Assembly (NCBI GenBank): GCA_017617475.1
Contig: JAFZWC010000048.1
Coordinates: forward strand, 1-46,147
Source: Bacteroidales bacterium
GTDB taxonomy: Bacteria > Bacteroidota > Bacteroidia > Bacteroidales > UBA932
Reading direction: 5' to 3'
Length of the DNA stretch: 46,147 nt
Part shown: positions 1 through 46,147 of the stretch, piece after piece
Layout: each line of letters opens with the position of its first letter
How positions within the stretch are numbered: position 1 is the first letter of the stretch
Translations under genes and position numbers: made by a program
Notes under the pieces: model-generated
Seen by the model: only the letters and a program-made list of their open reading frames with translations
What the model was told of the DNA's origin: nothing
Database searches by the model: none

Positions 1-1296
1 GACCTGAAGCAGGACGATGATGTGCTGGACACCTGGTTCAGCAGCTGGCTCTGGCCCATCTCGGTGTTCGACCCCGAGAAGCCCGGCCATCCCGACCATA
101 AGCCCAACGCCGACCTGGCTTACTATTATCCCACCAACGACCTGGTGACCGGCCCGGACATCATTTTCTTCTGGGTGGCCCGCATGATCATGGCCGGTGA
201 GGAATTCATGGGCAAGGAACCCTTCTCCAACGTGTATTTCACCGGTATCGTGCGTGACAAGATCGGCCGCAAGATGAGCAAGACCCTGGGCAATTCCCCC
301 AATCCGCTGGATTTGATCGAGAATTACGGGGCCGATGCCGTGCGAATCGGCATGCTGCTTTGCTCCAGCGCCGGTAACGATATCTTCTACGATGAAGCCC
401 AGATTAAGCAGGGCGCCGCATTCTGCAACAAGATCTGGAACAGTTACCGCCTGGTGAAGGGCTTCCAGGTAGACGCTTCCGTGGCCCAGTCCCCGGCTGC
501 CAAACTGGCCATCGAATGGTTTGCCGCCAAGATGAGCGAAACGGTTGCCCAGGTGGAAGACCATTACAGCAAATTCCGCATCTCCGATGCCCTGATGACC
601 ATTTACAAGCTCTTCTGGGACGACTATTGCAGCTGGTACCTGGAGGCCATCAAGCCTGCTTTCGGCCAGCCTGTAGATCCGGATACCTATAATAAGACGC
701 TGGAATACTTCGAGGCCCTCCTCAAACTCATCCATCCGGTGATGCCTTTCATTACCGAGGAACTCTGGCAGGATATTGCCGAACGGAAGGAAGGGGAGAC
801 CATCATGTACGCCGCTTCACCCAAGGCCGATGCTTTCGACCCGGCCGTGCTGGAGAACTTCGCCCTGGCCGCCGAAGCCGTGAACGGGGTACGTTCCGTG
901 CGCAACCAGCGCAACATCGCCCCCAAGGAAAAGCTTCATTTGCTCATCAAGGGAACGTCCTTCCCCTGCATCCCGGTCATAGAGAAAATGGCGGGTGCCG
1001 ATGTGGAACTGGCAGGGGAGTTCGGAGACGCCCAGGGTGTGGGCTTTATGGTCCGGACCCAGGAAATGTTCGTGAAAATGGACGGCCTGGTGAACGTGGC
1101 CGAAGAGATTGAAAAAGCACAAAAGGAGCTGGAATATCAGCAAAAGTTCCTGCAGGGAGTACGCGCAAAACTGGCCAATGAGAACTTTGTCGCCCATGCT
1201 CCGGCTGCCGTAATCGAGAACGAGCGCAAAAAGGAGGCCGATTCCCTCTCGAAGATTGCCATTCTTGAATCTAAGCTTAAGTCATTGAAGAAATAA
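1..1296 (+). CDS. valS: Valine--tRNA ligase, C-terminal half (5' truncated by window edge)
   Basis: Class I aminoacyl-tRNA synthetase that charges tRNA-Val in the cytoplasm. The reading frame is open from base 1, so the gene starts before the window; about 431 residues are visible of a family length near 880. The fragment opens with the ValRS motif DVLDTWFSS. It then has the tRNA-loop signature KMSKT (bases about 271-285, the KMSKS variant), the anticodon-binding helical domain (WNSYRLVKGF through ITEELWQ), and a C-terminal charged coiled-coil arm over roughly the last 70 codons (EEIEKAQKELEYQQKFL onward), which contacts the tRNA in ValRS. The HIGH motif and editing domain lie upstream, outside the window. 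It ends with TAA at 1294-1296, and a thioesterase gene follows after 39 bases. Identification is firm. Confidence 0.97.
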   Translation, partial: DLKQDDDVLDTWFSSWLWPISVFDPEKPGHPDHKPNADLAYYYPTNDLVTGPDIIFFWVARMIMAGEEFMGKEPFSNVYFTGIVRDKIGRKMSKTLGNSPNPLDLIENYGADAVRIGMLLCSSAGNDIFYDEAQIKQGAAFCNKIWNSYRLVKGFQVDASVAQSPAAKLAIEWFAAKMSETVAQVEDHYSKFRISDALMTIYKLFWDDYCSWYLEAIKPAFGQPVDPDTYNKTLEYFEALLKLIHPVMPFITEELWQDIAERKEGETIMYAASPKADAFDPAVLENFALAAEAVNGVRSVRNQRNIAPKEKLHLLIKGTSFPCIPVIEKMAGADVELAGEFGDAQGVGFMVRTQEMFVKMDGLVNVAEEIEKAQKELEYQQKFLQGVRAKLANENFVAHAPAAVIENERKKEADSLSKIAILESKLKSLKK

Positions 1297-1335
1297 CATT
1301 AAAACAAAATAGTTAGTCGGTATAACATTTTTGTT

Positions 1336-1749
1336 ATGGCTATTTTTAAGGCTACATTCCCTGTCCGGTACTACGAAACCGACCAAATGGCGGTGGTTCA
1401 CCACTCCAATTACATCCGTTACTTCGAGATAGCAAGGGACGAGATGATGGTCCAGCTGGGTTTCCCGATTGAAAAGTGCGAAAGTGTCCTGGGTGTACTG
1501 GTTCCCATAGTATCGGTGGAATGCCACTTCCGGCACCCGGCCCGCATGGGGGATATCCTCACGTCTACCGCCGAAGTGAACAAGGTGCCCATGGCTAAAA
1601 TGCTCATTAAGCAGGCCGTCTACAACCAGGACGGAGTGCTTTGCGCAGAGGGAGTGGTAACCCTGGGCTTCCTGAACAAGGAGACCTTCCAGCCTGTCCG
1701 TTGCCCCGAGGAAATCGTAGCATTATTTGAAAAACACATAAACGCTTAA
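1336..1749 (+). CDS. Acyl-CoA thioesterase, YbgC/4-hydroxybenzoyl-CoA thioesterase family
   Basis: A 137-residue single hot-dog-fold protein, the usual length for YbgC/FadM-type thioesterases. The N-terminus has the family pattern [25 protein letters not shown], in which the Asp of YETD and the following HHSNY form the active-site region. Later segments ([28 protein letters not shown]) match the central strands of the fold. Such enzymes hydrolyse short or aromatic acyl-CoA esters, and in proteobacteria YbgC is associated with Tol-Pal and phospholipid metabolism; the substrate cannot be read from sequence. It is 4 bases from tatA and probably co-transcribed with the Tat genes. The family call is firm, the substrate unknown. 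Confidence 0.88.
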
Positions 1750-1753
1750 TACT

Positions 1754-1951
1754 ATGCTTACTTATCCGCTTATGATTGGAACCTGGGAGATTGTCGCCAT
1801 TGTGGCGGTCGTGGTTCTCCTGTTTGGTGGCAAGAAGATTCCCGAACTCATGAAGGGAATCGGCAAAGGTGTCAAGAGCTTTAAAGAGGGGATGAACGAG
1901 GTGGAGAAGGAGATCAAGGACGTCGACAACACCCCCAAGGAAGAGAAGTAA
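1754..1951 (+). CDS. tatA: Twin-arginine translocase subunit TatA/TatE
   Basis: A 65-residue protein with TatA architecture: a short N-terminal transmembrane segment (about residues 9-25, [12 protein letters not shown]), the hallmark [20 protein letters not shown] hinge and amphipathic helix, and a highly charged Lys/Glu tail. TatA oligomerises to form the passage for folded Tat substrates in the inner membrane. The tatC gene starts directly after its stop codon, and no tatB is seen between or near them. This fits a minimal two-component TatAC system in which the TatA-like protein may serve both roles; that last point is inference. Confidence 0.93.
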
Positions 1952-2707
1952 GTGGCGGAGAAGGACGTTGAAATGTCCTTCTGGGACCACATTGAGGCCC
2001 TGAGAGGAACCCTGTTCCACTCGGTGCTGGGCGTAGCCTTGGCCTCTATCGTGTTCCTGAGTTTTCCCAAGCCGCTCTTTAAGGCCGTATTCTGGCCTAC
2101 CCAGCCTGATTTTCCCCTTTATCGACTGCCGGGGGTTGAGTTCTCTATGGATCTCATCAATATTGATCTGTCGGCCCAGTTCTTCTTCTATCTGAAGGTG
2201 GCGCTGCTGTGCGGTCTGGTGGTGGCATTCCCTTATATTATATGGGAAATCTGGAGATTCATTGCCCCGGCGCTGTACGATCACGAGAAAAAAGCGGTCA
2301 GCCGGGCCTTCGGGCTGTCTTCGGCCCTGTTTTATCTGGGCGTGGCCGTGGGGTACTTTGTGGTGTTGCCGGTGTGTCTGATGTTCTTTGTGAACTTCTC
2401 GGTGAGCGATGCCATTGTGAACACCATATCGCTTAGCTCCTACATGTCCCTGTTCACCTCCATGGTGTTCCTGATAGGGATTCTGTTTGAGTTCCCTACG
2501 GTAATCCTGGTGCTTTCCAGTTTGGGCGTAGTAACCCGCGAGAACTTAAAGCATTGGCGTAAGTACGCAGTTATAACCGTCTTATTATTAGCCGCTTTAA
2601 TCACTCCTAGCGACCCGTTCTCCATGTTTGTGCTGGCTCTCCCTCTGTACGGCTTGTTCGAGTTCTCCATCCTCCTTAGCCGGAATAAGGCACCTGTCCA
2701 GGAATGA
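1952..2707 (+). CDS. tatC: Twin-arginine translocase subunit TatC
   Basis: The Tat signal-peptide receptor, a polytopic inner-membrane protein of 251 residues with about six predicted membrane helices. Family motifs visible are DHIEALRGTL near the N-terminus (cf. HLxELRxRL), the conserved FPYIIWEIWRFIAPALYDHEKK cytoplasmic loop, and a late hydrophobic hairpin (LLLAALITPSDPFSMFVLALPLYGLFEFSILL) matching the family's TPxD region. The start chosen is GTG at 1952, abutting the tatA TAA; an in-frame ATG at 1973 (giving MSFWDHIEALRG) would shorten it by seven residues and is a real alternative. The stop overlaps the next start (ATGA, 2704-2707), so translation is probably coupled. Confidence 0.95.
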   Translation: MAEKDVEMSFWDHIEALRGTLFHSVLGVALASIVFLSFPKPLFKAVFWPTQPDFPLYRLPGVEFSMDLINIDLSAQFFFYLKVALLCGLVVAFPYIIWEIWRFIAPALYDHEKKAVSRAFGLSSALFYLGVAVGYFVVLPVCLMFFVNFSVSDAIVNTISLSSYMSLFTSMVFLIGILFEFPTVILVLSSLGVVTRENLKHWRKYAVITVLLLAALITPSDPFSMFVLALPLYGLFEFSILLSRNKAPVQE

Positions 2708-4626
2708 TCTCTGTAAGTAACGTTACCGTAGCCTACGGCCGTTTTGTCCTGCTGGATGGAATTAATTTCCATATCAGTGAGCAGGATAAGATTGGCCTGG
2801 TGGGTAAGAATGGTGCCGGCAAGTCCACGCTCATGAAGCTCATCACGGGGGAACAGTCTCCCACGCTGGGCAGTGTGGAAAAACCTTCCGGCATCCGGAT
2901 TGGCTATCTGCCTCAGGTGATGGAGCATCACAAGGGACACTCCGTTTTGCAGGAGGTCCTTTCTGTGTTCGACCATATTCATTCCATGGAAGGGGAGCTG
3001 CACCGGATTACGGAAGAACTCTCTAGAAGAACGGATTATGAGTCAAGCGAATACGCCTCTCTAATTGAACGGCTGAATGAAATAAATGACACCCTGGCGC
3101 TGGAGTCCGGACTGTCGCCGGAAGCCCGTGCCCAGAAGGTACTTTTCGGCCTGGGATTCAAGCCGGAGGAACTGGACAGGAACACCGAAACTTTCAGCCA
3201 GGGGTGGAATATGCGCATAGAACTGGCCAAGATTCTTCTGTCGGCCCCCGATGTGCTGCTGCTGGACGAGCCCACCAACCACCTGGATATAGAATCCATA
3301 GAGTGGTTTGAGGACTACCTGAAGAATTTCAGGGGATCGGTGCTGCTGGTATCCCACGACCGCAAGTTCCTGGATAACGTGACTACCCGTACCGTGGAGA
3401 TTATGCTGGGGCATATTCACGACTATAAAGTCCCTTACAGCCAGTATGTTACCCTGAGGGCTGAGCGCCTGGCTCAGCAGACGGCCGCATACGAGAACCA
3501 GCAGCGGATGATTGAGAAGACGGAAGATTTCATCAACCGCTTCCGATATAAACCAACCAAGAGCAACCAGGTTCAGTCCCGCATCAAGGCCCTGGAGAAA
3601 CTGGACAGGATAGAGATTGACGAGAGCGACAATTCCAAGCTCTCTTTGAAATTTCCTCCTGCAGAACGCTCTGGAGATGTGGTGTTTAAGGGTGTCGACT
3701 TAAAGGTTGGCTACCCGCAGAAAGTGGTCTTCTCCGACGCTCAGATTGAGATCAAGAGAGGGGAGAAGGTGGCCCTGGTGGGCCGCAACGGAGAAGGTAA
3801 GACCACCCTGATGAGGGTGATTATGCGGGAGCTGGATCCCATATCCGGAGAAGCCCGCCTGGGGCACAATGTGCATATCGGCTACTATGCCCAGAATCAG
3901 GAAGATATTCTGGATCCCACCGAGACTGTGCTGGGTACGCTGGACCGCATAGCCGTTGGAGATATCCGCACCAGACTGAGGGATTTGTTGGGGGCTTTTC
4001 TGTTCAAGGGAGAAGACATTGACAAGAAGGTTTCTGTTTTGAGCGGTGGCGAACGGGCCCGCCTGGGCATGGCCAAGCTCATGCTCTCTCCTTATAATGT
4101 ATTGGCGCTGGACGAACCCACCAACCACATGGATATCCGCTCGAAGGATGTGCTCAAGCAGGCTCTGAAGTCATTTGACGGCACCCTCATCGTGGTATCA
4201 CACGACCGTGATTTCCTGGACGGCCTGGTGGACAAGCTCTACGAGTTCCGTGACGGTAAGGTGAAAGAGCATCTGGGTGGCGTTCAGGAATTCCTGGAAA
4301 GGCGCAAACTGGAGTCTTTGCAGGAGCTGGAACGGAGTACGCAGGCTCCCGCGCAGGAAAAGCCAGCCCAGAAAAAAGAATCGGCCCAGGCCTTCCAGGC
4401 CCAGAAATTTATCTCCAAGGAGCAGCGGAAAATCCAGAACCGGGTGAGTTTCCTGGAGAAGGAGATAGCCAAACGCGAGGGAAGGATGGGGGAGATTGAG
4501 GGAATTCTGGCCAATCCCTCCGAAAAGGACGATATCATGGAACTCACGCGGGAGTATCTGGAGCTCAAGCGGGCGTTGGATGCCGATACGGACGAGTGGA
4601 CCACGCTCATGGAGCAACTGGATTAG
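2704..4626 (+). CDS. ABC-F family ATPase (Uup/YheS-like, ribosome-associated)
   Basis: A 640-residue soluble protein with two tandem ABC ATPase domains and no membrane segments, which is ABC-F architecture. Domain 1 has Walker A GKNGAGKST (residues about 34-42), a degenerate signature (FSQGWNMRIELA) and Walker B LLLDEPTNHLD. The inter-domain linker contains the ABC-F pattern YENQQRMIEKTEDFINRF followed by SRIKALEKLDRIE. Domain 2 has GRNGEGKTT, LSGGERARLGMAK and LALDEPTNHMD. The C-terminal 100 residues are a Gln/Ala/Lys-rich hinge and a coiled coil (ISKEQRKIQNRVSFLEKEIAKRE), as in Uup-like members. ABC-F proteins act on the ribosomal E site and rescue or tune stalled translation. Nothing here points specifically to antibiotic resistance. 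It overlaps tatC by 4 bases. Confidence 0.93.
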   Translation: MISVSNVTVAYGRFVLLDGINFHISEQDKIGLVGKNGAGKSTLMKLITGEQSPTLGSVEKPSGIRIGYLPQVMEHHKGHSVLQEVLSVFDHIHSMEGELHRITEELSRRTDYESSEYASLIERLNEINDTLALESGLSPEARAQKVLFGLGFKPEELDRNTETFSQGWNMRIELAKILLSAPDVLLLDEPTNHLDIESIEWFEDYLKNFRGSVLLVSHDRKFLDNVTTRTVEIMLGHIHDYKVPYSQYVTLRAERLAQQTAAYENQQRMIEKTEDFINRFRYKPTKSNQVQSRIKALEKLDRIEIDESDNSKLSLKFPPAERSGDVVFKGVDLKVGYPQKVVFSDAQIEIKRGEKVALVGRNGEGKTTLMRVIMRELDPISGEARLGHNVHIGYYAQNQEDILDPTETVLGTLDRIAVGDIRTRLRDLLGAFLFKGEDIDKKVSVLSGGERARLGMAKLMLSPYNVLALDEPTNHMDIRSKDVLKQALKSFDGTLIVVSHDRDFLDGLVDKLYEFRDGKVKEHLGGVQEFLERRKLESLQELERSTQAPAQEKPAQKKESAQAFQAQKFISKEQRKIQNRVSFLEKEIAKREGRMGEIEGILANPSEKDDIMELTREYLELKRALDADTDEWTTLMEQLD

Positions 4627-4629
4627 ATT

Positions 4630-5712
4630 ATGATTTACGATTCACATATGGACACCCCTTCCCAGCTCATGCGGCTGAGGAATCTGGGAATTGACAATCC
4701 GCTGGCGCATGTGGATTTCCCCAAGATGCGCGCCGGCAAGGTGGACGGGGCGTTCTTCGCCCTTTATACCCCTCCCGAAACAGCGCCGGATGCGGCCACC
4801 CGCTATGCCCTGGAAATGATTTCGGCGGTTTATGATGCGGCCGATGCCAATCCGGACTACGCCGCGGTTACCTTTACTCCCGAGGAGGCGGCCCAGAACC
4901 GCAAGGAGGGGATTATCTCCCTGTTCATGGGCATGGAGAACGGGGCGCCCATTCAGGAATCGCTTTCCCTGCTGCGTACCTTTTATCGCCTGGGAGTCAG
5001 TTACCTGACCCTCACGCACAACGGAGACAATGCCATTGCCGACAGCGCCGCCGTAGGAAAACGCTGGGGCGGTCTGAGCCCCTTTGGAAAGCAGGTGGTG
5101 GCCGAGATGAATGCCATGGGCATGATGATCGACCTGTCGCACGCCTCGGACCAGACTTTCTGGGATTGCATCAAACTGTCGGAGGCACCGGTGGTAGCCA
5201 CACACTCCTGCTGCCGGGCCTTGTGCTCACACAGGCGCAATCTTACCGACGAAATGCTGCAGGCACTGGGGGAGAAGGACGGTTATGTGGGCATCAACTA
5301 TAACCCCGGCTTCCTTTCCGACGACTTCGGCAAAGATCCCAGGGAGAATGCCTTGCTGGAAGAGGCCGATGGGGTGGAAGCGGCCTTCATCAGGGAACCC
5401 GGCAATCCGGAGAAAGTGAAGGCATGGAACCGGATGCAGGAGCGGCTTCTGAAGGAAGTCCGCCGTCCGGGCGTGAAGGAAGTGGCCGATCATATTGACC
5501 ATGCGGTCAAGTGGGCCGGAATTGATCACGTGGGAATAGGCTCCGATTTCGACGGCATCCTCATTACCCCCGCGGGTCTTGAAAACATCACCAAATCTGA
5601 TGCGCTTTGGGAGGAACTGCGCCGCCGCGGGTACTCTCAGGCCCAGATTGACCAGATTTCGGGTGGTAACCTTATGGCTGTTTATGAAAGAGTTATAAAA
5701 TGCTCTGAATAA
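4630..5712 (+). CDS. Membrane dipeptidase family (M19) metallopeptidase
   Basis: A 360-residue zinc dipeptidase of the renal dipeptidase (M19) family, usual length. It begins YDSHMDTP, providing the HxD metal ligands (His6, Asp8). It continues with an FMGMENG segment supplying the bridging glutamate, LTHNGDN, MIDLSHASDQTFWD, ATHSCCRAL (metal His and substrate-binding region) and HVGIGSDFDG, all in family order. There is no signal peptide, so it is probably cytoplasmic, cleaving dipeptides including those with a D-residue or a dehydropeptide. The gene is 3 bases after the ABC-F gene and closes the co-directional run from valS. A strong inverted repeat (5741-5775) follows as terminator. Confidence 0.94.
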   Translation: MIYDSHMDTPSQLMRLRNLGIDNPLAHVDFPKMRAGKVDGAFFALYTPPETAPDAATRYALEMISAVYDAADANPDYAAVTFTPEEAAQNRKEGIISLFMGMENGAPIQESLSLLRTFYRLGVSYLTLTHNGDNAIADSAAVGKRWGGLSPFGKQVVAEMNAMGMMIDLSHASDQTFWDCIKLSEAPVVATHSCCRALCSHRRNLTDEMLQALGEKDGYVGINYNPGFLSDDFGKDPRENALLEEADGVEAAFIREPGNPEKVKAWNRMQERLLKEVRRPGVKEVADHIDHAVKWAGIDHVGIGSDFDGILITPAGLENITKSDALWEELRRRGYSQAQIDQISGGNLMAVYERVIKCSE

Positions 5713-5740
5713 GCAAATTAAGTCAGTATAAAAGAAAACA

Positions 5741-5775
5741 AAACACAAATGTTTTATCGATTAACATTTGTGTTT
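5741..5775. terminator. Bidirectional terminator between M19 dipeptidase and cinA
   Basis: A perfect 13-bp inverted repeat (arms 5741-5753 AAACACAAATGTT and 5763-5775) with a 9-nt loop sits in the 84-bp gap between convergent genes. Read on the minus strand the stem is followed by a T-rich run (TGTTTTCTTTT), so it suits cinA best. On the plus strand the following TTTCATTTATATT is a weaker tail. The stem is AT-rich but unusually perfect. Confidence 0.75.
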
Positions 5776-5796
5776 CATTTATATTATATCAATCAG

Positions 5797-7050
5797 TTAT
5801 ATTTCCGAGAGGATTTGCAGCCTCAGGAAGTTCAAAGCCGATGCCGCAAAGCGTTCTATGTTTCGCTTACGGTCGTTCTTATAGCAATACTTGACGGTCT
5901 TGGTCCCCTTGGGAGTAGCGACTCCCACCCATACGGTGCCGACTGGATTGAACTCATCGCCGCCCGGACCGGCCAGTCCGGTGGTGGCTACGGAGTAGTC
6001 GCTGCCTGTTAGTTTTCTCACTCCTTCGGCCATGGCCGCCACCACTTCGGAACTTACGACACCATGTTTTTCGATAATCTGGGCCGGTACACCCAGTACA
6101 GATTCCTTGACAGCGATGGCATAAGATGTGACGGAGCCCAGGAAGTAGGCCGATGAGCCGGCCACGGAAGTGATCAGATGGGCAATTTCACCGCCCGTGC
6201 AGGACTCTGCGGCCGAAAGGGTAAGTCCATGTTCCTTCAGGAGCCGGCCCACTTCGGTTTCCAGGTTGGAATCGCCGTCGGCATACACCAAATCGCCCAG
6301 AATGGCCTTCAATTTCTGGATTTCCACCTCCATGAGCTCTTTTTCCTGTTCCGAATGCCCTCCGTAGCAGGAAAGACGGAGGCGGATACCGGTGAGGGGA
6401 TTGGGCAGATAGGCCAGATGCATCTGTTGGGGCAGGGCATCTTCCCAAGGGGCGATGAGTTCGGAGAGGGCGCTTTCCGCCATGCCGTATACCATCACGT
6501 TCCGGTGCAGGATGCTGGAGAGTTGCTGGTGTTTTGTGATGTCTTCCAGCACTTCGGGGATGGCTCCAACGGCTTCGTGCGGTACTCCGGGAAGGGAGTA
6601 CAGCGTGCCGCCCCCGTTCACATTTCTGAAAATCATGATGGGGGCCGTTCCCAGCTGGTTCACTATGACTTCGGCGGTATCCGGCACGTCGGCCTGGGCC
6701 AGATTGATGGGCAATACGTCCAGTCCGCGGCTCTTAAGGATGGAATGGACTTTTTCCAGCTGTCCGGGATGGCGTACAAGGCCCTTGCTTCCGGTGAGCC
6801 TGGCAAGAACCCCTTTGGTAATGTCGTCTTTGGTGGGTCCAAGCCCCCCAGTGGTGATAACTATGTCATTCTGAGCCAGTTCGCGGGACAGGGTAGTTGC
6901 AATTTCATCGGCATTGTCACCTATGGACAACATGCGGTTCACATGGATGCCGATCTCCTCCAGAGCCAGGGCAAGGTGCTTGGAATTGGTGTCCAGGACC
7001 TGCCCGATGAGGATTTCATCACCAATGGTGACGATAGATGCTAGTTTCAT
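5797..7050 (-). CDS. cinA: CinA family protein (MoaB/Mog-like domain plus PncC amidase domain)
   Basis: A 417-residue CinA-type protein. The N-terminal half is the MoCF/MoaB-like domain (ASIVTIGDEILIGQVLDTNS near the start, TTGGLGPTKDDITKG around residues 70-85), linked in this family to ADP-ribose or NAD-related pyrophosphatase activity. The C-terminal half is the PncC nicotinamide-mononucleotide deamidase domain (SAAESCTGGEIAHLIT, GSVTSYAIAVK, TGLAGPGG). Together these recycle pyridine nucleotides in the cytoplasm. The start at 7050 gives MKLASIVTIGDE, the family N-terminus; the frame stays open 28 codons upstream, but that part overlaps the preceding gene in another frame. The ATG overlaps the preceding stop (7047-7050), so coupling is likely. 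Confidence 0.94.
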   Translation of the reverse strand: MKLASIVTIGDEILIGQVLDTNSKHLALALEEIGIHVNRMLSIGDNADEIATTLSRELAQNDIVITTGGLGPTKDDITKGVLARLTGSKGLVRHPGQLEKVHSILKSRGLDVLPINLAQADVPDTAEVIVNQLGTAPIMIFRNVNGGGTLYSLPGVPHEAVGAIPEVLEDITKHQQLSSILHRNVMVYGMAESALSELIAPWEDALPQQMHLAYLPNPLTGIRLRLSCYGGHSEQEKELMEVEIQKLKAILGDLVYADGDSNLETEVGRLLKEHGLTLSAAESCTGGEIAHLITSVAGSSAYFLGSVTSYAIAVKESVLGVPAQIIEKHGVVSSEVVAAMAEGVRKLTGSDYSVATTGLAGPGGDEFNPVGTVWVGVATPKGTKTVKYCYKNDRKRNIERFAASALNFLRLQILSEI

Positions 7051-7709
7051 GGACGGGATAAGGTTTTCAACAGTTTGCTCAGGGCGAAGGGGCGCAGGGT
7101 GGTTTCTACCAGGGAAGCACCGGCCTGGAGGCATTCCAAGGCTTCTTCCGGGCTGTCTGCCGCCCCAATCACAGGATAGCGGTGCTGGGTTTCTTCCAGC
7201 ACCATGCCCACCTTTTTGGCCGGTACCACCACGGCGTCAATCCCGGATAACCGGCAATGGTCCAGGAGGGTATGAATCTCGTCAGGGGTGTGGCCGTGGG
7301 AAATCCTCAGGGCTATGGGGGTATAATGCTCATAGCAGAGGCGGAGGCTCACGACCTCGTCCAAGAGGACGGTAGTATCTGAAATATCGGTGGAATCAAT
7401 GCCGCGGTCTACGTCCGGGTCTATAATAATAAGGTCGGTAAAATCGTAGACCAGGGAGAAGGAGCGGGCTATGTCGGAGGAGACATTTACGGCCAGAACA
7501 GTCTTTCTGCGATATTCCTGCAGGCCCAGAATCCAGTTCAGGACATCGTTTTCCGGGGGAGTAAGGGTAACGAATCCGGCACCGGAGGTTCTGCAATCGC
7601 GTGGTTGGCGAACACTGGGACTCTGGCGGACGCCGACAGGGTATTTGAAGGAAAGCCCCACAACGTCGGTGTCCAGGGCTTTCTTCTTATGTGAACCAAA
7701 TAGAAACAT
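7047..7709 (-). CDS. Degenerate dihydroorotate-dehydrogenase-like (PyrD-fold) protein
   Basis: A 220-residue protein that reads like a shortened, eroded class 2 dihydroorotate dehydrogenase. VVGLSFKYPVGVRQS sits where the family has GLAAGFDKN; GAGFVTLTP matches the GFGFxEVGTVTP strand; PIALRISHGHT matches the PVLVKIAPDLT strand; GIDAVVVPAK matches the barrel strand before the FMN-phosphate site; and PVIGAADSPEEALECLQAGASLVE matches IIGVGGI plus DAxxxIxAGASLVQ. The segment that should carry the catalytic serine (NxSSPNTxGLR) instead reads IIDPDVDRGID, and the FMN-phosphate glycines are poor. I therefore doubt DHODH activity. The start at 7709 is preceded by a -7 box at 19 nt; the open frame continues upstream only as a shadow of the regulator gene. 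Overlap with cinA suggests a linked role, unknown. Confidence 0.6.
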   Translation of the reverse strand: MFLFGSHKKKALDTDVVGLSFKYPVGVRQSPSVRQPRDCRTSGAGFVTLTPPENDVLNWILGLQEYRRKTVLAVNVSSDIARSFSLVYDFTDLIIIDPDVDRGIDSTDISDTTVLLDEVVSLRLCYEHYTPIALRISHGHTPDEIHTLLDHCRLSGIDAVVVPAKKVGMVLEETQHRYPVIGAADSPEEALECLQAGASLVETTLRPFALSKLLKTLSRP

Positions 7710-7710
7710 G

Positions 7711-7736
7711 GCAGCGCTTCTTACGCTGCAAAGATA
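7711..7736 (-). promoter_or_regulatory. Promoter -7 box and leader hairpin for the PyrD-like/cinA pair
   Basis: Reading the minus strand, TATCTTTG (7736-7729) fits the Bacteroidota -7 consensus TAnnTTTG. Directly after it a 6-bp hairpin (GCAGCG, 7-nt loop, CGCTGC; 7729-7711) ends one base before the ATG at 7709. No clear -33 TTTG is seen. The hairpin could occlude the start region. Confidence 0.5.
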
Positions 7737-7743
7737 ATCAATT

Positions 7744-8112
7744 TTACTCGCTTTGACGGAATTCCTGGAAGGTTTTGTCCGAGAAGAAGACCATAATCCT
7801 GGAGATTTCCCGGTTGTTCGCGGGGGATTGCAGGGAGAAAAGGTCCAGTTGTACAGGATCATCCTGCTGGGGAGCGGACTCAATGGGCATTCCGTTCTCG
7901 TTTTCGTGATACATTTTGCCCTTTCCACTTACCAGCCACTCCAGATTAAGGTTGGGGTAGTGGAGGATAAGGCTCTCCAGGAAGTCGTATCCCGGCTTGT
8001 TTCTACCGGCCAGGATATTGGAGACGCTGCCTCGTGCGACGGACAAAGTGTCCGCCAGCTGGGTTTGCGTGATGTTCTCTGCTTGCAGGAACTGTAAAAG
8101 CCGACGATTCAT
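7744..8112 (-). CDS. XRE/Cro-CI-like helix-turn-helix regulator
   Basis: A 122-residue protein. The N-terminal 65 residues form a lambda-repressor-like HTH domain: RLLQFLQAENITQTQLADTL, then SVARGSVSNILAGRNKPGYDFLESLILHYPNLNLEWLVSG. The LNLEWLVSGKG ending is characteristic of phage-repressor-type and Bacteroidota stand-alone XRE proteins. The remainder is polar, Gln/Asp-rich and without recognised domain. ATG at 8112 was chosen because it starts right at the HTH and lies 20 bp downstream of a good -33/-7 promoter. An operator-like sequence (8115-8128) covers the predicted transcript start, which suggests autoregulation. Its targets are not shown by sequence; queA, read divergently across 493 bp, is one candidate. 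Confidence 0.85.
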   Translation of the reverse strand: MNRRLLQFLQAENITQTQLADTLSVARGSVSNILAGRNKPGYDFLESLILHYPNLNLEWLVSGKGKMYHENENGMPIESAPQQDDPVQLDLFSLQSPANNREISRIMVFFSDKTFQEFRQSE

Positions 8113-8128
8113 AATTGTGAACTTATCT
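8107..8128. repeat. Operator-like repeat, copy 1 (over the XRE gene start)
   Basis: A 22-bp sequence spanning the regulator's ATG and leader, matching 19 of 22 positions with 8468-8489 in the same orientation. The shared core is TTGTGAAC(T/A)TATCT. In copy 1, TTGTG (8115-8119) also forms an inverted repeat with CACAA (8131-8135) at 11-nt spacing. It is a candidate XRE binding site by position. Confidence 0.5.
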
Positions 8129-8132
8129 GCCA

Positions 8133-8164
8133 CAAATATAAAACTAATATTTTGATAATACAAA
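8133..8164 (-). promoter_or_regulatory. Promoter of the XRE regulator gene
   Basis: On the minus strand a TTTG -33 box (8164-8161) is followed after 20 bp by a TATATTTG -7 box (8140-8133), a good Bacteroidota promoter. The predicted start falls near 8126, inside the operator-like repeat at 8115-8128. Confidence 0.7.
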
Positions 8165-8226
8165 TAAATTGTGGTGGTGAAATAGGGGATAGAGGTGGTT
8201 TTCGCTTTTACACTATAAAACTAATA

Positions 8227-8379
8227 CTTTATATAAAATAAATAATTAACTGATTATTAAAATATTAATACAAGTATATATGAGGTATAACCACCCATTA
8301 TGCCGCCTCCAGCCCCGGCAGTGGAGGATATTTATAGAATAAATCTTTATATAAATACACATAAATAACTGATTATTAA
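8227..8379. repeat. Direct repeat pair flanking a GC hairpin
   Basis: Two AT-rich units share CTTTATATAAA (8227-8237 and 8345-8355) and AACTGATTATTAA (8248-8260 and 8367-8379), offset by 118-119 bp. Both are followed by similar ATATTAATACAA / ATATTAGCAATACAA tracts. Between them lies the hairpin at 8306-8327. Confidence 0.65.
8306..8327. other. GC-rich hairpin in AT-rich spacer
   Basis: CCTCCA (8306-8311) pairs with TGGAGG (8322-8327) around a 10-nt GC loop (GCCCCGGCAG). It stands out from a nearly pure AT background. No T-tract follows on either side, so it is not a standard terminator. Confidence 0.5.
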
Positions 8380-8467
8380 CAATATATTAGCAATACAATA
8401 TAATCGATAAAATTTTAATATGTTATTTTAGCAGGCGAAAATATATAGGTTGAATATTATTCATGTG

Positions 8468-8489
8468 TTTCATATTTGTGAACATATCT
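8468..8489. repeat. Operator-like repeat, copy 2
   Basis: It matches 19 of 22 positions with 8107-8128, same orientation, including the core TTGTGAACATATCT (8476-8489). It lacks the CACAA partner of copy 1. Confidence 0.5.
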
Positions 8490-8574
8490 ATGAAAACGCG
8501 GTTTCAGTTTTGTGTACAATTATGTGACATAAAATGAATTGGGGACCAGGTTTTCTCATTTGGGATAAATGATG

Positions 8575-8597
8575 TAACTTTGTTCAAAATTTTGAAC
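8575..8597 (+). promoter_or_regulatory. queA -7 box overlapping a 16-bp palindrome
   Basis: TAACTTTG (8575-8582) fits the TAnnTTTG -7 consensus. Its last base begins a perfect 16-bp palindrome GTTCAAAATTTTGAAC (8582-8597), 8 bp before the queA ATG at 8606. The palindrome would cover the transcript start, a typical repressor position. Its half-site TTTTGAAC resembles the TTGTGAAC of the repeats near the XRE gene. Confidence 0.55.
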
Positions 8598-8605
8598 TGT
8601 AGGAA

Positions 8606-9814
8606 ATGATACCCGAAATTCACATCGAAGACTATAATTATGGTCTGGATGACGCCCGGATTGCGAAGTATCCTCTTCCGGAAAGAGATGCTACCAAGCT
8701 GCTTCATTACCGGGCGGGAAATATAGAAGAAAAATGCTTCAGAGATTTGCCCGATCTTCTGGCGCCGGACACTTTGATGGTCTTCAATGACACCAAAGTG
8801 GTGCCGGCCCGCCTCCATTTCCAGAGAGAAAGCGGCGCCCATATTGAAATTTTTTGTCTGGAGCCCGTGGATCCGGTGGAATATAACCTGGCCTTTGGAA
8901 CAGTTTCAGAGTGTTCCTGGAAATGTGTAATAGGTAATGCAAAGAAGTGGAAGGAAGATGTGCTGAAATTATACAATCCTGCCTCTGACATATCTCTGGA
9001 GGCACTTTCTTTGCAAGCAAAATTGTTACATCGGGACGGGCAGACAGGGGTTGTGAAGTTCTCCTGGCAAGGAGGTTTTCCCTTCTCCAAGGTACTGGAA
9101 ATGGCCGGTACGGTTCCCATCCCTCCATATCTGAACAGGGAGTCTGAAGAGCTGGATACTCAACGTTACCAGACCGTTTATGCGCATATCAGGGGTTCTG
9201 TAGCCGCCCCTACGGCTGGTTTGCACTTTACCCAGGCTGTTCTGGACCGCCTGAAGACGAAGGGGATAGCCATGGAGACTGTGTGCCTGCATGTGGGGGC
9301 GGGTACGTTCCTGCCTGTCAAGAGTTCCCTGGTGTCGGAGCACCCCATGCACCGGGAGCCCTTTGTGGTGTCCAGATCCCTAATTGAGCGCCTTGCACAC
9401 AAGAATGGACCGCTACTGGCCGTAGGAACAACCTCTGTACGCACCTTGGAGTCCCTTTATTATATGGGTGTGAGCTGCCTGGAGAGGGGAGTACCTGAAG
9501 ATGTGGAACAGTGGGCTCCCTATACCAGGGATTATCCCTATTCTACGGAAGAAGCCCTTCTTGCCATAGTCAAGTATTTGGATAATAATCAATTAGATAG
9601 TTTGGTGGCCGGTACGCGCATTATCATTGTGCCGGGGTTCAAGTTCCGCCTGGTGGACAAGCTTGTGACCAACTTCCATCAACCTGAAAGCACCCTTATT
9701 CTACTTGTGTCCGCGTTTGTAAATGGCGATTGGCAAAGCATTTATGACTTTGCATTAAAGAATAACTTTAGGTTCCTCAGCTACGGTGACAGCTCTTTGC
9801 TGGAAAGAGAGTAG
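8606..9814 (+). CDS. queA: S-adenosylmethionine:tRNA ribosyltransferase-isomerase
   Basis: QueA transfers and isomerises the ribosyl moiety of SAM onto preQ1 in tRNA, giving epoxyqueuosine at the wobble position of GUN anticodons. Family features in order: PLPERDATKLLHYRAG, VFNDTKVVPARLHF, GTVPIPPYLNR, the strongly conserved GSVAAPTAGLHFT, HVGAGTFLPVKS, AVGTTSVRTLESL and NFHQPESTLILLVSAF. The protein is 402 residues, longer than the approximately 350 of the E. coli type; the extra length lies between GTTSVRTLE and the C-terminal NFHQP motif. It is monocistronic or leads a loose run with the acyltransferase gene (48-bp gap). The 5' region carries a palindrome at the likely transcript start. 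Confidence 0.95.
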   Translation: MIPEIHIEDYNYGLDDARIAKYPLPERDATKLLHYRAGNIEEKCFRDLPDLLAPDTLMVFNDTKVVPARLHFQRESGAHIEIFCLEPVDPVEYNLAFGTVSECSWKCVIGNAKKWKEDVLKLYNPASDISLEALSLQAKLLHRDGQTGVVKFSWQGGFPFSKVLEMAGTVPIPPYLNRESEELDTQRYQTVYAHIRGSVAAPTAGLHFTQAVLDRLKTKGIAMETVCLHVGAGTFLPVKSSLVSEHPMHREPFVVSRSLIERLAHKNGPLLAVGTTSVRTLESLYYMGVSCLERGVPEDVEQWAPYTRDYPYSTEEALLAIVKYLDNNQLDSLVAGTRIIIVPGFKFRLVDKLVTNFHQPESTLILLVSAFVNGDWQSIYDFALKNNFRFLSYGDSSLLERE

Positions 9815-9834
9815 ATAAATCGGAATACTTTTTG

Positions 9835-9842
9835 TAGCTTTG
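9835..9842 (+). promoter_or_regulatory. Candidate -7 box upstream of the acyltransferase gene
   Basis: TAGCTTTG fits TAnnTTTG and lies 20 bp before the ATG at 9863. No convincing -33 element at the expected spacing. Confidence 0.4.
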
Positions 9843-9862
9843 TATACCAAAAATACAGGATT

Positions 9863-11005
9863 ATGGATCTTGCAGAATTTAGTGATATAGCACCCTTCAA
9901 CGATGAAGAAGCCTCTGCCGCGTTGTCGCGTCTGGCCAATCATCCCAATACTCCCTGGATTTCCCGTTTCATCTTTCCCGACAAGCCCGCCAGTTTTCTG
10001 GCAGAGGTGCTCAGGAACATTCACACGGTGGACGAATTTCAGACCATAGTCATGTCCAAGGCGGTGGAATGGGTCATTTCTACCACCATGAAGGAGTTTA
10101 CCTATGACGGCATAGAGAATGTCAAAAACCTGAAGGGGAAATTCCTGGCCATGTCCAACCACAGGGATATAATCCTGGATCCCGCCATCATGCAGGAAGT
10201 CCTTCACAGCAACGGGTTGGGTTTTACGGAGATATGTGTTGGTGATAACTTATTGAAACAGAAGTCGGTAGAGCTCCTGATACGCTCCAACCGCATGATC
10301 AAGGTCATCCGTGGCATATCGGCCCGCGAGCTTTATCTTTCTTCCCAGCAGCTGTCCAAATATATCCGCGAGAGCATTACTTCCGGCCATAGTTCGGTAT
10401 GGATTGCCCAGCGGCAGGGACGCACCAAAGATGGCATAGACGTCACTGAGCAGGGCCTTCTGAAGATGGTAGACATGAGCGGCACCAAGGGATTCGTGGA
10501 AAATTTCAAGGAAATCCAGATAGTTCCGGTGAGCATGTCGTACGAATACGAACCCTGTGACATCATGAAAGCCCGCGAGATTCTCATTTCCCGCTCTCAG
10601 AAATATGTAAAGCGCGAGCTGGAAGACTTGGAAAGCATTATTTTGGGCATCAAGCAGCAAAAGGGCAACGTGCACATGAACATTGACACGCCCATTACTG
10701 AGGAAGAAATCATTGAAGCTGCAGAATGCGACAAGAACGACCGTTACAAAAAGATGCGTTACGCCGTTGACAGGCGCGTCATTCAGGGTTACAAGCTTTG
10801 GAAAACCAACTATATGGCCTACGACTGGGTCAATAATACCACCAAGTATGCCGACCATTACGACAAGGCCGACCTGGAAGCCTTCAAGGAATACGTGGCC
10901 GGTCAGCTGAAGTCTGTGGAAAGCACGCTGGACCAGAACGAACTCAAGGACATTTTCCTTCATATTTACAGCAATCCTGTACTTAACAAGGAGAATTTCG
11001 TTTAG
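9863..11005 (+). CDS. PlsC-like glycerol-3-phosphate / 1-acyl-glycerol-3-phosphate acyltransferase
   Basis: A 380-residue protein with an acyltransferase core. Block I is KFLAMSNHRDIILDPA (about residues 93-108); the block around WIAQRQGRTKDGIDVTEQGLLKM replaces the FPEGTRS block; and EIQIVPVSMSYEYEP matches block IV. The His-to-Asp spacing in block I is NHRDIILD, so the distance to the late Asp is HX5D, not the classic HX4D, unless Asp two residues after the His is the partner. This form is, to my knowledge, typical of a Bacteroidota branch. It probably acylates glycerol-phosphate lipids at the inner membrane; which acceptor it uses is not shown. A terminator hairpin follows at 11031. Confidence 0.75.
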   Translation: MDLAEFSDIAPFNDEEASAALSRLANHPNTPWISRFIFPDKPASFLAEVLRNIHTVDEFQTIVMSKAVEWVISTTMKEFTYDGIENVKNLKGKFLAMSNHRDIILDPAIMQEVLHSNGLGFTEICVGDNLLKQKSVELLIRSNRMIKVIRGISARELYLSSQQLSKYIRESITSGHSSVWIAQRQGRTKDGIDVTEQGLLKMVDMSGTKGFVENFKEIQIVPVSMSYEYEPCDIMKAREILISRSQKYVKRELEDLESIILGIKQQKGNVHMNIDTPITEEEIIEAAECDKNDRYKKMRYAVDRRVIQGYKLWKTNYMAYDWVNNTTKYADHYDKADLEAFKEYVAGQLKSVESTLDQNELKDIFLHIYSNPVLNKENFV

Positions 11006-11030
11006 TTACACAATTTATATTATGTTAACT

Positions 11031-11065
11031 TGCCGATAGCTGGAGAATCCCCTGTCGGCATTTTT
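11031..11065 (+). terminator. Intrinsic terminator after the acyltransferase gene
   Basis: TGCCGATAG (11031-11039) pairs with CTGTCGGCA (11052-11060), with one G-T wobble and a 12-nt loop, followed by five Ts. It ends only 8 bases before the RNA methyltransferase start at 11074, so it could also lie in that gene's leader. Confidence 0.7.
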
Positions 11066-11073
11066 GTAAGAAG

Positions 11074-12483
11074 ATGAGCAGAAAACGCATTGACCTGGTG
11101 CTGGAGAACGTGACCATTGAGGCGGTTGCGGCTGAAGGCAAAGCCCTCACGCATGTGGATGGCATGGTGGTGTTCGTAGACTTCGCCGTTCCCGGCGACG
11201 TTGTGGACATCCAGGTATACAAGAAGAAAAAGAATTACATGGAAGGCTTCATCAAGCGTATCGTAAAGCCTTCACCGCACCGTCTGGAGCCTTTCTGCGA
11301 GCATTTCGGCGTTTGCGGCGGTTGCCGGTGGCAGCCTTTGCCCTATGAGATGCAGCTGGAAGCCAAGCGTCAGCAGGTGGAAGACCAGCTGGTGCGTATC
11401 GGCCATCTTCAGGTTCCCGAAATTCGCCCTACACTCCCCTCCGAAAACACCCGTTATTATCGTAACAAGCTGGAATTCAGCGCTTCCTGCAGCCGATGGA
11501 TACTCAAAGATGAGGACCCGAACGCCCTTACCGAGCAGGAAAAAGTGGGTCTGGGCTTCCATGTGGGCAAGTTTTTTGACAAAGTGCTGGATATTAAGGA
11601 ATGTCATCTGCAGAAAGATCCATCCAATGCTATCCGCTTGCATATCAAGCAGTTCTGCCTGAATCACAACCTGGAATTCTATAATATCCGGGAAAACAGG
11701 GGCTTCTTCCGCAACATGTTTGTGAGAAGCACGGAAAAAGGCGAATTCATGCTCATTGTGGTGTTTGCCCGTGAAGACAAGAAAAACCGGACGGCCCTTC
11801 TGGACTCCGTGGCCCAGGCTTTTCCTCAGATTACCAGCCTCTACTACATTATAAACGAGAAGCTTAACGACTCCATATCGGACCAGTCCCCTGTCCTGTA
11901 CAAGGGCGAGGACGCCATCTACGAGGAAATGGAGGGCCTTCGCTTCAAGATCGGTCCCAAGTCCTTCTACCAGACCAATTCGCGCCAGGCCTACCGTTTA
12001 TACAGCGTTGCGCGCGAGTTTGCGGCGCTCACCGGAAACGAACTGGTTTACGACCTCTATACCGGAACGGGTACCATCGCCCAGTTTGTGAGCAAGAAGG
12101 CCTCCAAGGTAATCGGCATCGAATATGTGCCGGAAGCCATTGAAGACGCCAAGGTTAATGCCAAGGCCAACGGCATCACCAACTGCCTCTTCTTCGCCGG
12201 AGACATGAAGGATGTGCTTAACGAGGCCTTCATTGCCAAACATGGCCGGCCCGACGTAGTCATTCTGGATCCTCCCCGGGCCGGAATTCATCCGGACGTT
12301 GCCCAGGTAATCCTGAAAGCCGCCCCCGGAAGGATGGTGTATGTTAGTTGCAATCCGGCTTCCCAGGCCCGTGATCTGGCCATTCTGTGCCGGGATTATG
12401 AGATTACGGCCGTGCAACCGGTGGACATGTTCCCCCACACCATGCACGTAGAGAACGTGGTGGCCCTCAGGCGCCGCGCTTAA
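11074..12483 (+). CDS. rlmD: Class I SAM-dependent RNA uracil-C5 methyltransferase, RlmD/TrmA family
   Basis: A 469-residue RumA-type enzyme that methylates C5 of a uracil in rRNA (or tRNA). An N-terminal TRAM-like domain (residues about 1-65) is followed by the Fe-S cysteine cluster CEHFGVCGGC (Cys75, 81, 84; fourth ligand probably in IKECHLQ). The SAM-binding domain has VYDLYTGTGTIAQF and IGIEYVPEAIEDAKVNAKANG. Catalysis is marked by VILDPPRAGI and YVSCNPASQARDL, with Cys426 as nucleophile, and the C-terminal MHVENVVAL holds the general-base Glu. The exact target nucleotide cannot be assigned, so the gene symbol is a family-level label. Its TAA overlaps the convergent protease gene's stop by 4 bases (12480-12483). 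Confidence 0.9.
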   Translation: MSRKRIDLVLENVTIEAVAAEGKALTHVDGMVVFVDFAVPGDVVDIQVYKKKKNYMEGFIKRIVKPSPHRLEPFCEHFGVCGGCRWQPLPYEMQLEAKRQQVEDQLVRIGHLQVPEIRPTLPSENTRYYRNKLEFSASCSRWILKDEDPNALTEQEKVGLGFHVGKFFDKVLDIKECHLQKDPSNAIRLHIKQFCLNHNLEFYNIRENRGFFRNMFVRSTEKGEFMLIVVFAREDKKNRTALLDSVAQAFPQITSLYYIINEKLNDSISDQSPVLYKGEDAIYEEMEGLRFKIGPKSFYQTNSRQAYRLYSVAREFAALTGNELVYDLYTGTGTIAQFVSKKASKVIGIEYVPEAIEDAKVNAKANGITNCLFFAGDMKDVLNEAFIAKHGRPDVVILDPPRAGIHPDVAQVILKAAPGRMVYVSCNPASQARDLAILCRDYEITAVQPVDMFPHTMHVENVVALRRRA

Positions 12484-14774
12484 TTCACTTTCACTTTGGT
12501 CTGCAGCTTTTCCCTGCGCCCGTCTTCGTATACCAGGCGGGCTTCCAGCAGGTGCACTCCCCTTCCCAGGACGAAAGAGCCGGTTTTGAGCACGCTTCCG
12601 TCCCAGCTCCATTCCACCTCATGGATGTGGACATACTCCGGAACCAGCAGGGACGGCGTGTAAGTATCTCCGCTGTGGTAGTTTCCGGTACCGGGATCTA
12701 TGTAAACGTACCCCATTTTGTCTAACGATGCCGCCGGCACTTCTCCGGCATCGGCACTTAGCATGAGATCCAGATACTGGCCCAGGGAGGCCGAATGCAG
12801 GGCGCTCCAGCCAGATTCCTCCAGGGAGAATTCGCTCCAGTAGCTGTTGCCGCGGCTTCCGGGATAGACAACGCTCAAGGGATAATTCCCTTCGGCCTTC
12901 TCGAAGCCATATCCTATATAGATGTCAATGCCTTCCGGGATGCGCAGGTTTTCTTCCGCAAGGTCCACCACCACCCGGCGGAATTCGCCCAGCGTGGGAT
13001 TCTCCACTTTTTTGTTGAGCACCCTCACAGGGCCGAAATCCACGGTGACATACATGGCTCCAAGGTCTTCCGGGTCCTGGGAAGTGATGTATGGATAGCA
13101 GACCACTTGGGTCAGCTGCCGGCCCGCCAGGTCGCAAAGCTCTTGGGCCGAGAACCGGACGGCGCCTATGGCTACGGACTGGTTGAATACTCCGGGGGTC
13201 TTCTCGGGGTCATATTTCTCCAGAACCGTGTGGGCGGCTTCGCCCGGGGTCTGCAACTGGACAAAGACGCAGCTCATGCGGGTTCCTTCTTTCATGGAGA
13301 ACTGCACGGAAGCGTCCAAATAGCCGTTTTTAGACGCGTTCAGGACAAAGCTGCCCTCTCCTTCCATCGGCAGCAGGAAAAAGCCGTCCGGGCCCGTTAA
13401 AACGCTTGTGGGGCTTCCTTCCAGGCTCACGGTGACGTCGGCCACCGGCTTCCCGGCAGAATTGCGCACCAGTCCGTTCACGTTGGAGCCAGCGTCACGG
13501 AGTACGCGGAAGCGGCTCAGGCCGTTTTCGTTTTCAATGCAGGTGAGCTGGATGCCCGTGTACTCCCCTTCCCAGTCTATCGGCTCATAGCACAGCTGGC
13601 GGCTGGTGCCGGGAAATACCAGGGACGAGGCATTGAAGGCCTGTCCATAGTTGAGCGATGCCGGGCTGGAAGAAGGAATAATATAGAAGCAGGGGTGGTC
13701 GCCCGAATTGTTGACGCCGTTGTACAGGCGCCAGTCTTTCCAAAGGTCTAGGGCCGATATTTCCCCTACCGGGCGCTCGGAACGGTCTATATGATAGATG
13801 AGCAGTCCCTCGGGCATGGGGGCATCCCAGCCGGTGCCGTCGCGGGTTTCCACCAGGAAGTACTCCCCTTCCGTGGCCGTGGGAATGCGGTAGGCCTGGC
13901 GGTGATGAACCGGGCCCAGGACCACGTCCCCTTCCGGAAGCTCGGGGATATCCGTCTGCCAATCCAGCAGGGCGCGTTCGACGGCATTCATGTAGGGCGG
14001 CGTGCGTCCCTCGTTGTTGTACAGGCCGCGGCACATGAGGGAAAAGTCGTACAGACCACCGGCATAGCCGTCCTCGGCGCCGTTCACGTCATAGAAGTCC
14101 GGAAGCCCCAGGGTATGGGCCAGTTCGTGGCAGCAGCTGCCGATTCCGTTGGGGCGGGAGCCTTCGCTGCCGTCCAGTTCGGCCGAGCAGAAATAGGCGC
14201 CCAGCTTGACCTCATCGAAGCGGGCTTCCCGGTCGGCCTCCACTGAGGTGTCCTGGATGCTCCAGTGATGGGACCAGATGGCATCCGAATTCCCTCCTGC
14301 CGCCTGGTCATATCCGGCGTAAAAGAAAATGCAAAGGTCCACTATTCCGTCCTGGTCCAGGTCGTAACGGGCGAAATCGACCTCTTCGTCCAACTGGGAA
14401 CAGGCTTCCAGAAGCGCTATTTCCGGGGCGGTATCGTCCCGGACGCCGTCTTTGAAGACATCCTTGCCGTAAAAGGCCATTTTCTTGTCCAGCTTCACCG
14501 GGCCGAGGACATCGAAGACGGGCCGGAACAGGCCTTCGGAATTCTCCGTGAAATAGTCCAGGACAGAACCCGTGGCGCCGTCTTCCTCGTAGCCCGGCTG
14601 GTTAAGCAGGTTCTGGAAATGCTGCAGGGGCTCTTCCAGGGTCATGGGGACATCGGCAAACTCCACCAGGATCACGGGAATATGAATCTCGCCCTGCCGG
14701 GGAATGATGGGCTGGCCCCACAGGCACAAGGCCTGCAGGAGCATGACGGCGGCTATGACTCCCCTACGCATCAT
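12480..14774 (-). CDS. Secreted M6-type metalloprotease with carboxypeptidase-regulatory-like domain
   Basis: A 764-residue exported protein. Residues 1-20 are a signal peptide (MMRRGVIAAVMLLQALCLWG). The catalytic part matches M6/immune-inhibitor-A-like proteases: IPVILVEFAD near residue 33, YFTENSEGLFRP, a Ca-like DLDQDGIVDL loop (138-147), WSHHW, and the zinc motif HELAH at 216-220 followed by TLGLPDFYD. A carboxypeptidase-regulatory-like beta domain follows (about 440-510, NGLVRNSAGKPVADVTVSLEG), then a beta-rich C-terminus of about 240 residues. No obvious type IX secretion tail was recognised. It overlaps the upstream lipoprotein gene (ATGA, 14771-14774), so the two are probably made together. 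It could degrade host or dietary protein; the substrate is unknown. Confidence 0.88.
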   Translation of the reverse strand: MMRRGVIAAVMLLQALCLWGQPIIPRQGEIHIPVILVEFADVPMTLEEPLQHFQNLLNQPGYEEDGATGSVLDYFTENSEGLFRPVFDVLGPVKLDKKMAFYGKDVFKDGVRDDTAPEIALLEACSQLDEEVDFARYDLDQDGIVDLCIFFYAGYDQAAGGNSDAIWSHHWSIQDTSVEADREARFDEVKLGAYFCSAELDGSEGSRPNGIGSCCHELAHTLGLPDFYDVNGAEDGYAGGLYDFSLMCRGLYNNEGRTPPYMNAVERALLDWQTDIPELPEGDVVLGPVHHRQAYRIPTATEGEYFLVETRDGTGWDAPMPEGLLIYHIDRSERPVGEISALDLWKDWRLYNGVNNSGDHPCFYIIPSSSPASLNYGQAFNASSLVFPGTSRQLCYEPIDWEGEYTGIQLTCIENENGLSRFRVLRDAGSNVNGLVRNSAGKPVADVTVSLEGSPTSVLTGPDGFFLLPMEGEGSFVLNASKNGYLDASVQFSMKEGTRMSCVFVQLQTPGEAAHTVLEKYDPEKTPGVFNQSVAIGAVRFSAQELCDLAGRQLTQVVCYPYITSQDPEDLGAMYVTVDFGPVRVLNKKVENPTLGEFRRVVVDLAEENLRIPEGIDIYIGYGFEKAEGNYPLSVVYPGSRGNSYWSEFSLEESGWSALHSASLGQYLDLMLSADAGEVPAASLDKMGYVYIDPGTGNYHSGDTYTPSLLVPEYVHIHEVEWSWDGSVLKTGSFVLGRGVHLLEARLVYEDGRREKLQTKVKVN

Positions 14775-15223
14775 CTTTGCAGCACGAAATAGGTGTTTTC
14801 GTCCTTTTTGAGCCAGATCATGCTGCTGGTGAGCTTGAGCACCAGAACATCTGTAAACGTTTCGGACTGAATGGTATAGCCGTTGACCATAACCCGGAAA
14901 TGCAGGGGAATGCGGTCCCCTTGCTGCAGGGTGGCCGGGATGCCGTGGATACTGAGCACCTTCCGTTCACCGGGATCCAGAATGCGGAAAAGGAGCGAGC
15001 CGTCAGGGCTCTCCATGGCCGACAGCTGATGGCGGTCTTCGTTGTAAACCTGATTGCCACCGGGAATACCGTACGCACCGGGTACAACCACCTGAACAAT
15101 GGGGTCTTCTTCGGGGCCGGGAGGTACGGGGGGCTTGGGCTGGGGATCTTCACAGCCCAGAAGGAGGATGAGGCACAGGGCCCAGAACCAGCCTCCCCGC
15201 TTGCCTATGGATGCGGCGCGCAT
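14771..15223 (-). CDS. Small lipoprotein paired with M6 protease, function unknown
   Basis: A 150-residue lipoprotein. The signal peptide ends in LILLLGC, a clean lipobox with Cys near residue 23, followed by a Pro-rich spacer (EDPQPKPPVPPGPEED) that would hold the domain off the membrane. The rest is a small beta-rich domain ending NTYFVLQR. ATG at 15223 was chosen over the longer open frame because it places the signal peptide at the N-terminus and sits 23 bp after a -7 box. I recognise no family. The 4-base overlap with the M6 protease gene implies co-expression, so an accessory, anchor or inhibitor role is possible but unproven. Confidence 0.75.
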   Translation of the reverse strand: MRAASIGKRGGWFWALCLILLLGCEDPQPKPPVPPGPEEDPIVQVVVPGAYGIPGGNQVYNEDRHQLSAMESPDGSLLFRILDPGERKVLSIHGIPATLQQGDRIPLHFRVMVNGYTIQSETFTDVLVLKLTSSMIWLKKDENTYFVLQR

Positions 15224-15246
15224 GAAAAATAGGTTATCCGTATTCA

Positions 15247-15254
15247 CAAATTTA
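15247..15254 (-). promoter_or_regulatory. -7 box for the lipoprotein/M6 protease pair
   Basis: Minus-strand TAAATTTG fits TAnnTTTG, 23 bp before the ATG at 15223. It forms a divergent pair with the box at 15276. Confidence 0.5.
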
Positions 15255-15275
15255 GGCAAATTCTCCAAGATTTGC

Positions 15276-15283
15276 TAATTTTG
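15276..15283 (+). promoter_or_regulatory. -7 box for the CaCA antiporter gene
   Basis: TAATTTTG fits TAnnTTTG, 19 bp before the ATG at 15303. No clear -33 box. Confidence 0.5.
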
Positions 15284-15302
15284 CACTGCAATTATCGGAC
15301 TA

Positions 15303-16256
15303 ATGGTAACAGATATCATATTGCTTCTCACAGGCCTGGCCCTGGTGGTTTTCGGGGCCGATTATCTGGTGGACGGCGCATCGGCCATCGCCCGCCGTTT
15401 CGGCCTCAGTGAGTTTGTGATAGGGCTCACCATAGTGGGGATGGGCACATCGGCCCCGGAGATGGTGGTGAGTTTCATAGGAGCTTTCCAGGGCAACGCC
15501 GACATTTCCGTAGGCAACGTGGTGGGGTCCAACATTTTCAATACTCTGCTCATTCTGGGAATGACCGGCATCCTTCTTCCCATGGCCATCACGCCGGAGA
15601 ACCGCAAGAAGGACGTGCCCATGAATATCATTATTACTGTCCTTCTTATCCTATTGGGTTTCAAGCATACTGTATTTGGCATCGGAACCAATGGTTTAAC
15701 AAGAATGGACGGCGCGGTGCTGCTGCTGCTCTTTGCCCTGTATATGTGGCAGAGCTTCACTACCGGCGCCGGAGAAGAGAAGGCCGATGACGCCAAAGTC
15801 ATCAAACCGGGCTGGGCCATACTCATGGCTGTCGGCGGCATTGCCGCCCTCATCTTCGGCGGCAACCTCTTTGTGGATTCCGCCACCGGAATTGCCCGCA
15901 GCCTGGGCGTGAGCGACAAGTTCATTGCCATCACCATCCTGGCCGGCGGCACTTCCATGCCGGAACTGGCCACCTGCATAGCCGCCGCCGTCAAAAAGAA
16001 AGGCCAGCTGGCCCTGGGCAATATCATCGGCTCCAATCTTTTCAACATCCTCCTTATTCTGGGAGGGTCGGCCTTGATTCATCCCCTTTCCTTTGCCGAT
16101 ATTTCCTGGGTAGATATGGGCGTGCTGCTGGTGAGTGCCCTGGCGCTTTGGACCAGCTGCCTGGTGGGCAAGAAGAATGTGCTGGACCGCCTGGACGGCT
16201 CGCTGTTGGTTCTTATTTGGGCTGCATATATGGCCTATCTAATTGTAAATCTGTAA
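15303..16256 (+). CDS. CaCA-family sodium/calcium antiporter (YrbG-like)
   Basis: A 317-residue inner-membrane cation/Ca2+ exchanger with about ten membrane helices in two inverted halves. Each half carries an alpha-repeat. The first is around VIGLTIVGMGTSAPEMVVSFIGAFQGNADISVGNVVGSNIFNTLLILG. The second is around FIAITILAGGTSMPELATCIAAAVKKKGQLALGNIIGSNLFNILLILGG. The GTSAPE / GTSMPE acidic residues and the GNVVGSN / GNIIGSN turns bind the ions. It likely exports Ca2+ (or another divalent cation) using the Na+ or H+ gradient. It starts 20 bp after its -7 box, and the next gene follows 3 bases after its stop. Confidence 0.93.
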   Translation: MVTDIILLLTGLALVVFGADYLVDGASAIARRFGLSEFVIGLTIVGMGTSAPEMVVSFIGAFQGNADISVGNVVGSNIFNTLLILGMTGILLPMAITPENRKKDVPMNIIITVLLILLGFKHTVFGIGTNGLTRMDGAVLLLLFALYMWQSFTTGAGEEKADDAKVIKPGWAILMAVGGIAALIFGGNLFVDSATGIARSLGVSDKFIAITILAGGTSMPELATCIAAAVKKKGQLALGNIIGSNLFNILLILGGSALIHPLSFADISWVDMGVLLVSALALWTSCLVGKKNVLDRLDGSLLVLIWAAYMAYLIVNL

Positions 16257-16259
16257 ACT

Positions 16260-17036
16260 ATGAAGCGCCACTGGATGGCTGGATTGGCCGCTCTCCTCAC
16301 CCTTATTTACGTCACCGGACAGGCTCAGGACAGGCAGGTGTTCAACCATCTGTCGCTGGGAATCAGTCTGGGGACGGATGGTCTGGGAGCAGACCTGGCC
16401 CTTCCCCTCTCCCCTTTTGTGCAGTTGCGGGCCGGATATGCCATTTTCCCATACACCTTCAAGAAGACCATCGATGTCAACAGTGAAGTCGCGGGCGTGG
16501 AACTCACTTCCTTTCCTGCCTCTTATACCTTCTGGAAAGGGGGCGACGGAAAGTTCCTGATGGATTTTTTCATGGGAAAGAAGACTCCCTTCCATCTGAC
16601 TCTCGGTGTCTTTGCCGGGGCGGGGAAATTCATCCACTGGGAGGCCGACTGGCAGTATCAGATAGATGAAGAAGAATACGCTTCCCGCGCCTTCACCTAC
16701 AACGGAATCACCTTCAGCACAGATTCAAAAGGCATTCTTCAGGCCGATGCCCAGCTCAAACACTGGATTCCCTATGCGGGTATAGGCTTCGGCAGGGCCG
16801 TCAATCCCGGCAAGGGAATCAGCATAAACGCCGATCTGGGAGTCCTCATCACCGGAGGCACCCCCATCCAGACATACAACTACGTAAACAATCCCTCCGG
16901 AGAGCCCGTGCTGGTTGGCAGCAAGAATCTGGTTTCCCCGGGAGGGCGCCAGCTGGACAAGGGCTGGGCCGACCGTGTCTCCCGCCTGCCGGTTCTCCCC
17001 ATGTTCAGAATCACCGTGTTCTTCAACTTGTTATAG
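16260..17036 (+). CDS. Exported beta-barrel-like protein, function unknown
   Basis: A 258-residue protein with a signal peptide (about MKRHWMAGLAALLTLIYVTGQAQ) and an alternating hydrophobic/polar beta pattern throughout (LSLGISLGTDGLGADLALPL, VQLRAGYAIFPY, PYAGIGFGRAVN). The last residues MFRITVFFNLL end in an aromatic as outer-membrane barrels do. This fits a small outer-membrane protein of the kind common in Bacteroidales, but no family was recognised. It is 3 bases after the antiporter gene and is probably co-transcribed. A strong terminator follows. Confidence 0.75.
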   Translation: MKRHWMAGLAALLTLIYVTGQAQDRQVFNHLSLGISLGTDGLGADLALPLSPFVQLRAGYAIFPYTFKKTIDVNSEVAGVELTSFPASYTFWKGGDGKFLMDFFMGKKTPFHLTLGVFAGAGKFIHWEADWQYQIDEEEYASRAFTYNGITFSTDSKGILQADAQLKHWIPYAGIGFGRAVNPGKGISINADLGVLITGGTPIQTYNYVNNPSGEPVLVGSKNLVSPGGRQLDKGWADRVSRLPVLPMFRITVFFNLL

Positions 17037-17045
17037 GTACTTTGG

Positions 17046-17069
17046 GCACCGGTTTTCCGGTGCTTTTTT
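17046..17069 (+). terminator. Rho-independent terminator
   Basis: A perfect 7-bp stem GCACCGG / CCGGTGC with a TTTT loop, followed by six Ts. It ends the antiporter/barrel-protein transcript and lies just before the promoter of the next gene. Confidence 0.9.
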
Positions 17070-17082
17070 GTAAAAAAAGTGT

Positions 17083-17090
17083 TATATTTG
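17083..17090 (+). promoter_or_regulatory. -7 box upstream of the GNAT-like gene
   Basis: TATATTTG, an exact TAnnTTTG match followed by CATGA, 26 bp before the ATG at 17117. The same TATATTTGCATGA string recurs at 21761. Confidence 0.6.
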
Positions 17091-17116
17091 CATGATATCA
17101 AAACCTTTCCTGAAAT

Positions 17117-18247
17117 ATGTCAGTAAGCATCAAGACTGTTGAAACCAGGGCCGAACTCAAAGCGTTCATCAAGTTCCCCCTGGATCTGTATAAGGGTTGC
17201 CCCTACTACGTCCCCAATATCTATTCGGACGAACTTACTACCCTGGATATGGCCAAAAACCCCATGGGTAAATACTGCAAAACCCGTAAGTTCCTGGCCT
17301 ACAAGGACGGAAAGGTAGCCGGCCGCTGCATTGCCATTATCAACGAGATTGCCAACCGTGACTGGGGCCATTCCGAAGTCCGTTTCGGCTGGATGGATTT
17401 CATTGACGACAAGGAGGTCTCCAAAGCCCTTCTGGAGGCGGTCATCGCGTTCGGCAAAGAGTATGGGATGACTCAGATCAGCGGTCCCCTGGGTTTCACG
17501 GATTTTGACAACGAAGGTTGTGTGGTGGAAGGTTTCGACGACATCTCCTCCTTCGCCCTCAAATTCAACTATCCGTATTATGGAGAGCACTTTGAGGCAT
17601 TGGGTCTCACAAAGGCCAACGACTGGCTGGAACTGCGTATTTTTGTTCCCAAGGAGGTTCCTGACAAGGTGGTCCGCGCATCCAGGATGCTCCAGGAACG
17701 TTACGGGCTGCGTATCCGCAAGATTACCAGACGGGAAGTCCGTGAGGAGCACTACGGCCAAAAGATATTCGATCTTATCAACCGCACCTATAGCGAACTG
17801 TACGATTTCACCGTCCTTCCCCAGGAAGTAATCGACGGTTATGTCAAGACGTATATGGGGCTGCTGGACCTGAAATTCGTCACCCTTGTAGAGGATGCCG
17901 AAGGCAAACTGGTGGCTGTGGCCCTGACCATGCCTTCCATTGCCCGTGCCGTGCAGAAAGGCCGGGGATACATGTTCCCCTTTGGCTGGTGGTACCTGCT
18001 CAAGTCCATGTATTTCAAGTACGAGGAAGCGCTGGAACTGCTGATGATTGCCGTTGAACCCGAGTACCGGAACAAGGGCGTGCACGCCCTGCTTTTCAAT
18101 GAGATTATTCCCAACCTCCAGAAAGGCGGCTTCAAGTACGGAGAGTCCAACGCCGAAATGGAAAGCAACACCAGTGTCCAGAATATCTGGAACGCCTACG
18201 AAAAGGAATTCAAGCGCCGCCGCAGGGTCTTTACCAAGGAAATCTAA
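17117..18247 (+). CDS. GNAT-like N-acetyltransferase-fold protein
   Basis: A 376-residue cytoplasmic protein that looks like two GNAT-type halves. The N-terminal half has FLAYKDGKVAGRCIAIINE followed by a second strand pair (VRFGWMDFIDD). The C-terminal half has LVAVALTMPSIARA and ELLMIAVEPEYRNKGVHALLFNEIIPNLQKGGFKYGES; the PEYRNKGVH stretch is in the place of the acetyl-CoA pyrophosphate loop, although the usual R/QxxGxG/A is imperfect. The ESNAEMESNTSVQNIWNAYEKEFKRRR ending is conserved in Bacteroidales homologues as I remember them. The substrate is unknown. The rarA ATG directly follows its TAA, so the two are probably an operon. Confidence 0.7.
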   Translation: MSVSIKTVETRAELKAFIKFPLDLYKGCPYYVPNIYSDELTTLDMAKNPMGKYCKTRKFLAYKDGKVAGRCIAIINEIANRDWGHSEVRFGWMDFIDDKEVSKALLEAVIAFGKEYGMTQISGPLGFTDFDNEGCVVEGFDDISSFALKFNYPYYGEHFEALGLTKANDWLELRIFVPKEVPDKVVRASRMLQERYGLRIRKITRREVREEHYGQKIFDLINRTYSELYDFTVLPQEVIDGYVKTYMGLLDLKFVTLVEDAEGKLVAVALTMPSIARAVQKGRGYMFPFGWWYLLKSMYFKYEEALELLMIAVEPEYRNKGVHALLFNEIIPNLQKGGFKYGESNAEMESNTSVQNIWNAYEKEFKRRRRVFTKEI

Positions 18248-19549
18248 ATGTCTGCCTCTTCCGTCATGCTGCCTCCGCTCCCCGAGCGGATGCGTCCCCG
18301 GACCCTGGACCAGTATGTGGGCCAGCGGCATCTTGTGGGCGAAGGCTGCATCCTGCGGAAGATGATAGAGAGCGGGAACCTCAGTTCCTTTATCCTCTGG
18401 GGCCCTCCGGGTGTAGGAAAAACCACTCTGGCCCATATAATTGCGGAAACCCTGGACCGGGATTTCTATACCTTGAGTGCCGTCATGGCCGGGGTAAAAG
18501 ACATGCGCGAGGTTTTTGACAAGGCCCGGAGCAATTCCCTCTTTCATCAGAAAGGGGCCCCCATCCTGTTCATAGACGAGATTCACCGCTTCAACAAAGC
18601 CCAGCAGGACGCCTTGCTGGGAGCCGTGGAAAACGGTACTATAGTCCTGGTGGGCGCCACCACGGAAAACCCCTCCTTCGAAGTCATCACCCCCCTCCTC
18701 TCCCGCTGTCAGGTTTTTGTCCTTAAGTCTCTGGAAAAGAATGATTTGCAGATTCTTCTGGACCGGGCTATCCATGAGGATGTACTGCTCAAGGACAAAC
18801 AAATAGAAGTTAAGGAGAGCGAAGCGCTCATGCGATACAGCGGAGGTGACGCCCGCAAGCTCCTCAATGTGCTGGAGCTGGTGGTGGATGCCCAGGCCGG
18901 CCGGTCTCCCGTTGTCATTGACAACCAGACGGTAACGGCCTCCATTCAGGAAAACATGGCCATCTACGACAAGGATGGCGAGATGCACTACGACATCATA
19001 TCGGCCTTTATCAAGAGCATACGCGGGAGCGACCCCAACGCCGCCATCTATTACCTGGCGCGCATGATTGACGGAGGGGAAGATCCCCTGTTCATTGCCC
19101 GTCGCCTGTGCCTGAGCGCCTCTGAAGACGTGGGCCTGGCCAATCCCAATGCCCTTTTGCTGGCTAACGCATGCTTTGAGGTGGTTTCCAAGATCGGCAT
19201 GCCTGAAGGCCGCATTCCGCTGGCTGAAACCACGGTATATCTGGCCTCGTCTCCCAAGAGCAATGCATCTTACCTGGCCATTGAAAAGGCTTTGGCCGAA
19301 GTGAAGGACTCCGGCAACCAGCCTGTCCCCCTCCCCATCCGCAACGCGCCCACGCAGCTGATGAAGGACCTGAAGTATTCTGACGGATACAAGTATGCCC
19401 ATGACTACCCGGGCCACTTTACGGACATGGAATTCATGCCTGAAGCCCTGAGGGGAAGGGTTTTCTACGAGCCGGCCGAAAACAAGCACGAAAACGCCCT
19501 TAAGGCGTATCTGGAAGTCTGTTGGCCTAAGTATTATCCCAAGAAATAA
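18248..19549 (+). CDS. rarA: Replication-associated recombination protein RarA (MgsA), AAA+ ATPase
   Basis: A 433-residue clamp-loader-like AAA+ ATPase of usual length. It has the N-terminal [18 protein letters not shown], Walker [10 protein letters not shown], Walker [17 protein letters not shown], sensor 1 [13 protein letters not shown], the arginine-finger segment [10 protein letters not shown], and sensor 2 [14 protein letters not shown]. The C-terminal tetramerisation domain contains [15 protein letters not shown] and ends at [13 protein letters not shown]. RarA acts at stalled replication forks with RecA and SSB. It sits in tandem with the GNAT-like gene with zero spacing. It converges on the TamA-like gene with a 4-bp gap and no terminator between them. 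Confidence 0.95.
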
Positions 19550-19553
19550 CGGT

Positions 19554-21734
19554 TTAGAACGGATAACCAACGCCGAAATGGATGGCGTAGTTGCCGTTCA
19601 ACCATTCGTTGGAGGGTACCCAGCGGCTTCCGGCTTCGCGGGCGGGGTCTCTGAGACGGATACCCATATCAACCCTCAGAAGGAGGAAATTAAGGTTCAC
19701 GCGGGCGCCCAGGCCCCAGTCCAGTGCAATGGACTGCGGAAGGTTGCTGAAGGAGAACCGGCCCTCATTCTCGGAATCTCCCGAGATGTCCCAGATATTA
19801 CCGGCATCTACGAACAGAGCGCCTTCCAGCTTGGAAATGAGCGGGAAACGGTATTCCACGTTGGCTTCCAGCTTCATCTCTCCAATCTGGCTGGGAATGG
19901 TGAACCAGGTGATGGGCGCGGAGTTGCCGGGACCCAGGTTTCGGGCGTTCCAGCCGCGCATGGACATGGATCCGCCCACATAGAACTGCTTCTCGATGGG
20001 AGGAGTGTCTGAATTGCCGTAGGCATACGCCACGCCGCCTCCGAAATGGAGGGCCAGGGCGTGTTTGTCTTCCTTACCGAAGCGGAATACCTTGCCCATA
20101 TTCAGTTCTGTACGGACATATTGGGCATAAGGCGTGTTCCAGATGGTGTGGTAGCCGCTTTCGTCGGTGGGCATCCAGCGATTGAAAAGGCTCAGGAAAT
20201 TGCCGGAAATGTCTGACGAGATTCTTATATAGTGGTAAGGTGTGAGCGGCACGGACGACGCGTCGGTGGTGTAATAAAGCATGCCGCTTACTCCCAGGTC
20301 AAAACGGTCCATATAGGCCATGAGCACCAGCGGGTTGTTCATCAGGAGTTTCATCATGAACTCCTCGTCAATGTTGTACAGGTGCGAGATATTGAGCCTG
20401 ACAGGCGACAGCTGATAATAGAAGTTCTGCCCCAGCCTGCCGTTATAGGTAAAGGCGGTGGATATGACAGTGCGGCGGAATTCCGGCCGGTCCTGATAAC
20501 TGAAAGCGGCCGATACGTCCGTCCTGGGGATGTTAGGGCCGGTAAAGATGCGGTTGGGAAGGCCGATAAACTTGGGGAAACGGAGCGTGGAAGAGATGCT
20601 CAAGTCCGTGGAATAGGCTTTGGTCCTGGGCTGGAACTGGAAATTACCCTTGAGGCCCAGGTTAAGCTGTTCGCCACCGTGGAAAATGTTCCTGTGGTAG
20701 TAAGTGAGCTGAGGCGAAATACCAAAGAGCCCCGTGGAGTTAACCGACGCCTCCAGGTTGGTTTTAAAGCCCTGCAGGCCCGAATTGCGGAGGGAAATGG
20801 TACAGTCCACCTTGTCGTCGGCCACGGGTTCCAGGTTGATGTTCACGCCCGTGAGCATGCCCACACTGGAGAATCGCGTGTAGTTGGTATTGACGTCGTC
20901 CTCGTTATACAGCTGCCCAGGCCTTAATATATTTAGGTTTTCCAGAACGTTGGGGCGGATTTTGAGCCTTTCGGGGTGCGTGATGGTCACCTCCCCCAGA
21001 TAGAACTTCTTATGCTCTTTGGCCGATGAAGGGGCGTCTCCCAGGGCATAGTCCCGGATGGAGTAAGTCAGGAGCGCCGTTCCGTCATGGGTGAGGGTAT
21101 CGGCCTCGAAGGCATAGAAAGACTTGGTGAAGCCATAATAACCCAGGGTGCGGAGGTGGGCGGCGGAGCGGTCGGCCTCTTTGTCCAGGGCCGATTCCGA
21201 CAGGTACTCCCCGGCCTTTACAGAACTCTGATCCAGGCCCTGAAGGAAATCTTCCCGGAAGGTTCCGTACTCTGGAATATCGTAGGCTATTTCGCTGATT
21301 TTATAACGATTACCAAGGTTTACCGAATACGTTACATAAGCTTTCTTCTTCACCGTATCCACCCTGCTGCTCACCCGGGATCCGTAGTAGCCCGTGTACT
21401 GCAGGTGGTTCTCCAGGTTGGCGACGCTCTGGCTGACCTTAAGCGAGTCGTAGACTACCGGGGCCGCTCCAATTTTGCGGAGGAAGCGCTTGAACGGAGT
21501 GGAACCGTCGCCGCTCCAGTTGTATACGGACAGAAGCGGATTCAGGCCCAGGATGTAGGAATTGGGCTTCTGGCCCACATAGGAGTTAAGGGCCGACACG
21601 TTGAAGGAGGGATCGTCGGCCACTATGGAGTTCTTGCGGAGGAGGTACTCCCCTTCTCCCAGGGACCTTGTTGTGCTGCATGCAGCCGCCCCCAGCAGGC
21701 AAAGAGCAATAATTATCGCAATCCTCCACTTCAT
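19554..21734 (-). CDS. BamA/TamA-family outer-membrane lipoprotein
   Basis: A 726-residue Omp85-superfamily protein. The N-terminus is a lipoprotein signal peptide (MKWRIAIIIALCLLGAAAC, lipobox Cys19) followed by TTRSLGEGEYLLRKN, the start typical of Bacteroidota TamA-like lipoproteins. POTRA-like repeats fill roughly residues 25-330 (SVNLGNRYKISEIAYDIPEYG, FYLGEVTITHPERLK). The C-terminal barrel ends with the Omp85 region: FYVGGSMSMRGWNARNLGPG, then EANVEYRFPL, GALFVDAGNIWD and the final strand YAIHFGVGYPF, with terminal Phe. It likely assembles or exports outer-membrane components. ATG 21734 was chosen for the signal peptide; it lies only about 6 bp from a -7 box, hinting at a leaderless message. 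Confidence 0.88.
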   Translation of the reverse strand: MKWRIAIIIALCLLGAAACSTTRSLGEGEYLLRKNSIVADDPSFNVSALNSYVGQKPNSYILGLNPLLSVYNWSGDGSTPFKRFLRKIGAAPVVYDSLKVSQSVANLENHLQYTGYYGSRVSSRVDTVKKKAYVTYSVNLGNRYKISEIAYDIPEYGTFREDFLQGLDQSSVKAGEYLSESALDKEADRSAAHLRTLGYYGFTKSFYAFEADTLTHDGTALLTYSIRDYALGDAPSSAKEHKKFYLGEVTITHPERLKIRPNVLENLNILRPGQLYNEDDVNTNYTRFSSVGMLTGVNINLEPVADDKVDCTISLRNSGLQGFKTNLEASVNSTGLFGISPQLTYYHRNIFHGGEQLNLGLKGNFQFQPRTKAYSTDLSISSTLRFPKFIGLPNRIFTGPNIPRTDVSAAFSYQDRPEFRRTVISTAFTYNGRLGQNFYYQLSPVRLNISHLYNIDEEFMMKLLMNNPLVLMAYMDRFDLGVSGMLYYTTDASSVPLTPYHYIRISSDISGNFLSLFNRWMPTDESGYHTIWNTPYAQYVRTELNMGKVFRFGKEDKHALALHFGGGVAYAYGNSDTPPIEKQFYVGGSMSMRGWNARNLGPGNSAPITWFTIPSQIGEMKLEANVEYRFPLISKLEGALFVDAGNIWDISGDSENEGRFSFSNLPQSIALDWGLGARVNLNFLLLRVDMGIRLRDPAREAGSRWVPSNEWLNGNYAIHFGVGYPF

Positions 21735-21739
21735 ACCTA

Positions 21740-21747
21740 CAAATGTA
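21740..21747 (-). promoter_or_regulatory. -7 box for the TamA-like gene
   Basis: Minus-strand TACATTTG fits TAnnTTTG but ends only 5 bp before the chosen ATG (21734), so the transcript would begin at or near the start codon. Confidence 0.4.
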
Positions 21748-21760
21748 ATACTTTTTTGGC

Positions 21761-21768
21761 TATATTTG
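21761..21768 (+). promoter_or_regulatory. -7 box for the arginine decarboxylase gene
   Basis: TATATTTG, 24 bp before the ATG at 21793. It is followed by CATGA, as at 17083. Confidence 0.6.
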
Positions 21769-21792
21769 CATGATTTTACCTGCCTGACAGAA

Positions 21793-23193
21793 ATGAAAAA
21801 CAAGTACATCGACCTTATCGATCAAACCTTCGACTTCCCCCAGGACGAATTTATGGTGGTGGACGGCAACCTGCTGTTCAATGACATAGACCTGATGGAC
21901 ATTATCGATAAGTATGGAACCCCGCTGAAAATCACCTATTTACCCAAGATTTCATCGCAAATCCAGCGGGCAAAGCGTCTGTTCAAGGTGGCCATGGCCA
22001 AGGCCGACTATCAGGGCGAATACCACTACAGCTACTGCACCAAGAGTTCGCAGTTCGCCTTCGTGGTGCACGAAGCCCTCAAGAACGACATCCATCTGGA
22101 GACTTCATCGGCCTATGACCTGGACCTTATAGAAGCCCTGGAGCGTGACGGTTCCGTGAACAAGGAGGACTTGTATATCATCTGCAACGGCTTCAAACGC
22201 CCTCACTACATCCACAACATCGCCAAGCTGCGCAAGAACGGCTGGAAGAATATCATCCCCGTCCTGGACAACAAGAACGAGTTCGAAGACCTGGCCGACC
22301 TCATAGAGGAAGATACCATGATGGGTATCCGCATCGCCTCCGAAGAAGAGCCCAACTTCGATTTCTACACCTCCCGTCTGGGCATCCGCTACAGCGACAT
22401 CCTCAAATTCTACAAGGAAACGGTGGCCAAGTATCCCAACTTCCACCTCAAGATGCTGCATTTCTTCATCAATACCGGCATCAGGGACACCGCTTACTAT
22501 TGGAACGAACTGTCCAAGTGCGTGAAAGTGTACTGCGAACTCAAGGCCATCTGCCCCGAGCTGGACAGCCTCAATATTGGTGGCGGCCTTCCCAACAAGA
22601 CTTCCCTGGCCCAGGATTTCGACTACGAATACATGGTGGAGGAAATCATCAACCAGATCAAGGTCACCTGCAACGCCAACGGCGTGGAAGAACCTGACAT
22701 CTTTACGGAATTCGGTTCCTTCACCGTGGGTGAAAGCGGCGCCACCATCTTCAAGATCCTGGATATCAAGCAGCAGAACGACCGCGAAAAGTGGTACATG
22801 GTAGACAACAGTTTCATGACCTGCCTGCCGGACACCTGGGGCCTGAACCAGCGTTTTATCCTGCTGCCCATCAACAAGTGGAACGACGAATACCAGCGCG
22901 TATTTCTGGGAGGTCTCACCTGCGACAGTCAGGATTTCTACAATGCCGATTATCACGCCAACGCCATCTTCCTGCCCACCATCCGCAGCCGCAGGGAGAA
23001 CCTCTATATCGGCTTTTTCCACACCGGAGCGTATCAGGAAGCCCTTTCCGGTTATGGCGGTATCAAGCACTGCCTTATGCCGTCGCCCCGTCACATCCTC
23101 ATTGACCGGGACAAAGAGGGCAACCTCATTACCACTGTATTCTCTGAAGAGCAGACGGCCGAATCCATGCTGAAGCTTCTCGGCTACAAGTAG
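21793..23193 (+). CDS. PLP-dependent arginine decarboxylase, short Bacteroidota type
   Basis: A 466-residue fold-type III PLP decarboxylase (alanine-racemase-like barrel). The cofactor lysine is in YHYSYCTKSSQF, the TKSS form seen in the short Bacteroidota arginine decarboxylases and not the YAVKAN form of ornithine or DAP decarboxylases. HLETSSAYDLDLIEAL, MLHFFINTGIRD, SLNIGGGLPNK (phosphate loop), FTEFGSFTVGESG and LGGLTCDSQD (catalytic Cys-Asp pair) follow. It probably makes agmatine for polyamine synthesis; lysine or another basic amino acid is possible. An open frame continues 64 codons upstream, but ATG 21793 lies after the promoter and gives the family N-terminus. The methyltransferase gene starts 4 bases after its stop. 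Confidence 0.82.
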   Translation: MKNKYIDLIDQTFDFPQDEFMVVDGNLLFNDIDLMDIIDKYGTPLKITYLPKISSQIQRAKRLFKVAMAKADYQGEYHYSYCTKSSQFAFVVHEALKNDIHLETSSAYDLDLIEALERDGSVNKEDLYIICNGFKRPHYIHNIAKLRKNGWKNIIPVLDNKNEFEDLADLIEEDTMMGIRIASEEEPNFDFYTSRLGIRYSDILKFYKETVAKYPNFHLKMLHFFINTGIRDTAYYWNELSKCVKVYCELKAICPELDSLNIGGGLPNKTSLAQDFDYEYMVEEIINQIKVTCNANGVEEPDIFTEFGSFTVGESGATIFKILDIKQQNDREKWYMVDNSFMTCLPDTWGLNQRFILLPINKWNDEYQRVFLGGLTCDSQDFYNADYHANAIFLPTIRSRRENLYIGFFHTGAYQEALSGYGGIKHCLMPSPRHILIDRDKEGNLITTVFSEEQTAESMLKLLGYK

Positions 23194-23197
23194 CCCC

Positions 23198-23923
23198 ATG
23201 ATAACCGCCGCCGAAATAAAGTTTATCAAGTCGCTGTCCCAGAAGAAGTTCCGGGACAGCAGCGGTTTATTCGTGGCCGAAGGGGAAAAACTGGTGGCGG
23301 AAGCCCTGGCTTCCCGTTTCGAGGTGGAGAAAGTCTACCGCAAGGAAGACATAGGCGAAGCCGCCATGGCCCGCATAACCGGCCTTTCCTCCCCTTCTCC
23401 GGCCCTGGCGCTGGTGCATCGGCCCAATGACCTCTCCCATGCAGAAGTGCCCCAAAAAGGCCTATTCCTGGCCTTGGACGGAATTCGCGACCCCGGCAAC
23501 CTGGGAACCATCTTCCGCGTGGCCGACTGGTTCGGCATCGAGGCCATCTACTGCTCGCCCGACACGGTGGACTGTTTCAATCCCAAAGTGGTCCAGGCCA
23601 CCATGGGCGCCATTTTCCGCGTGCGCATCCATTATACCGATATCCCGGCCTTTTGCCGGCGCATATCGGCGCAGGGCGGCAAGGTGTACGGCACCTTCCT
23701 GGACGGGGAAAACTTCTACCAGAAAGACCTTTCCAACGGGGCCGATGCGCCCTCGGTGATTGTGATTGGCAACGAGGCCAATGGCATAACGGAAAAGACG
23801 GCCGCCTGCGTGACGGACCGTCTCTATATTCCTTCTTATCCGGCCGATGACCCCGGTTCCGAGTCTTTGAACGCGGCCATAGCTACGGCCATCACCGTGG
23901 CCGAATTCCGCCGCCGCGCCTGA
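23198..23923 (+). CDS. SpoU/TrmH-family RNA 2'-O-methyltransferase
   Basis: A 241-residue SPOUT enzyme. The N-terminal substrate-binding domain opens ITAAEIKFIKSLSQKKFRD and contains GLFVAEGEKLVAEAL. The knotted catalytic domain carries motif 1 ALDGIRDPGNLGTIFRVADWFG, motif 2 VIVIGNEANGI, and motif 3 LYIPSYPADDPGSESLNAAIATAI, which together form the SAM-binding trefoil knot. It methylates a ribose in rRNA or tRNA; the target cannot be assigned from sequence. It is 4 bases after the decarboxylase gene and converges on the amylase-family gene across 11 bp. Confidence 0.92.
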   Translation: MITAAEIKFIKSLSQKKFRDSSGLFVAEGEKLVAEALASRFEVEKVYRKEDIGEAAMARITGLSSPSPALALVHRPNDLSHAEVPQKGLFLALDGIRDPGNLGTIFRVADWFGIEAIYCSPDTVDCFNPKVVQATMGAIFRVRIHYTDIPAFCRRISAQGGKVYGTFLDGENFYQKDLSNGADAPSVIVIGNEANGITEKTAACVTDRLYIPSYPADDPGSESLNAAIATAITVAEFRRRA

Positions 23924-23934
23924 ATGGCAAGCTG

Positions 23935-25419
23935 TTAATACACTTCAATTATCTGGTAATCCAAAGCCGGTACAATGGCGGTGTAAACCGTCCTTACGGC
24001 TTTTATTCTCAAGTACTTAAGAGCTTCCGGCGGAATGCGGAGCGTGATTTCTTCGGCTTCCCTGCCGAAGTTGCTCACCAGCAGCCAGGTCTTGTTTCCG
24101 TCGCTGCGCAGCCAGGCATAATGGCGGTCGGGGTTGAAAGCTCCGTCCTGGCAATAACAGAGGTCGAAGGTTTTCCCTTCCGCGAAGGCGGGCGTATTCT
24201 TCAAGTCCAGAAGCTCCATGTATCGGCCCAGAACGGCCTTTTCGTAGGGCTGGAGGCCTCCTCCCTGCTTAATCCATTGGTTCAGCCGGTCAAGGCTGTC
24301 CACCGTCCACCAGTCGAAGATGGAGGTGCGGCCGTCGCGACCGCTGAAGCCTTCGGCATCCATGCCCCGCTCCCCTATTTCCTGGCCGAAGTAAAGCATG
24401 AAAGGAGCCTGGTTCAGGAGCAGGGAAACGGCCAGTGCGGCATAGCCTCCCTCGGCCTTGCCGCAGAAGAAATCGGAGGCTATCCGCTGCTCGTCATGGT
24501 TCTCCAGGAAGTTGAGCATATGGGGCTGCAGGTCCCCCAGAAACTGCCAGTTCCAAGTGATTCCCTTTGCTGAAGCATCGCTGCAGGTAACAGCGCGTAA
24601 AGTATCGTATAATCCAGACTTGTCGTACAGTAAATCAAGGCCGACTTCCTGCACATACATCCGGTATTTTTCCATCTCATATACCTCGGCCACAAAGAGC
24701 ATTGCGGGGTACTCTTTCTTGATGGAGGCTATGAGCCACTTCATGAATTGCCAGGGCACCAGTTCCACCATGTCGCAGCGGAATCCGTCCACGCCCAGGG
24801 ATGCCCAGAAACGGACTATCTGCAGCATCTTGTCCCACGTGCCGGTGTAGAAATCACAGTAGTTAATCTTGACGGTCTCGTACCAGTCATTAATGCCGGG
24901 TGTGGGCGTAAAGGCATTGCCCGATGCCTTGGCGGGGTTCTCGTAGAAAGGTTTTCCCTTAACGGCTTCCGGCAGCCTCAGGGGCTGGCCCGGATAATAG
25001 AAAAAGTCGTTCTCGGGGGCCCAGTGAACGGTTTTGTCGTCATTCTGGCCCAGGTTCACGTTGTCTCTGGCAACGTGATTGGGAACAAAGTCTATCAGCA
25101 GTTTAAGTCCCGCTCCGTGAACCCGCTCCACCAGTGCCTTGAACTCTTCCATACGGTGGGACGGGTCGTCGGCCAGGTAGGGATTCACATCGTAATAATC
25201 TGTAATGGCATAGGGAGAGCCTGCATTCCCTTTCACAATCTGCGGATGGGAAGGGGTGCAACCCCGGTCACTGGTAAGGGTGGCATGGCGGATAACTCCC
25301 GTGCACCAGACATAATCGGCCCCCAGGGAGTTTTTCAGGTATTCAAGTGTAGGCTGGTCTATGCCGGAAAAGCGGCCGTTGCCCCAAAGGCGCGGCAGCA
25401 TTTGGTAGATCAGAGTCAT
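23935..25419 (-). CDS. GH13 alpha-amylase-family glycoside hydrolase, cytoplasmic
   Basis: A 494-residue GH13 enzyme. The four conserved regions are DFVPNH (about 110-115), GVDGFRCDM with the nucleophile Asp216, FVAEVYE with the acid/base Glu245, and FLENHDEQ with Asp309. An all-beta C-terminal domain (about 415-494) follows. There is no signal peptide, so it acts on intracellular or imported alpha-glucans or oligosaccharides. Its ATG overlaps the stop of the CotH-like lipoprotein gene by 4 bases, and PPi-phosphofructokinase lies just upstream. The three form an apparent operon linking glucan cleavage to glycolysis. The exact specificity (amylase, oligo-glucosidase or transferase) is not determined. 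Confidence 0.88.
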   Translation of the reverse strand: MTLIYQMLPRLWGNGRFSGIDQPTLEYLKNSLGADYVWCTGVIRHATLTSDRGCTPSHPQIVKGNAGSPYAITDYYDVNPYLADDPSHRMEEFKALVERVHGAGLKLLIDFVPNHVARDNVNLGQNDDKTVHWAPENDFFYYPGQPLRLPEAVKGKPFYENPAKASGNAFTPTPGINDWYETVKINYCDFYTGTWDKMLQIVRFWASLGVDGFRCDMVELVPWQFMKWLIASIKKEYPAMLFVAEVYEMEKYRMYVQEVGLDLLYDKSGLYDTLRAVTCSDASAKGITWNWQFLGDLQPHMLNFLENHDEQRIASDFFCGKAEGGYAALAVSLLLNQAPFMLYFGQEIGERGMDAEGFSGRDGRTSIFDWWTVDSLDRLNQWIKQGGGLQPYEKAVLGRYMELLDLKNTPAFAEGKTFDLCYCQDGAFNPDRHYAWLRSDGNKTWLLVSNFGREAEEITLRIPPEALKYLRIKAVRTVYTAIVPALDYQIIEVY

Positions 25420-26714
25420 AAGCGGTTGATTTCCATGTCCATATCGTCGATGCGGTCCAGAAGGGCTTGCTTCATACGGGCAACCGCATCGTCAAAGGAC
25501 ATGAGCTCATCGCCGTTGATCAGGCCGCTGGGGTCTTCGGCCAGAGGATTGGGAAAGCAGGGCCACATCTCGTGGTTGCGGGGTTCGGCTTCCCGGATAA
25601 AATTGGCCCTCTGGTCAATATAGGAGCGGCATATCTGCTGGAAAATGGGCTTGAGGATGGACCAGCGGTGCTTCAGATGGCTTTTGAATTCCGGATGGGT
25701 CCAGAGATGATAATAATACAGGGTGCTCTTGAGGGGCAGGCCGTGGCGCTCCGGGGTAAAAGTTCCGTAGTCAAAGTCCCAGACAGGTCCCCAGAAAATC
25801 TTCCCTTCCTTGTAATACAGGAAAGTACTCTTGGGGAAATTGGGCTCCCCGTTGCCGCAGACTTCCTGTACCAGATACCAGTCGCATAAGGTGTTCATAT
25901 CCATCACGGTACTTGGCGTGTCTCCGCGCATGATGGCGTCTTCCACATTATACAGCGAGTTTTTGGCTCTCATCAGGATGGAATTGAACTGCTGGGCGGT
26001 ATACTGGTCCCTGTCGGGGTATTTCAGCTCCACAGGAATGCCGCCGGTGACGGTAGCCCTTTTCCAATGGCCGTGATGGGTGTCGAAATCGTGCTCTTCC
26101 TTGTCGCTGGTGTCGTAGGAATACAAATAATCGCAGGTGAAGTTGGAGCCTTCCACATGAATCTTCTCTCCCAGCCAGTAGAGACCGTAGTATTCTTCGT
26201 TTACATACAGGTCCACAAATGTGCCGGAAGGAGTCCATTCTAAACTGGTGTGACGGGCCAGTTCATAAGCCAGGTCATTCCTCAGGAGTGTGCGGTCCAT
26301 CCAGTTGGCCAGCAGCACCCAGTGCTTGGTTTTTCCGGTGCCGATCAGATTGACCTGCTGGTAGAATTTGATGGTCATGGGCAATTTGGGGTAGGCCCTG
26401 TAGGTGGAATTGCCACGACCTTTGACCTTGACCCCCTGGGCGGTGAACACAGTAGATTCAACACCGTCCACCGTTGCCTGGATACGCACGGAGCAGTTTC
26501 CCGTCCATGCTTCTTTCCGGATGTCGCTTATCTCCCAGCCTTGCGGAAGGGTCAGATACATCTGGGGAATCTGGTCCGGGTTTTCAGGGATGCTGCCGGT
26601 GTATACTTTTTCTCCAGGTTCGGGTTCTCCGCCAGGAACAATGGTTTTCTTGCAGCCTGCCATGAGGGTGCAGGCTGCAAGAAGCACCATAGCATATCTT
26701 AGCCCCTTGAACAT
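25416..26714 (-). CDS. CotH-kinase-family lipoprotein
   Basis: A 432-residue lipoprotein. The signal peptide ends LAACTLMAGC, with lipobox Cys20, then a Gly/Pro/Glu-rich spacer. The body matches the CotH family: GVKVKGRGNSTYRAYPKLPMTIKF, KHWVLLANWMDRTLLRNDLAYELAR, FVDLYVNEEYYGLYWLGEKIHV and, later, FWGPVWDFDYGTFTPERHG, whose WDFD carries the presumed metal-binding residues. CotH of Bacillus is an atypical protein kinase. In Bacteroidota, secreted CotH proteins are common and mostly uncharacterised. Placement between PPi-PFK (3-bp gap) and a GH13 gene (4-bp overlap) is unexpected for a kinase. It could bind or modify a surface component. Confidence 0.82.
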   Translation of the reverse strand: MFKGLRYAMVLLAACTLMAGCKKTIVPGGEPEPGEKVYTGSIPENPDQIPQMYLTLPQGWEISDIRKEAWTGNCSVRIQATVDGVESTVFTAQGVKVKGRGNSTYRAYPKLPMTIKFYQQVNLIGTGKTKHWVLLANWMDRTLLRNDLAYELARHTSLEWTPSGTFVDLYVNEEYYGLYWLGEKIHVEGSNFTCDYLYSYDTSDKEEHDFDTHHGHWKRATVTGGIPVELKYPDRDQYTAQQFNSILMRAKNSLYNVEDAIMRGDTPSTVMDMNTLCDWYLVQEVCGNGEPNFPKSTFLYYKEGKIFWGPVWDFDYGTFTPERHGLPLKSTLYYYHLWTHPEFKSHLKHRWSILKPIFQQICRSYIDQRANFIREAEPRNHEMWPCFPNPLAEDPSGLINGDELMSFDDAVARMKQALLDRIDDMDMEINRL

Positions 26715-26717
26715 GGA

Positions 26718-27947
26718 TTACCAGTTCAGGATTTTCTTGAAGTCGTACTCTTCGGGGTTGGCCACATACTTCTTGGCGGCTTCATAGTCGGCCGGAGTGA
26801 TGAAGTGGCAGATGTGGTTGAAGTAGTTCTGGGCGGTACCGCCTTCAATGGCCACGCGGCGCGGAGGAATCTTGCCCTCGGCGTTCTGCAGGTCCTTGAG
26901 GTACAGCGGGTGGGACTCGCCGAATGCGTCTACATACACCATGCAGCCGGTCTCGCCCTTCTTGAAGAGCTCGTAGGCACCCATGGCCAGCTCGGAGCAA
27001 TATGTGAGGTCGTAGGCAATGGGGTCCTGACAGCGGACGTCGTAGCCGATTTCCACGGGACGGGTCTTGACCTTGAGGCCGATAGCTTTGAACTTCTTCT
27101 CCAGGATATCGTTGAACAGGACAGCCTTGGAGATTTTGCCCAGCTCGGGGTGACCGTGCTCATCGTAGGTCATGGATACGCCGGCGTTCTTGATTTCCTG
27201 GGGATCCAGGTCGTGGAACACGCCTTCGGCCACTACTACGGTGCCGTAAGGAATGCCCAGGATGTTGCGCTTGAGAATGGCGGAAAGGGCCAGGTTCACA
27301 ATCTTATCCAGGGTGATGGTGGTCTTGTTGAACATCTCGGGGATGATGGTCATGGGGCAGTGAGTGGCCTCACCGATACCCAGGGCCAGGTGACCGGCGC
27401 TGCGACCCATGGCGCTGATGATGAGCCAGTTGCCGCTGGTGCGGGCATCTTCATAGACGGTGCGGGCCAGATGGGCACCCTCGTCCTTGGCGCTGTTGAA
27501 GCCGAAGGTGGGGGTGTTGTTGGGCAGCGGGAGGTCGTTGTCGATGGTCTTGGGAACGTGGATGTTGTGGATGGGATACTGCTTGGCCTCCAGGAACTTG
27601 GCAATGCGGTTGGCGGTGGAAGCGGTGTCGTCACCACCCACCGTTACCAGGAGCTTGATGTTGTTGTCCTGGAAGAGGCCCAGGTTGAAGTTTTCCTCAA
27701 AATCCTTGTCGGTGGGTTTGAAACGGCTCATCTGCAGGTAAGAACCGCCCCTGTTGAAGTAAGCGTCGGCCTTGAAGAAGTCGATGTCTTCGGTGCGGGG
27801 AGCCTTGGAGAAAAGGCCGCTGTAACCGCCGTGAAGGCCGATTACCCGATAACCGTTGGACAGGAAAGTCTTGGCAACAGACATAACGACGGTGTTCATA
27901 CCCGGAGCCGGGCCGCCACCACACAGGATGATAATGGAATCTTTCAT
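26718..27947 (-). CDS. pfp: Pyrophosphate-dependent 6-phosphofructokinase
   Basis: A 409-residue phosphofructokinase. The N-terminal loop is GGGPAPGMN (residues 10-18). TVGGDDTAST (103-111) carries Asp107 where ATP-dependent enzymes have Gly, and VPKTIDNDLP has Lys before TIDND; both mark PPi specificity. Later motifs include MGRSAGHLALG and an effector-like C-terminus. It catalyses reversible phosphorylation of fructose 6-phosphate with PPi in glycolysis. A -7 box lies upstream at 27996-28003. The CotH-like and GH13 genes follow within 3 bases and with overlap, so they are probably one transcript. Confidence 0.93.
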   Translation of the reverse strand: MKDSIIILCGGGPAPGMNTVVMSVAKTFLSNGYRVIGLHGGYSGLFSKAPRTEDIDFFKADAYFNRGGSYLQMSRFKPTDKDFEENFNLGLFQDNNIKLLVTVGGDDTASTANRIAKFLEAKQYPIHNIHVPKTIDNDLPLPNNTPTFGFNSAKDEGAHLARTVYEDARTSGNWLIISAMGRSAGHLALGIGEATHCPMTIIPEMFNKTTITLDKIVNLALSAILKRNILGIPYGTVVVAEGVFHDLDPQEIKNAGVSMTYDEHGHPELGKISKAVLFNDILEKKFKAIGLKVKTRPVEIGYDVRCQDPIAYDLTYCSELAMGAYELFKKGETGCMVYVDAFGESHPLYLKDLQNAEGKIPPRRVAIEGGTAQNYFNHICHFITPADYEAAKKYVANPEEYDFKKILNW

Positions 27948-27995
27948 TTGGATTTATTTGTTTAAAAATAACTTATCTAAGTTGTTTTAATCATG

Positions 27996-28003
27996 CAAAA
28001 TTA
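27996..28003 (-). promoter_or_regulatory. -7 box for the pfp-cotH-GH13 transcript
   Basis: Minus-strand TAATTTTG fits TAnnTTTG, 48 bp before the pfp ATG (27947). No good -33 partner is seen. Confidence 0.5.
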
Positions 28004-28023
28004 CACAAAAAACTTGACTTTTC

Positions 28024-28641
28024 CTATTGCTCGGTGATGCGGATATAACGGAAATCCATGGGGCCGCCCTCGGACTGGATGCCGATGGGACCTTCATGGG
28101 CCGAGCACTGGGCCTCGTTGACCAGGACGCCGTTCAGATAGGCCTTGATGTGCCCTTCATGGCATTCGAAATCCATGATGTTCCACTCTCCCACAGGTTT
28201 TTCCGGGCTTTCGTCCACCATGCGGGGTTTCCAGTAGAAGGGACCCTCGATGCTTTCGATGGGGATTGCGCCCATGAGCGTTCCCATGTCCTTGGGCGTC
28301 ATCTGAAGCTGGACACCCTGGGGCCACACTTTGTCTTCTCCCTGCAGGAAATGGAAGATGCCGCCATCCACGCCTTTTTCGCCGGCCCAGCGCCATTCCA
28401 GATGAAGGGTGTAGTTGGAAAATGCCTTTTCTGTGCGGATGTATCCGAACGGTTGGCCGGTGATGTGCAGTACGCCGTTATCGGCCACAAAAGTAGGTTC
28501 AGTTACCTCCTCCCCTTCTCTCAGGACCACTTTCCAGCCCGTGAGGTCCTTGCCGTTGAACAGTTCGGTATAACCGGAGCCCACGCAGGAGAGGGTGCAG
28601 GCCATGAGGGAAACAATGAGTAGAATGCGGAATATCTTCAT
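28024..28641 (-). CDS. DUF1080 (3-keto-disaccharide hydrolase-like) lipoprotein
   Basis: A 205-residue lipoprotein with signal peptide MKIFRILLIVSLMACTLSC (lipobox Cys19). The mature part is one DUF1080 jelly-roll domain: ELFNGKDLTGWKVV, NGVLHITGQPFGYIRTEKAFSNYTLHLEWRW, GVDGGIFHFLQGEDKVWPQGVQLQM, EWNIMDFECHEGHIKAYLNGVLVN, and the closing GPIGIQSEGGPMDFRYIRI. The family is lectin-like, and some members hydrolyse 3-keto-disaccharides; this one is probably periplasmic or surface carbohydrate-active. It lies 76 bp upstream of pfp and diverges from ligA. Confidence 0.9.
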   Translation of the reverse strand: MKIFRILLIVSLMACTLSCVGSGYTELFNGKDLTGWKVVLREGEEVTEPTFVADNGVLHITGQPFGYIRTEKAFSNYTLHLEWRWAGEKGVDGGIFHFLQGEDKVWPQGVQLQMTPKDMGTLMGAIPIESIEGPFYWKPRMVDESPEKPVGEWNIMDFECHEGHIKAYLNGVLVNEAQCSAHEGPIGIQSEGGPMDFRYIRITEQ

Positions 28642-28661
28642 AATGATTCGTTTTAGTCAAA

Positions 28662-28669
28662 CAAATATA
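28662..28669 (-). promoter_or_regulatory. -7 box for the DUF1080 gene
   Basis: Minus-strand TATATTTG, exact consensus, 20 bp before the ATG at 28641. Confidence 0.55.
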
Positions 28670-28719
28670 ATCAAAGAAATCCATACTTTACAGGGATGAT
28701 GGCGGTTGTGCCCCGTTCT

Positions 28720-28750
28720 TTTGAAGAATTGGGGATTTTTGCTATATTTG
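28720..28750 (+). promoter_or_regulatory. Strong promoter of the ligA-ispG gene chain
   Basis: TTTG (28720-28723), a 19-bp spacer and TATATTTG (28743-28750) exactly match the Bacteroidota -33/-7 consensus. A 10-bp palindrome ACGTATACGT (28762-28771) lies in the leader just after the predicted transcript start. Confidence 0.8.
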
Positions 28751-28786
28751 TAGTTTCGTGTACGTATACGTGCGCGAGTGACAAGT

Positions 28787-30976
28787 ATGGATTATACGCA
28801 GGCAAAACACAGGATTGAGCAGCTGAGGGCTATTCTCTGGGAGAACAGCCGGAAGTACTATGTAGAGAATGCGCCCACCATGAGCGACTACGAGTACGAC
28901 CAGCTGATGCATGAACTGGAAGATTGGGAGCGCCGGTATCCGCAGTACGATTCCCCGGACTCCCCCACCCACCGGGTGGGCTCGGACCTGGAAGAGAAGG
29001 CGGAAAGCGGCGGTTTTGCCAAGTACCCTCACAAGTACCCCATGCTGTCCCTTTCCAATACGTATTCCATCCAGGAAGTGGAAGAGTTTGCCGAAAGGGC
29101 CGCCAAATCGCTGGACAAACCTTTTACGTATTGCTGCGAACTCAAGTTTGACGGCACGGCCATTTGCCTGACTTACAAGAATGGCCGATTGTTCCGCGCC
29201 CTCACCCGCGGAGACGGGGTGCAGGGAGACGATGTAACCCGCAACGCTTTGCAGATCGCCAGCATCCCTGAGGCGCTGAAAGGCAGCGGCTGGCCGGAAG
29301 AGTTCGAGATTCGCGGCGAGGTGCTCATGCCTTACGAGTCCTTCGACCGCCTCAATGCCGAACGCGAGGCCCAGGAAGAGCCCCTGTTTGCCAATCCCCG
29401 CAACGCCGCCAGCGGCTCGCTAAAGTTACAGGACCCTGAGGAAGTGGGCCGGAGAGGCCTTTTCTGCACCCTCTACCACATCCCTACAGGCCAGGTGGAC
29501 TTTCCCACGCACGACGCCGCTCTCAAGGCCGCTGCGGAGTGGGGACTCCCCGTATCGGCCCACAGACGCATCTGCAGCAATATCCAGGAAATCGAAGCCT
29601 TCATAGAGCATTGGGATACCGCCCGCAAGGAGCTGCCCTTTGCCACGGACGGCATTGTAATTAAAATCAACGAGATGGACTGCCAGCAGGACCTGGGCTA
29701 TACCGCCAAGAGTCCCCGCTGGGCCGTTGCTTATAAATTCAAGGCCGAACAGGCCTGCACGCCCATCCTGAGCATCGATTACCAGGTAGGCCGTACCGGT
29801 GCCGTTACCCCCGTGGCCAATCTGGAGCCCGTGCTCCTGAGCGGCACCATGGTCAAGCGCGCCACCCTGGTGAATGAAGACCAGATCCGTGCCTTGGACA
29901 TCCATGAAGGAGACTGGGTATACGTGGAAAAAGGCGGGGAAATCATTCCCAAGATCACGGGTGTGGAAGAGTCCAAACGCCAGCCCGGGGCCGTCATTCC
30001 CCGTTTCCCCCAGGTGTGTCCGGATTGCGGAACCCCTCTGGTGAGGGAAGAAGGCGAGGCCAAGTGGTTCTGCCCCAACCGGCAGGGCTGCCCCACCCAG
30101 ATCAAGGGCCGGCTGGAGCATTTCGTAAGCCGCAAGGCCATGAACATCCTTTGCGGCGAAGCCACCATCGAGCAGCTCTACAACCTGAATCTGGTCACTC
30201 TCCCCTCCCATCTGTATACCCTGAAGGCCGACCAGCTGGTGATGCTGGAAGGCTGGAAAGACCGCGCCGCAGCCCGTTTCCTGGATTCCGTGAAGGCATC
30301 TCTGGACGTGCCTTTCGAGCGGGTTCTCTTTGCCATAGGCATACGCTTCGTGGGAGAAACTACGGCCCGCGACGTCGCCCGCCACTTTGGCTCCATCGAC
30401 GCCATAGCCTCGGCCACCAAAGAAGAGCTTCTGGAAGTTCCGGAGGTGGGAGAAGTCATTGCCGACAGTATCTTCCACTACTTCCTGGACGTGGAGAATT
30501 GCCGGGAGGTGGAAGCCCTGAGGGCGGCCGGCCTCCGCATGAGCATGGAAGAAGGCGCCGGAAAGCAGTCCGATGCCCTTGCGGGAAAGTCCATAGTCAT
30601 AAGCGGCAACTTCAGCATCTCCCGAGATGCCATGAAGGCGCTTATAGAAGCCCACGGAGGAAAGAACAGTTCTTCAGTGAGCGGTAAGACAGATTACCTC
30701 CTGGCCGGCACCAAGCCCGGTCCGGAAAAACTGAAGAAGGCGGCCGATTTGGGTATCCAGGTGATTGATGAGGAAACCTTCATGAGGATGATAGGAGATA
30801 CGCTCGCTTCGCTCGGTATGACAAGCGACGCTGTTCCGGAGGAAGGTTCCCTTCCCGGAGCATCGGCCCTCTTTTTAGCGGAGGGAAGGGAACCTTCCGC
30901 AGGTAGCGGAACTTCCGCAGAACCTTCCGCAGGAAGCGATCTGTCCACAGGTACAATTGAACCCACATTATTCTGA
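28787..30976 (+). CDS. ligA: NAD-dependent DNA ligase with an unusual C-terminal tail
   Basis: A 729-residue NAD+-dependent ligase that seals nicks in replication and repair. Domain Ia (DYEYDQLMHELEDWERRYP) is followed by the adenylation motif CELKFDG with Lys120, then the OB fold (GRTGAVTPVANLEPV), a Zn finger (CPDCG through FCPNRQGC), helix-hairpin-helix repeats, and a BRCT domain (SIVISGNFSISRDAMKALIEAHGGK). After the BRCT comes an extra tail of about 58 residues rich in Ser, Ala, Gly and Glu, with EPSAGS repeats. Its DNA consists of a repeat-family fragment, a long hairpin and tandem repeats. ATG 28787 was preferred; GTG 28778 is in frame 9 bases earlier. The TGA overlaps the next ATG (TGATG). 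Confidence 0.93.
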   Translation: MDYTQAKHRIEQLRAILWENSRKYYVENAPTMSDYEYDQLMHELEDWERRYPQYDSPDSPTHRVGSDLEEKAESGGFAKYPHKYPMLSLSNTYSIQEVEEFAERAAKSLDKPFTYCCELKFDGTAICLTYKNGRLFRALTRGDGVQGDDVTRNALQIASIPEALKGSGWPEEFEIRGEVLMPYESFDRLNAEREAQEEPLFANPRNAASGSLKLQDPEEVGRRGLFCTLYHIPTGQVDFPTHDAALKAAAEWGLPVSAHRRICSNIQEIEAFIEHWDTARKELPFATDGIVIKINEMDCQQDLGYTAKSPRWAVAYKFKAEQACTPILSIDYQVGRTGAVTPVANLEPVLLSGTMVKRATLVNEDQIRALDIHEGDWVYVEKGGEIIPKITGVEESKRQPGAVIPRFPQVCPDCGTPLVREEGEAKWFCPNRQGCPTQIKGRLEHFVSRKAMNILCGEATIEQLYNLNLVTLPSHLYTLKADQLVMLEGWKDRAAARFLDSVKASLDVPFERVLFAIGIRFVGETTARDVARHFGSIDAIASATKEELLEVPEVGEVIADSIFHYFLDVENCREVEALRAAGLRMSMEEGAGKQSDALAGKSIVISGNFSISRDAMKALIEAHGGKNSSSVSGKTDYLLAGTKPGPEKLKKAADLGIQVIDEETFMRMIGDTLASLGMTSDAVPEEGSLPGASALFLAEGREPSAGSGTSAEPSAGSDLSTGTIEPTLF
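30796..30824. repeat. Dispersed repeat fragment within the ligA tail
   Basis: AGATACGCTCGCTTCGCTCG then GTATGACAA resembles the repeat at 38183-38214 (ispG end) and the arms at 42904-42977. It encodes the first part of the extra LigA tail, DTLASLGMTS. Confidence 0.6.
30833..30912. repeat. Long hairpin element in ligA tail with conserved 18-nt apex
   Basis: GGAAGGTTCCCTTCCC (30841-30856) pairs perfectly over 16 bp with 30883-30898. GTTCCG (30833-30838) and CGGAAC (30907-30912) form an outer stem. The apex contains CATCGGCCCTCTTTTTAG (30861-30878), identical to the apex of the ispG hairpin. Here it is read as A-S-A-L-F-L-A. Confidence 0.85.
30891..30933 (+). repeat. Short tandem repeats at the ligA 3' end
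   Basis: AACCTTCCGCAGG occurs at 30891 and 30921, with a one-base-shorter AACTTCCGCAG at 30910. The first copy overlaps the hairpin's right arm. They encode repeated EPSAGS. Confidence 0.7.
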
Positions 30977-32013
30977 TGTTCAAGCGTTTGGGGCATAAAC
31001 TAGCTGTGATATTCCGGTGGATTTCCATCTGGATTACCCGCATCGTGCGCTTCCTCATGCATGACATCTGGCTGCTCAACGAGTCCGATTTCTCCCGCTG
31101 GAAGGCCCGTATGGTGCGCGATGCCAAGACGGTCATCCTCATGATGAATACTTTCTCGGCCCAGAAGATCGGGTATCAGGTGACGGCCCTCGCCTACCGC
31201 AGCATGATGGCGGTGGTTCCAGCCATAGCCATAGGCTTTTACCTGACGGACGGCCTTGGCCTCCGGGACAAGTTTGCCGAGATTCTGGTGGCCAACCTGG
31301 GCCAGCAGCGTATTGTGGACACGCTTCTGCAGGCGGCCGACAATATTGTGCGTACGGCCGAAAGCGGCTGGTTCGGCTTTATTTCCATGGCCTCCTTCGT
31401 CTGGATTGTGCTGTCTCTGATGATAACCGTTCGGCAAGTGTTCAATAATGTATGGAAGGTGGACCGCGAGCCCAGTTTCTTCAAGATGATAGGCATTGTG
31501 ATAGGAATCACCATCCTGGCGCCTTTCGTGGTTATCATCTTTTTCTCGGGCTCGGTGGTGTATTCCCACGTCCTGGACCTGCTGTTCCCCAGCAAACTCT
31601 TCTTCTCCGACCATCTGAAGACCTTTGTGAGCTGGCTGGTGTTCGCGGGAATCATCGTCCTTATCCTGAATACCATGTACAAGTATATTCCCGGCACGCA
31701 TGTGCGCAACAGACATGCCCTGAAGGCGGCCCTAATCTCGGGTCTGGCCTTTGCCGCCGTGCAATACCTGTATCTGGAAACGCAGGTGATGGTGGCCAAG
31801 CAGAGTGCCGTGTACGGTGCCCTGGCCGCCATTCCCCTGTTCATGATATGGCTTAATATTGGATGGGCCATTATCCTATACGGAGCAGAACTGTCCTATG
31901 CTTTCCAGAATGTGGACCAGCATGGGATTACTATAGCAAAACTGGATGAAATGAATGCGGAAGCCGTTCGCGAGCGCAAGGAACGGCTCCATCAAAATAC
32001 CATGACGATATGA
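30976..32013 (+). CDS. YihY/BrkB-family inner-membrane protein
   Basis: A 345-residue polytopic membrane protein of the YihY/virulence factor BrkB family. After an amphipathic N-terminal region it has the family segment TFSAQKIGYQVTALAYRSMMAVVPAIAIGFYL, then further helices (WFGFISMASFVWIVLSLMITVRQVFNNVW, MIGIVIGITILAPFVVIIFFS). The conserved YKYIPGTHVRNRHALKAALISGLAFAAVQYLYL is followed by IPLFMIWLNIGWAIILYGAELSYAFQN near the C-terminus. The family's molecular role is unsettled. The start overlaps the ligA stop (TGATG) and its stop overlaps the rel start (ATGA). Confidence 0.92.
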   Translation: MFKRLGHKLAVIFRWISIWITRIVRFLMHDIWLLNESDFSRWKARMVRDAKTVILMMNTFSAQKIGYQVTALAYRSMMAVVPAIAIGFYLTDGLGLRDKFAEILVANLGQQRIVDTLLQAADNIVRTAESGWFGFISMASFVWIVLSLMITVRQVFNNVWKVDREPSFFKMIGIVIGITILAPFVVIIFFSGSVVYSHVLDLLFPSKLFFSDHLKTFVSWLVFAGIIVLILNTMYKYIPGTHVRNRHALKAALISGLAFAAVQYLYLETQVMVAKQSAVYGALAAIPLFMIWLNIGWAIILYGAELSYAFQNVDQHGITIAKLDEMNAEAVRERKERLHQNTMTI

Positions 32014-34256
32014 GTTTTTCTGAGTTTGGTGAAAAAGACTACGAGGTTATTTCCCGGGATTGGGAGGTGCTGAAGGCATCGGCCCAGAAGCGATGTGCCA
32101 ACATGCAGGAGATGGAGGTGGTGAAACGGGCCTTCGAATTCGCTAACGACGCGCACCGTAACGTGCGGCGCCGCAGCGGCGAACCGTACATGCTCCACCC
32201 CATTGCCGTGGCCCAGATTGTGGTGGACGACATCGGCCTGGGATACAAGTCCATATCGGCCGCCCTTCTCCATGACGTGGTGGAAGATACGGACTATACC
32301 GTAGAAGATATCCGGGAGCATTTCGGAGACAAGATTGCGTCGCTGGTAGACGGCCTCACCAAGATTAAGAACGTACTGGATACGGAGCAGAAGACCCGCG
32401 GAACCGACATTTCCCAGCAGAGCCTTCAGGCCGAGAATTTCAAGCGCATCCTCCTCACCCTTAACGACGACGTGAGGGTGGTTCTCATCAAACTGGCCGA
32501 CCGCCTGCACAACTGCCGCACCATCGAGCACATGCCGGAGCACAAGCGGGACAAGATTCTGTCGGAAACCATGTTCATCTTTATTCCGCTGGCCCACCGC
32601 TTGGGTCTGTACAACATCAAGACGGAACTGGAGAACATCTGGCTGCGGTATAAGGAACCGGATGCCTATGCCGATATCAAAGCCCGTATCGACCGCGGAA
32701 TCGAGGAAAAAGGCCGGGAAATGACCGAATTCATTGTGCCTATAGAGGCGGCACTGGAGAAGGCCGGCTTCCATTATGAAATCAAAAAGCGCATCAAGAC
32801 GCCCTACTCGGCCTGGCAGAAAATGCAGACCAAGGGCGTGAGCTTCGAGGAAGTCTACGACCTTTATGCCATCCGCATCATCTTCGATACCGACCCCAAA
32901 TCGGCCGAGAGCGAGCGTGACCAGTGCTACCATATCTTCTCTATCATTACCGGCATATACCGTTACATGCCGGAGCGCCTCAGGGACTGGGTAAAACATC
33001 CCAAGTCAAATGGTTATGAGGCATTGCACTGCACCCTGCTCAGTAATTCCGGCGTGTGGGTGGAGGTCCAGATCCGCACCCGGCGTATGGACGACATTGC
33101 CGAAAAGGGTATTGCCGCCCACTGGAGCTACAAGCAGCACGGCATCATGGGCGAAGGCGATTACGAGATGGATGCCTGGCTGGACCGCATCAAGGGTATT
33201 CTGGTGAATCCGGACGTGAATGCCCTGGAACTGCTGGACATTATCCACAACGACCTTACGGCCACCGATATCTATGTGTTCACTCCCCGGGGAGAACAGC
33301 GCAGCCTGCCCAAGGGCTCCACGGCCCTGGACTTCGCCTACGCCATCCATACCGAAGTGGGCAACAAGGCCATTGCCGCCAAAGTGAACCAGAAACTGGT
33401 GAAACTGAGCCAGGAGCTCAAGACCGGCGACAAGGTGGAAATCATTACGGCCGAAGACGGAAAGCCGCAGCCGGAATGGCTCAAGTTCCTGCAGACGCAC
33501 CGTGCCCGCACCGTGGTGACGGACTATTTCAAGACCCAGCGCAAGCAGACGGTGGATTATGGCCGGAATGCCCTGGAATCGGCCATCAAAGATCTGGGGT
33601 ACGAAACCGATGAAGCGGTGCTGCAACGTCTGGAGGTGGCCTATGGCATGGATACCCGTGAAGAACTGTATTATGGCATTGGTATTGGCCAGGTTAGCCT
33701 GGATAACCTGTCGGAGGTTCTGAAGCGTTCCTCCGGAGGCAAGCTTTCCTGGATCCGGAAGATGTTCCGCTCCGAGTCCAAGGAAGAGGAAAAACCCGGC
33801 GAGACGTTTATCATCGGCTCCACGGACCCCAACGCCCCCCATTTCTCCATCGCCACCTGCTGCAACCCCATTCCCGGCGACGCCGTGGTGGGCATCAAGG
33901 CCCCGGACGGCACCATAACCGTACATAAGAAAACCTGCGCCGTGGCCGACCGGATCGCTGCCCGTCATGGGGACTGGGTGGTGGTGCCCAAGTGGTTGGA
34001 GCAGGCCGAAGAGACTTCCTTCCTGGTGCGTATAAGCCTGAAAGGCCTGGACCGCGTTGGCATGCTTAACGAGATTACCCGCCGCGTTTCGCTGGTTATG
34101 GGCGTGAATATGCGCCGGCTCAACCTGGTGGCCGAAGGAGGCCTGTTTGAAGGCGATATCGACCTGTACGTGAGCTCCAAAGATGTCCTGGACAAGATGA
34201 TCAAGAAACTCTCTTCCATTGAAGGAATCGAGAATGTAACCCGAAAAGAACTATGA
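32010..34256 (+). CDS. rel: Bifunctional (p)ppGpp synthetase/hydrolase (Rel/SpoT family)
   Basis: A 748-residue stringent-response enzyme of full length. The hydrolase HD domain is intact: His49, PYMLHP, ALLHDVVEDTDYT with His88-Asp89, and KLADRLHNCRT. The synthetase domain follows (AWQKMQTKGVSFEEVYDLYAIRIIFD, GYEALHCTLLS, VQIRTRRMDDIAEKGIAAHW). Next come TGS (VFTPRGEQRSLPKGSTALDFAYAIH), a Zn-finger/helical region (PHFSIATCCNPIPGDAVVG) and a C-terminal ACT domain (VRISLKGLDRVGMLNEITRRVS). Both synthesis and hydrolysis of ppGpp are expected. It is embedded in a chain of overlapping genes between brkB and a lipoprotein gene. Confidence 0.95.
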   Translation: MSFSEFGEKDYEVISRDWEVLKASAQKRCANMQEMEVVKRAFEFANDAHRNVRRRSGEPYMLHPIAVAQIVVDDIGLGYKSISAALLHDVVEDTDYTVEDIREHFGDKIASLVDGLTKIKNVLDTEQKTRGTDISQQSLQAENFKRILLTLNDDVRVVLIKLADRLHNCRTIEHMPEHKRDKILSETMFIFIPLAHRLGLYNIKTELENIWLRYKEPDAYADIKARIDRGIEEKGREMTEFIVPIEAALEKAGFHYEIKKRIKTPYSAWQKMQTKGVSFEEVYDLYAIRIIFDTDPKSAESERDQCYHIFSIITGIYRYMPERLRDWVKHPKSNGYEALHCTLLSNSGVWVEVQIRTRRMDDIAEKGIAAHWSYKQHGIMGEGDYEMDAWLDRIKGILVNPDVNALELLDIIHNDLTATDIYVFTPRGEQRSLPKGSTALDFAYAIHTEVGNKAIAAKVNQKLVKLSQELKTGDKVEIITAEDGKPQPEWLKFLQTHRARTVVTDYFKTQRKQTVDYGRNALESAIKDLGYETDEAVLQRLEVAYGMDTREELYYGIGIGQVSLDNLSEVLKRSSGGKLSWIRKMFRSESKEEEKPGETFIIGSTDPNAPHFSIATCCNPIPGDAVVGIKAPDGTITVHKKTCAVADRIAARHGDWVVVPKWLEQAEETSFLVRISLKGLDRVGMLNEITRRVSLVMGVNMRRLNLVAEGGLFEGDIDLYVSSKDVLDKMIKKLSSIEGIENVTRKEL

Positions 34257-36055
34257 GCCATCCTTTGAAGAAATTCCTGCCGCTTATTCCGGCTACCCTC
34301 ATCCTGGGCTCCCTGATGTTCCCCTCGGGCTGCGCCAATACCACCACGCCTCCGTCAGGCGGCCCCAAGGACACCATTCCCCCGGTGCTCACCAAGGTGG
34401 CGCCCATGCCGGCAACCGTGAACGTGTCCACCAAGACAAAACTCCGCTTCACCTTCAACGAATACGTGAAAATCAAGGACGCCAATGCCATTTACCTGTC
34501 CCCTCCGCTGGAGAAGAAGCCCAAGGCAGCCATTCACGGCAAGTCGCTGGACGTGAGTTTTGAAAGCGACCTGGACAGCAATACCACCTATACCCTGGAC
34601 CTGACGGGCGCCATTGCCGACAACAACGAAGGCAACCTGTTCCCCGGCTTCACCCTGGTGTTTTCTACGGGTGACAAGATTGATTCCATGTGCGTGACAG
34701 GCCTGGTTCAGGACTGCAACACCCTCATGCCCATCAAGGGTGCCACCGTGCTCCTGTACAAGGACCATTCCGATTCGGCCGTCTTCCTCAAACGGCCCGT
34801 GGCGGCCGCCAAGACGGATGACTGGGGCTTCTTTGCCATCCGCAACATCCCGGATACCCTTTATCGGGTATATGCTATCAAGGACGAGAACAACAACAAC
34901 AAATACGACCCCGAAACCGAGCGTATTGCCTTCCTCGACAGCCTTCTGAGACCCAGCATCGTCTTCAACGACAGCCTCTACGAGTTCAAGAAATTCGACA
35001 TGAAGGATACCGCCCTCTGCCTGGCGCGCCATGCCCAGATTGAGCTGAACCTCTTCCGCGAGCGCCCGTCCAAACAGTATATCGTGAAGAAGGAAAGGGT
35101 GGGGCCGCGCACGGCCTACCTCACTTTCATGGCTCCCGACGCTGTAATCCACGATATGCGCGTCAAGGGCCTCCCGCGCGAAAAACTCATCCGCCAGTTC
35201 AATCTGCAGAAGGACTCCCTGGAACTGTGGGTGAATGACCAGCGAAAGATGCCGGACACTCTCCAGCTGGTGATCAAGTACGACAAGACGGACACCAGCG
35301 GCAAGCTCCGTCCTCAGGAAGAGCTGGTCAAGCTCACCTACTCCAAGGAGCAGAGGGCCGAGATGATGAAAAAGGAGACCAACTACCGGGACCGCAAGCA
35401 CGAGGATACCATTGCCGTGATGACGACATCGGCCGATCCCACCACGGTGGAGCAGTACGGCTTTGAGATAGAATTCAAGTATCCGCTCATCGAGTCGGCC
35501 TGGGATTCCCTTCAGTTCCGTAGCGTGAACCCCCGGCAGCAGGAAGCCAAGGGCAAGGTGAAGGTTCTTCACGACAGTACCAACCTGCGGCATTTCCGGG
35601 TGATGCCTTCGGAACCCTTCCAGGTGGGGTATGACTACTACCTCAAGATTCCTCACCGCAAGTTCCGCGACGTCAACGGTTTTTATAACGACAGTACCCA
35701 GCTTAAGGTAACGCTCCCCACGGACGACAAGCTCAGTTCCATTACCTTGGAACTCAGTCATGTACACAACCGTTATCTGGTGGAACTGCTCAACGAAAAG
35801 CGGGACAAGGTAATCCGCAGTTTCCTGGTGGACAAGAGCGGCCCCGTTGTGTTCCCCTACCTCAAGCAGGGGGCCTACTGTATCCGTATCACCGAGGATA
35901 AGAACCGAAACGGAATGGTGGATACCGGTAATCTGCTGGCCAAAAAACAGCCCGAAAAGGTGCATTTCTTCAAGTTGGAAGACAAATTCCTGATCAAGGT
36001 GCTGGAAAGGTCCGAGATGGTGTGGAAGATTAATTTGGAGGAGATGTTCCAATGA
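34253..36055 (+). CDS. Ig-like-domain lipoprotein of Bacteroidota type
   Basis: A 600-residue lipoprotein: signal peptide with LMFPSGC lipobox (Cys near residue 27), then TTTPPSGGPKDTIPPVLTKVAP, the very characteristic start of a Bacteroidota envelope lipoprotein with an Ig-like (Big_5) domain. That domain continues as STKTKLRFTFNEYVKI and NTTYTLDLTGAIADNNEGN. A carboxypeptidase-regulatory-like or prealbumin-like segment follows (VTGLVQDCNTLMPIKGATVLLYK ... IKDENNNNKYDPE), and the C-terminal half is beta-rich. Function is unknown; it is probably attached to the outer membrane. Its start overlaps the rel stop and its stop overlaps the next start, both by 4 bases. Confidence 0.85.
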   Translation: MSHPLKKFLPLIPATLILGSLMFPSGCANTTTPPSGGPKDTIPPVLTKVAPMPATVNVSTKTKLRFTFNEYVKIKDANAIYLSPPLEKKPKAAIHGKSLDVSFESDLDSNTTYTLDLTGAIADNNEGNLFPGFTLVFSTGDKIDSMCVTGLVQDCNTLMPIKGATVLLYKDHSDSAVFLKRPVAAAKTDDWGFFAIRNIPDTLYRVYAIKDENNNNKYDPETERIAFLDSLLRPSIVFNDSLYEFKKFDMKDTALCLARHAQIELNLFRERPSKQYIVKKERVGPRTAYLTFMAPDAVIHDMRVKGLPREKLIRQFNLQKDSLELWVNDQRKMPDTLQLVIKYDKTDTSGKLRPQEELVKLTYSKEQRAEMMKKETNYRDRKHEDTIAVMTTSADPTTVEQYGFEIEFKYPLIESAWDSLQFRSVNPRQQEAKGKVKVLHDSTNLRHFRVMPSEPFQVGYDYYLKIPHRKFRDVNGFYNDSTQLKVTLPTDDKLSSITLELSHVHNRYLVELLNEKRDKVIRSFLVDKSGPVVFPYLKQGAYCIRITEDKNRNGMVDTGNLLAKKQPEKVHFFKLEDKFLIKVLERSEMVWKINLEEMFQ

Positions 36056-36912
36056 GAAGAGTGATTGCCATAATGACGGCCCTGCTGTGCTGCAGCTGGA
36101 TGTCCCGGGCTCAGGTGAATCTGGAAGAAGAGTTCTTCTCCCTGCCGGATACCGTTACCAATTCGTATCTGGACAGCGTCAAGGTTAACATTGCCGCCCC
36201 CAACGATTATTGGATGATCGGCGTATTCGGAGGCGCCTCCCTGCAATACGGCTACTTTAACCCCGACCGCTATGTGCTCTGGCAGCCCCAGTATCCCGTA
36301 TACGGATTCTCCATTGTGCGCCAGTTTACCATGTTCGGCATTTTCCCCAACATGGGCATGGAAATCGGCGCCCAGATGAACTACGAAGGCTATGAGTTCA
36401 AACGGAACGGGGAAACGGGATACCGCTTTACGGAATCCGGTGCCTACAAGACCCTGATAACGGTTCCGGAGGTGTTTTTCCTGTCCCATTTCCACATTGA
36501 CATGGGCGAGCATTTCAAGATTATGGCCAAAGTGGGTATTTACGGCGGTTACCGCATGAAGATCCACCGCGTGCTGGACGACGATTTTGTAGGAATTCCG
36601 GAATATGAAGAGTATGTGGATGCCTTCCGCGATTACGACCGCCGCTATTCCTACGGCGTAGAGGGAGGGCTTGGTATGGGCTTGATGTTCAATCCCTTCG
36701 AGTTCCACCTTATGGTTAACGGAAAATGGAGCTGGAGCTCCTTCTGGCAGCCGGATTACGTGAGCCCCTGGTATTACCGCTTTGCCTATCCCCTGGATGC
36801 AGGTGTTACCTTTGGCGTTTACTATCAATTGACACCCCGATACGGCCACACCCGCGGGCAACTGAAGAGACTGGCGCGCAAGATGATGGCCGAACAACAG
36901 CAAAATCCCTAG
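36052..36912 (+). CDS. Exported outer-membrane barrel-like protein, function unknown
   Basis: A 286-residue protein with a signal peptide (about MRRVIAIMTALLCCSWMSRAQ) followed by alternating beta-type sequence: DYWMIGVFGGASLQYGYF, MGMEIGAQMNYEGYEF, KIMAKVGIYGGYRMK, YGVEGGLGMGLMF and DAGVTFGVYYQLTP. These are spaced like barrel strands in a porin-type (PorT-like) protein. The C-terminus ends in a charged helix. No family is assigned with certainty. It overlaps the lipoprotein gene by 4 bases and ispG follows after 1 base. Confidence 0.75.
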   Translation: MRRVIAIMTALLCCSWMSRAQVNLEEEFFSLPDTVTNSYLDSVKVNIAAPNDYWMIGVFGGASLQYGYFNPDRYVLWQPQYPVYGFSIVRQFTMFGIFPNMGMEIGAQMNYEGYEFKRNGETGYRFTESGAYKTLITVPEVFFLSHFHIDMGEHFKIMAKVGIYGGYRMKIHRVLDDDFVGIPEYEEYVDAFRDYDRRYSYGVEGGLGMGLMFNPFEFHLMVNGKWSWSSFWQPDYVSPWYYRFAYPLDAGVTFGVYYQLTPRYGHTRGQLKRLARKMMAEQQQNP

Positions 36913-36913
36913 T

Positions 36914-38209
36914 ATGAGAGAGATATTGGAAACCCGTACCGTTCGCGTAGGCGACAATGTGCTCATCGGCAGCGGCCACCCCATTGTGGTCCAGACCATG
37001 TGCAACACCCATACTTCCGACATCGACGCCACGGTGGCCCAGTGCAAGCTTCTGGCGGCCGCCGGCTCCCAGCTCATCCGCATCACCGTGCCCGCCATGG
37101 CCGATGTGAAGCACCTGGAAGAGATTAAGAGACGTCTCAGGGCCGATGGCATTAACACTCCCCTGGTGGCCGATATCCACTTTTCATCCGAGATTGCCAT
37201 GGCCGTTGTTCCGGTGGTGGAGAAGATCCGCATCAACCCCGGCAATTTCCACCCCGATCACGACAAAGCCAGGGCCCTCTTCGGCCAGTTCCTGGGCCTT
37301 TGCAAGCAGTACGACAGGGCCATCCGCATAGGGTTGAACCATGGCTCGCTGGGTAAATACATTGTGGAGAAGTATGGCAATACCCCTGAAGCCATGGCCC
37401 TGGCAGCCATGGAATGGGTAGAGATGTGTATTGAGGCGCAATTCTACAATGTAGTAGTGTCCCTCAAGGCTTCCAATACCGTGGTCATGGTGAACGCCTA
37501 CCGCAACCTGGCCCGGATGATGAAAGAGCGCGGCGTGGTGTTCCCGCTGCATGTAGGCGTTACCGAGGCCGGCAACGGCGACAGCGGACGCATCAAGAGC
37601 TGCGTGGCCATCTCCACTCTCCTGGAAGAAGGAATCGGCAATACCATTCGCGTATCCCTCACCGAACCCCCGCAGAATGAACTTCCTGTGGCCCAATACC
37701 TGGCCCATCGTTATGGTCTTTCGGAGCAAGTTTCGAAGGACATCGGCCCTCTTTTTAGTCCTTCGGAACTTGCTCCGGAAGACCTGAGGATCCTTAAGGC
37801 CGCGTGCGACTACGGCGCTCCCCTTCTTAATCATGAGATAGACGATATCCCCATTGAGGACGAATACCTCAAGGACGAGATTCTGCAGGCCTGCCGCCGC
37901 AAATTCTACAAACCCGAGTACATAGCCTGCCCCGGCTGCGGCCGCACGCTGTACAACCTGGAAGAGACCTTCAACCGTGTAAAGGCGGCCACCGGCCAGT
38001 TCAAGGATGTGGTGATAGCCGTCATGGGCTGCATTGTGAACGGTCCCGGAGAAATGGCCGACGCCGACTACGGTTACGTGGGCGAAGGCGCCGGCAAGGT
38101 CACCCTCTACCGTAAAAAAGAACCCGTCCTCAGGCATATACCCGAAGACGAGGCGGTTGAAAAACTGGTAGAGTTAATTAAAACAGATTCTTCGCTACGC
38201 TCAGAATGA
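36914..38209 (+). CDS. ispG: 4-hydroxy-3-methylbut-2-enyl diphosphate synthase (flavodoxin/ferredoxin type)
   Basis: IspG/GcpE converts MEcPP to HMBPP in the MEP isoprenoid pathway. The N-terminal TIM barrel is intact (VQTMCNTHTSDI, VADIHFSSEIA, KIRINPGNF, IRIGLNHGSLG, VTEAGNGDSGRIKS). The Fe-S domain has Cys339 and Cys342 in ACPGCGRT, Cys373 in MGCIVNGPGE, and Glu380. At 431 residues it is longer than the E. coli enzyme (about 370) but lacks the large inserted domain, which I recall as common in Bacteroidota and plant enzymes. Only a linker of about 90 residues separates the two parts, and a hairpin element encodes residues 268-290 of it. The last eight codons and stop come from a dispersed repeat. 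Confidence 0.93.
   Translation: MREILETRTVRVGDNVLIGSGHPIVVQTMCNTHTSDIDATVAQCKLLAAAGSQLIRITVPAMADVKHLEEIKRRLRADGINTPLVADIHFSSEIAMAVVPVVEKIRINPGNFHPDHDKARALFGQFLGLCKQYDRAIRIGLNHGSLGKYIVEKYGNTPEAMALAAMEWVEMCIEAQFYNVVVSLKASNTVVMVNAYRNLARMMKERGVVFPLHVGVTEAGNGDSGRIKSCVAISTLLEEGIGNTIRVSLTEPPQNELPVAQYLAHRYGLSEQVSKDIGPLFSPSELAPEDLRILKAACDYGAPLLNHEIDDIPIEDEYLKDEILQACRRKFYKPEYIACPGCGRTLYNLEETFNRVKAATGQFKDVVIAVMGCIVNGPGEMADADYGYVGEGAGKVTLYRKKEPVLRHIPEDEAVEKLVELIKTDSSLRSE
37715..37784. repeat. Long hairpin element inside ispG with conserved 18-nt apex
   Basis: Positions 37715-37741 pair with 37758-37784 over 27 bp with only two G-T wobbles and no mismatch, leaving a 16-nt loop. The apex with its closing pair is CATCGGCCCTCTTTTTAG (37741-37758), identical to ligA 30861-30878, whereas the stems are unrelated. 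Here it is read as D-I-G-P-L-F-S in a different codon phase from ligA. Confidence 0.9.
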
Positions 38210-38214
38210 CAAAG
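38183..38214. repeat. Dispersed repeat forming the ispG 3' end
   Basis: ACAGATTCTTCGCTACGCTC followed by AGAATGACAAAG. Its bases supply the last eight IspG codons (TDSSLRSE) and the TGA at 38207-38209. The reverse-oriented version is at 42904-42934. Confidence 0.75.
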
Positions 38215-38230
38215 TGTTTTCGTTTGGTTT

Positions 38231-38273
38231 TGGAGCGGAGCGACCCAGGGGGTCTGGGGGATTAGTCCCCCAG
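38231..38273. repeat. GC-rich REP-like hairpin between convergent ispG and psd
   Basis: GGAGCGGAGCGACCCAGGGG is followed by a perfect 8-bp stem CTGGGGGA / TCCCCCAG with TTAG loop (38254-38273). It lies between convergent genes and may end both transcripts, though no T-tract follows. Confidence 0.55.
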
Positions 38274-38292
38274 TAAGTGAAACGAATTTAGG

Positions 38293-38961
38293 CTATTCTG
38301 GAAGAATAGCCAGAATACTCTCGACGGCCTTTACCTTGTCGCCTACCTTTACTTTTACTTCGGCTTCCAGCGGGACGAACAAGTCAATGCGGGAGCCGAA
38401 TTTGATTACGCCGCACTGGTCTCCGCGATATCCCATTTTACCAGGCTCTGAGTAGCAGACGATGCGGCGGGCAAAAGTGCCGGCAATCTGCTTGAAGAAC
38501 ACCTCTCCATGCTCGTTTCTGAGGCTGGAGGAAGCGTGTTCGTTGAGCTCGGAAGACTTGGGATGGAAGGCCAGCAGATACTTGCCGGGATGATATTTAT
38601 AATAGGTAACCTCGCCGGTGATGGGCCAGAAGTTGCAGTGTACGTCAAAGAAATCCATGTACACGGAAATCTGGATGCACTCCTTCTGCAGATACTCCTT
38701 CTCAAACACTTTTTCCACAATCACCACCTTGCCGTCGGCCACTGACGTTACCAGGCGCTTGTTTTCTTCTTCCGGAGTCTGGCGGTCCGGCACCCGGAAA
38801 AACCAGGTGATGAACCCCATGAACACCACAAAGAAGGTGCACAGAGGCAGGCTGAGCCAAAGCGGTGCATAACGGGCCACCAGGAAAATCAGGATGGCGC
38901 AGATACACCAGCTGAACAGGATGGTACCGTAGGAATCGTTATCAATTTTGGTTAATTTCAT
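38293..38961 (-). CDS. psd: Phosphatidylserine decarboxylase proenzyme
   Basis: A 222-residue short-type Psd that makes phosphatidylethanolamine at the inner membrane. Two N-terminal membrane helices (about residues 12-55) precede the conserved SVADGKV, ISVYMDFFDVHCNFWPITGEV and RNEH segments. The self-cleavage site is FGSR at Gly189-Ser190; cleavage there yields the alpha chain with its N-terminal pyruvoyl group. It follows cdsA by 3 bases, so CDP-diacylglycerol synthesis and PE formation are encoded together. Phosphatidylserine synthase, the step between, is not in the window. Confidence 0.93.
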   Translation of the reverse strand: MKLTKIDNDSYGTILFSWCICAILIFLVARYAPLWLSLPLCTFFVVFMGFITWFFRVPDRQTPEEENKRLVTSVADGKVVIVEKVFEKEYLQKECIQISVYMDFFDVHCNFWPITGEVTYYKYHPGKYLLAFHPKSSELNEHASSSLRNEHGEVFFKQIAGTFARRIVCYSEPGKMGYRGDQCGVIKFGSRIDLFVPLEAEVKVKVGDKVKAVESILAILPE

Positions 38962-38964
38962 AGT

Positions 38965-39798
38965 CTAGAGGAGGCCTAGCAGGATGAGATAAACAAACCC
39001 CGTGGGAATGGCGAACAGGGCGCTGTCGAAGCGGTCCATGAGGCCTCCGTGCCCGGGGATGATGTTGCCGGAGTCCTTGATGCCGGTGGAACGCTTCCAG
39101 AGGGATTCAAACAAATCTCCCAGTACGCCCATGCCATGCATAAGGGCCGCTACAATGAGGCAGTGCCAGATGGGGAAGGCAAAGAGTCCTGTCCAGTACA
39201 GGATGGCGCCGGCCAGCATGGCCATCAAAAGGCCGCCCCAGAAGCCAGCCCAGGATTTCTTTGGCGAGATGGAAGGGCACATCTTTTTGCTCCAGGACTT
39301 CTGGCCGAAGAGCATTCCGAAGCAGTATGCCCCCACGTCAGAGGCCCAGATGATGCAGAAGAAAGCCACCATCAGCAGACCGCTGAACTCCCCTCCCCGG
39401 CATACCACGGCATTGGAAAGAGCCAGCGGCAGGCCGATATAAAGCAGACCTGCATACAGGAAACCCGTTTTGGTAAAGTCCGCGTGGTCTTTGTGGAAAA
39501 CGGAGCAGACCATGATGGCCAGCAGGAAAAGGAGCACCTCGCATACCAGGCTGGTGAGATCCAGCCCATGGGAGAAGAAGCGGTGTGCCCGGATAAAGAT
39601 GAGAACACCAAACAATACGGCCAAAAACTGGATCTTCCCGTAGGCCTTTCCCATTGTCATCCGGTAGAACTCAAACAGCATGACTGCCGTGATGAAGCCG
39701 AACAGAATGACAAACAGCGTCTCATGGAAAAGGAGTCCTCCCAGCATCACTGCCAGGAAAAGGACTCCGAATATGGTACGTTTTACGGTTCCGTTCAT
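38965..39798 (-). CDS. cdsA: Phosphatidate cytidylyltransferase (CDP-diglyceride synthase)
   Basis: A 277-residue polytopic enzyme making CDP-diacylglycerol from phosphatidate and CTP. It has about eight membrane helices. The C-terminal signature includes SPKKSWAGFWGG and the CdsA pattern MGVLGDLFESLWKRSTGIKDSGNIIPGHGGLMDRFDSALF, with the essential Asp residues. Its ATG overlaps the ftsH stop by 4 bases, and psd follows 3 bases after its stop. Confidence 0.95.
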   Translation of the reverse strand: MNGTVKRTIFGVLFLAVMLGGLLFHETLFVILFGFITAVMLFEFYRMTMGKAYGKIQFLAVLFGVLIFIRAHRFFSHGLDLTSLVCEVLLFLLAIMVCSVFHKDHADFTKTGFLYAGLLYIGLPLALSNAVVCRGGEFSGLLMVAFFCIIWASDVGAYCFGMLFGQKSWSKKMCPSISPKKSWAGFWGGLLMAMLAGAILYWTGLFAFPIWHCLIVAALMHGMGVLGDLFESLWKRSTGIKDSGNIIPGHGGLMDRFDSALFAIPTGFVYLILLGLL

Positions 39799-41768
39799 GC
39801 TTCAGCCGGGGTTTCGGTTTCCGATTGGAATTGATCCTCTGCTGCGGGTTTTACCTTGGGGCCGAGAATCTTTTCTATATCTTCTGCAAAGATAACTTCT
39901 TTTTCCAAAAGGAGGGCACCCAGCTGCATAAATTCATCCTTGTGGTCGTCTATGAGCTTGCGTGTGCGTCGGTGGACGCCTTCTACGATGTCCTTCACCT
40001 CCTGGTCCATGAGTTCGGCCGTCTTCTCGGAATACGGCTTAACCAGGTTGTAGCCCTTGGCACCGGTGGAATCATAGAAGGAAAGCGTTCCCACCTTCTC
40101 GCTCATGCCCAGGTACTGGACCATGCCGTATGCCATGCCGGTCATGCGCTCGAGGTCGTTCAGGGCGCCCGAAGAAGGCTCTCCGTTGATGACTTCCTCG
40201 GCCACGCGGCCACCTATGAGCATGCTCATCTTGTCCAGCATCACGCTCCGGGACCAGTTCTTGCGCTCCTCAGGTAAGCTCCAGGTGAGGCCGAGGGCCT
40301 TGCCTCTGGGGATGATGCTCACCTTGAACACGGGATCGGCGTACGGGAGCAGCCAGCCCACCAGGGCGTGACCGGCCTCGTGATAGGCGGTGGTGCGTTT
40401 CTCGGCCGGGGTCATGATGGTGTTGGACTTTCGTTCCAGGCCGCCGATAATGCGGTCTACGGCATCCAGGAAGTCCTGCTGTTCCACCTTCTCATGGTTG
40501 CGGCGGGCGGCGGTGAGGGCTGCTTCGTTGCACACGTTGGCAATATCGGCTCCGGAGAAACCGGGCGTATGCTTGGCCATGAACTCCAGGTTGAAGTCGT
40601 CGGCCACTTTAATCTCACGCAGGTGTACCTTGAAGATTTCCTCGCGCTCCTTCAGTTCCGGAAGCTCCACGTGAATCTGGCGGTCGAAGCGGCCGGCACG
40701 CATGAGGGCCTGGTCCAGGATGTCGGCGCGGTTGGTGGCGGCCAGTACAATGACACCGCTGTTGGTGCCGAAGCCGTCCATTTCCGTAAGCAACTGATTG
40801 AGCGTATTTTCACGCTCATCGTTGGAAGAGAAGCCGCCGTTCTTGGCGCGGGCGCGGCCCACGGCGTCAATCTCGTCAATGAACACTATGCAAGGGGCCT
40901 TCTCCTTGGCCTGGCGGAAGAGGTCGCGTACGCGGGACGCACCCACGCCCACGAACATTTCCACAAAGTCAGAACCGGAAATGGAGAAGAAAGGAACGTT
41001 GGCCTCCCCTGCCACAGCCTTGGCCAGCAGGGTTTTACCCGTTCCGGGAGGGCCCACCAGAAGGGCTCCCTTGGGGATTTTGCCGCCCAGAGAAGTGTAT
41101 TTCTGGGGATTCTTGAGGAAGTCCACTATCTCCATTACCTCTTCCTTGGCACCATACAGGCCGGCAACGTCCTTGAAAGTGACCTTCACGTCACCCTTCT
41201 CGGTTTCGCGGGCCGTGGATTTGCCGGTATTGAAGGGGTTGAACCCGCCGGTTCCCGGGCCACCGCCGGCGCCACGGTTCATACCGCGGAACATCCACAC
41301 CCAGAAGAGAATGAACAGCAGCAGCGGAATAATCATCTGGAAGATATCCATCCAGATGTGCTCCTCGTTGCGGATGATTACCTTGAACTGGCTTTCCAGC
41401 GGAAGCTCCTGATTCAGAGCGCCGAAACTGGTCTCCGGGTCAAACTTGGTGGAAACCAGGAAATAGAACTGCGGGGCACGCTTGGGAACCACCCCGCCGC
41501 GGAATTTATCGGAATATTTGCCCAGTTTTTCCGGGCGGATTTTGATTTCGCCTTTGAAATCGTTTCTCACAAAGGAGATTTCTGCCACGTCGCCTTCCCG
41601 GATCATGGTCTGGACCTCGGCCCATTCCACCTTTTCGGGAGCAGCGCTGCGCTGATTGTTCATCAGCAGGTAGCCGATTCCCACCAGCAGGAGGAAATAC
41701 AGCCACGACAGGTTGAAGCGCACCTGAAATATCTTGCGACCACCGGGGTCTTTTTTCTGATTTGCCAT
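39795..41768 (-). CDS. ftsH: ATP-dependent zinc metalloprotease FtsH
   Basis: A 657-residue membrane-bound AAA+ protease. Transmembrane helix 1 spans about residues 20-37 and helix 2 about 140-160, with the periplasmic domain between, followed by a Gly-rich linker. The AAA module has Walker A GPPGTGKT (239-246), Walker [13 protein letters not shown], the pore motif [14 protein letters not shown] and the second region of homology [21 protein letters not shown]. The zinc site is HEAGH (463-467). It degrades misfolded and regulatory membrane proteins. It lies 2 bases after rsfS and overlaps cdsA, so protease and phospholipid genes share a transcript. Confidence 0.97.
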
Positions 41769-41770
41769 CT

Positions 41771-42148
41771 TTATTCTTTGCTAGTCTTTTTGGCCGGAGT
41801 CTTGCGCTCCTTGTATTCTTTGCGGGGAACGTCGGCCCAAAGGTCTTCCAGGCGGTAGAAATCGCGGTATTCTTTGAGGAATATGTGTACCACTATATTG
41901 CCGTAGTCCTGGATGATCCAGAAATTGTTGCCTTCGCCCTGGCTGCGATAGAGGGTGAGCCCCTCTTCCTTCATCTTTTCTGCGATATTGTCGGCTATGG
42001 CGCCCACCTGGGTGGTGTTGGAACCGTCGCACACCACGAAGAAATCCGTGATGGCTCCGTCAATGCCCCGCAAGTCCAGGGAAACCACGTCTTGTCCTTT
42101 CTTGTCAATGATCGCGTCTGCTACAACGCGAAGATCGTGAGTAATCAT
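41771..42148 (-). CDS. rsfS: Ribosomal silencing factor RsfS
   Basis: A 125-residue RsfS/Iojap protein, which binds ribosomal protein uL14 and blocks subunit joining when nutrients are low. Family motifs: ADAIIDKKGQDVVSLDLRG, ITDFFVVCDGSNTTQVGAIADNI, EGEGNNFWIIQDYGNIVVHIFLKEYRDFYRLEDLWAD. The tail is Lys-rich (KERKTPAKKTSKE). It leads the rsfS-ftsH-cdsA-psd operon from a consensus promoter at 42171-42201. Confidence 0.95.
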   Translation of the reverse strand: MITHDLRVVADAIIDKKGQDVVSLDLRGIDGAITDFFVVCDGSNTTQVGAIADNIAEKMKEEGLTLYRSQGEGNNFWIIQDYGNIVVHIFLKEYRDFYRLEDLWADVPRKEYKERKTPAKKTSKE

Positions 42149-42170
42149 GTTTGAATGGGTTTAAATCATA

Positions 42171-42201
42171 CAAATATACACAAAAATAAAGCCATTGCAA
42201 A
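42171..42201 (-). promoter_or_regulatory. Promoter of the rsfS-ftsH-cdsA-psd operon
   Basis: On the minus strand, TTTG (42201-42198), a 19-bp spacer and TATATTTG (42178-42171) match the -33/-7 consensus. The -7 box is 22 bp before the rsfS ATG. The -33 box falls in the loop of the rpe terminator hairpin. Confidence 0.8.
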
Positions 42202-42214
42202 GGGCAACGGCTTT
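42182..42214 (-). terminator. Intrinsic terminator of rpe
   Basis: Reading the minus strand, AAAGCCGTTGC (42214-42204), a 5-nt loop and GCAATGGCTTT (42198-42188) form an 11-bp stem with one mismatch, followed by ATTTTTG. It lies 20 bp after the rpe stop. Confidence 0.75.
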
Positions 42215-42234
42215 TCTGACAAATTGGCAGAAGA

Positions 42235-42891
42235 TTATGCGTTTCGCAGGGCCTCGATGGTCTGCTGCGGGTTGGCCGACTTGAACACCGAACTGCCGGC
42301 AACCAGAATCTGGGCCCCTGCGCGGATGATTTCCGCTGCATTGGCCGGACCCACTCCCCCGTCAATCTCTACCGGCACGTCTTTGCGGCCTAAACGGTCC
42401 AATTCGGCCCTTACGGCCCTCACACGGTCCAGAGACTCGGGAATGAACTTCTGCCCTCCAAAGCCCGCAAAAACGCTCATGATGAGCACAAAGTCCACCT
42501 GCCCCAGATAAGGGAAGATCTTCTCCACCGGGCAGTCCGGATTAATTACGATGCCGGCCTTAACACCCAGCGCCTGAATCTGTTCAATAACGGCACCGGA
42601 TTCCTCCAGGGCCGCCTCGTAATGAAAACTGATATAGGCGGCACCTGCCTTGGCAAAACGCTCCACATACTTCTCCGGATGTACAATCATCAGATGCACG
42701 TCCAGCGGCTTCCGCGCCATTTTGGCTATGGCTTCCACCACCGGAAATCCGAAAGAAATATTGGGCACAAAAGTGCCGTCCATAATATCCAGATGAAACA
42801 GATCGGCATACTCGTTTACCATTTCCACATCCTTCTCCAGATGCAGAAAATCGGCCGACAACATCGAAGGTGCAATTAGAATCTTTGTCAT
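42235..42891 (-). CDS. rpe: Ribulose-phosphate 3-epimerase
   Basis: A 218-residue TIM-barrel epimerase interconverting ribulose 5-phosphate and xylulose 5-phosphate in the pentose phosphate pathway. Conserved segments: APSMLSADFLHLEKDVEM, LFHLDIMDGTFVPNISFG (metal His and catalytic Asp), LDVHLMIVHPEKYV, FVLIMSVFAGFGGQKFIPE (usual VNPGFGGQ), and VPVEIDGGVGPANA with the second catalytic Asp. The usual MxVNPGFGGQ reads MSVFAGFGGQ here, a mild variant. The start codon lies inside a copy of the GTCATTCTGAGCG repeat. Confidence 0.94.
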   Translation of the reverse strand: MTKILIAPSMLSADFLHLEKDVEMVNEYADLFHLDIMDGTFVPNISFGFPVVEAIAKMARKPLDVHLMIVHPEKYVERFAKAGAAYISFHYEAALEESGAVIEQIQALGVKAGIVINPDCPVEKIFPYLGQVDFVLIMSVFAGFGGQKFIPESLDRVRAVRAELDRLGRKDVPVEIDGGVGPANAAEIIRAGAQILVAGSSVFKSANPQQTIEALRNA

Positions 42892-42977
42892 TCTGAGCGT
42901 TTTTTGTCATTCTGAGCGAAGCGAAGAATCTGTCTCCGGTTTACAGATCCTTCGGCCTAAAGGCCTCAGGATGACAA
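42887..42977. repeat. MITE-like imperfect palindrome between pepD and rpe
   Basis: GTCATTCTGAGCG occurs twice (42887-42899, covering the rpe start codon, and 42906-42918). From 42904 to 42977 the second copy forms an imperfect inverted repeat: TTGTCATTCTGAG and GAAG..ATCTGT on the left face ACAGATCCTTC and CTCAGGATGACAA on the right. GGCCTAAAGGCC (42954-42965) sits in the right arm. Confidence 0.7.
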
Positions 42978-42979
42978 TC

Positions 42980-44407
42980 TTATTTAAAGTTCAAAACTAC
43001 GTCGTTCAAATGGGCTACAAATTTGTCCAGGGAGGCCAGTTCAAGCTTTTCGCCGGGGGCGTGGACATTGCGCAGCGTGGGGCCGAAGGAAATCATATCC
43101 AGGTGCGGGAACTTTTCCAGGAAAAGGCCGCATTCCAGGCCGGCGTGGATGGCCTTGATTTCAGGGTCGTGGCCGAAGAGCTTCTTGTAAGAGGCCACGC
43201 AGACCTCCAGGATATGGGATTGGAGGTTGGGCTTCCAGCCGGGGTACTCCCCGTGGTGTTCAACGTCGAAGGAACCCAGGAAGAACGCCGCCTCCACCCT
43301 CTCGGCCAGGGCGTGCAACTCCGAAACCACCGAGCTTCGCTGGTTGGTAATCACCGTAAGCACATTCTCCTTGATATGCACCGCCGCCAGGTTGGTGGAT
43401 GTTTCTACCAGGCCGGGGATATCGGCCGACATGCGCTCAACGCCGTGAGGGCAGGCCAGGAGCGTGGCGATGATGTTGGAGGCATCGCCTTCCTCGATGG
43501 GCTTTTCCCCGCAGGTGCAAGGCTCGCAGGTAGCGTGTACCTCAGAGTCGGAGGTTACGTATTCGGCCGCCAGGATATCGCTGAAGGCCTTAACGTCGGC
43601 CACCATGTCCTCGGCTTCATCGGCCGGAACGGCCAGGATGGCGTATGCCTCGCGGGTAATGGCATTGGGCTTGTTGCCGCCTTCGAGGGTGATGAGCTGG
43701 AAATCGTACTGCAATTCGGTGAAGAGGAAGCGCACCAGCTCCCGGACAGCGTTGCAGCGGCCTTTGTTAATATCGTCTCCGCTGTGGCCGCCCTGGCCTC
43801 CGCAGACGCTCACTTTCAGCGTCTTATAGCCTTTTCTCAGGGCCTCCCGGTGGAATTCGAAGGTGGCCGTCGTGTCCAGACCGCCGGCGCAGCCCACGAA
43901 CATCCAGCCTTCGTCTTCCGAATCCAGGTTGATGAGGGTGTTGCTTTCAAAGAAGCCGGGTTCCATGGCGAAAGCCCCGTCCATGCCGGTTTCTTCGGAA
44001 ATGGTGAACAGGCATTCCAGCTTGCCGGTGGGCAGGTCGCTGTCCAGCAGGGCCAGGCAGGCGGCAATGCCGATTCCGTCATCGGCCCCAAGGGTGGTGT
44101 TCTTGGCCACCATCCAGCCGTCCTCAATCTCATAGGGAATGGGCTGGGTCAGAAAATCGAAGTCAAAGCCGGCCTTTTTCTCGCAAACCATGTCCTGATG
44201 GGCCTGGAGCACCAGCGAAGGCACGTTTTCTTTTCCGGCCGATGCGGGCTTGGTAATGACTACGTTGCCGGTTTTATCCGTTTTGCAGGCCAGGCCGCGG
44301 TCTGCGGCGAACTTCTGCAGATAGGCGGTGATGGGGCCTTCATGGCCGGACTCACGGGGAATATGCGTAATTTCCTGAAAATACTTGAGAACAGTTGCGG
44401 AATCCAT
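42980..44407 (-). CDS. pepD: Aminoacyl-histidine dipeptidase (M20, PepD type)
   Basis: A 475-residue cytosolic Zn dipeptidase cleaving Xaa-His and other dipeptides. Metal-site motifs in order: VLQAHQDMVCEK (His ligand), GADDGIGIAACLALL (bridging Asp), ISEETGMDGAF (catalytic Glu and ligand), NLDSEDEGWMFVGCAGG, and GGQGGHSGDDINKGRCN in the lid domain. MISFGPT near the C-terminus precedes the last His ligand in NVHAPGE. ATG 44407 is chosen over an upstream in-frame start because it gives MDSATVLKYFQEITHIPRES, the family N-terminus, and lies after a -7 box at 44431. It is divergent from the ammonia-lyase gene. Confidence 0.94.
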   Translation of the reverse strand: MDSATVLKYFQEITHIPRESGHEGPITAYLQKFAADRGLACKTDKTGNVVITKPASAGKENVPSLVLQAHQDMVCEKKAGFDFDFLTQPIPYEIEDGWMVAKNTTLGADDGIGIAACLALLDSDLPTGKLECLFTISEETGMDGAFAMEPGFFESNTLINLDSEDEGWMFVGCAGGLDTTATFEFHREALRKGYKTLKVSVCGGQGGHSGDDINKGRCNAVRELVRFLFTELQYDFQLITLEGGNKPNAITREAYAILAVPADEAEDMVADVKAFSDILAAEYVTSDSEVHATCEPCTCGEKPIEEGDASNIIATLLACPHGVERMSADIPGLVETSTNLAAVHIKENVLTVITNQRSSVVSELHALAERVEAAFFLGSFDVEHHGEYPGWKPNLQSHILEVCVASYKKLFGHDPEIKAIHAGLECGLFLEKFPHLDMISFGPTLRNVHAPGEKLELASLDKFVAHLNDVVLNFK

Positions 44408-44430
44408 AATCAGTTGGTTTTTTAATCTTC

Positions 44431-44438
44431 CAAATATA
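44431..44438 (-). promoter_or_regulatory. -7 box for pepD
   Basis: Minus-strand TATATTTG, exact consensus, 23 bp before the ATG at 44407. The divergent lyase ATG is 6 bp away on the other side, and I see no plus-strand -7 box for it. Confidence 0.6.
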
Positions 44439-44444
44439 GTCATT

Positions 44445-46031
44445 ATGACGCTTTATTCCTATGATAATTCCGAAATTGTGCGTAAATTCGCGGCCAAATT
44501 AATTGAAATGAATTATTTGAACTATAAGCAGGTGGAAGATGTTGTCTTCCACGATAAAGAGTTTACGGTGGATCCGGCCGCCATGGCCCAGGTTGAGCGT
44601 TGCTACCAGTTTCTGGACCAGTTTCATAAAGATAAGGTAATCTACGGTATCAATACCGGCTTCGGTCCCATGGCCCAGTGGAGAGTAGAGGACCAGTATC
44701 TCAAGGAGCTCCAGTACAATATTATCCGCAGCCATTCCACCGGCGCCGGTGCACCCCTGGGCGACACCTCCGTCAAGGCCGCCATGGTAGCCCGCGTGGG
44801 CACTTTCCTGCAGGGAAAATCGGGCATTCACCCCGACGTGGTCAAACTTCTGGTCGAATTCATCAACCGGGGCATCTATCCCTTTATCCCCCGTCACGGC
44901 AGCGTAGGCGCCAGCGGAGACCTGGTGCAGCTGGCCCACATGGCCCTGGCCCTCATCGGAGAGGGCGAAGTCCATTATAAAGGGGAATGGCGTCCTTCGG
45001 CCGATGTACTGGCCGAATGTGGCCTCAAGCCCATGGAAATCCATATCCGCGAGGGCCTTTCGGCCGTTAACGGAACTTCCGTGATGACGGGCGTCTCCAT
45101 GGTGAACCAGTTCCTGGCCACCCGCCTGCTGGACTGGGCCACCCTGGCCGCCGTGTGGATGAACGAGATTGCCGGTTCCTACGACGATTTCATGGCCGAA
45201 CCTCTGAACGAATGCCGCCGCCAGAAAGGCCAGCAGGTCATTGCCGCCCGTTTGAGGCAGCTGGCCGCCACCTCCCGGTGCTTCTCCAAGCGTGAGATGG
45301 AGCTCTTCACCGGCGTCCACAAGGAAACCGTATTCGAGAAGAAGGTCCAGGCGTATTATTCGCTTCGCTGCACCCCTCAGATTCTGGGCCCCATCTACGA
45401 CACCCTGGCCAATACCCGGGAAGTGCTGGAGAACGAGCTCAATTCGGCCTGCGACAACCCCATTGTGGATCCGGACACCCAGTACGTGTACCACGGAGGT
45501 AATTTCCATGGTGACTACGTGTCCTTGGAAGAAGATAAAGTAAAGATTGCGATTGTGCGCCTTACCATGCTCACGGAAAGGCAGTTGAACTACTTGTTCC
45601 ACGACCGCATCAACGGCATCCTGCCCCCGTTCCTGAACAAGGGAACCCTGGGCTTGAACTATGGGATGCAGGCCTGCCAGTTCACCGCCACCAGCACCAC
45701 GGCCGAGTCCCAGACCCTGGCTATGCCCAACTATGTGCACAGCATCCCCAACAACAACGACAACCAGGATATCGTGTCCATGGGTACCAACAGCGCCCTC
45801 CTCTGCCGTCAGGTGGTGGACAACGCCTTCCAGGTGATGGCCATCCATTTCATTGCCCTGGCGCAGGCTACCGACTGCCTGGGCATCAAGGCCGATCTTT
45901 GCGACACCTCCAGGGCGGTTTACGAGCAAATCCGGACCATCCAGCCGGAGATTCTGGAAGACACGCCCTTCTACAAGGAAATAGCCCGGGTAATCACCTA
46001 TCTCAAACGCAATCCTTTGGAAATGAAATAA
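44445..46031 (+). CDS. MIO-type ammonia-lyase, histidine or aromatic amino acid (HAL/TAL family)
   Basis: A 528-residue lyase of the HAL/PAL/TAL family. The MIO cofactor forms from Ala156-Ser157-Gly158 in GSVGASGDLVQLAH. The active-site Tyr is in YGINTGFGPMAQWR. Other segments: YNIIRSHSTGAG, EYYSLRC-like AYYSLRCTPQILGP, NSACDNPIVD, YHGGNFHGDYVSLE and HSIPNNNDNQDIVSMGTNS. The last motif and the PMAQ loop resemble the Flavobacterium tyrosine ammonia-lyase type as I recall it, more than canonical HutH. No hutU, hutI or other hut gene is nearby. It deaminates an aromatic amino acid or histidine non-oxidatively. ATG 44445 is preferred over an upstream in-frame codon that overlaps pepD. Confidence 0.85.
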   Translation: MTLYSYDNSEIVRKFAAKLIEMNYLNYKQVEDVVFHDKEFTVDPAAMAQVERCYQFLDQFHKDKVIYGINTGFGPMAQWRVEDQYLKELQYNIIRSHSTGAGAPLGDTSVKAAMVARVGTFLQGKSGIHPDVVKLLVEFINRGIYPFIPRHGSVGASGDLVQLAHMALALIGEGEVHYKGEWRPSADVLAECGLKPMEIHIREGLSAVNGTSVMTGVSMVNQFLATRLLDWATLAAVWMNEIAGSYDDFMAEPLNECRRQKGQQVIAARLRQLAATSRCFSKREMELFTGVHKETVFEKKVQAYYSLRCTPQILGPIYDTLANTREVLENELNSACDNPIVDPDTQYVYHGGNFHGDYVSLEEDKVKIAIVRLTMLTERQLNYLFHDRINGILPPFLNKGTLGLNYGMQACQFTATSTTAESQTLAMPNYVHSIPNNNDNQDIVSMGTNSALLCRQVVDNAFQVMAIHFIALAQATDCLGIKADLCDTSRAVYEQIRTIQPEILEDTPFYKEIARVITYLKRNPLEMK

Positions 46032-46033
46032 AA

Positions 46034-46068
46034 GAAGGTGACTCAAAAGTGAGTTGCCTTCTTTTTTT
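46034..46068 (+). terminator. Intrinsic terminator of the ammonia-lyase gene
   Basis: GAAGGTGACTCA (46034-46045) pairs with TGAGTTGCCTTC (46050-46061) over 12 bp with two G-T wobbles and an AAAG loop, followed by seven Ts. It begins 2 bases after the stop codon. Confidence 0.92.
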
Positions 46069-46071
46069 ATA

Positions 46072-46131
46072 GGGAGGGGTGTAGGGTGCCGGGGGGACTC
46101 CGTTCCGCTTCGCTCCACTCCGGCCCCTCCC
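46072..46131. repeat. GC-rich inverted repeat at the window edge
   Basis: GGGAGGGG (46072-46079) pairs with CCCCTCCC (46124-46131); between them lies CCGCTTCGCTCCACTCCGG. The CGCTTCGCTCC part is related in style to GGAGCGGAGCG at 38235. No ORF is supported in the last 110 bp. Confidence 0.5.
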
Positions 46132-46147
46132 ACCGTCTGGCTCGTCC

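Follow-up and report, generated by a model that had tools for sequence, protein, structure and literature searches.

Palindromic in-frame elements with a near-constant core and site-specific paired arms in housekeeping genes of Bacteroidales

Rickettsia palindromic elements (RPEs), as summarised in PMC10969869, are short palindromic repeats of about 150 bp, found many times over in unrelated genes; a sizeable share of them lie in frame within open frames, to which they add a peptide. Long perfect inverted repeats are also described from translated genes of nematomorph mitochondria (PMC6649704). According to PMC8794818, hairpins can arise and be kept up by template switching, which is also reported to homogenise their arms and invert their spacers (PMC8604942). 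The hairpins analysed here resemble RPEs, in the features which that source sets out, in being palindromic and inserted in frame into unrelated protein-coding genes. Unlike the ~150-bp RPEs with their conserved peptide, they measure 70–90 nt and combine a conserved core with arms private to each site; the likeness is one of architecture. In the nematomorph palindromes, on the published outline, both arms encode conserved protein parts, whereas here an added insert with a shared core occupies variable loops. No earlier description of the element was found in the literature searched. We put the probability at roughly 0.6 that it is a clade-specific, RPE-like in-frame palindromic element whose arms are homogenised, and whose core is flipped, by intrastrand template switching. 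It would be a small non-autonomous element of ~70–90 nt (an arm of ~18–27 bp, a core of 18–38 nt and the mirrored arm) that spreads within one Bacteroidales clade and is tolerated in frame in loops and linkers of housekeeping proteins.

Two copies are found in the window, the whole stretch of 46,147 nucleotides that was analysed. NCBIfam assignments agree with the gene names given in the earlier note.

28778..30976, + strand: ligA, NAD-dependent DNA ligase (NCBIfam NF005932/TIGR00575)
30836..30903, + strand: copy 1 hairpin in ligA (inverted-repeat search, perfect-stem script, fold)
30861..30878, + strand: copy 1 apex CATCGGCCCTCTTTTTAG, translated ASALFL (pattern search)
36914..38209, + strand: ispG (NCBIfam TIGR00612)
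37715..37784, + strand: copy 2 hairpin in ispG (inverted-repeat search, fold)
37741..37758, + strand: copy 2 apex CATCGGCCCTCTTTTTAG, translated DIGPLF (pattern search)

The two apices are identical, as had been noted, and CATCGGCCCTCTTTTTAG has 2 matches in the window within 3 mismatches, both with 0 mismatches, against 0.10 expected. The translations ASALFL in ligA and DIGPLF in ispG confirm that the codon phase of the apex differs between the two genes. Both stems are self-complementary, again as first described: the 21-nt arms of copy 1 (30836–30856 and 30883–30903) are 90% complementary and include a perfect inner stem of 16 bp found by the perfect-stem script (30841–30856 and 30883–30898), while the 27-nt arms of copy 2 (37715–37741 and 37758–37784) are 93% complementary within a hairpin of 70 nt. 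The same note had called the two stems unrelated. This does not hold, since the ligA stem TTCCGGAGGAAGGTTC and the ispG stem TTTCGGAGCAAGTTTC are equal at 13/16 positions, a value reached by only 7 of 5000 shuffles. A search of the window against Rfam gave no family at gathering scores. Copy 1 lies in the variable C-terminal tail of ligA and copy 2 in an ispG loop that varies among relatives. Aligned orthologues of both genes lack the two segments, a check that the earlier note had proposed: the ligA segment is absent from 21 of 23 (one of the other two reads X and one is truncated), and the ispG segment is absent from all 27, some of which carry other inserts.

The 18-mer (hereafter the A core) is abundant elsewhere. 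Two Bacteroidales genomes, G001 and G002, contain 58 matches with at most 3 mismatches (39 and 19, respectively), compared with 2 for the control (2 and 0), in line with the expectation of many copies per genome. Stems with at least 14/18 pairs flank 41 of the 58 matches, a count that took in every match including one (L020) that ends at a contig edge, against 3 of 4050 random places. The idea that most matches would have self-complementary flanks is clearly right for G001 (32/39) and holds for about half of the matches in G002 (9/19); with at least 12/18 pairs, the counts are 34/39 and 13/19, and 41/4050 at random places. The match counts against the control and the stem counts against random places together rule out a chance origin. 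Copies of the 18-mer in other genomes frequently belong to a longer conserved apex.

A different apex with the same architecture, the B core, was found in G021; of the 30 genomes compared, this one lies closest to the window. There are 14 matches in G021, 14 of a variant in G022 and 3 in G007; the reversed-pattern control gave 0 in these genomes and 1 in G016. Across 13 copies (12 from G021 and one from G007; 4 of the 17 matches in these two genomes fell outside the strict core-plus-flank pattern and were excluded), the 38-nt core is 98.8% identical. RPE sequences are conserved over the entire element. That does not apply here, as the 19-bp arms of the same 13 copies share only 53% identity between copies, although 241 of their 247 arm pairs are Watson–Crick, with 0 G-T and 6 mismatches. 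The earlier suggestion that the apex is kept while the arms are locally matched thus describes these elements well: the core is near-constant, and the arms are specific to each site yet paired. A constant core in a mobile repeat whose arms differ at every site raises a testable question. Neutral paired drift by itself is insufficient for a core that is 98.8% identical, and recent spread, selection for mobility or homogenisation may be the cause of its constancy.

All 22 of the counted arm pairs in the G021/G007 copies vary on both sides. Among changed cells, 91 are both-sided (90 of them in arms) and 3 single-sided, whereas shuffling gives 27.4 ± 4.8 both-sided cells and none of 500 shuffles reaches 91. 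Homogenised arms with so few single-sided intermediates resemble quasipalindrome correction as outlined in PMC8604942. Unlike the correction at native inverted repeats treated there, the process would here act on a dispersed repeat family with a constant core. After insertion, the arms would drift, and intrastrand template switching at replication would transfer a change from one arm to the other; the same events could flip the core and stretch the stem by a few bases into the native flank. Alternatively, selection could preserve an RNA or cruciform DNA structure with a recognised apex, compensatory changes maintaining the pairing while the arms are otherwise free. We consider this improbable, although a conserved unpaired core and covarying stems are what it predicts. 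Over five pooled classes of trimmed arms, 893 of 971 pairs are Watson–Crick. The comparison of cores and arms took in 31 copies from G001, 9 from G002 and 1 from the window besides the 13 from G021/G007, with G022 left out, and the pattern of homogenised arms with few single-sided intermediates is weaker in its A classes. G-T outnumbers A-C among the pooled mismatches (33 vs 17), an excess compatible with selection on RNA pairing. Against it, G-T pairs are missing and single-sided changes nearly absent in the G021/G007 arms, and copies occur in unrelated genes; they also occur in both orientations relative to the gene, which argues against an RNA-level role.

Whole-hairpin insertion is seen at rsmH, and short remnants and empty sites also occur. 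At rsmH, 87 nt (29 aa) present in G021 are missing from G007, and this insert comprises the complete hairpin; both arms are absent from G007 and others. The earlier proposal that a short apex inserts together with an inverted duplicate of the adjacent sequence therefore fails at this site, the clearest of the empty ones, and a soft arm consensus, seen by eye between copies and in cross-family arm scores across both core families, also speaks against it; its template-switch synthesis survives as the process that would match the arms. In its strict fold-back form, the core lands beside host sequence that is at once copied in inverted form, one arm being native and the other its copy. Several sites are compatible with this. 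The outermost right arm at rsmH (GGCCCCGCC, encoding GPA) lies within a motif, GPAVFDG, that is also seen beside unrelated inserts, and it is mirrored on the left, so that the outermost arm bases alone may mirror native sequence. Proteins P0005–P0010 keep AESSGPAV (AESSDPAV in one) while the core and left arm are gone. In prephenate dehydrogenase, the right arm ends in S-D-K, which is mirrored and resembles the S-E-K of empty relatives. Compared with an empty relative, ispG shows a net gain of 11 residues, which falls short of the hairpin; the ispG segment is also present in proteins P0121 and P0122 (99–100%) and P0123 and P0125 (91%), while the loop is short in relatives at 94%. Deletion explains the one-arm proteins as well, the comparable case being prephenate dehydrogenase, whose empty form lacks both arms, and with neither arm in G007 and a consensus common to both core families, fold-back insertion appears distinctly doubtful.

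The element appears to be narrowly distributed. Among 40 relatives of G001, the A pattern was found in two only (three matches, each with one mismatch), none of them in such hairpins. In 393 genomes sampled evenly across the order, a draw poor in close relatives and one that left the B-core carriers G007, G022 and G046 outside, the exact B pattern occurred in G021 only and the exact 20-nt A pattern in none. The exact 18-mer lies on 7 contigs, where we estimate about 7 by chance, and in the 5 of these outside Bacteroidales it is not in such hairpins. A phage origin was rejected, as one 18-nt pattern per core gave no exact match in IMG/VR. Like REP/RAYT systems, the element is a short palindrome in many copies, and Y1-transposase genes are present in all five genomes tested (13 matches, 9 above the family cut-off). 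Only 1 of the 13 matches here adjoins an element (L199 in G022, with a B-type copy ~300 bp downstream), and on this count a RAYT appears unlikely as the mobiliser. The comparison with MITEs shows no target duplication evident by eye at rsmH, and the Y1 search in five genomes revealed no parent transposon or linked transposase.

A and B cores occupy the same loop in different relatives in five genes (rsmH, prephenate dehydrogenase, fmt, uvrA and an MG2-like gene). Proteins P0056 (A) and P0061 (B) pair as sisters in the RsmH phylogeny (support 100/99) with hosts 99.0% identical, but their arms differ. These cases favour an account in which every insertion involves a transposition step that builds or mutates private arms, and the core serves as a cassette exchangeable between existing hairpins, as does a core nearly identical within one genome where arms differ at almost half of their positions. 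At shared sites, however, arms are no more alike than elsewhere: A versus B similarities rank 10, 17–29, 15–23 and 4 of 50 (L017/L022 unranked), and A versus A similarities rank 13, 3 and 11 of 49, so sites common to more distant genomes do not have closer arms in this rank comparison. A swap of A and B cores on inherited arms is thus unsupported at the DNA level, no enzyme was found, and cassette exchange seems quite unlikely. Also unlikely is a reading of the hairpins as permanent docks within essential genes, between which short cores are exchanged and inverted while replication rewrites the arms. If they were, the whole clade would keep re-editing linkers of its housekeeping proteins with a few interchangeable modules.

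Template switching also inverts spacers between like arms, on the description in PMC8604942, and five cases of an inverted core between like arms were seen here in protein sequences, in relatives at two host loci. The arm comparison covered 31+7 and 6+6 proteins with both core ends locatable. Clear best arm matches with opposite cores are P0280/P0275, P0278/P0260, P0301/P0289 and P0003/P0001, and P0049 and P0077 match P0021 and P0089. Flipping the 38-nt core of G021 rsmH in silico yields PEDSAGAFARTGSRSDAEAESS, to be compared with PKDSAGAFARTGSRSDAETESF in the relative P0003, whose host is 96.6% identical. On host trees of the best 120 of 8000 scored (106/120 prephenate dehydrogenase and 120/120 RsmH proteins), P0275/P0280 (support 100/95) and P0077/P0089 (100/98) are sisters, while P0021 is not close to P0049 or P0077. 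Counting against core flipping, 7 of 13 inverted-core proteins lack a clear partner with like arms. Nor does the inverted-core label cluster on the tree of prephenate dehydrogenase (6 changes against a shuffled mean of 6.9, with 55 of 500 shuffles as low); labels follow patterns that we set, 2 and 10 rows are unlabelled, and those of P0048, P0052 and P0095, which read SSLRDPSH unlike the usual B core, are doubtful. With many sites in several species, the elements form a natural series in which arm homogenisation and core inversion could be followed inside essential genes, and they suggest a route to multi-residue protein change without selection for the protein.

Unlike REP sequences, extragenic by name in the descriptions available, all 40 stem-bearing A copies with more than 1 kb of context lie inside an open frame of at least 150 aa, though L013, at least, appears intergenic from its neighbours. 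Pfam matches were obtained for 9 of 10 G021 hosts and for one further host. Within the hosts examined, the 12 G021 copies all keep to a single phase per strand (L160 is without a Pfam match, and the scan did not include the MG2-like L144). As none of the six frames of the B consensus is closed, avoidance of stop codons alone does not explain this fixed phase. Exceptions that count against a fixed phase are the G007 copy L136, which uses another phase in a Pfam-named gene (DUF6259), and, among A copies, the window ispG, L009 and L011, which are read in an IGPLF-like phase.

The 18-nt sequence CATCGGCCCTCTTTTTAG occurs at two sites in the window, and no further match with up to 3 mismatches was found in the rest of it (0.10 expected). 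As an earlier note had described, both sites lie at the apices of long hairpins, within genes that we confirmed to be ligA and ispG:

30836–30903, hairpin in ligA, with the 18-mer at 30861–30878
37715–37784, hairpin in ispG, with the 18-mer at 37741–37758
30890–30903 and 30920–30933, GAACCTTCCGCAGG of the ligA right arm, recurring past the hairpin as a short duplicated stretch in the tail of LigA

The note had also held that the two stems share no sequence, which is incorrect, as the two left arms agree at 13 positions over a stretch of 16 nt (as high in 7/5000 shuffles).

The species genomes, scanned for exact matches, contain the 18-mer in seven contigs. Two of these belong to MAGs from Bacteroidales or Bacteroidia, L001 (RUG12971) and L005 (RGIG7856), and in both it again forms a hairpin apex; the remaining five have no such apex, in agreement with chance, for which we estimate about seven occurrences. 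The expectation of many copies per genome was borne out in the genomes of these two MAGs, G001 and G002, which contain 39 and 19 matches with up to 3 mismatches (reversed pattern: 2 and 0). With all 58 matches counted, at least 14 of 18 opposed flanking bases are paired at 32/39 copies in G001 but at only 9/19 in G002, so that flanks are self-complementary at clearly most copies in the first genome and at about half in the second. At a looser cut-off of at least 12/18, the counts are 34/39 and 13/19; random places reach the two cut-offs in 3/4050 and 41/4050 cases, respectively. The arms vary from one copy of this type (A) to another. Pairing reaches the core, for which we derived the consensus CATCGGCCYTCTYWTYAG by eye, directly in some copies; elsewhere the conserved apex is longer, CCTRAGGGAG..CGACCGMAGG.

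Genome G021 is the closest to the window among the 30 genomes compared (LigA 85%), and the degenerate 18-mer with up to 1 mismatch has no match in it. A long-stem search over 366 kb of G021 recovered two hairpins with another apex in common, the B core TCCGCGTCGCTTCGCGACCCTGTACGGGCAAATGCTCC. A 22-nt part of it, searched with up to 3 mismatches in 10 genomes, gave 14 matches in G021, 3 in G007 and 1 in G001, while G022 has 14 copies of a variant (reversed control: 1, in G016). Judged by eye alone, the reverse complement of the B core shares GGAGCAT..GCCC..GCGAC with the window core. Among 393 genomes drawn evenly from the order, the exact B pattern was found in G021 only and the exact A pattern in none; the family therefore looks narrow in distribution, although this draw included few close relatives and protein searches reveal many more carriers.

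Thirteen B copies (12 from G021, 1 from G007) combine a near-constant core with paired, private arms. The 38-nt core has a mean identity of 98.8%; for the 19-bp arms, the identity from copy to copy is 53%, with 241/247 arm pairs Watson–Crick, none G–T and 6 mismatched. Changes occur on both sides in 22/22 arm pairs. In the alignment, two-sided changes affect 91 cells (90 of them in the arms) and one-sided changes 3; shuffles give 27.4 ± 4.8 two-sided cells, and sliding the structure gives no more than 23. The tally of additional pair types is less telling, as 29/500 shuffles reach it. Four classes of A-type copies have 286/324, 125/162, 83/90 and 184/198 Watson–Crick pairs (G–T 11, 11, 3 and 10, respectively). 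Pooled trimmed arms give 893/971 Watson–Crick pairs, 33 G–T, 17 A–C and 28 others, and pairing declines at about 18–22 bp.

Of 23 LigA orthologues, the 21 that are readable at this place lack the window segment, as do 27/27 IspG orthologues, in line with what the earlier note would lead one to expect. IspG P0128 (94% identical) has RYSSAPSVSLSEREETIL at the place of the window's RYGLSEQVSKDIGPLFSPSELAPEDLRIL. The net gain of 11 residues is less than the 70-nt hairpin, which thus partly replaces or includes native sequence. A clearer case is rsmH, in which G021 reads AEQLRRQ-KAGPEDSASASLRDPVRANAPAESSGPAV-FDG where G007 reads AAQLGVQ-FDG, and this insert of 29 residues (87 nt) is the entire hairpin, which contradicts the proposal that a core inserts together with an inverted copy of its flank. 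The outermost hairpin bases may nonetheless include native flank and its mirror, judging from the sequences, since GPAVFDG is also found after unrelated inserts and the prephenate dehydrogenase arm terminates in S-D-K, the corresponding residues of empty relatives being S-E-K. One-arm short forms in prephenate dehydrogenase (EERASVPEK-like; P0292, P0299, P0311 and others) and RsmH (AESSGPAV-like; P0005–P0010) suggest deletion of the core and one arm.

At the protein level, both RsmH and prephenate dehydrogenase have relatives in which like arms enclose a B core that runs in the opposite sense. Inverting the core of the G021 rsmH element predicts PEDSAGAFARTGSRSDAEAESS, and P0003, whose host protein is 96.6% identical, has PKDSAGAFARTGSRSDAETESF. 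The best arm partners of opposite-core prephenate dehydrogenases are P0280/P0275 (score 85, next 54), P0278/P0260 (67, next 56) and P0301/P0289 (65, next 41); those of RsmH are P0003/P0001 (77, next 29) and P0049/P0077 with P0021/P0089 (93–88, next 42–40). The arm comparison found no clear like-armed partner for P0277, P0279, P0288, P0317, P0055, P0061 or P0079. On host trees built from the protein minus the insert, P0275/P0280 (100/95) and P0077/P0089 (100/98) are sisters, and P0021 is placed elsewhere than its arm partners P0049/P0077. Over the entire prephenate dehydrogenase tree (106 of the best 120 of 8000 scored), the inverted label is unclustered (6 changes, shuffled mean 6.9), and all labels together require 25 changes versus 56.4 shuffled.

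Intrastrand template switching is reported (PMC8604942, PMC8794818) to change arms together with few intermediates and to flip the spacer between unchanged arms. As paired arm change and a flipped spacer match these reports, we infer that the hairpins are a mobile palindromic element that would enter a gene as one unit and would then be rewritten by template switching. Template switching by itself does not account for the constancy of the core, which calls for a further cause such as recent spread, selection for mobility or homogenisation. The nearest known kind is the Rickettsia palindromic elements (PMC10969869); the present element is of a different length and its arms are specific to the individual site, and it is therefore not classed with them. 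In searches of an open-licence library, no description of such an element in Bacteroidales was recognised. Y1-transposase genes occur in 5/5 genomes tested, with only 1/13 matches near a hairpin copy. Those at L196, L197 and L200 (G001, G021, G007) have their own palindromes beside them, and repeats of the REP type thus seem to be present alongside the hairpins within genes; the L197 palindrome, aatacatttctcgttc..gaacgagaaatgtatt, resembles others dispersed in G021. Another dispersed G021 family, GTGCGAGTAACGTCCC..GGGACGTTACTCGCAC, lies at 2855–2950, 7417–7505 and 11169–11258 of locus L119 (G021:C3).

All 40 A copies with stems of at least 12/18 and more than 1 kb of context lie within open frames of at least 150 aa, a long open frame not being proof of a gene; the frame runs with the core in 14 and against it in 26. 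L013 lies just beyond the end of a gene that we read as resembling purine nucleoside phosphorylase. The hosts in G021 include those listed below; a Pfam scan of one more, L160, gave no match.

Host genes of B copies in G021 (Pfam; names partly our reading)
metG
MFS transporter
prephenate dehydrogenase
atpB
FMN-binding protein
fabD
dnaX
rsmH
uvrA
DHH protein

None of the six frames of the B consensus is closed by a stop, yet 12/12 G021 copies of the hosts examined use a single phase with PEGDTLS..ERVSPS-like arms; L136, a copy from G007 within a DUF6259 gene, is an exception. This points either to a preference for the hydrophilic peptide or to a phase that is passed on in most cases.

Depending on the relative, one and the same loop of fmt, uvrA, rsmH or prephenate dehydrogenase houses an A core, a B core, some other repeat or none. 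Where distant genomes have A and B at a common site, the arms are no closer than elsewhere (ranks 10, 17–29, 15–23 and 4 of 50), and at A/A shared sites they rank 13, 3 and 11 of 49. The pattern looks like limited permissive sites with turnover and not like core swapping on inherited arms. A different in-frame repeat, CHSERSEE(S), sits in the ispG loop of L057 (G002), the same place as the window hairpin, and in loops of RsmH (P0111) and prephenate dehydrogenase (P0281, P0283). PGQAGNDV/PGQAGHDG-like repeats occupy the same loops in IspG (P0124, P0126, P0127, P0129), prephenate dehydrogenase (P0244, P0267) and RsmH (P0117), and a third, DFARDDKGEARDD-like peptide takes up the loop of RsmH in a single clade of its tree. 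The uvrA loop in which G001 and G021 have an A or B hairpin is filled in G002 (L246) by a large palindromic insert based on GGACCAGGTCC. Tandem part-duplications of the core and one arm give a repeated ADKKADAP-like peptide at L037 and L041 (G001; spacing 45 nt) and in G001 fmt (L264).
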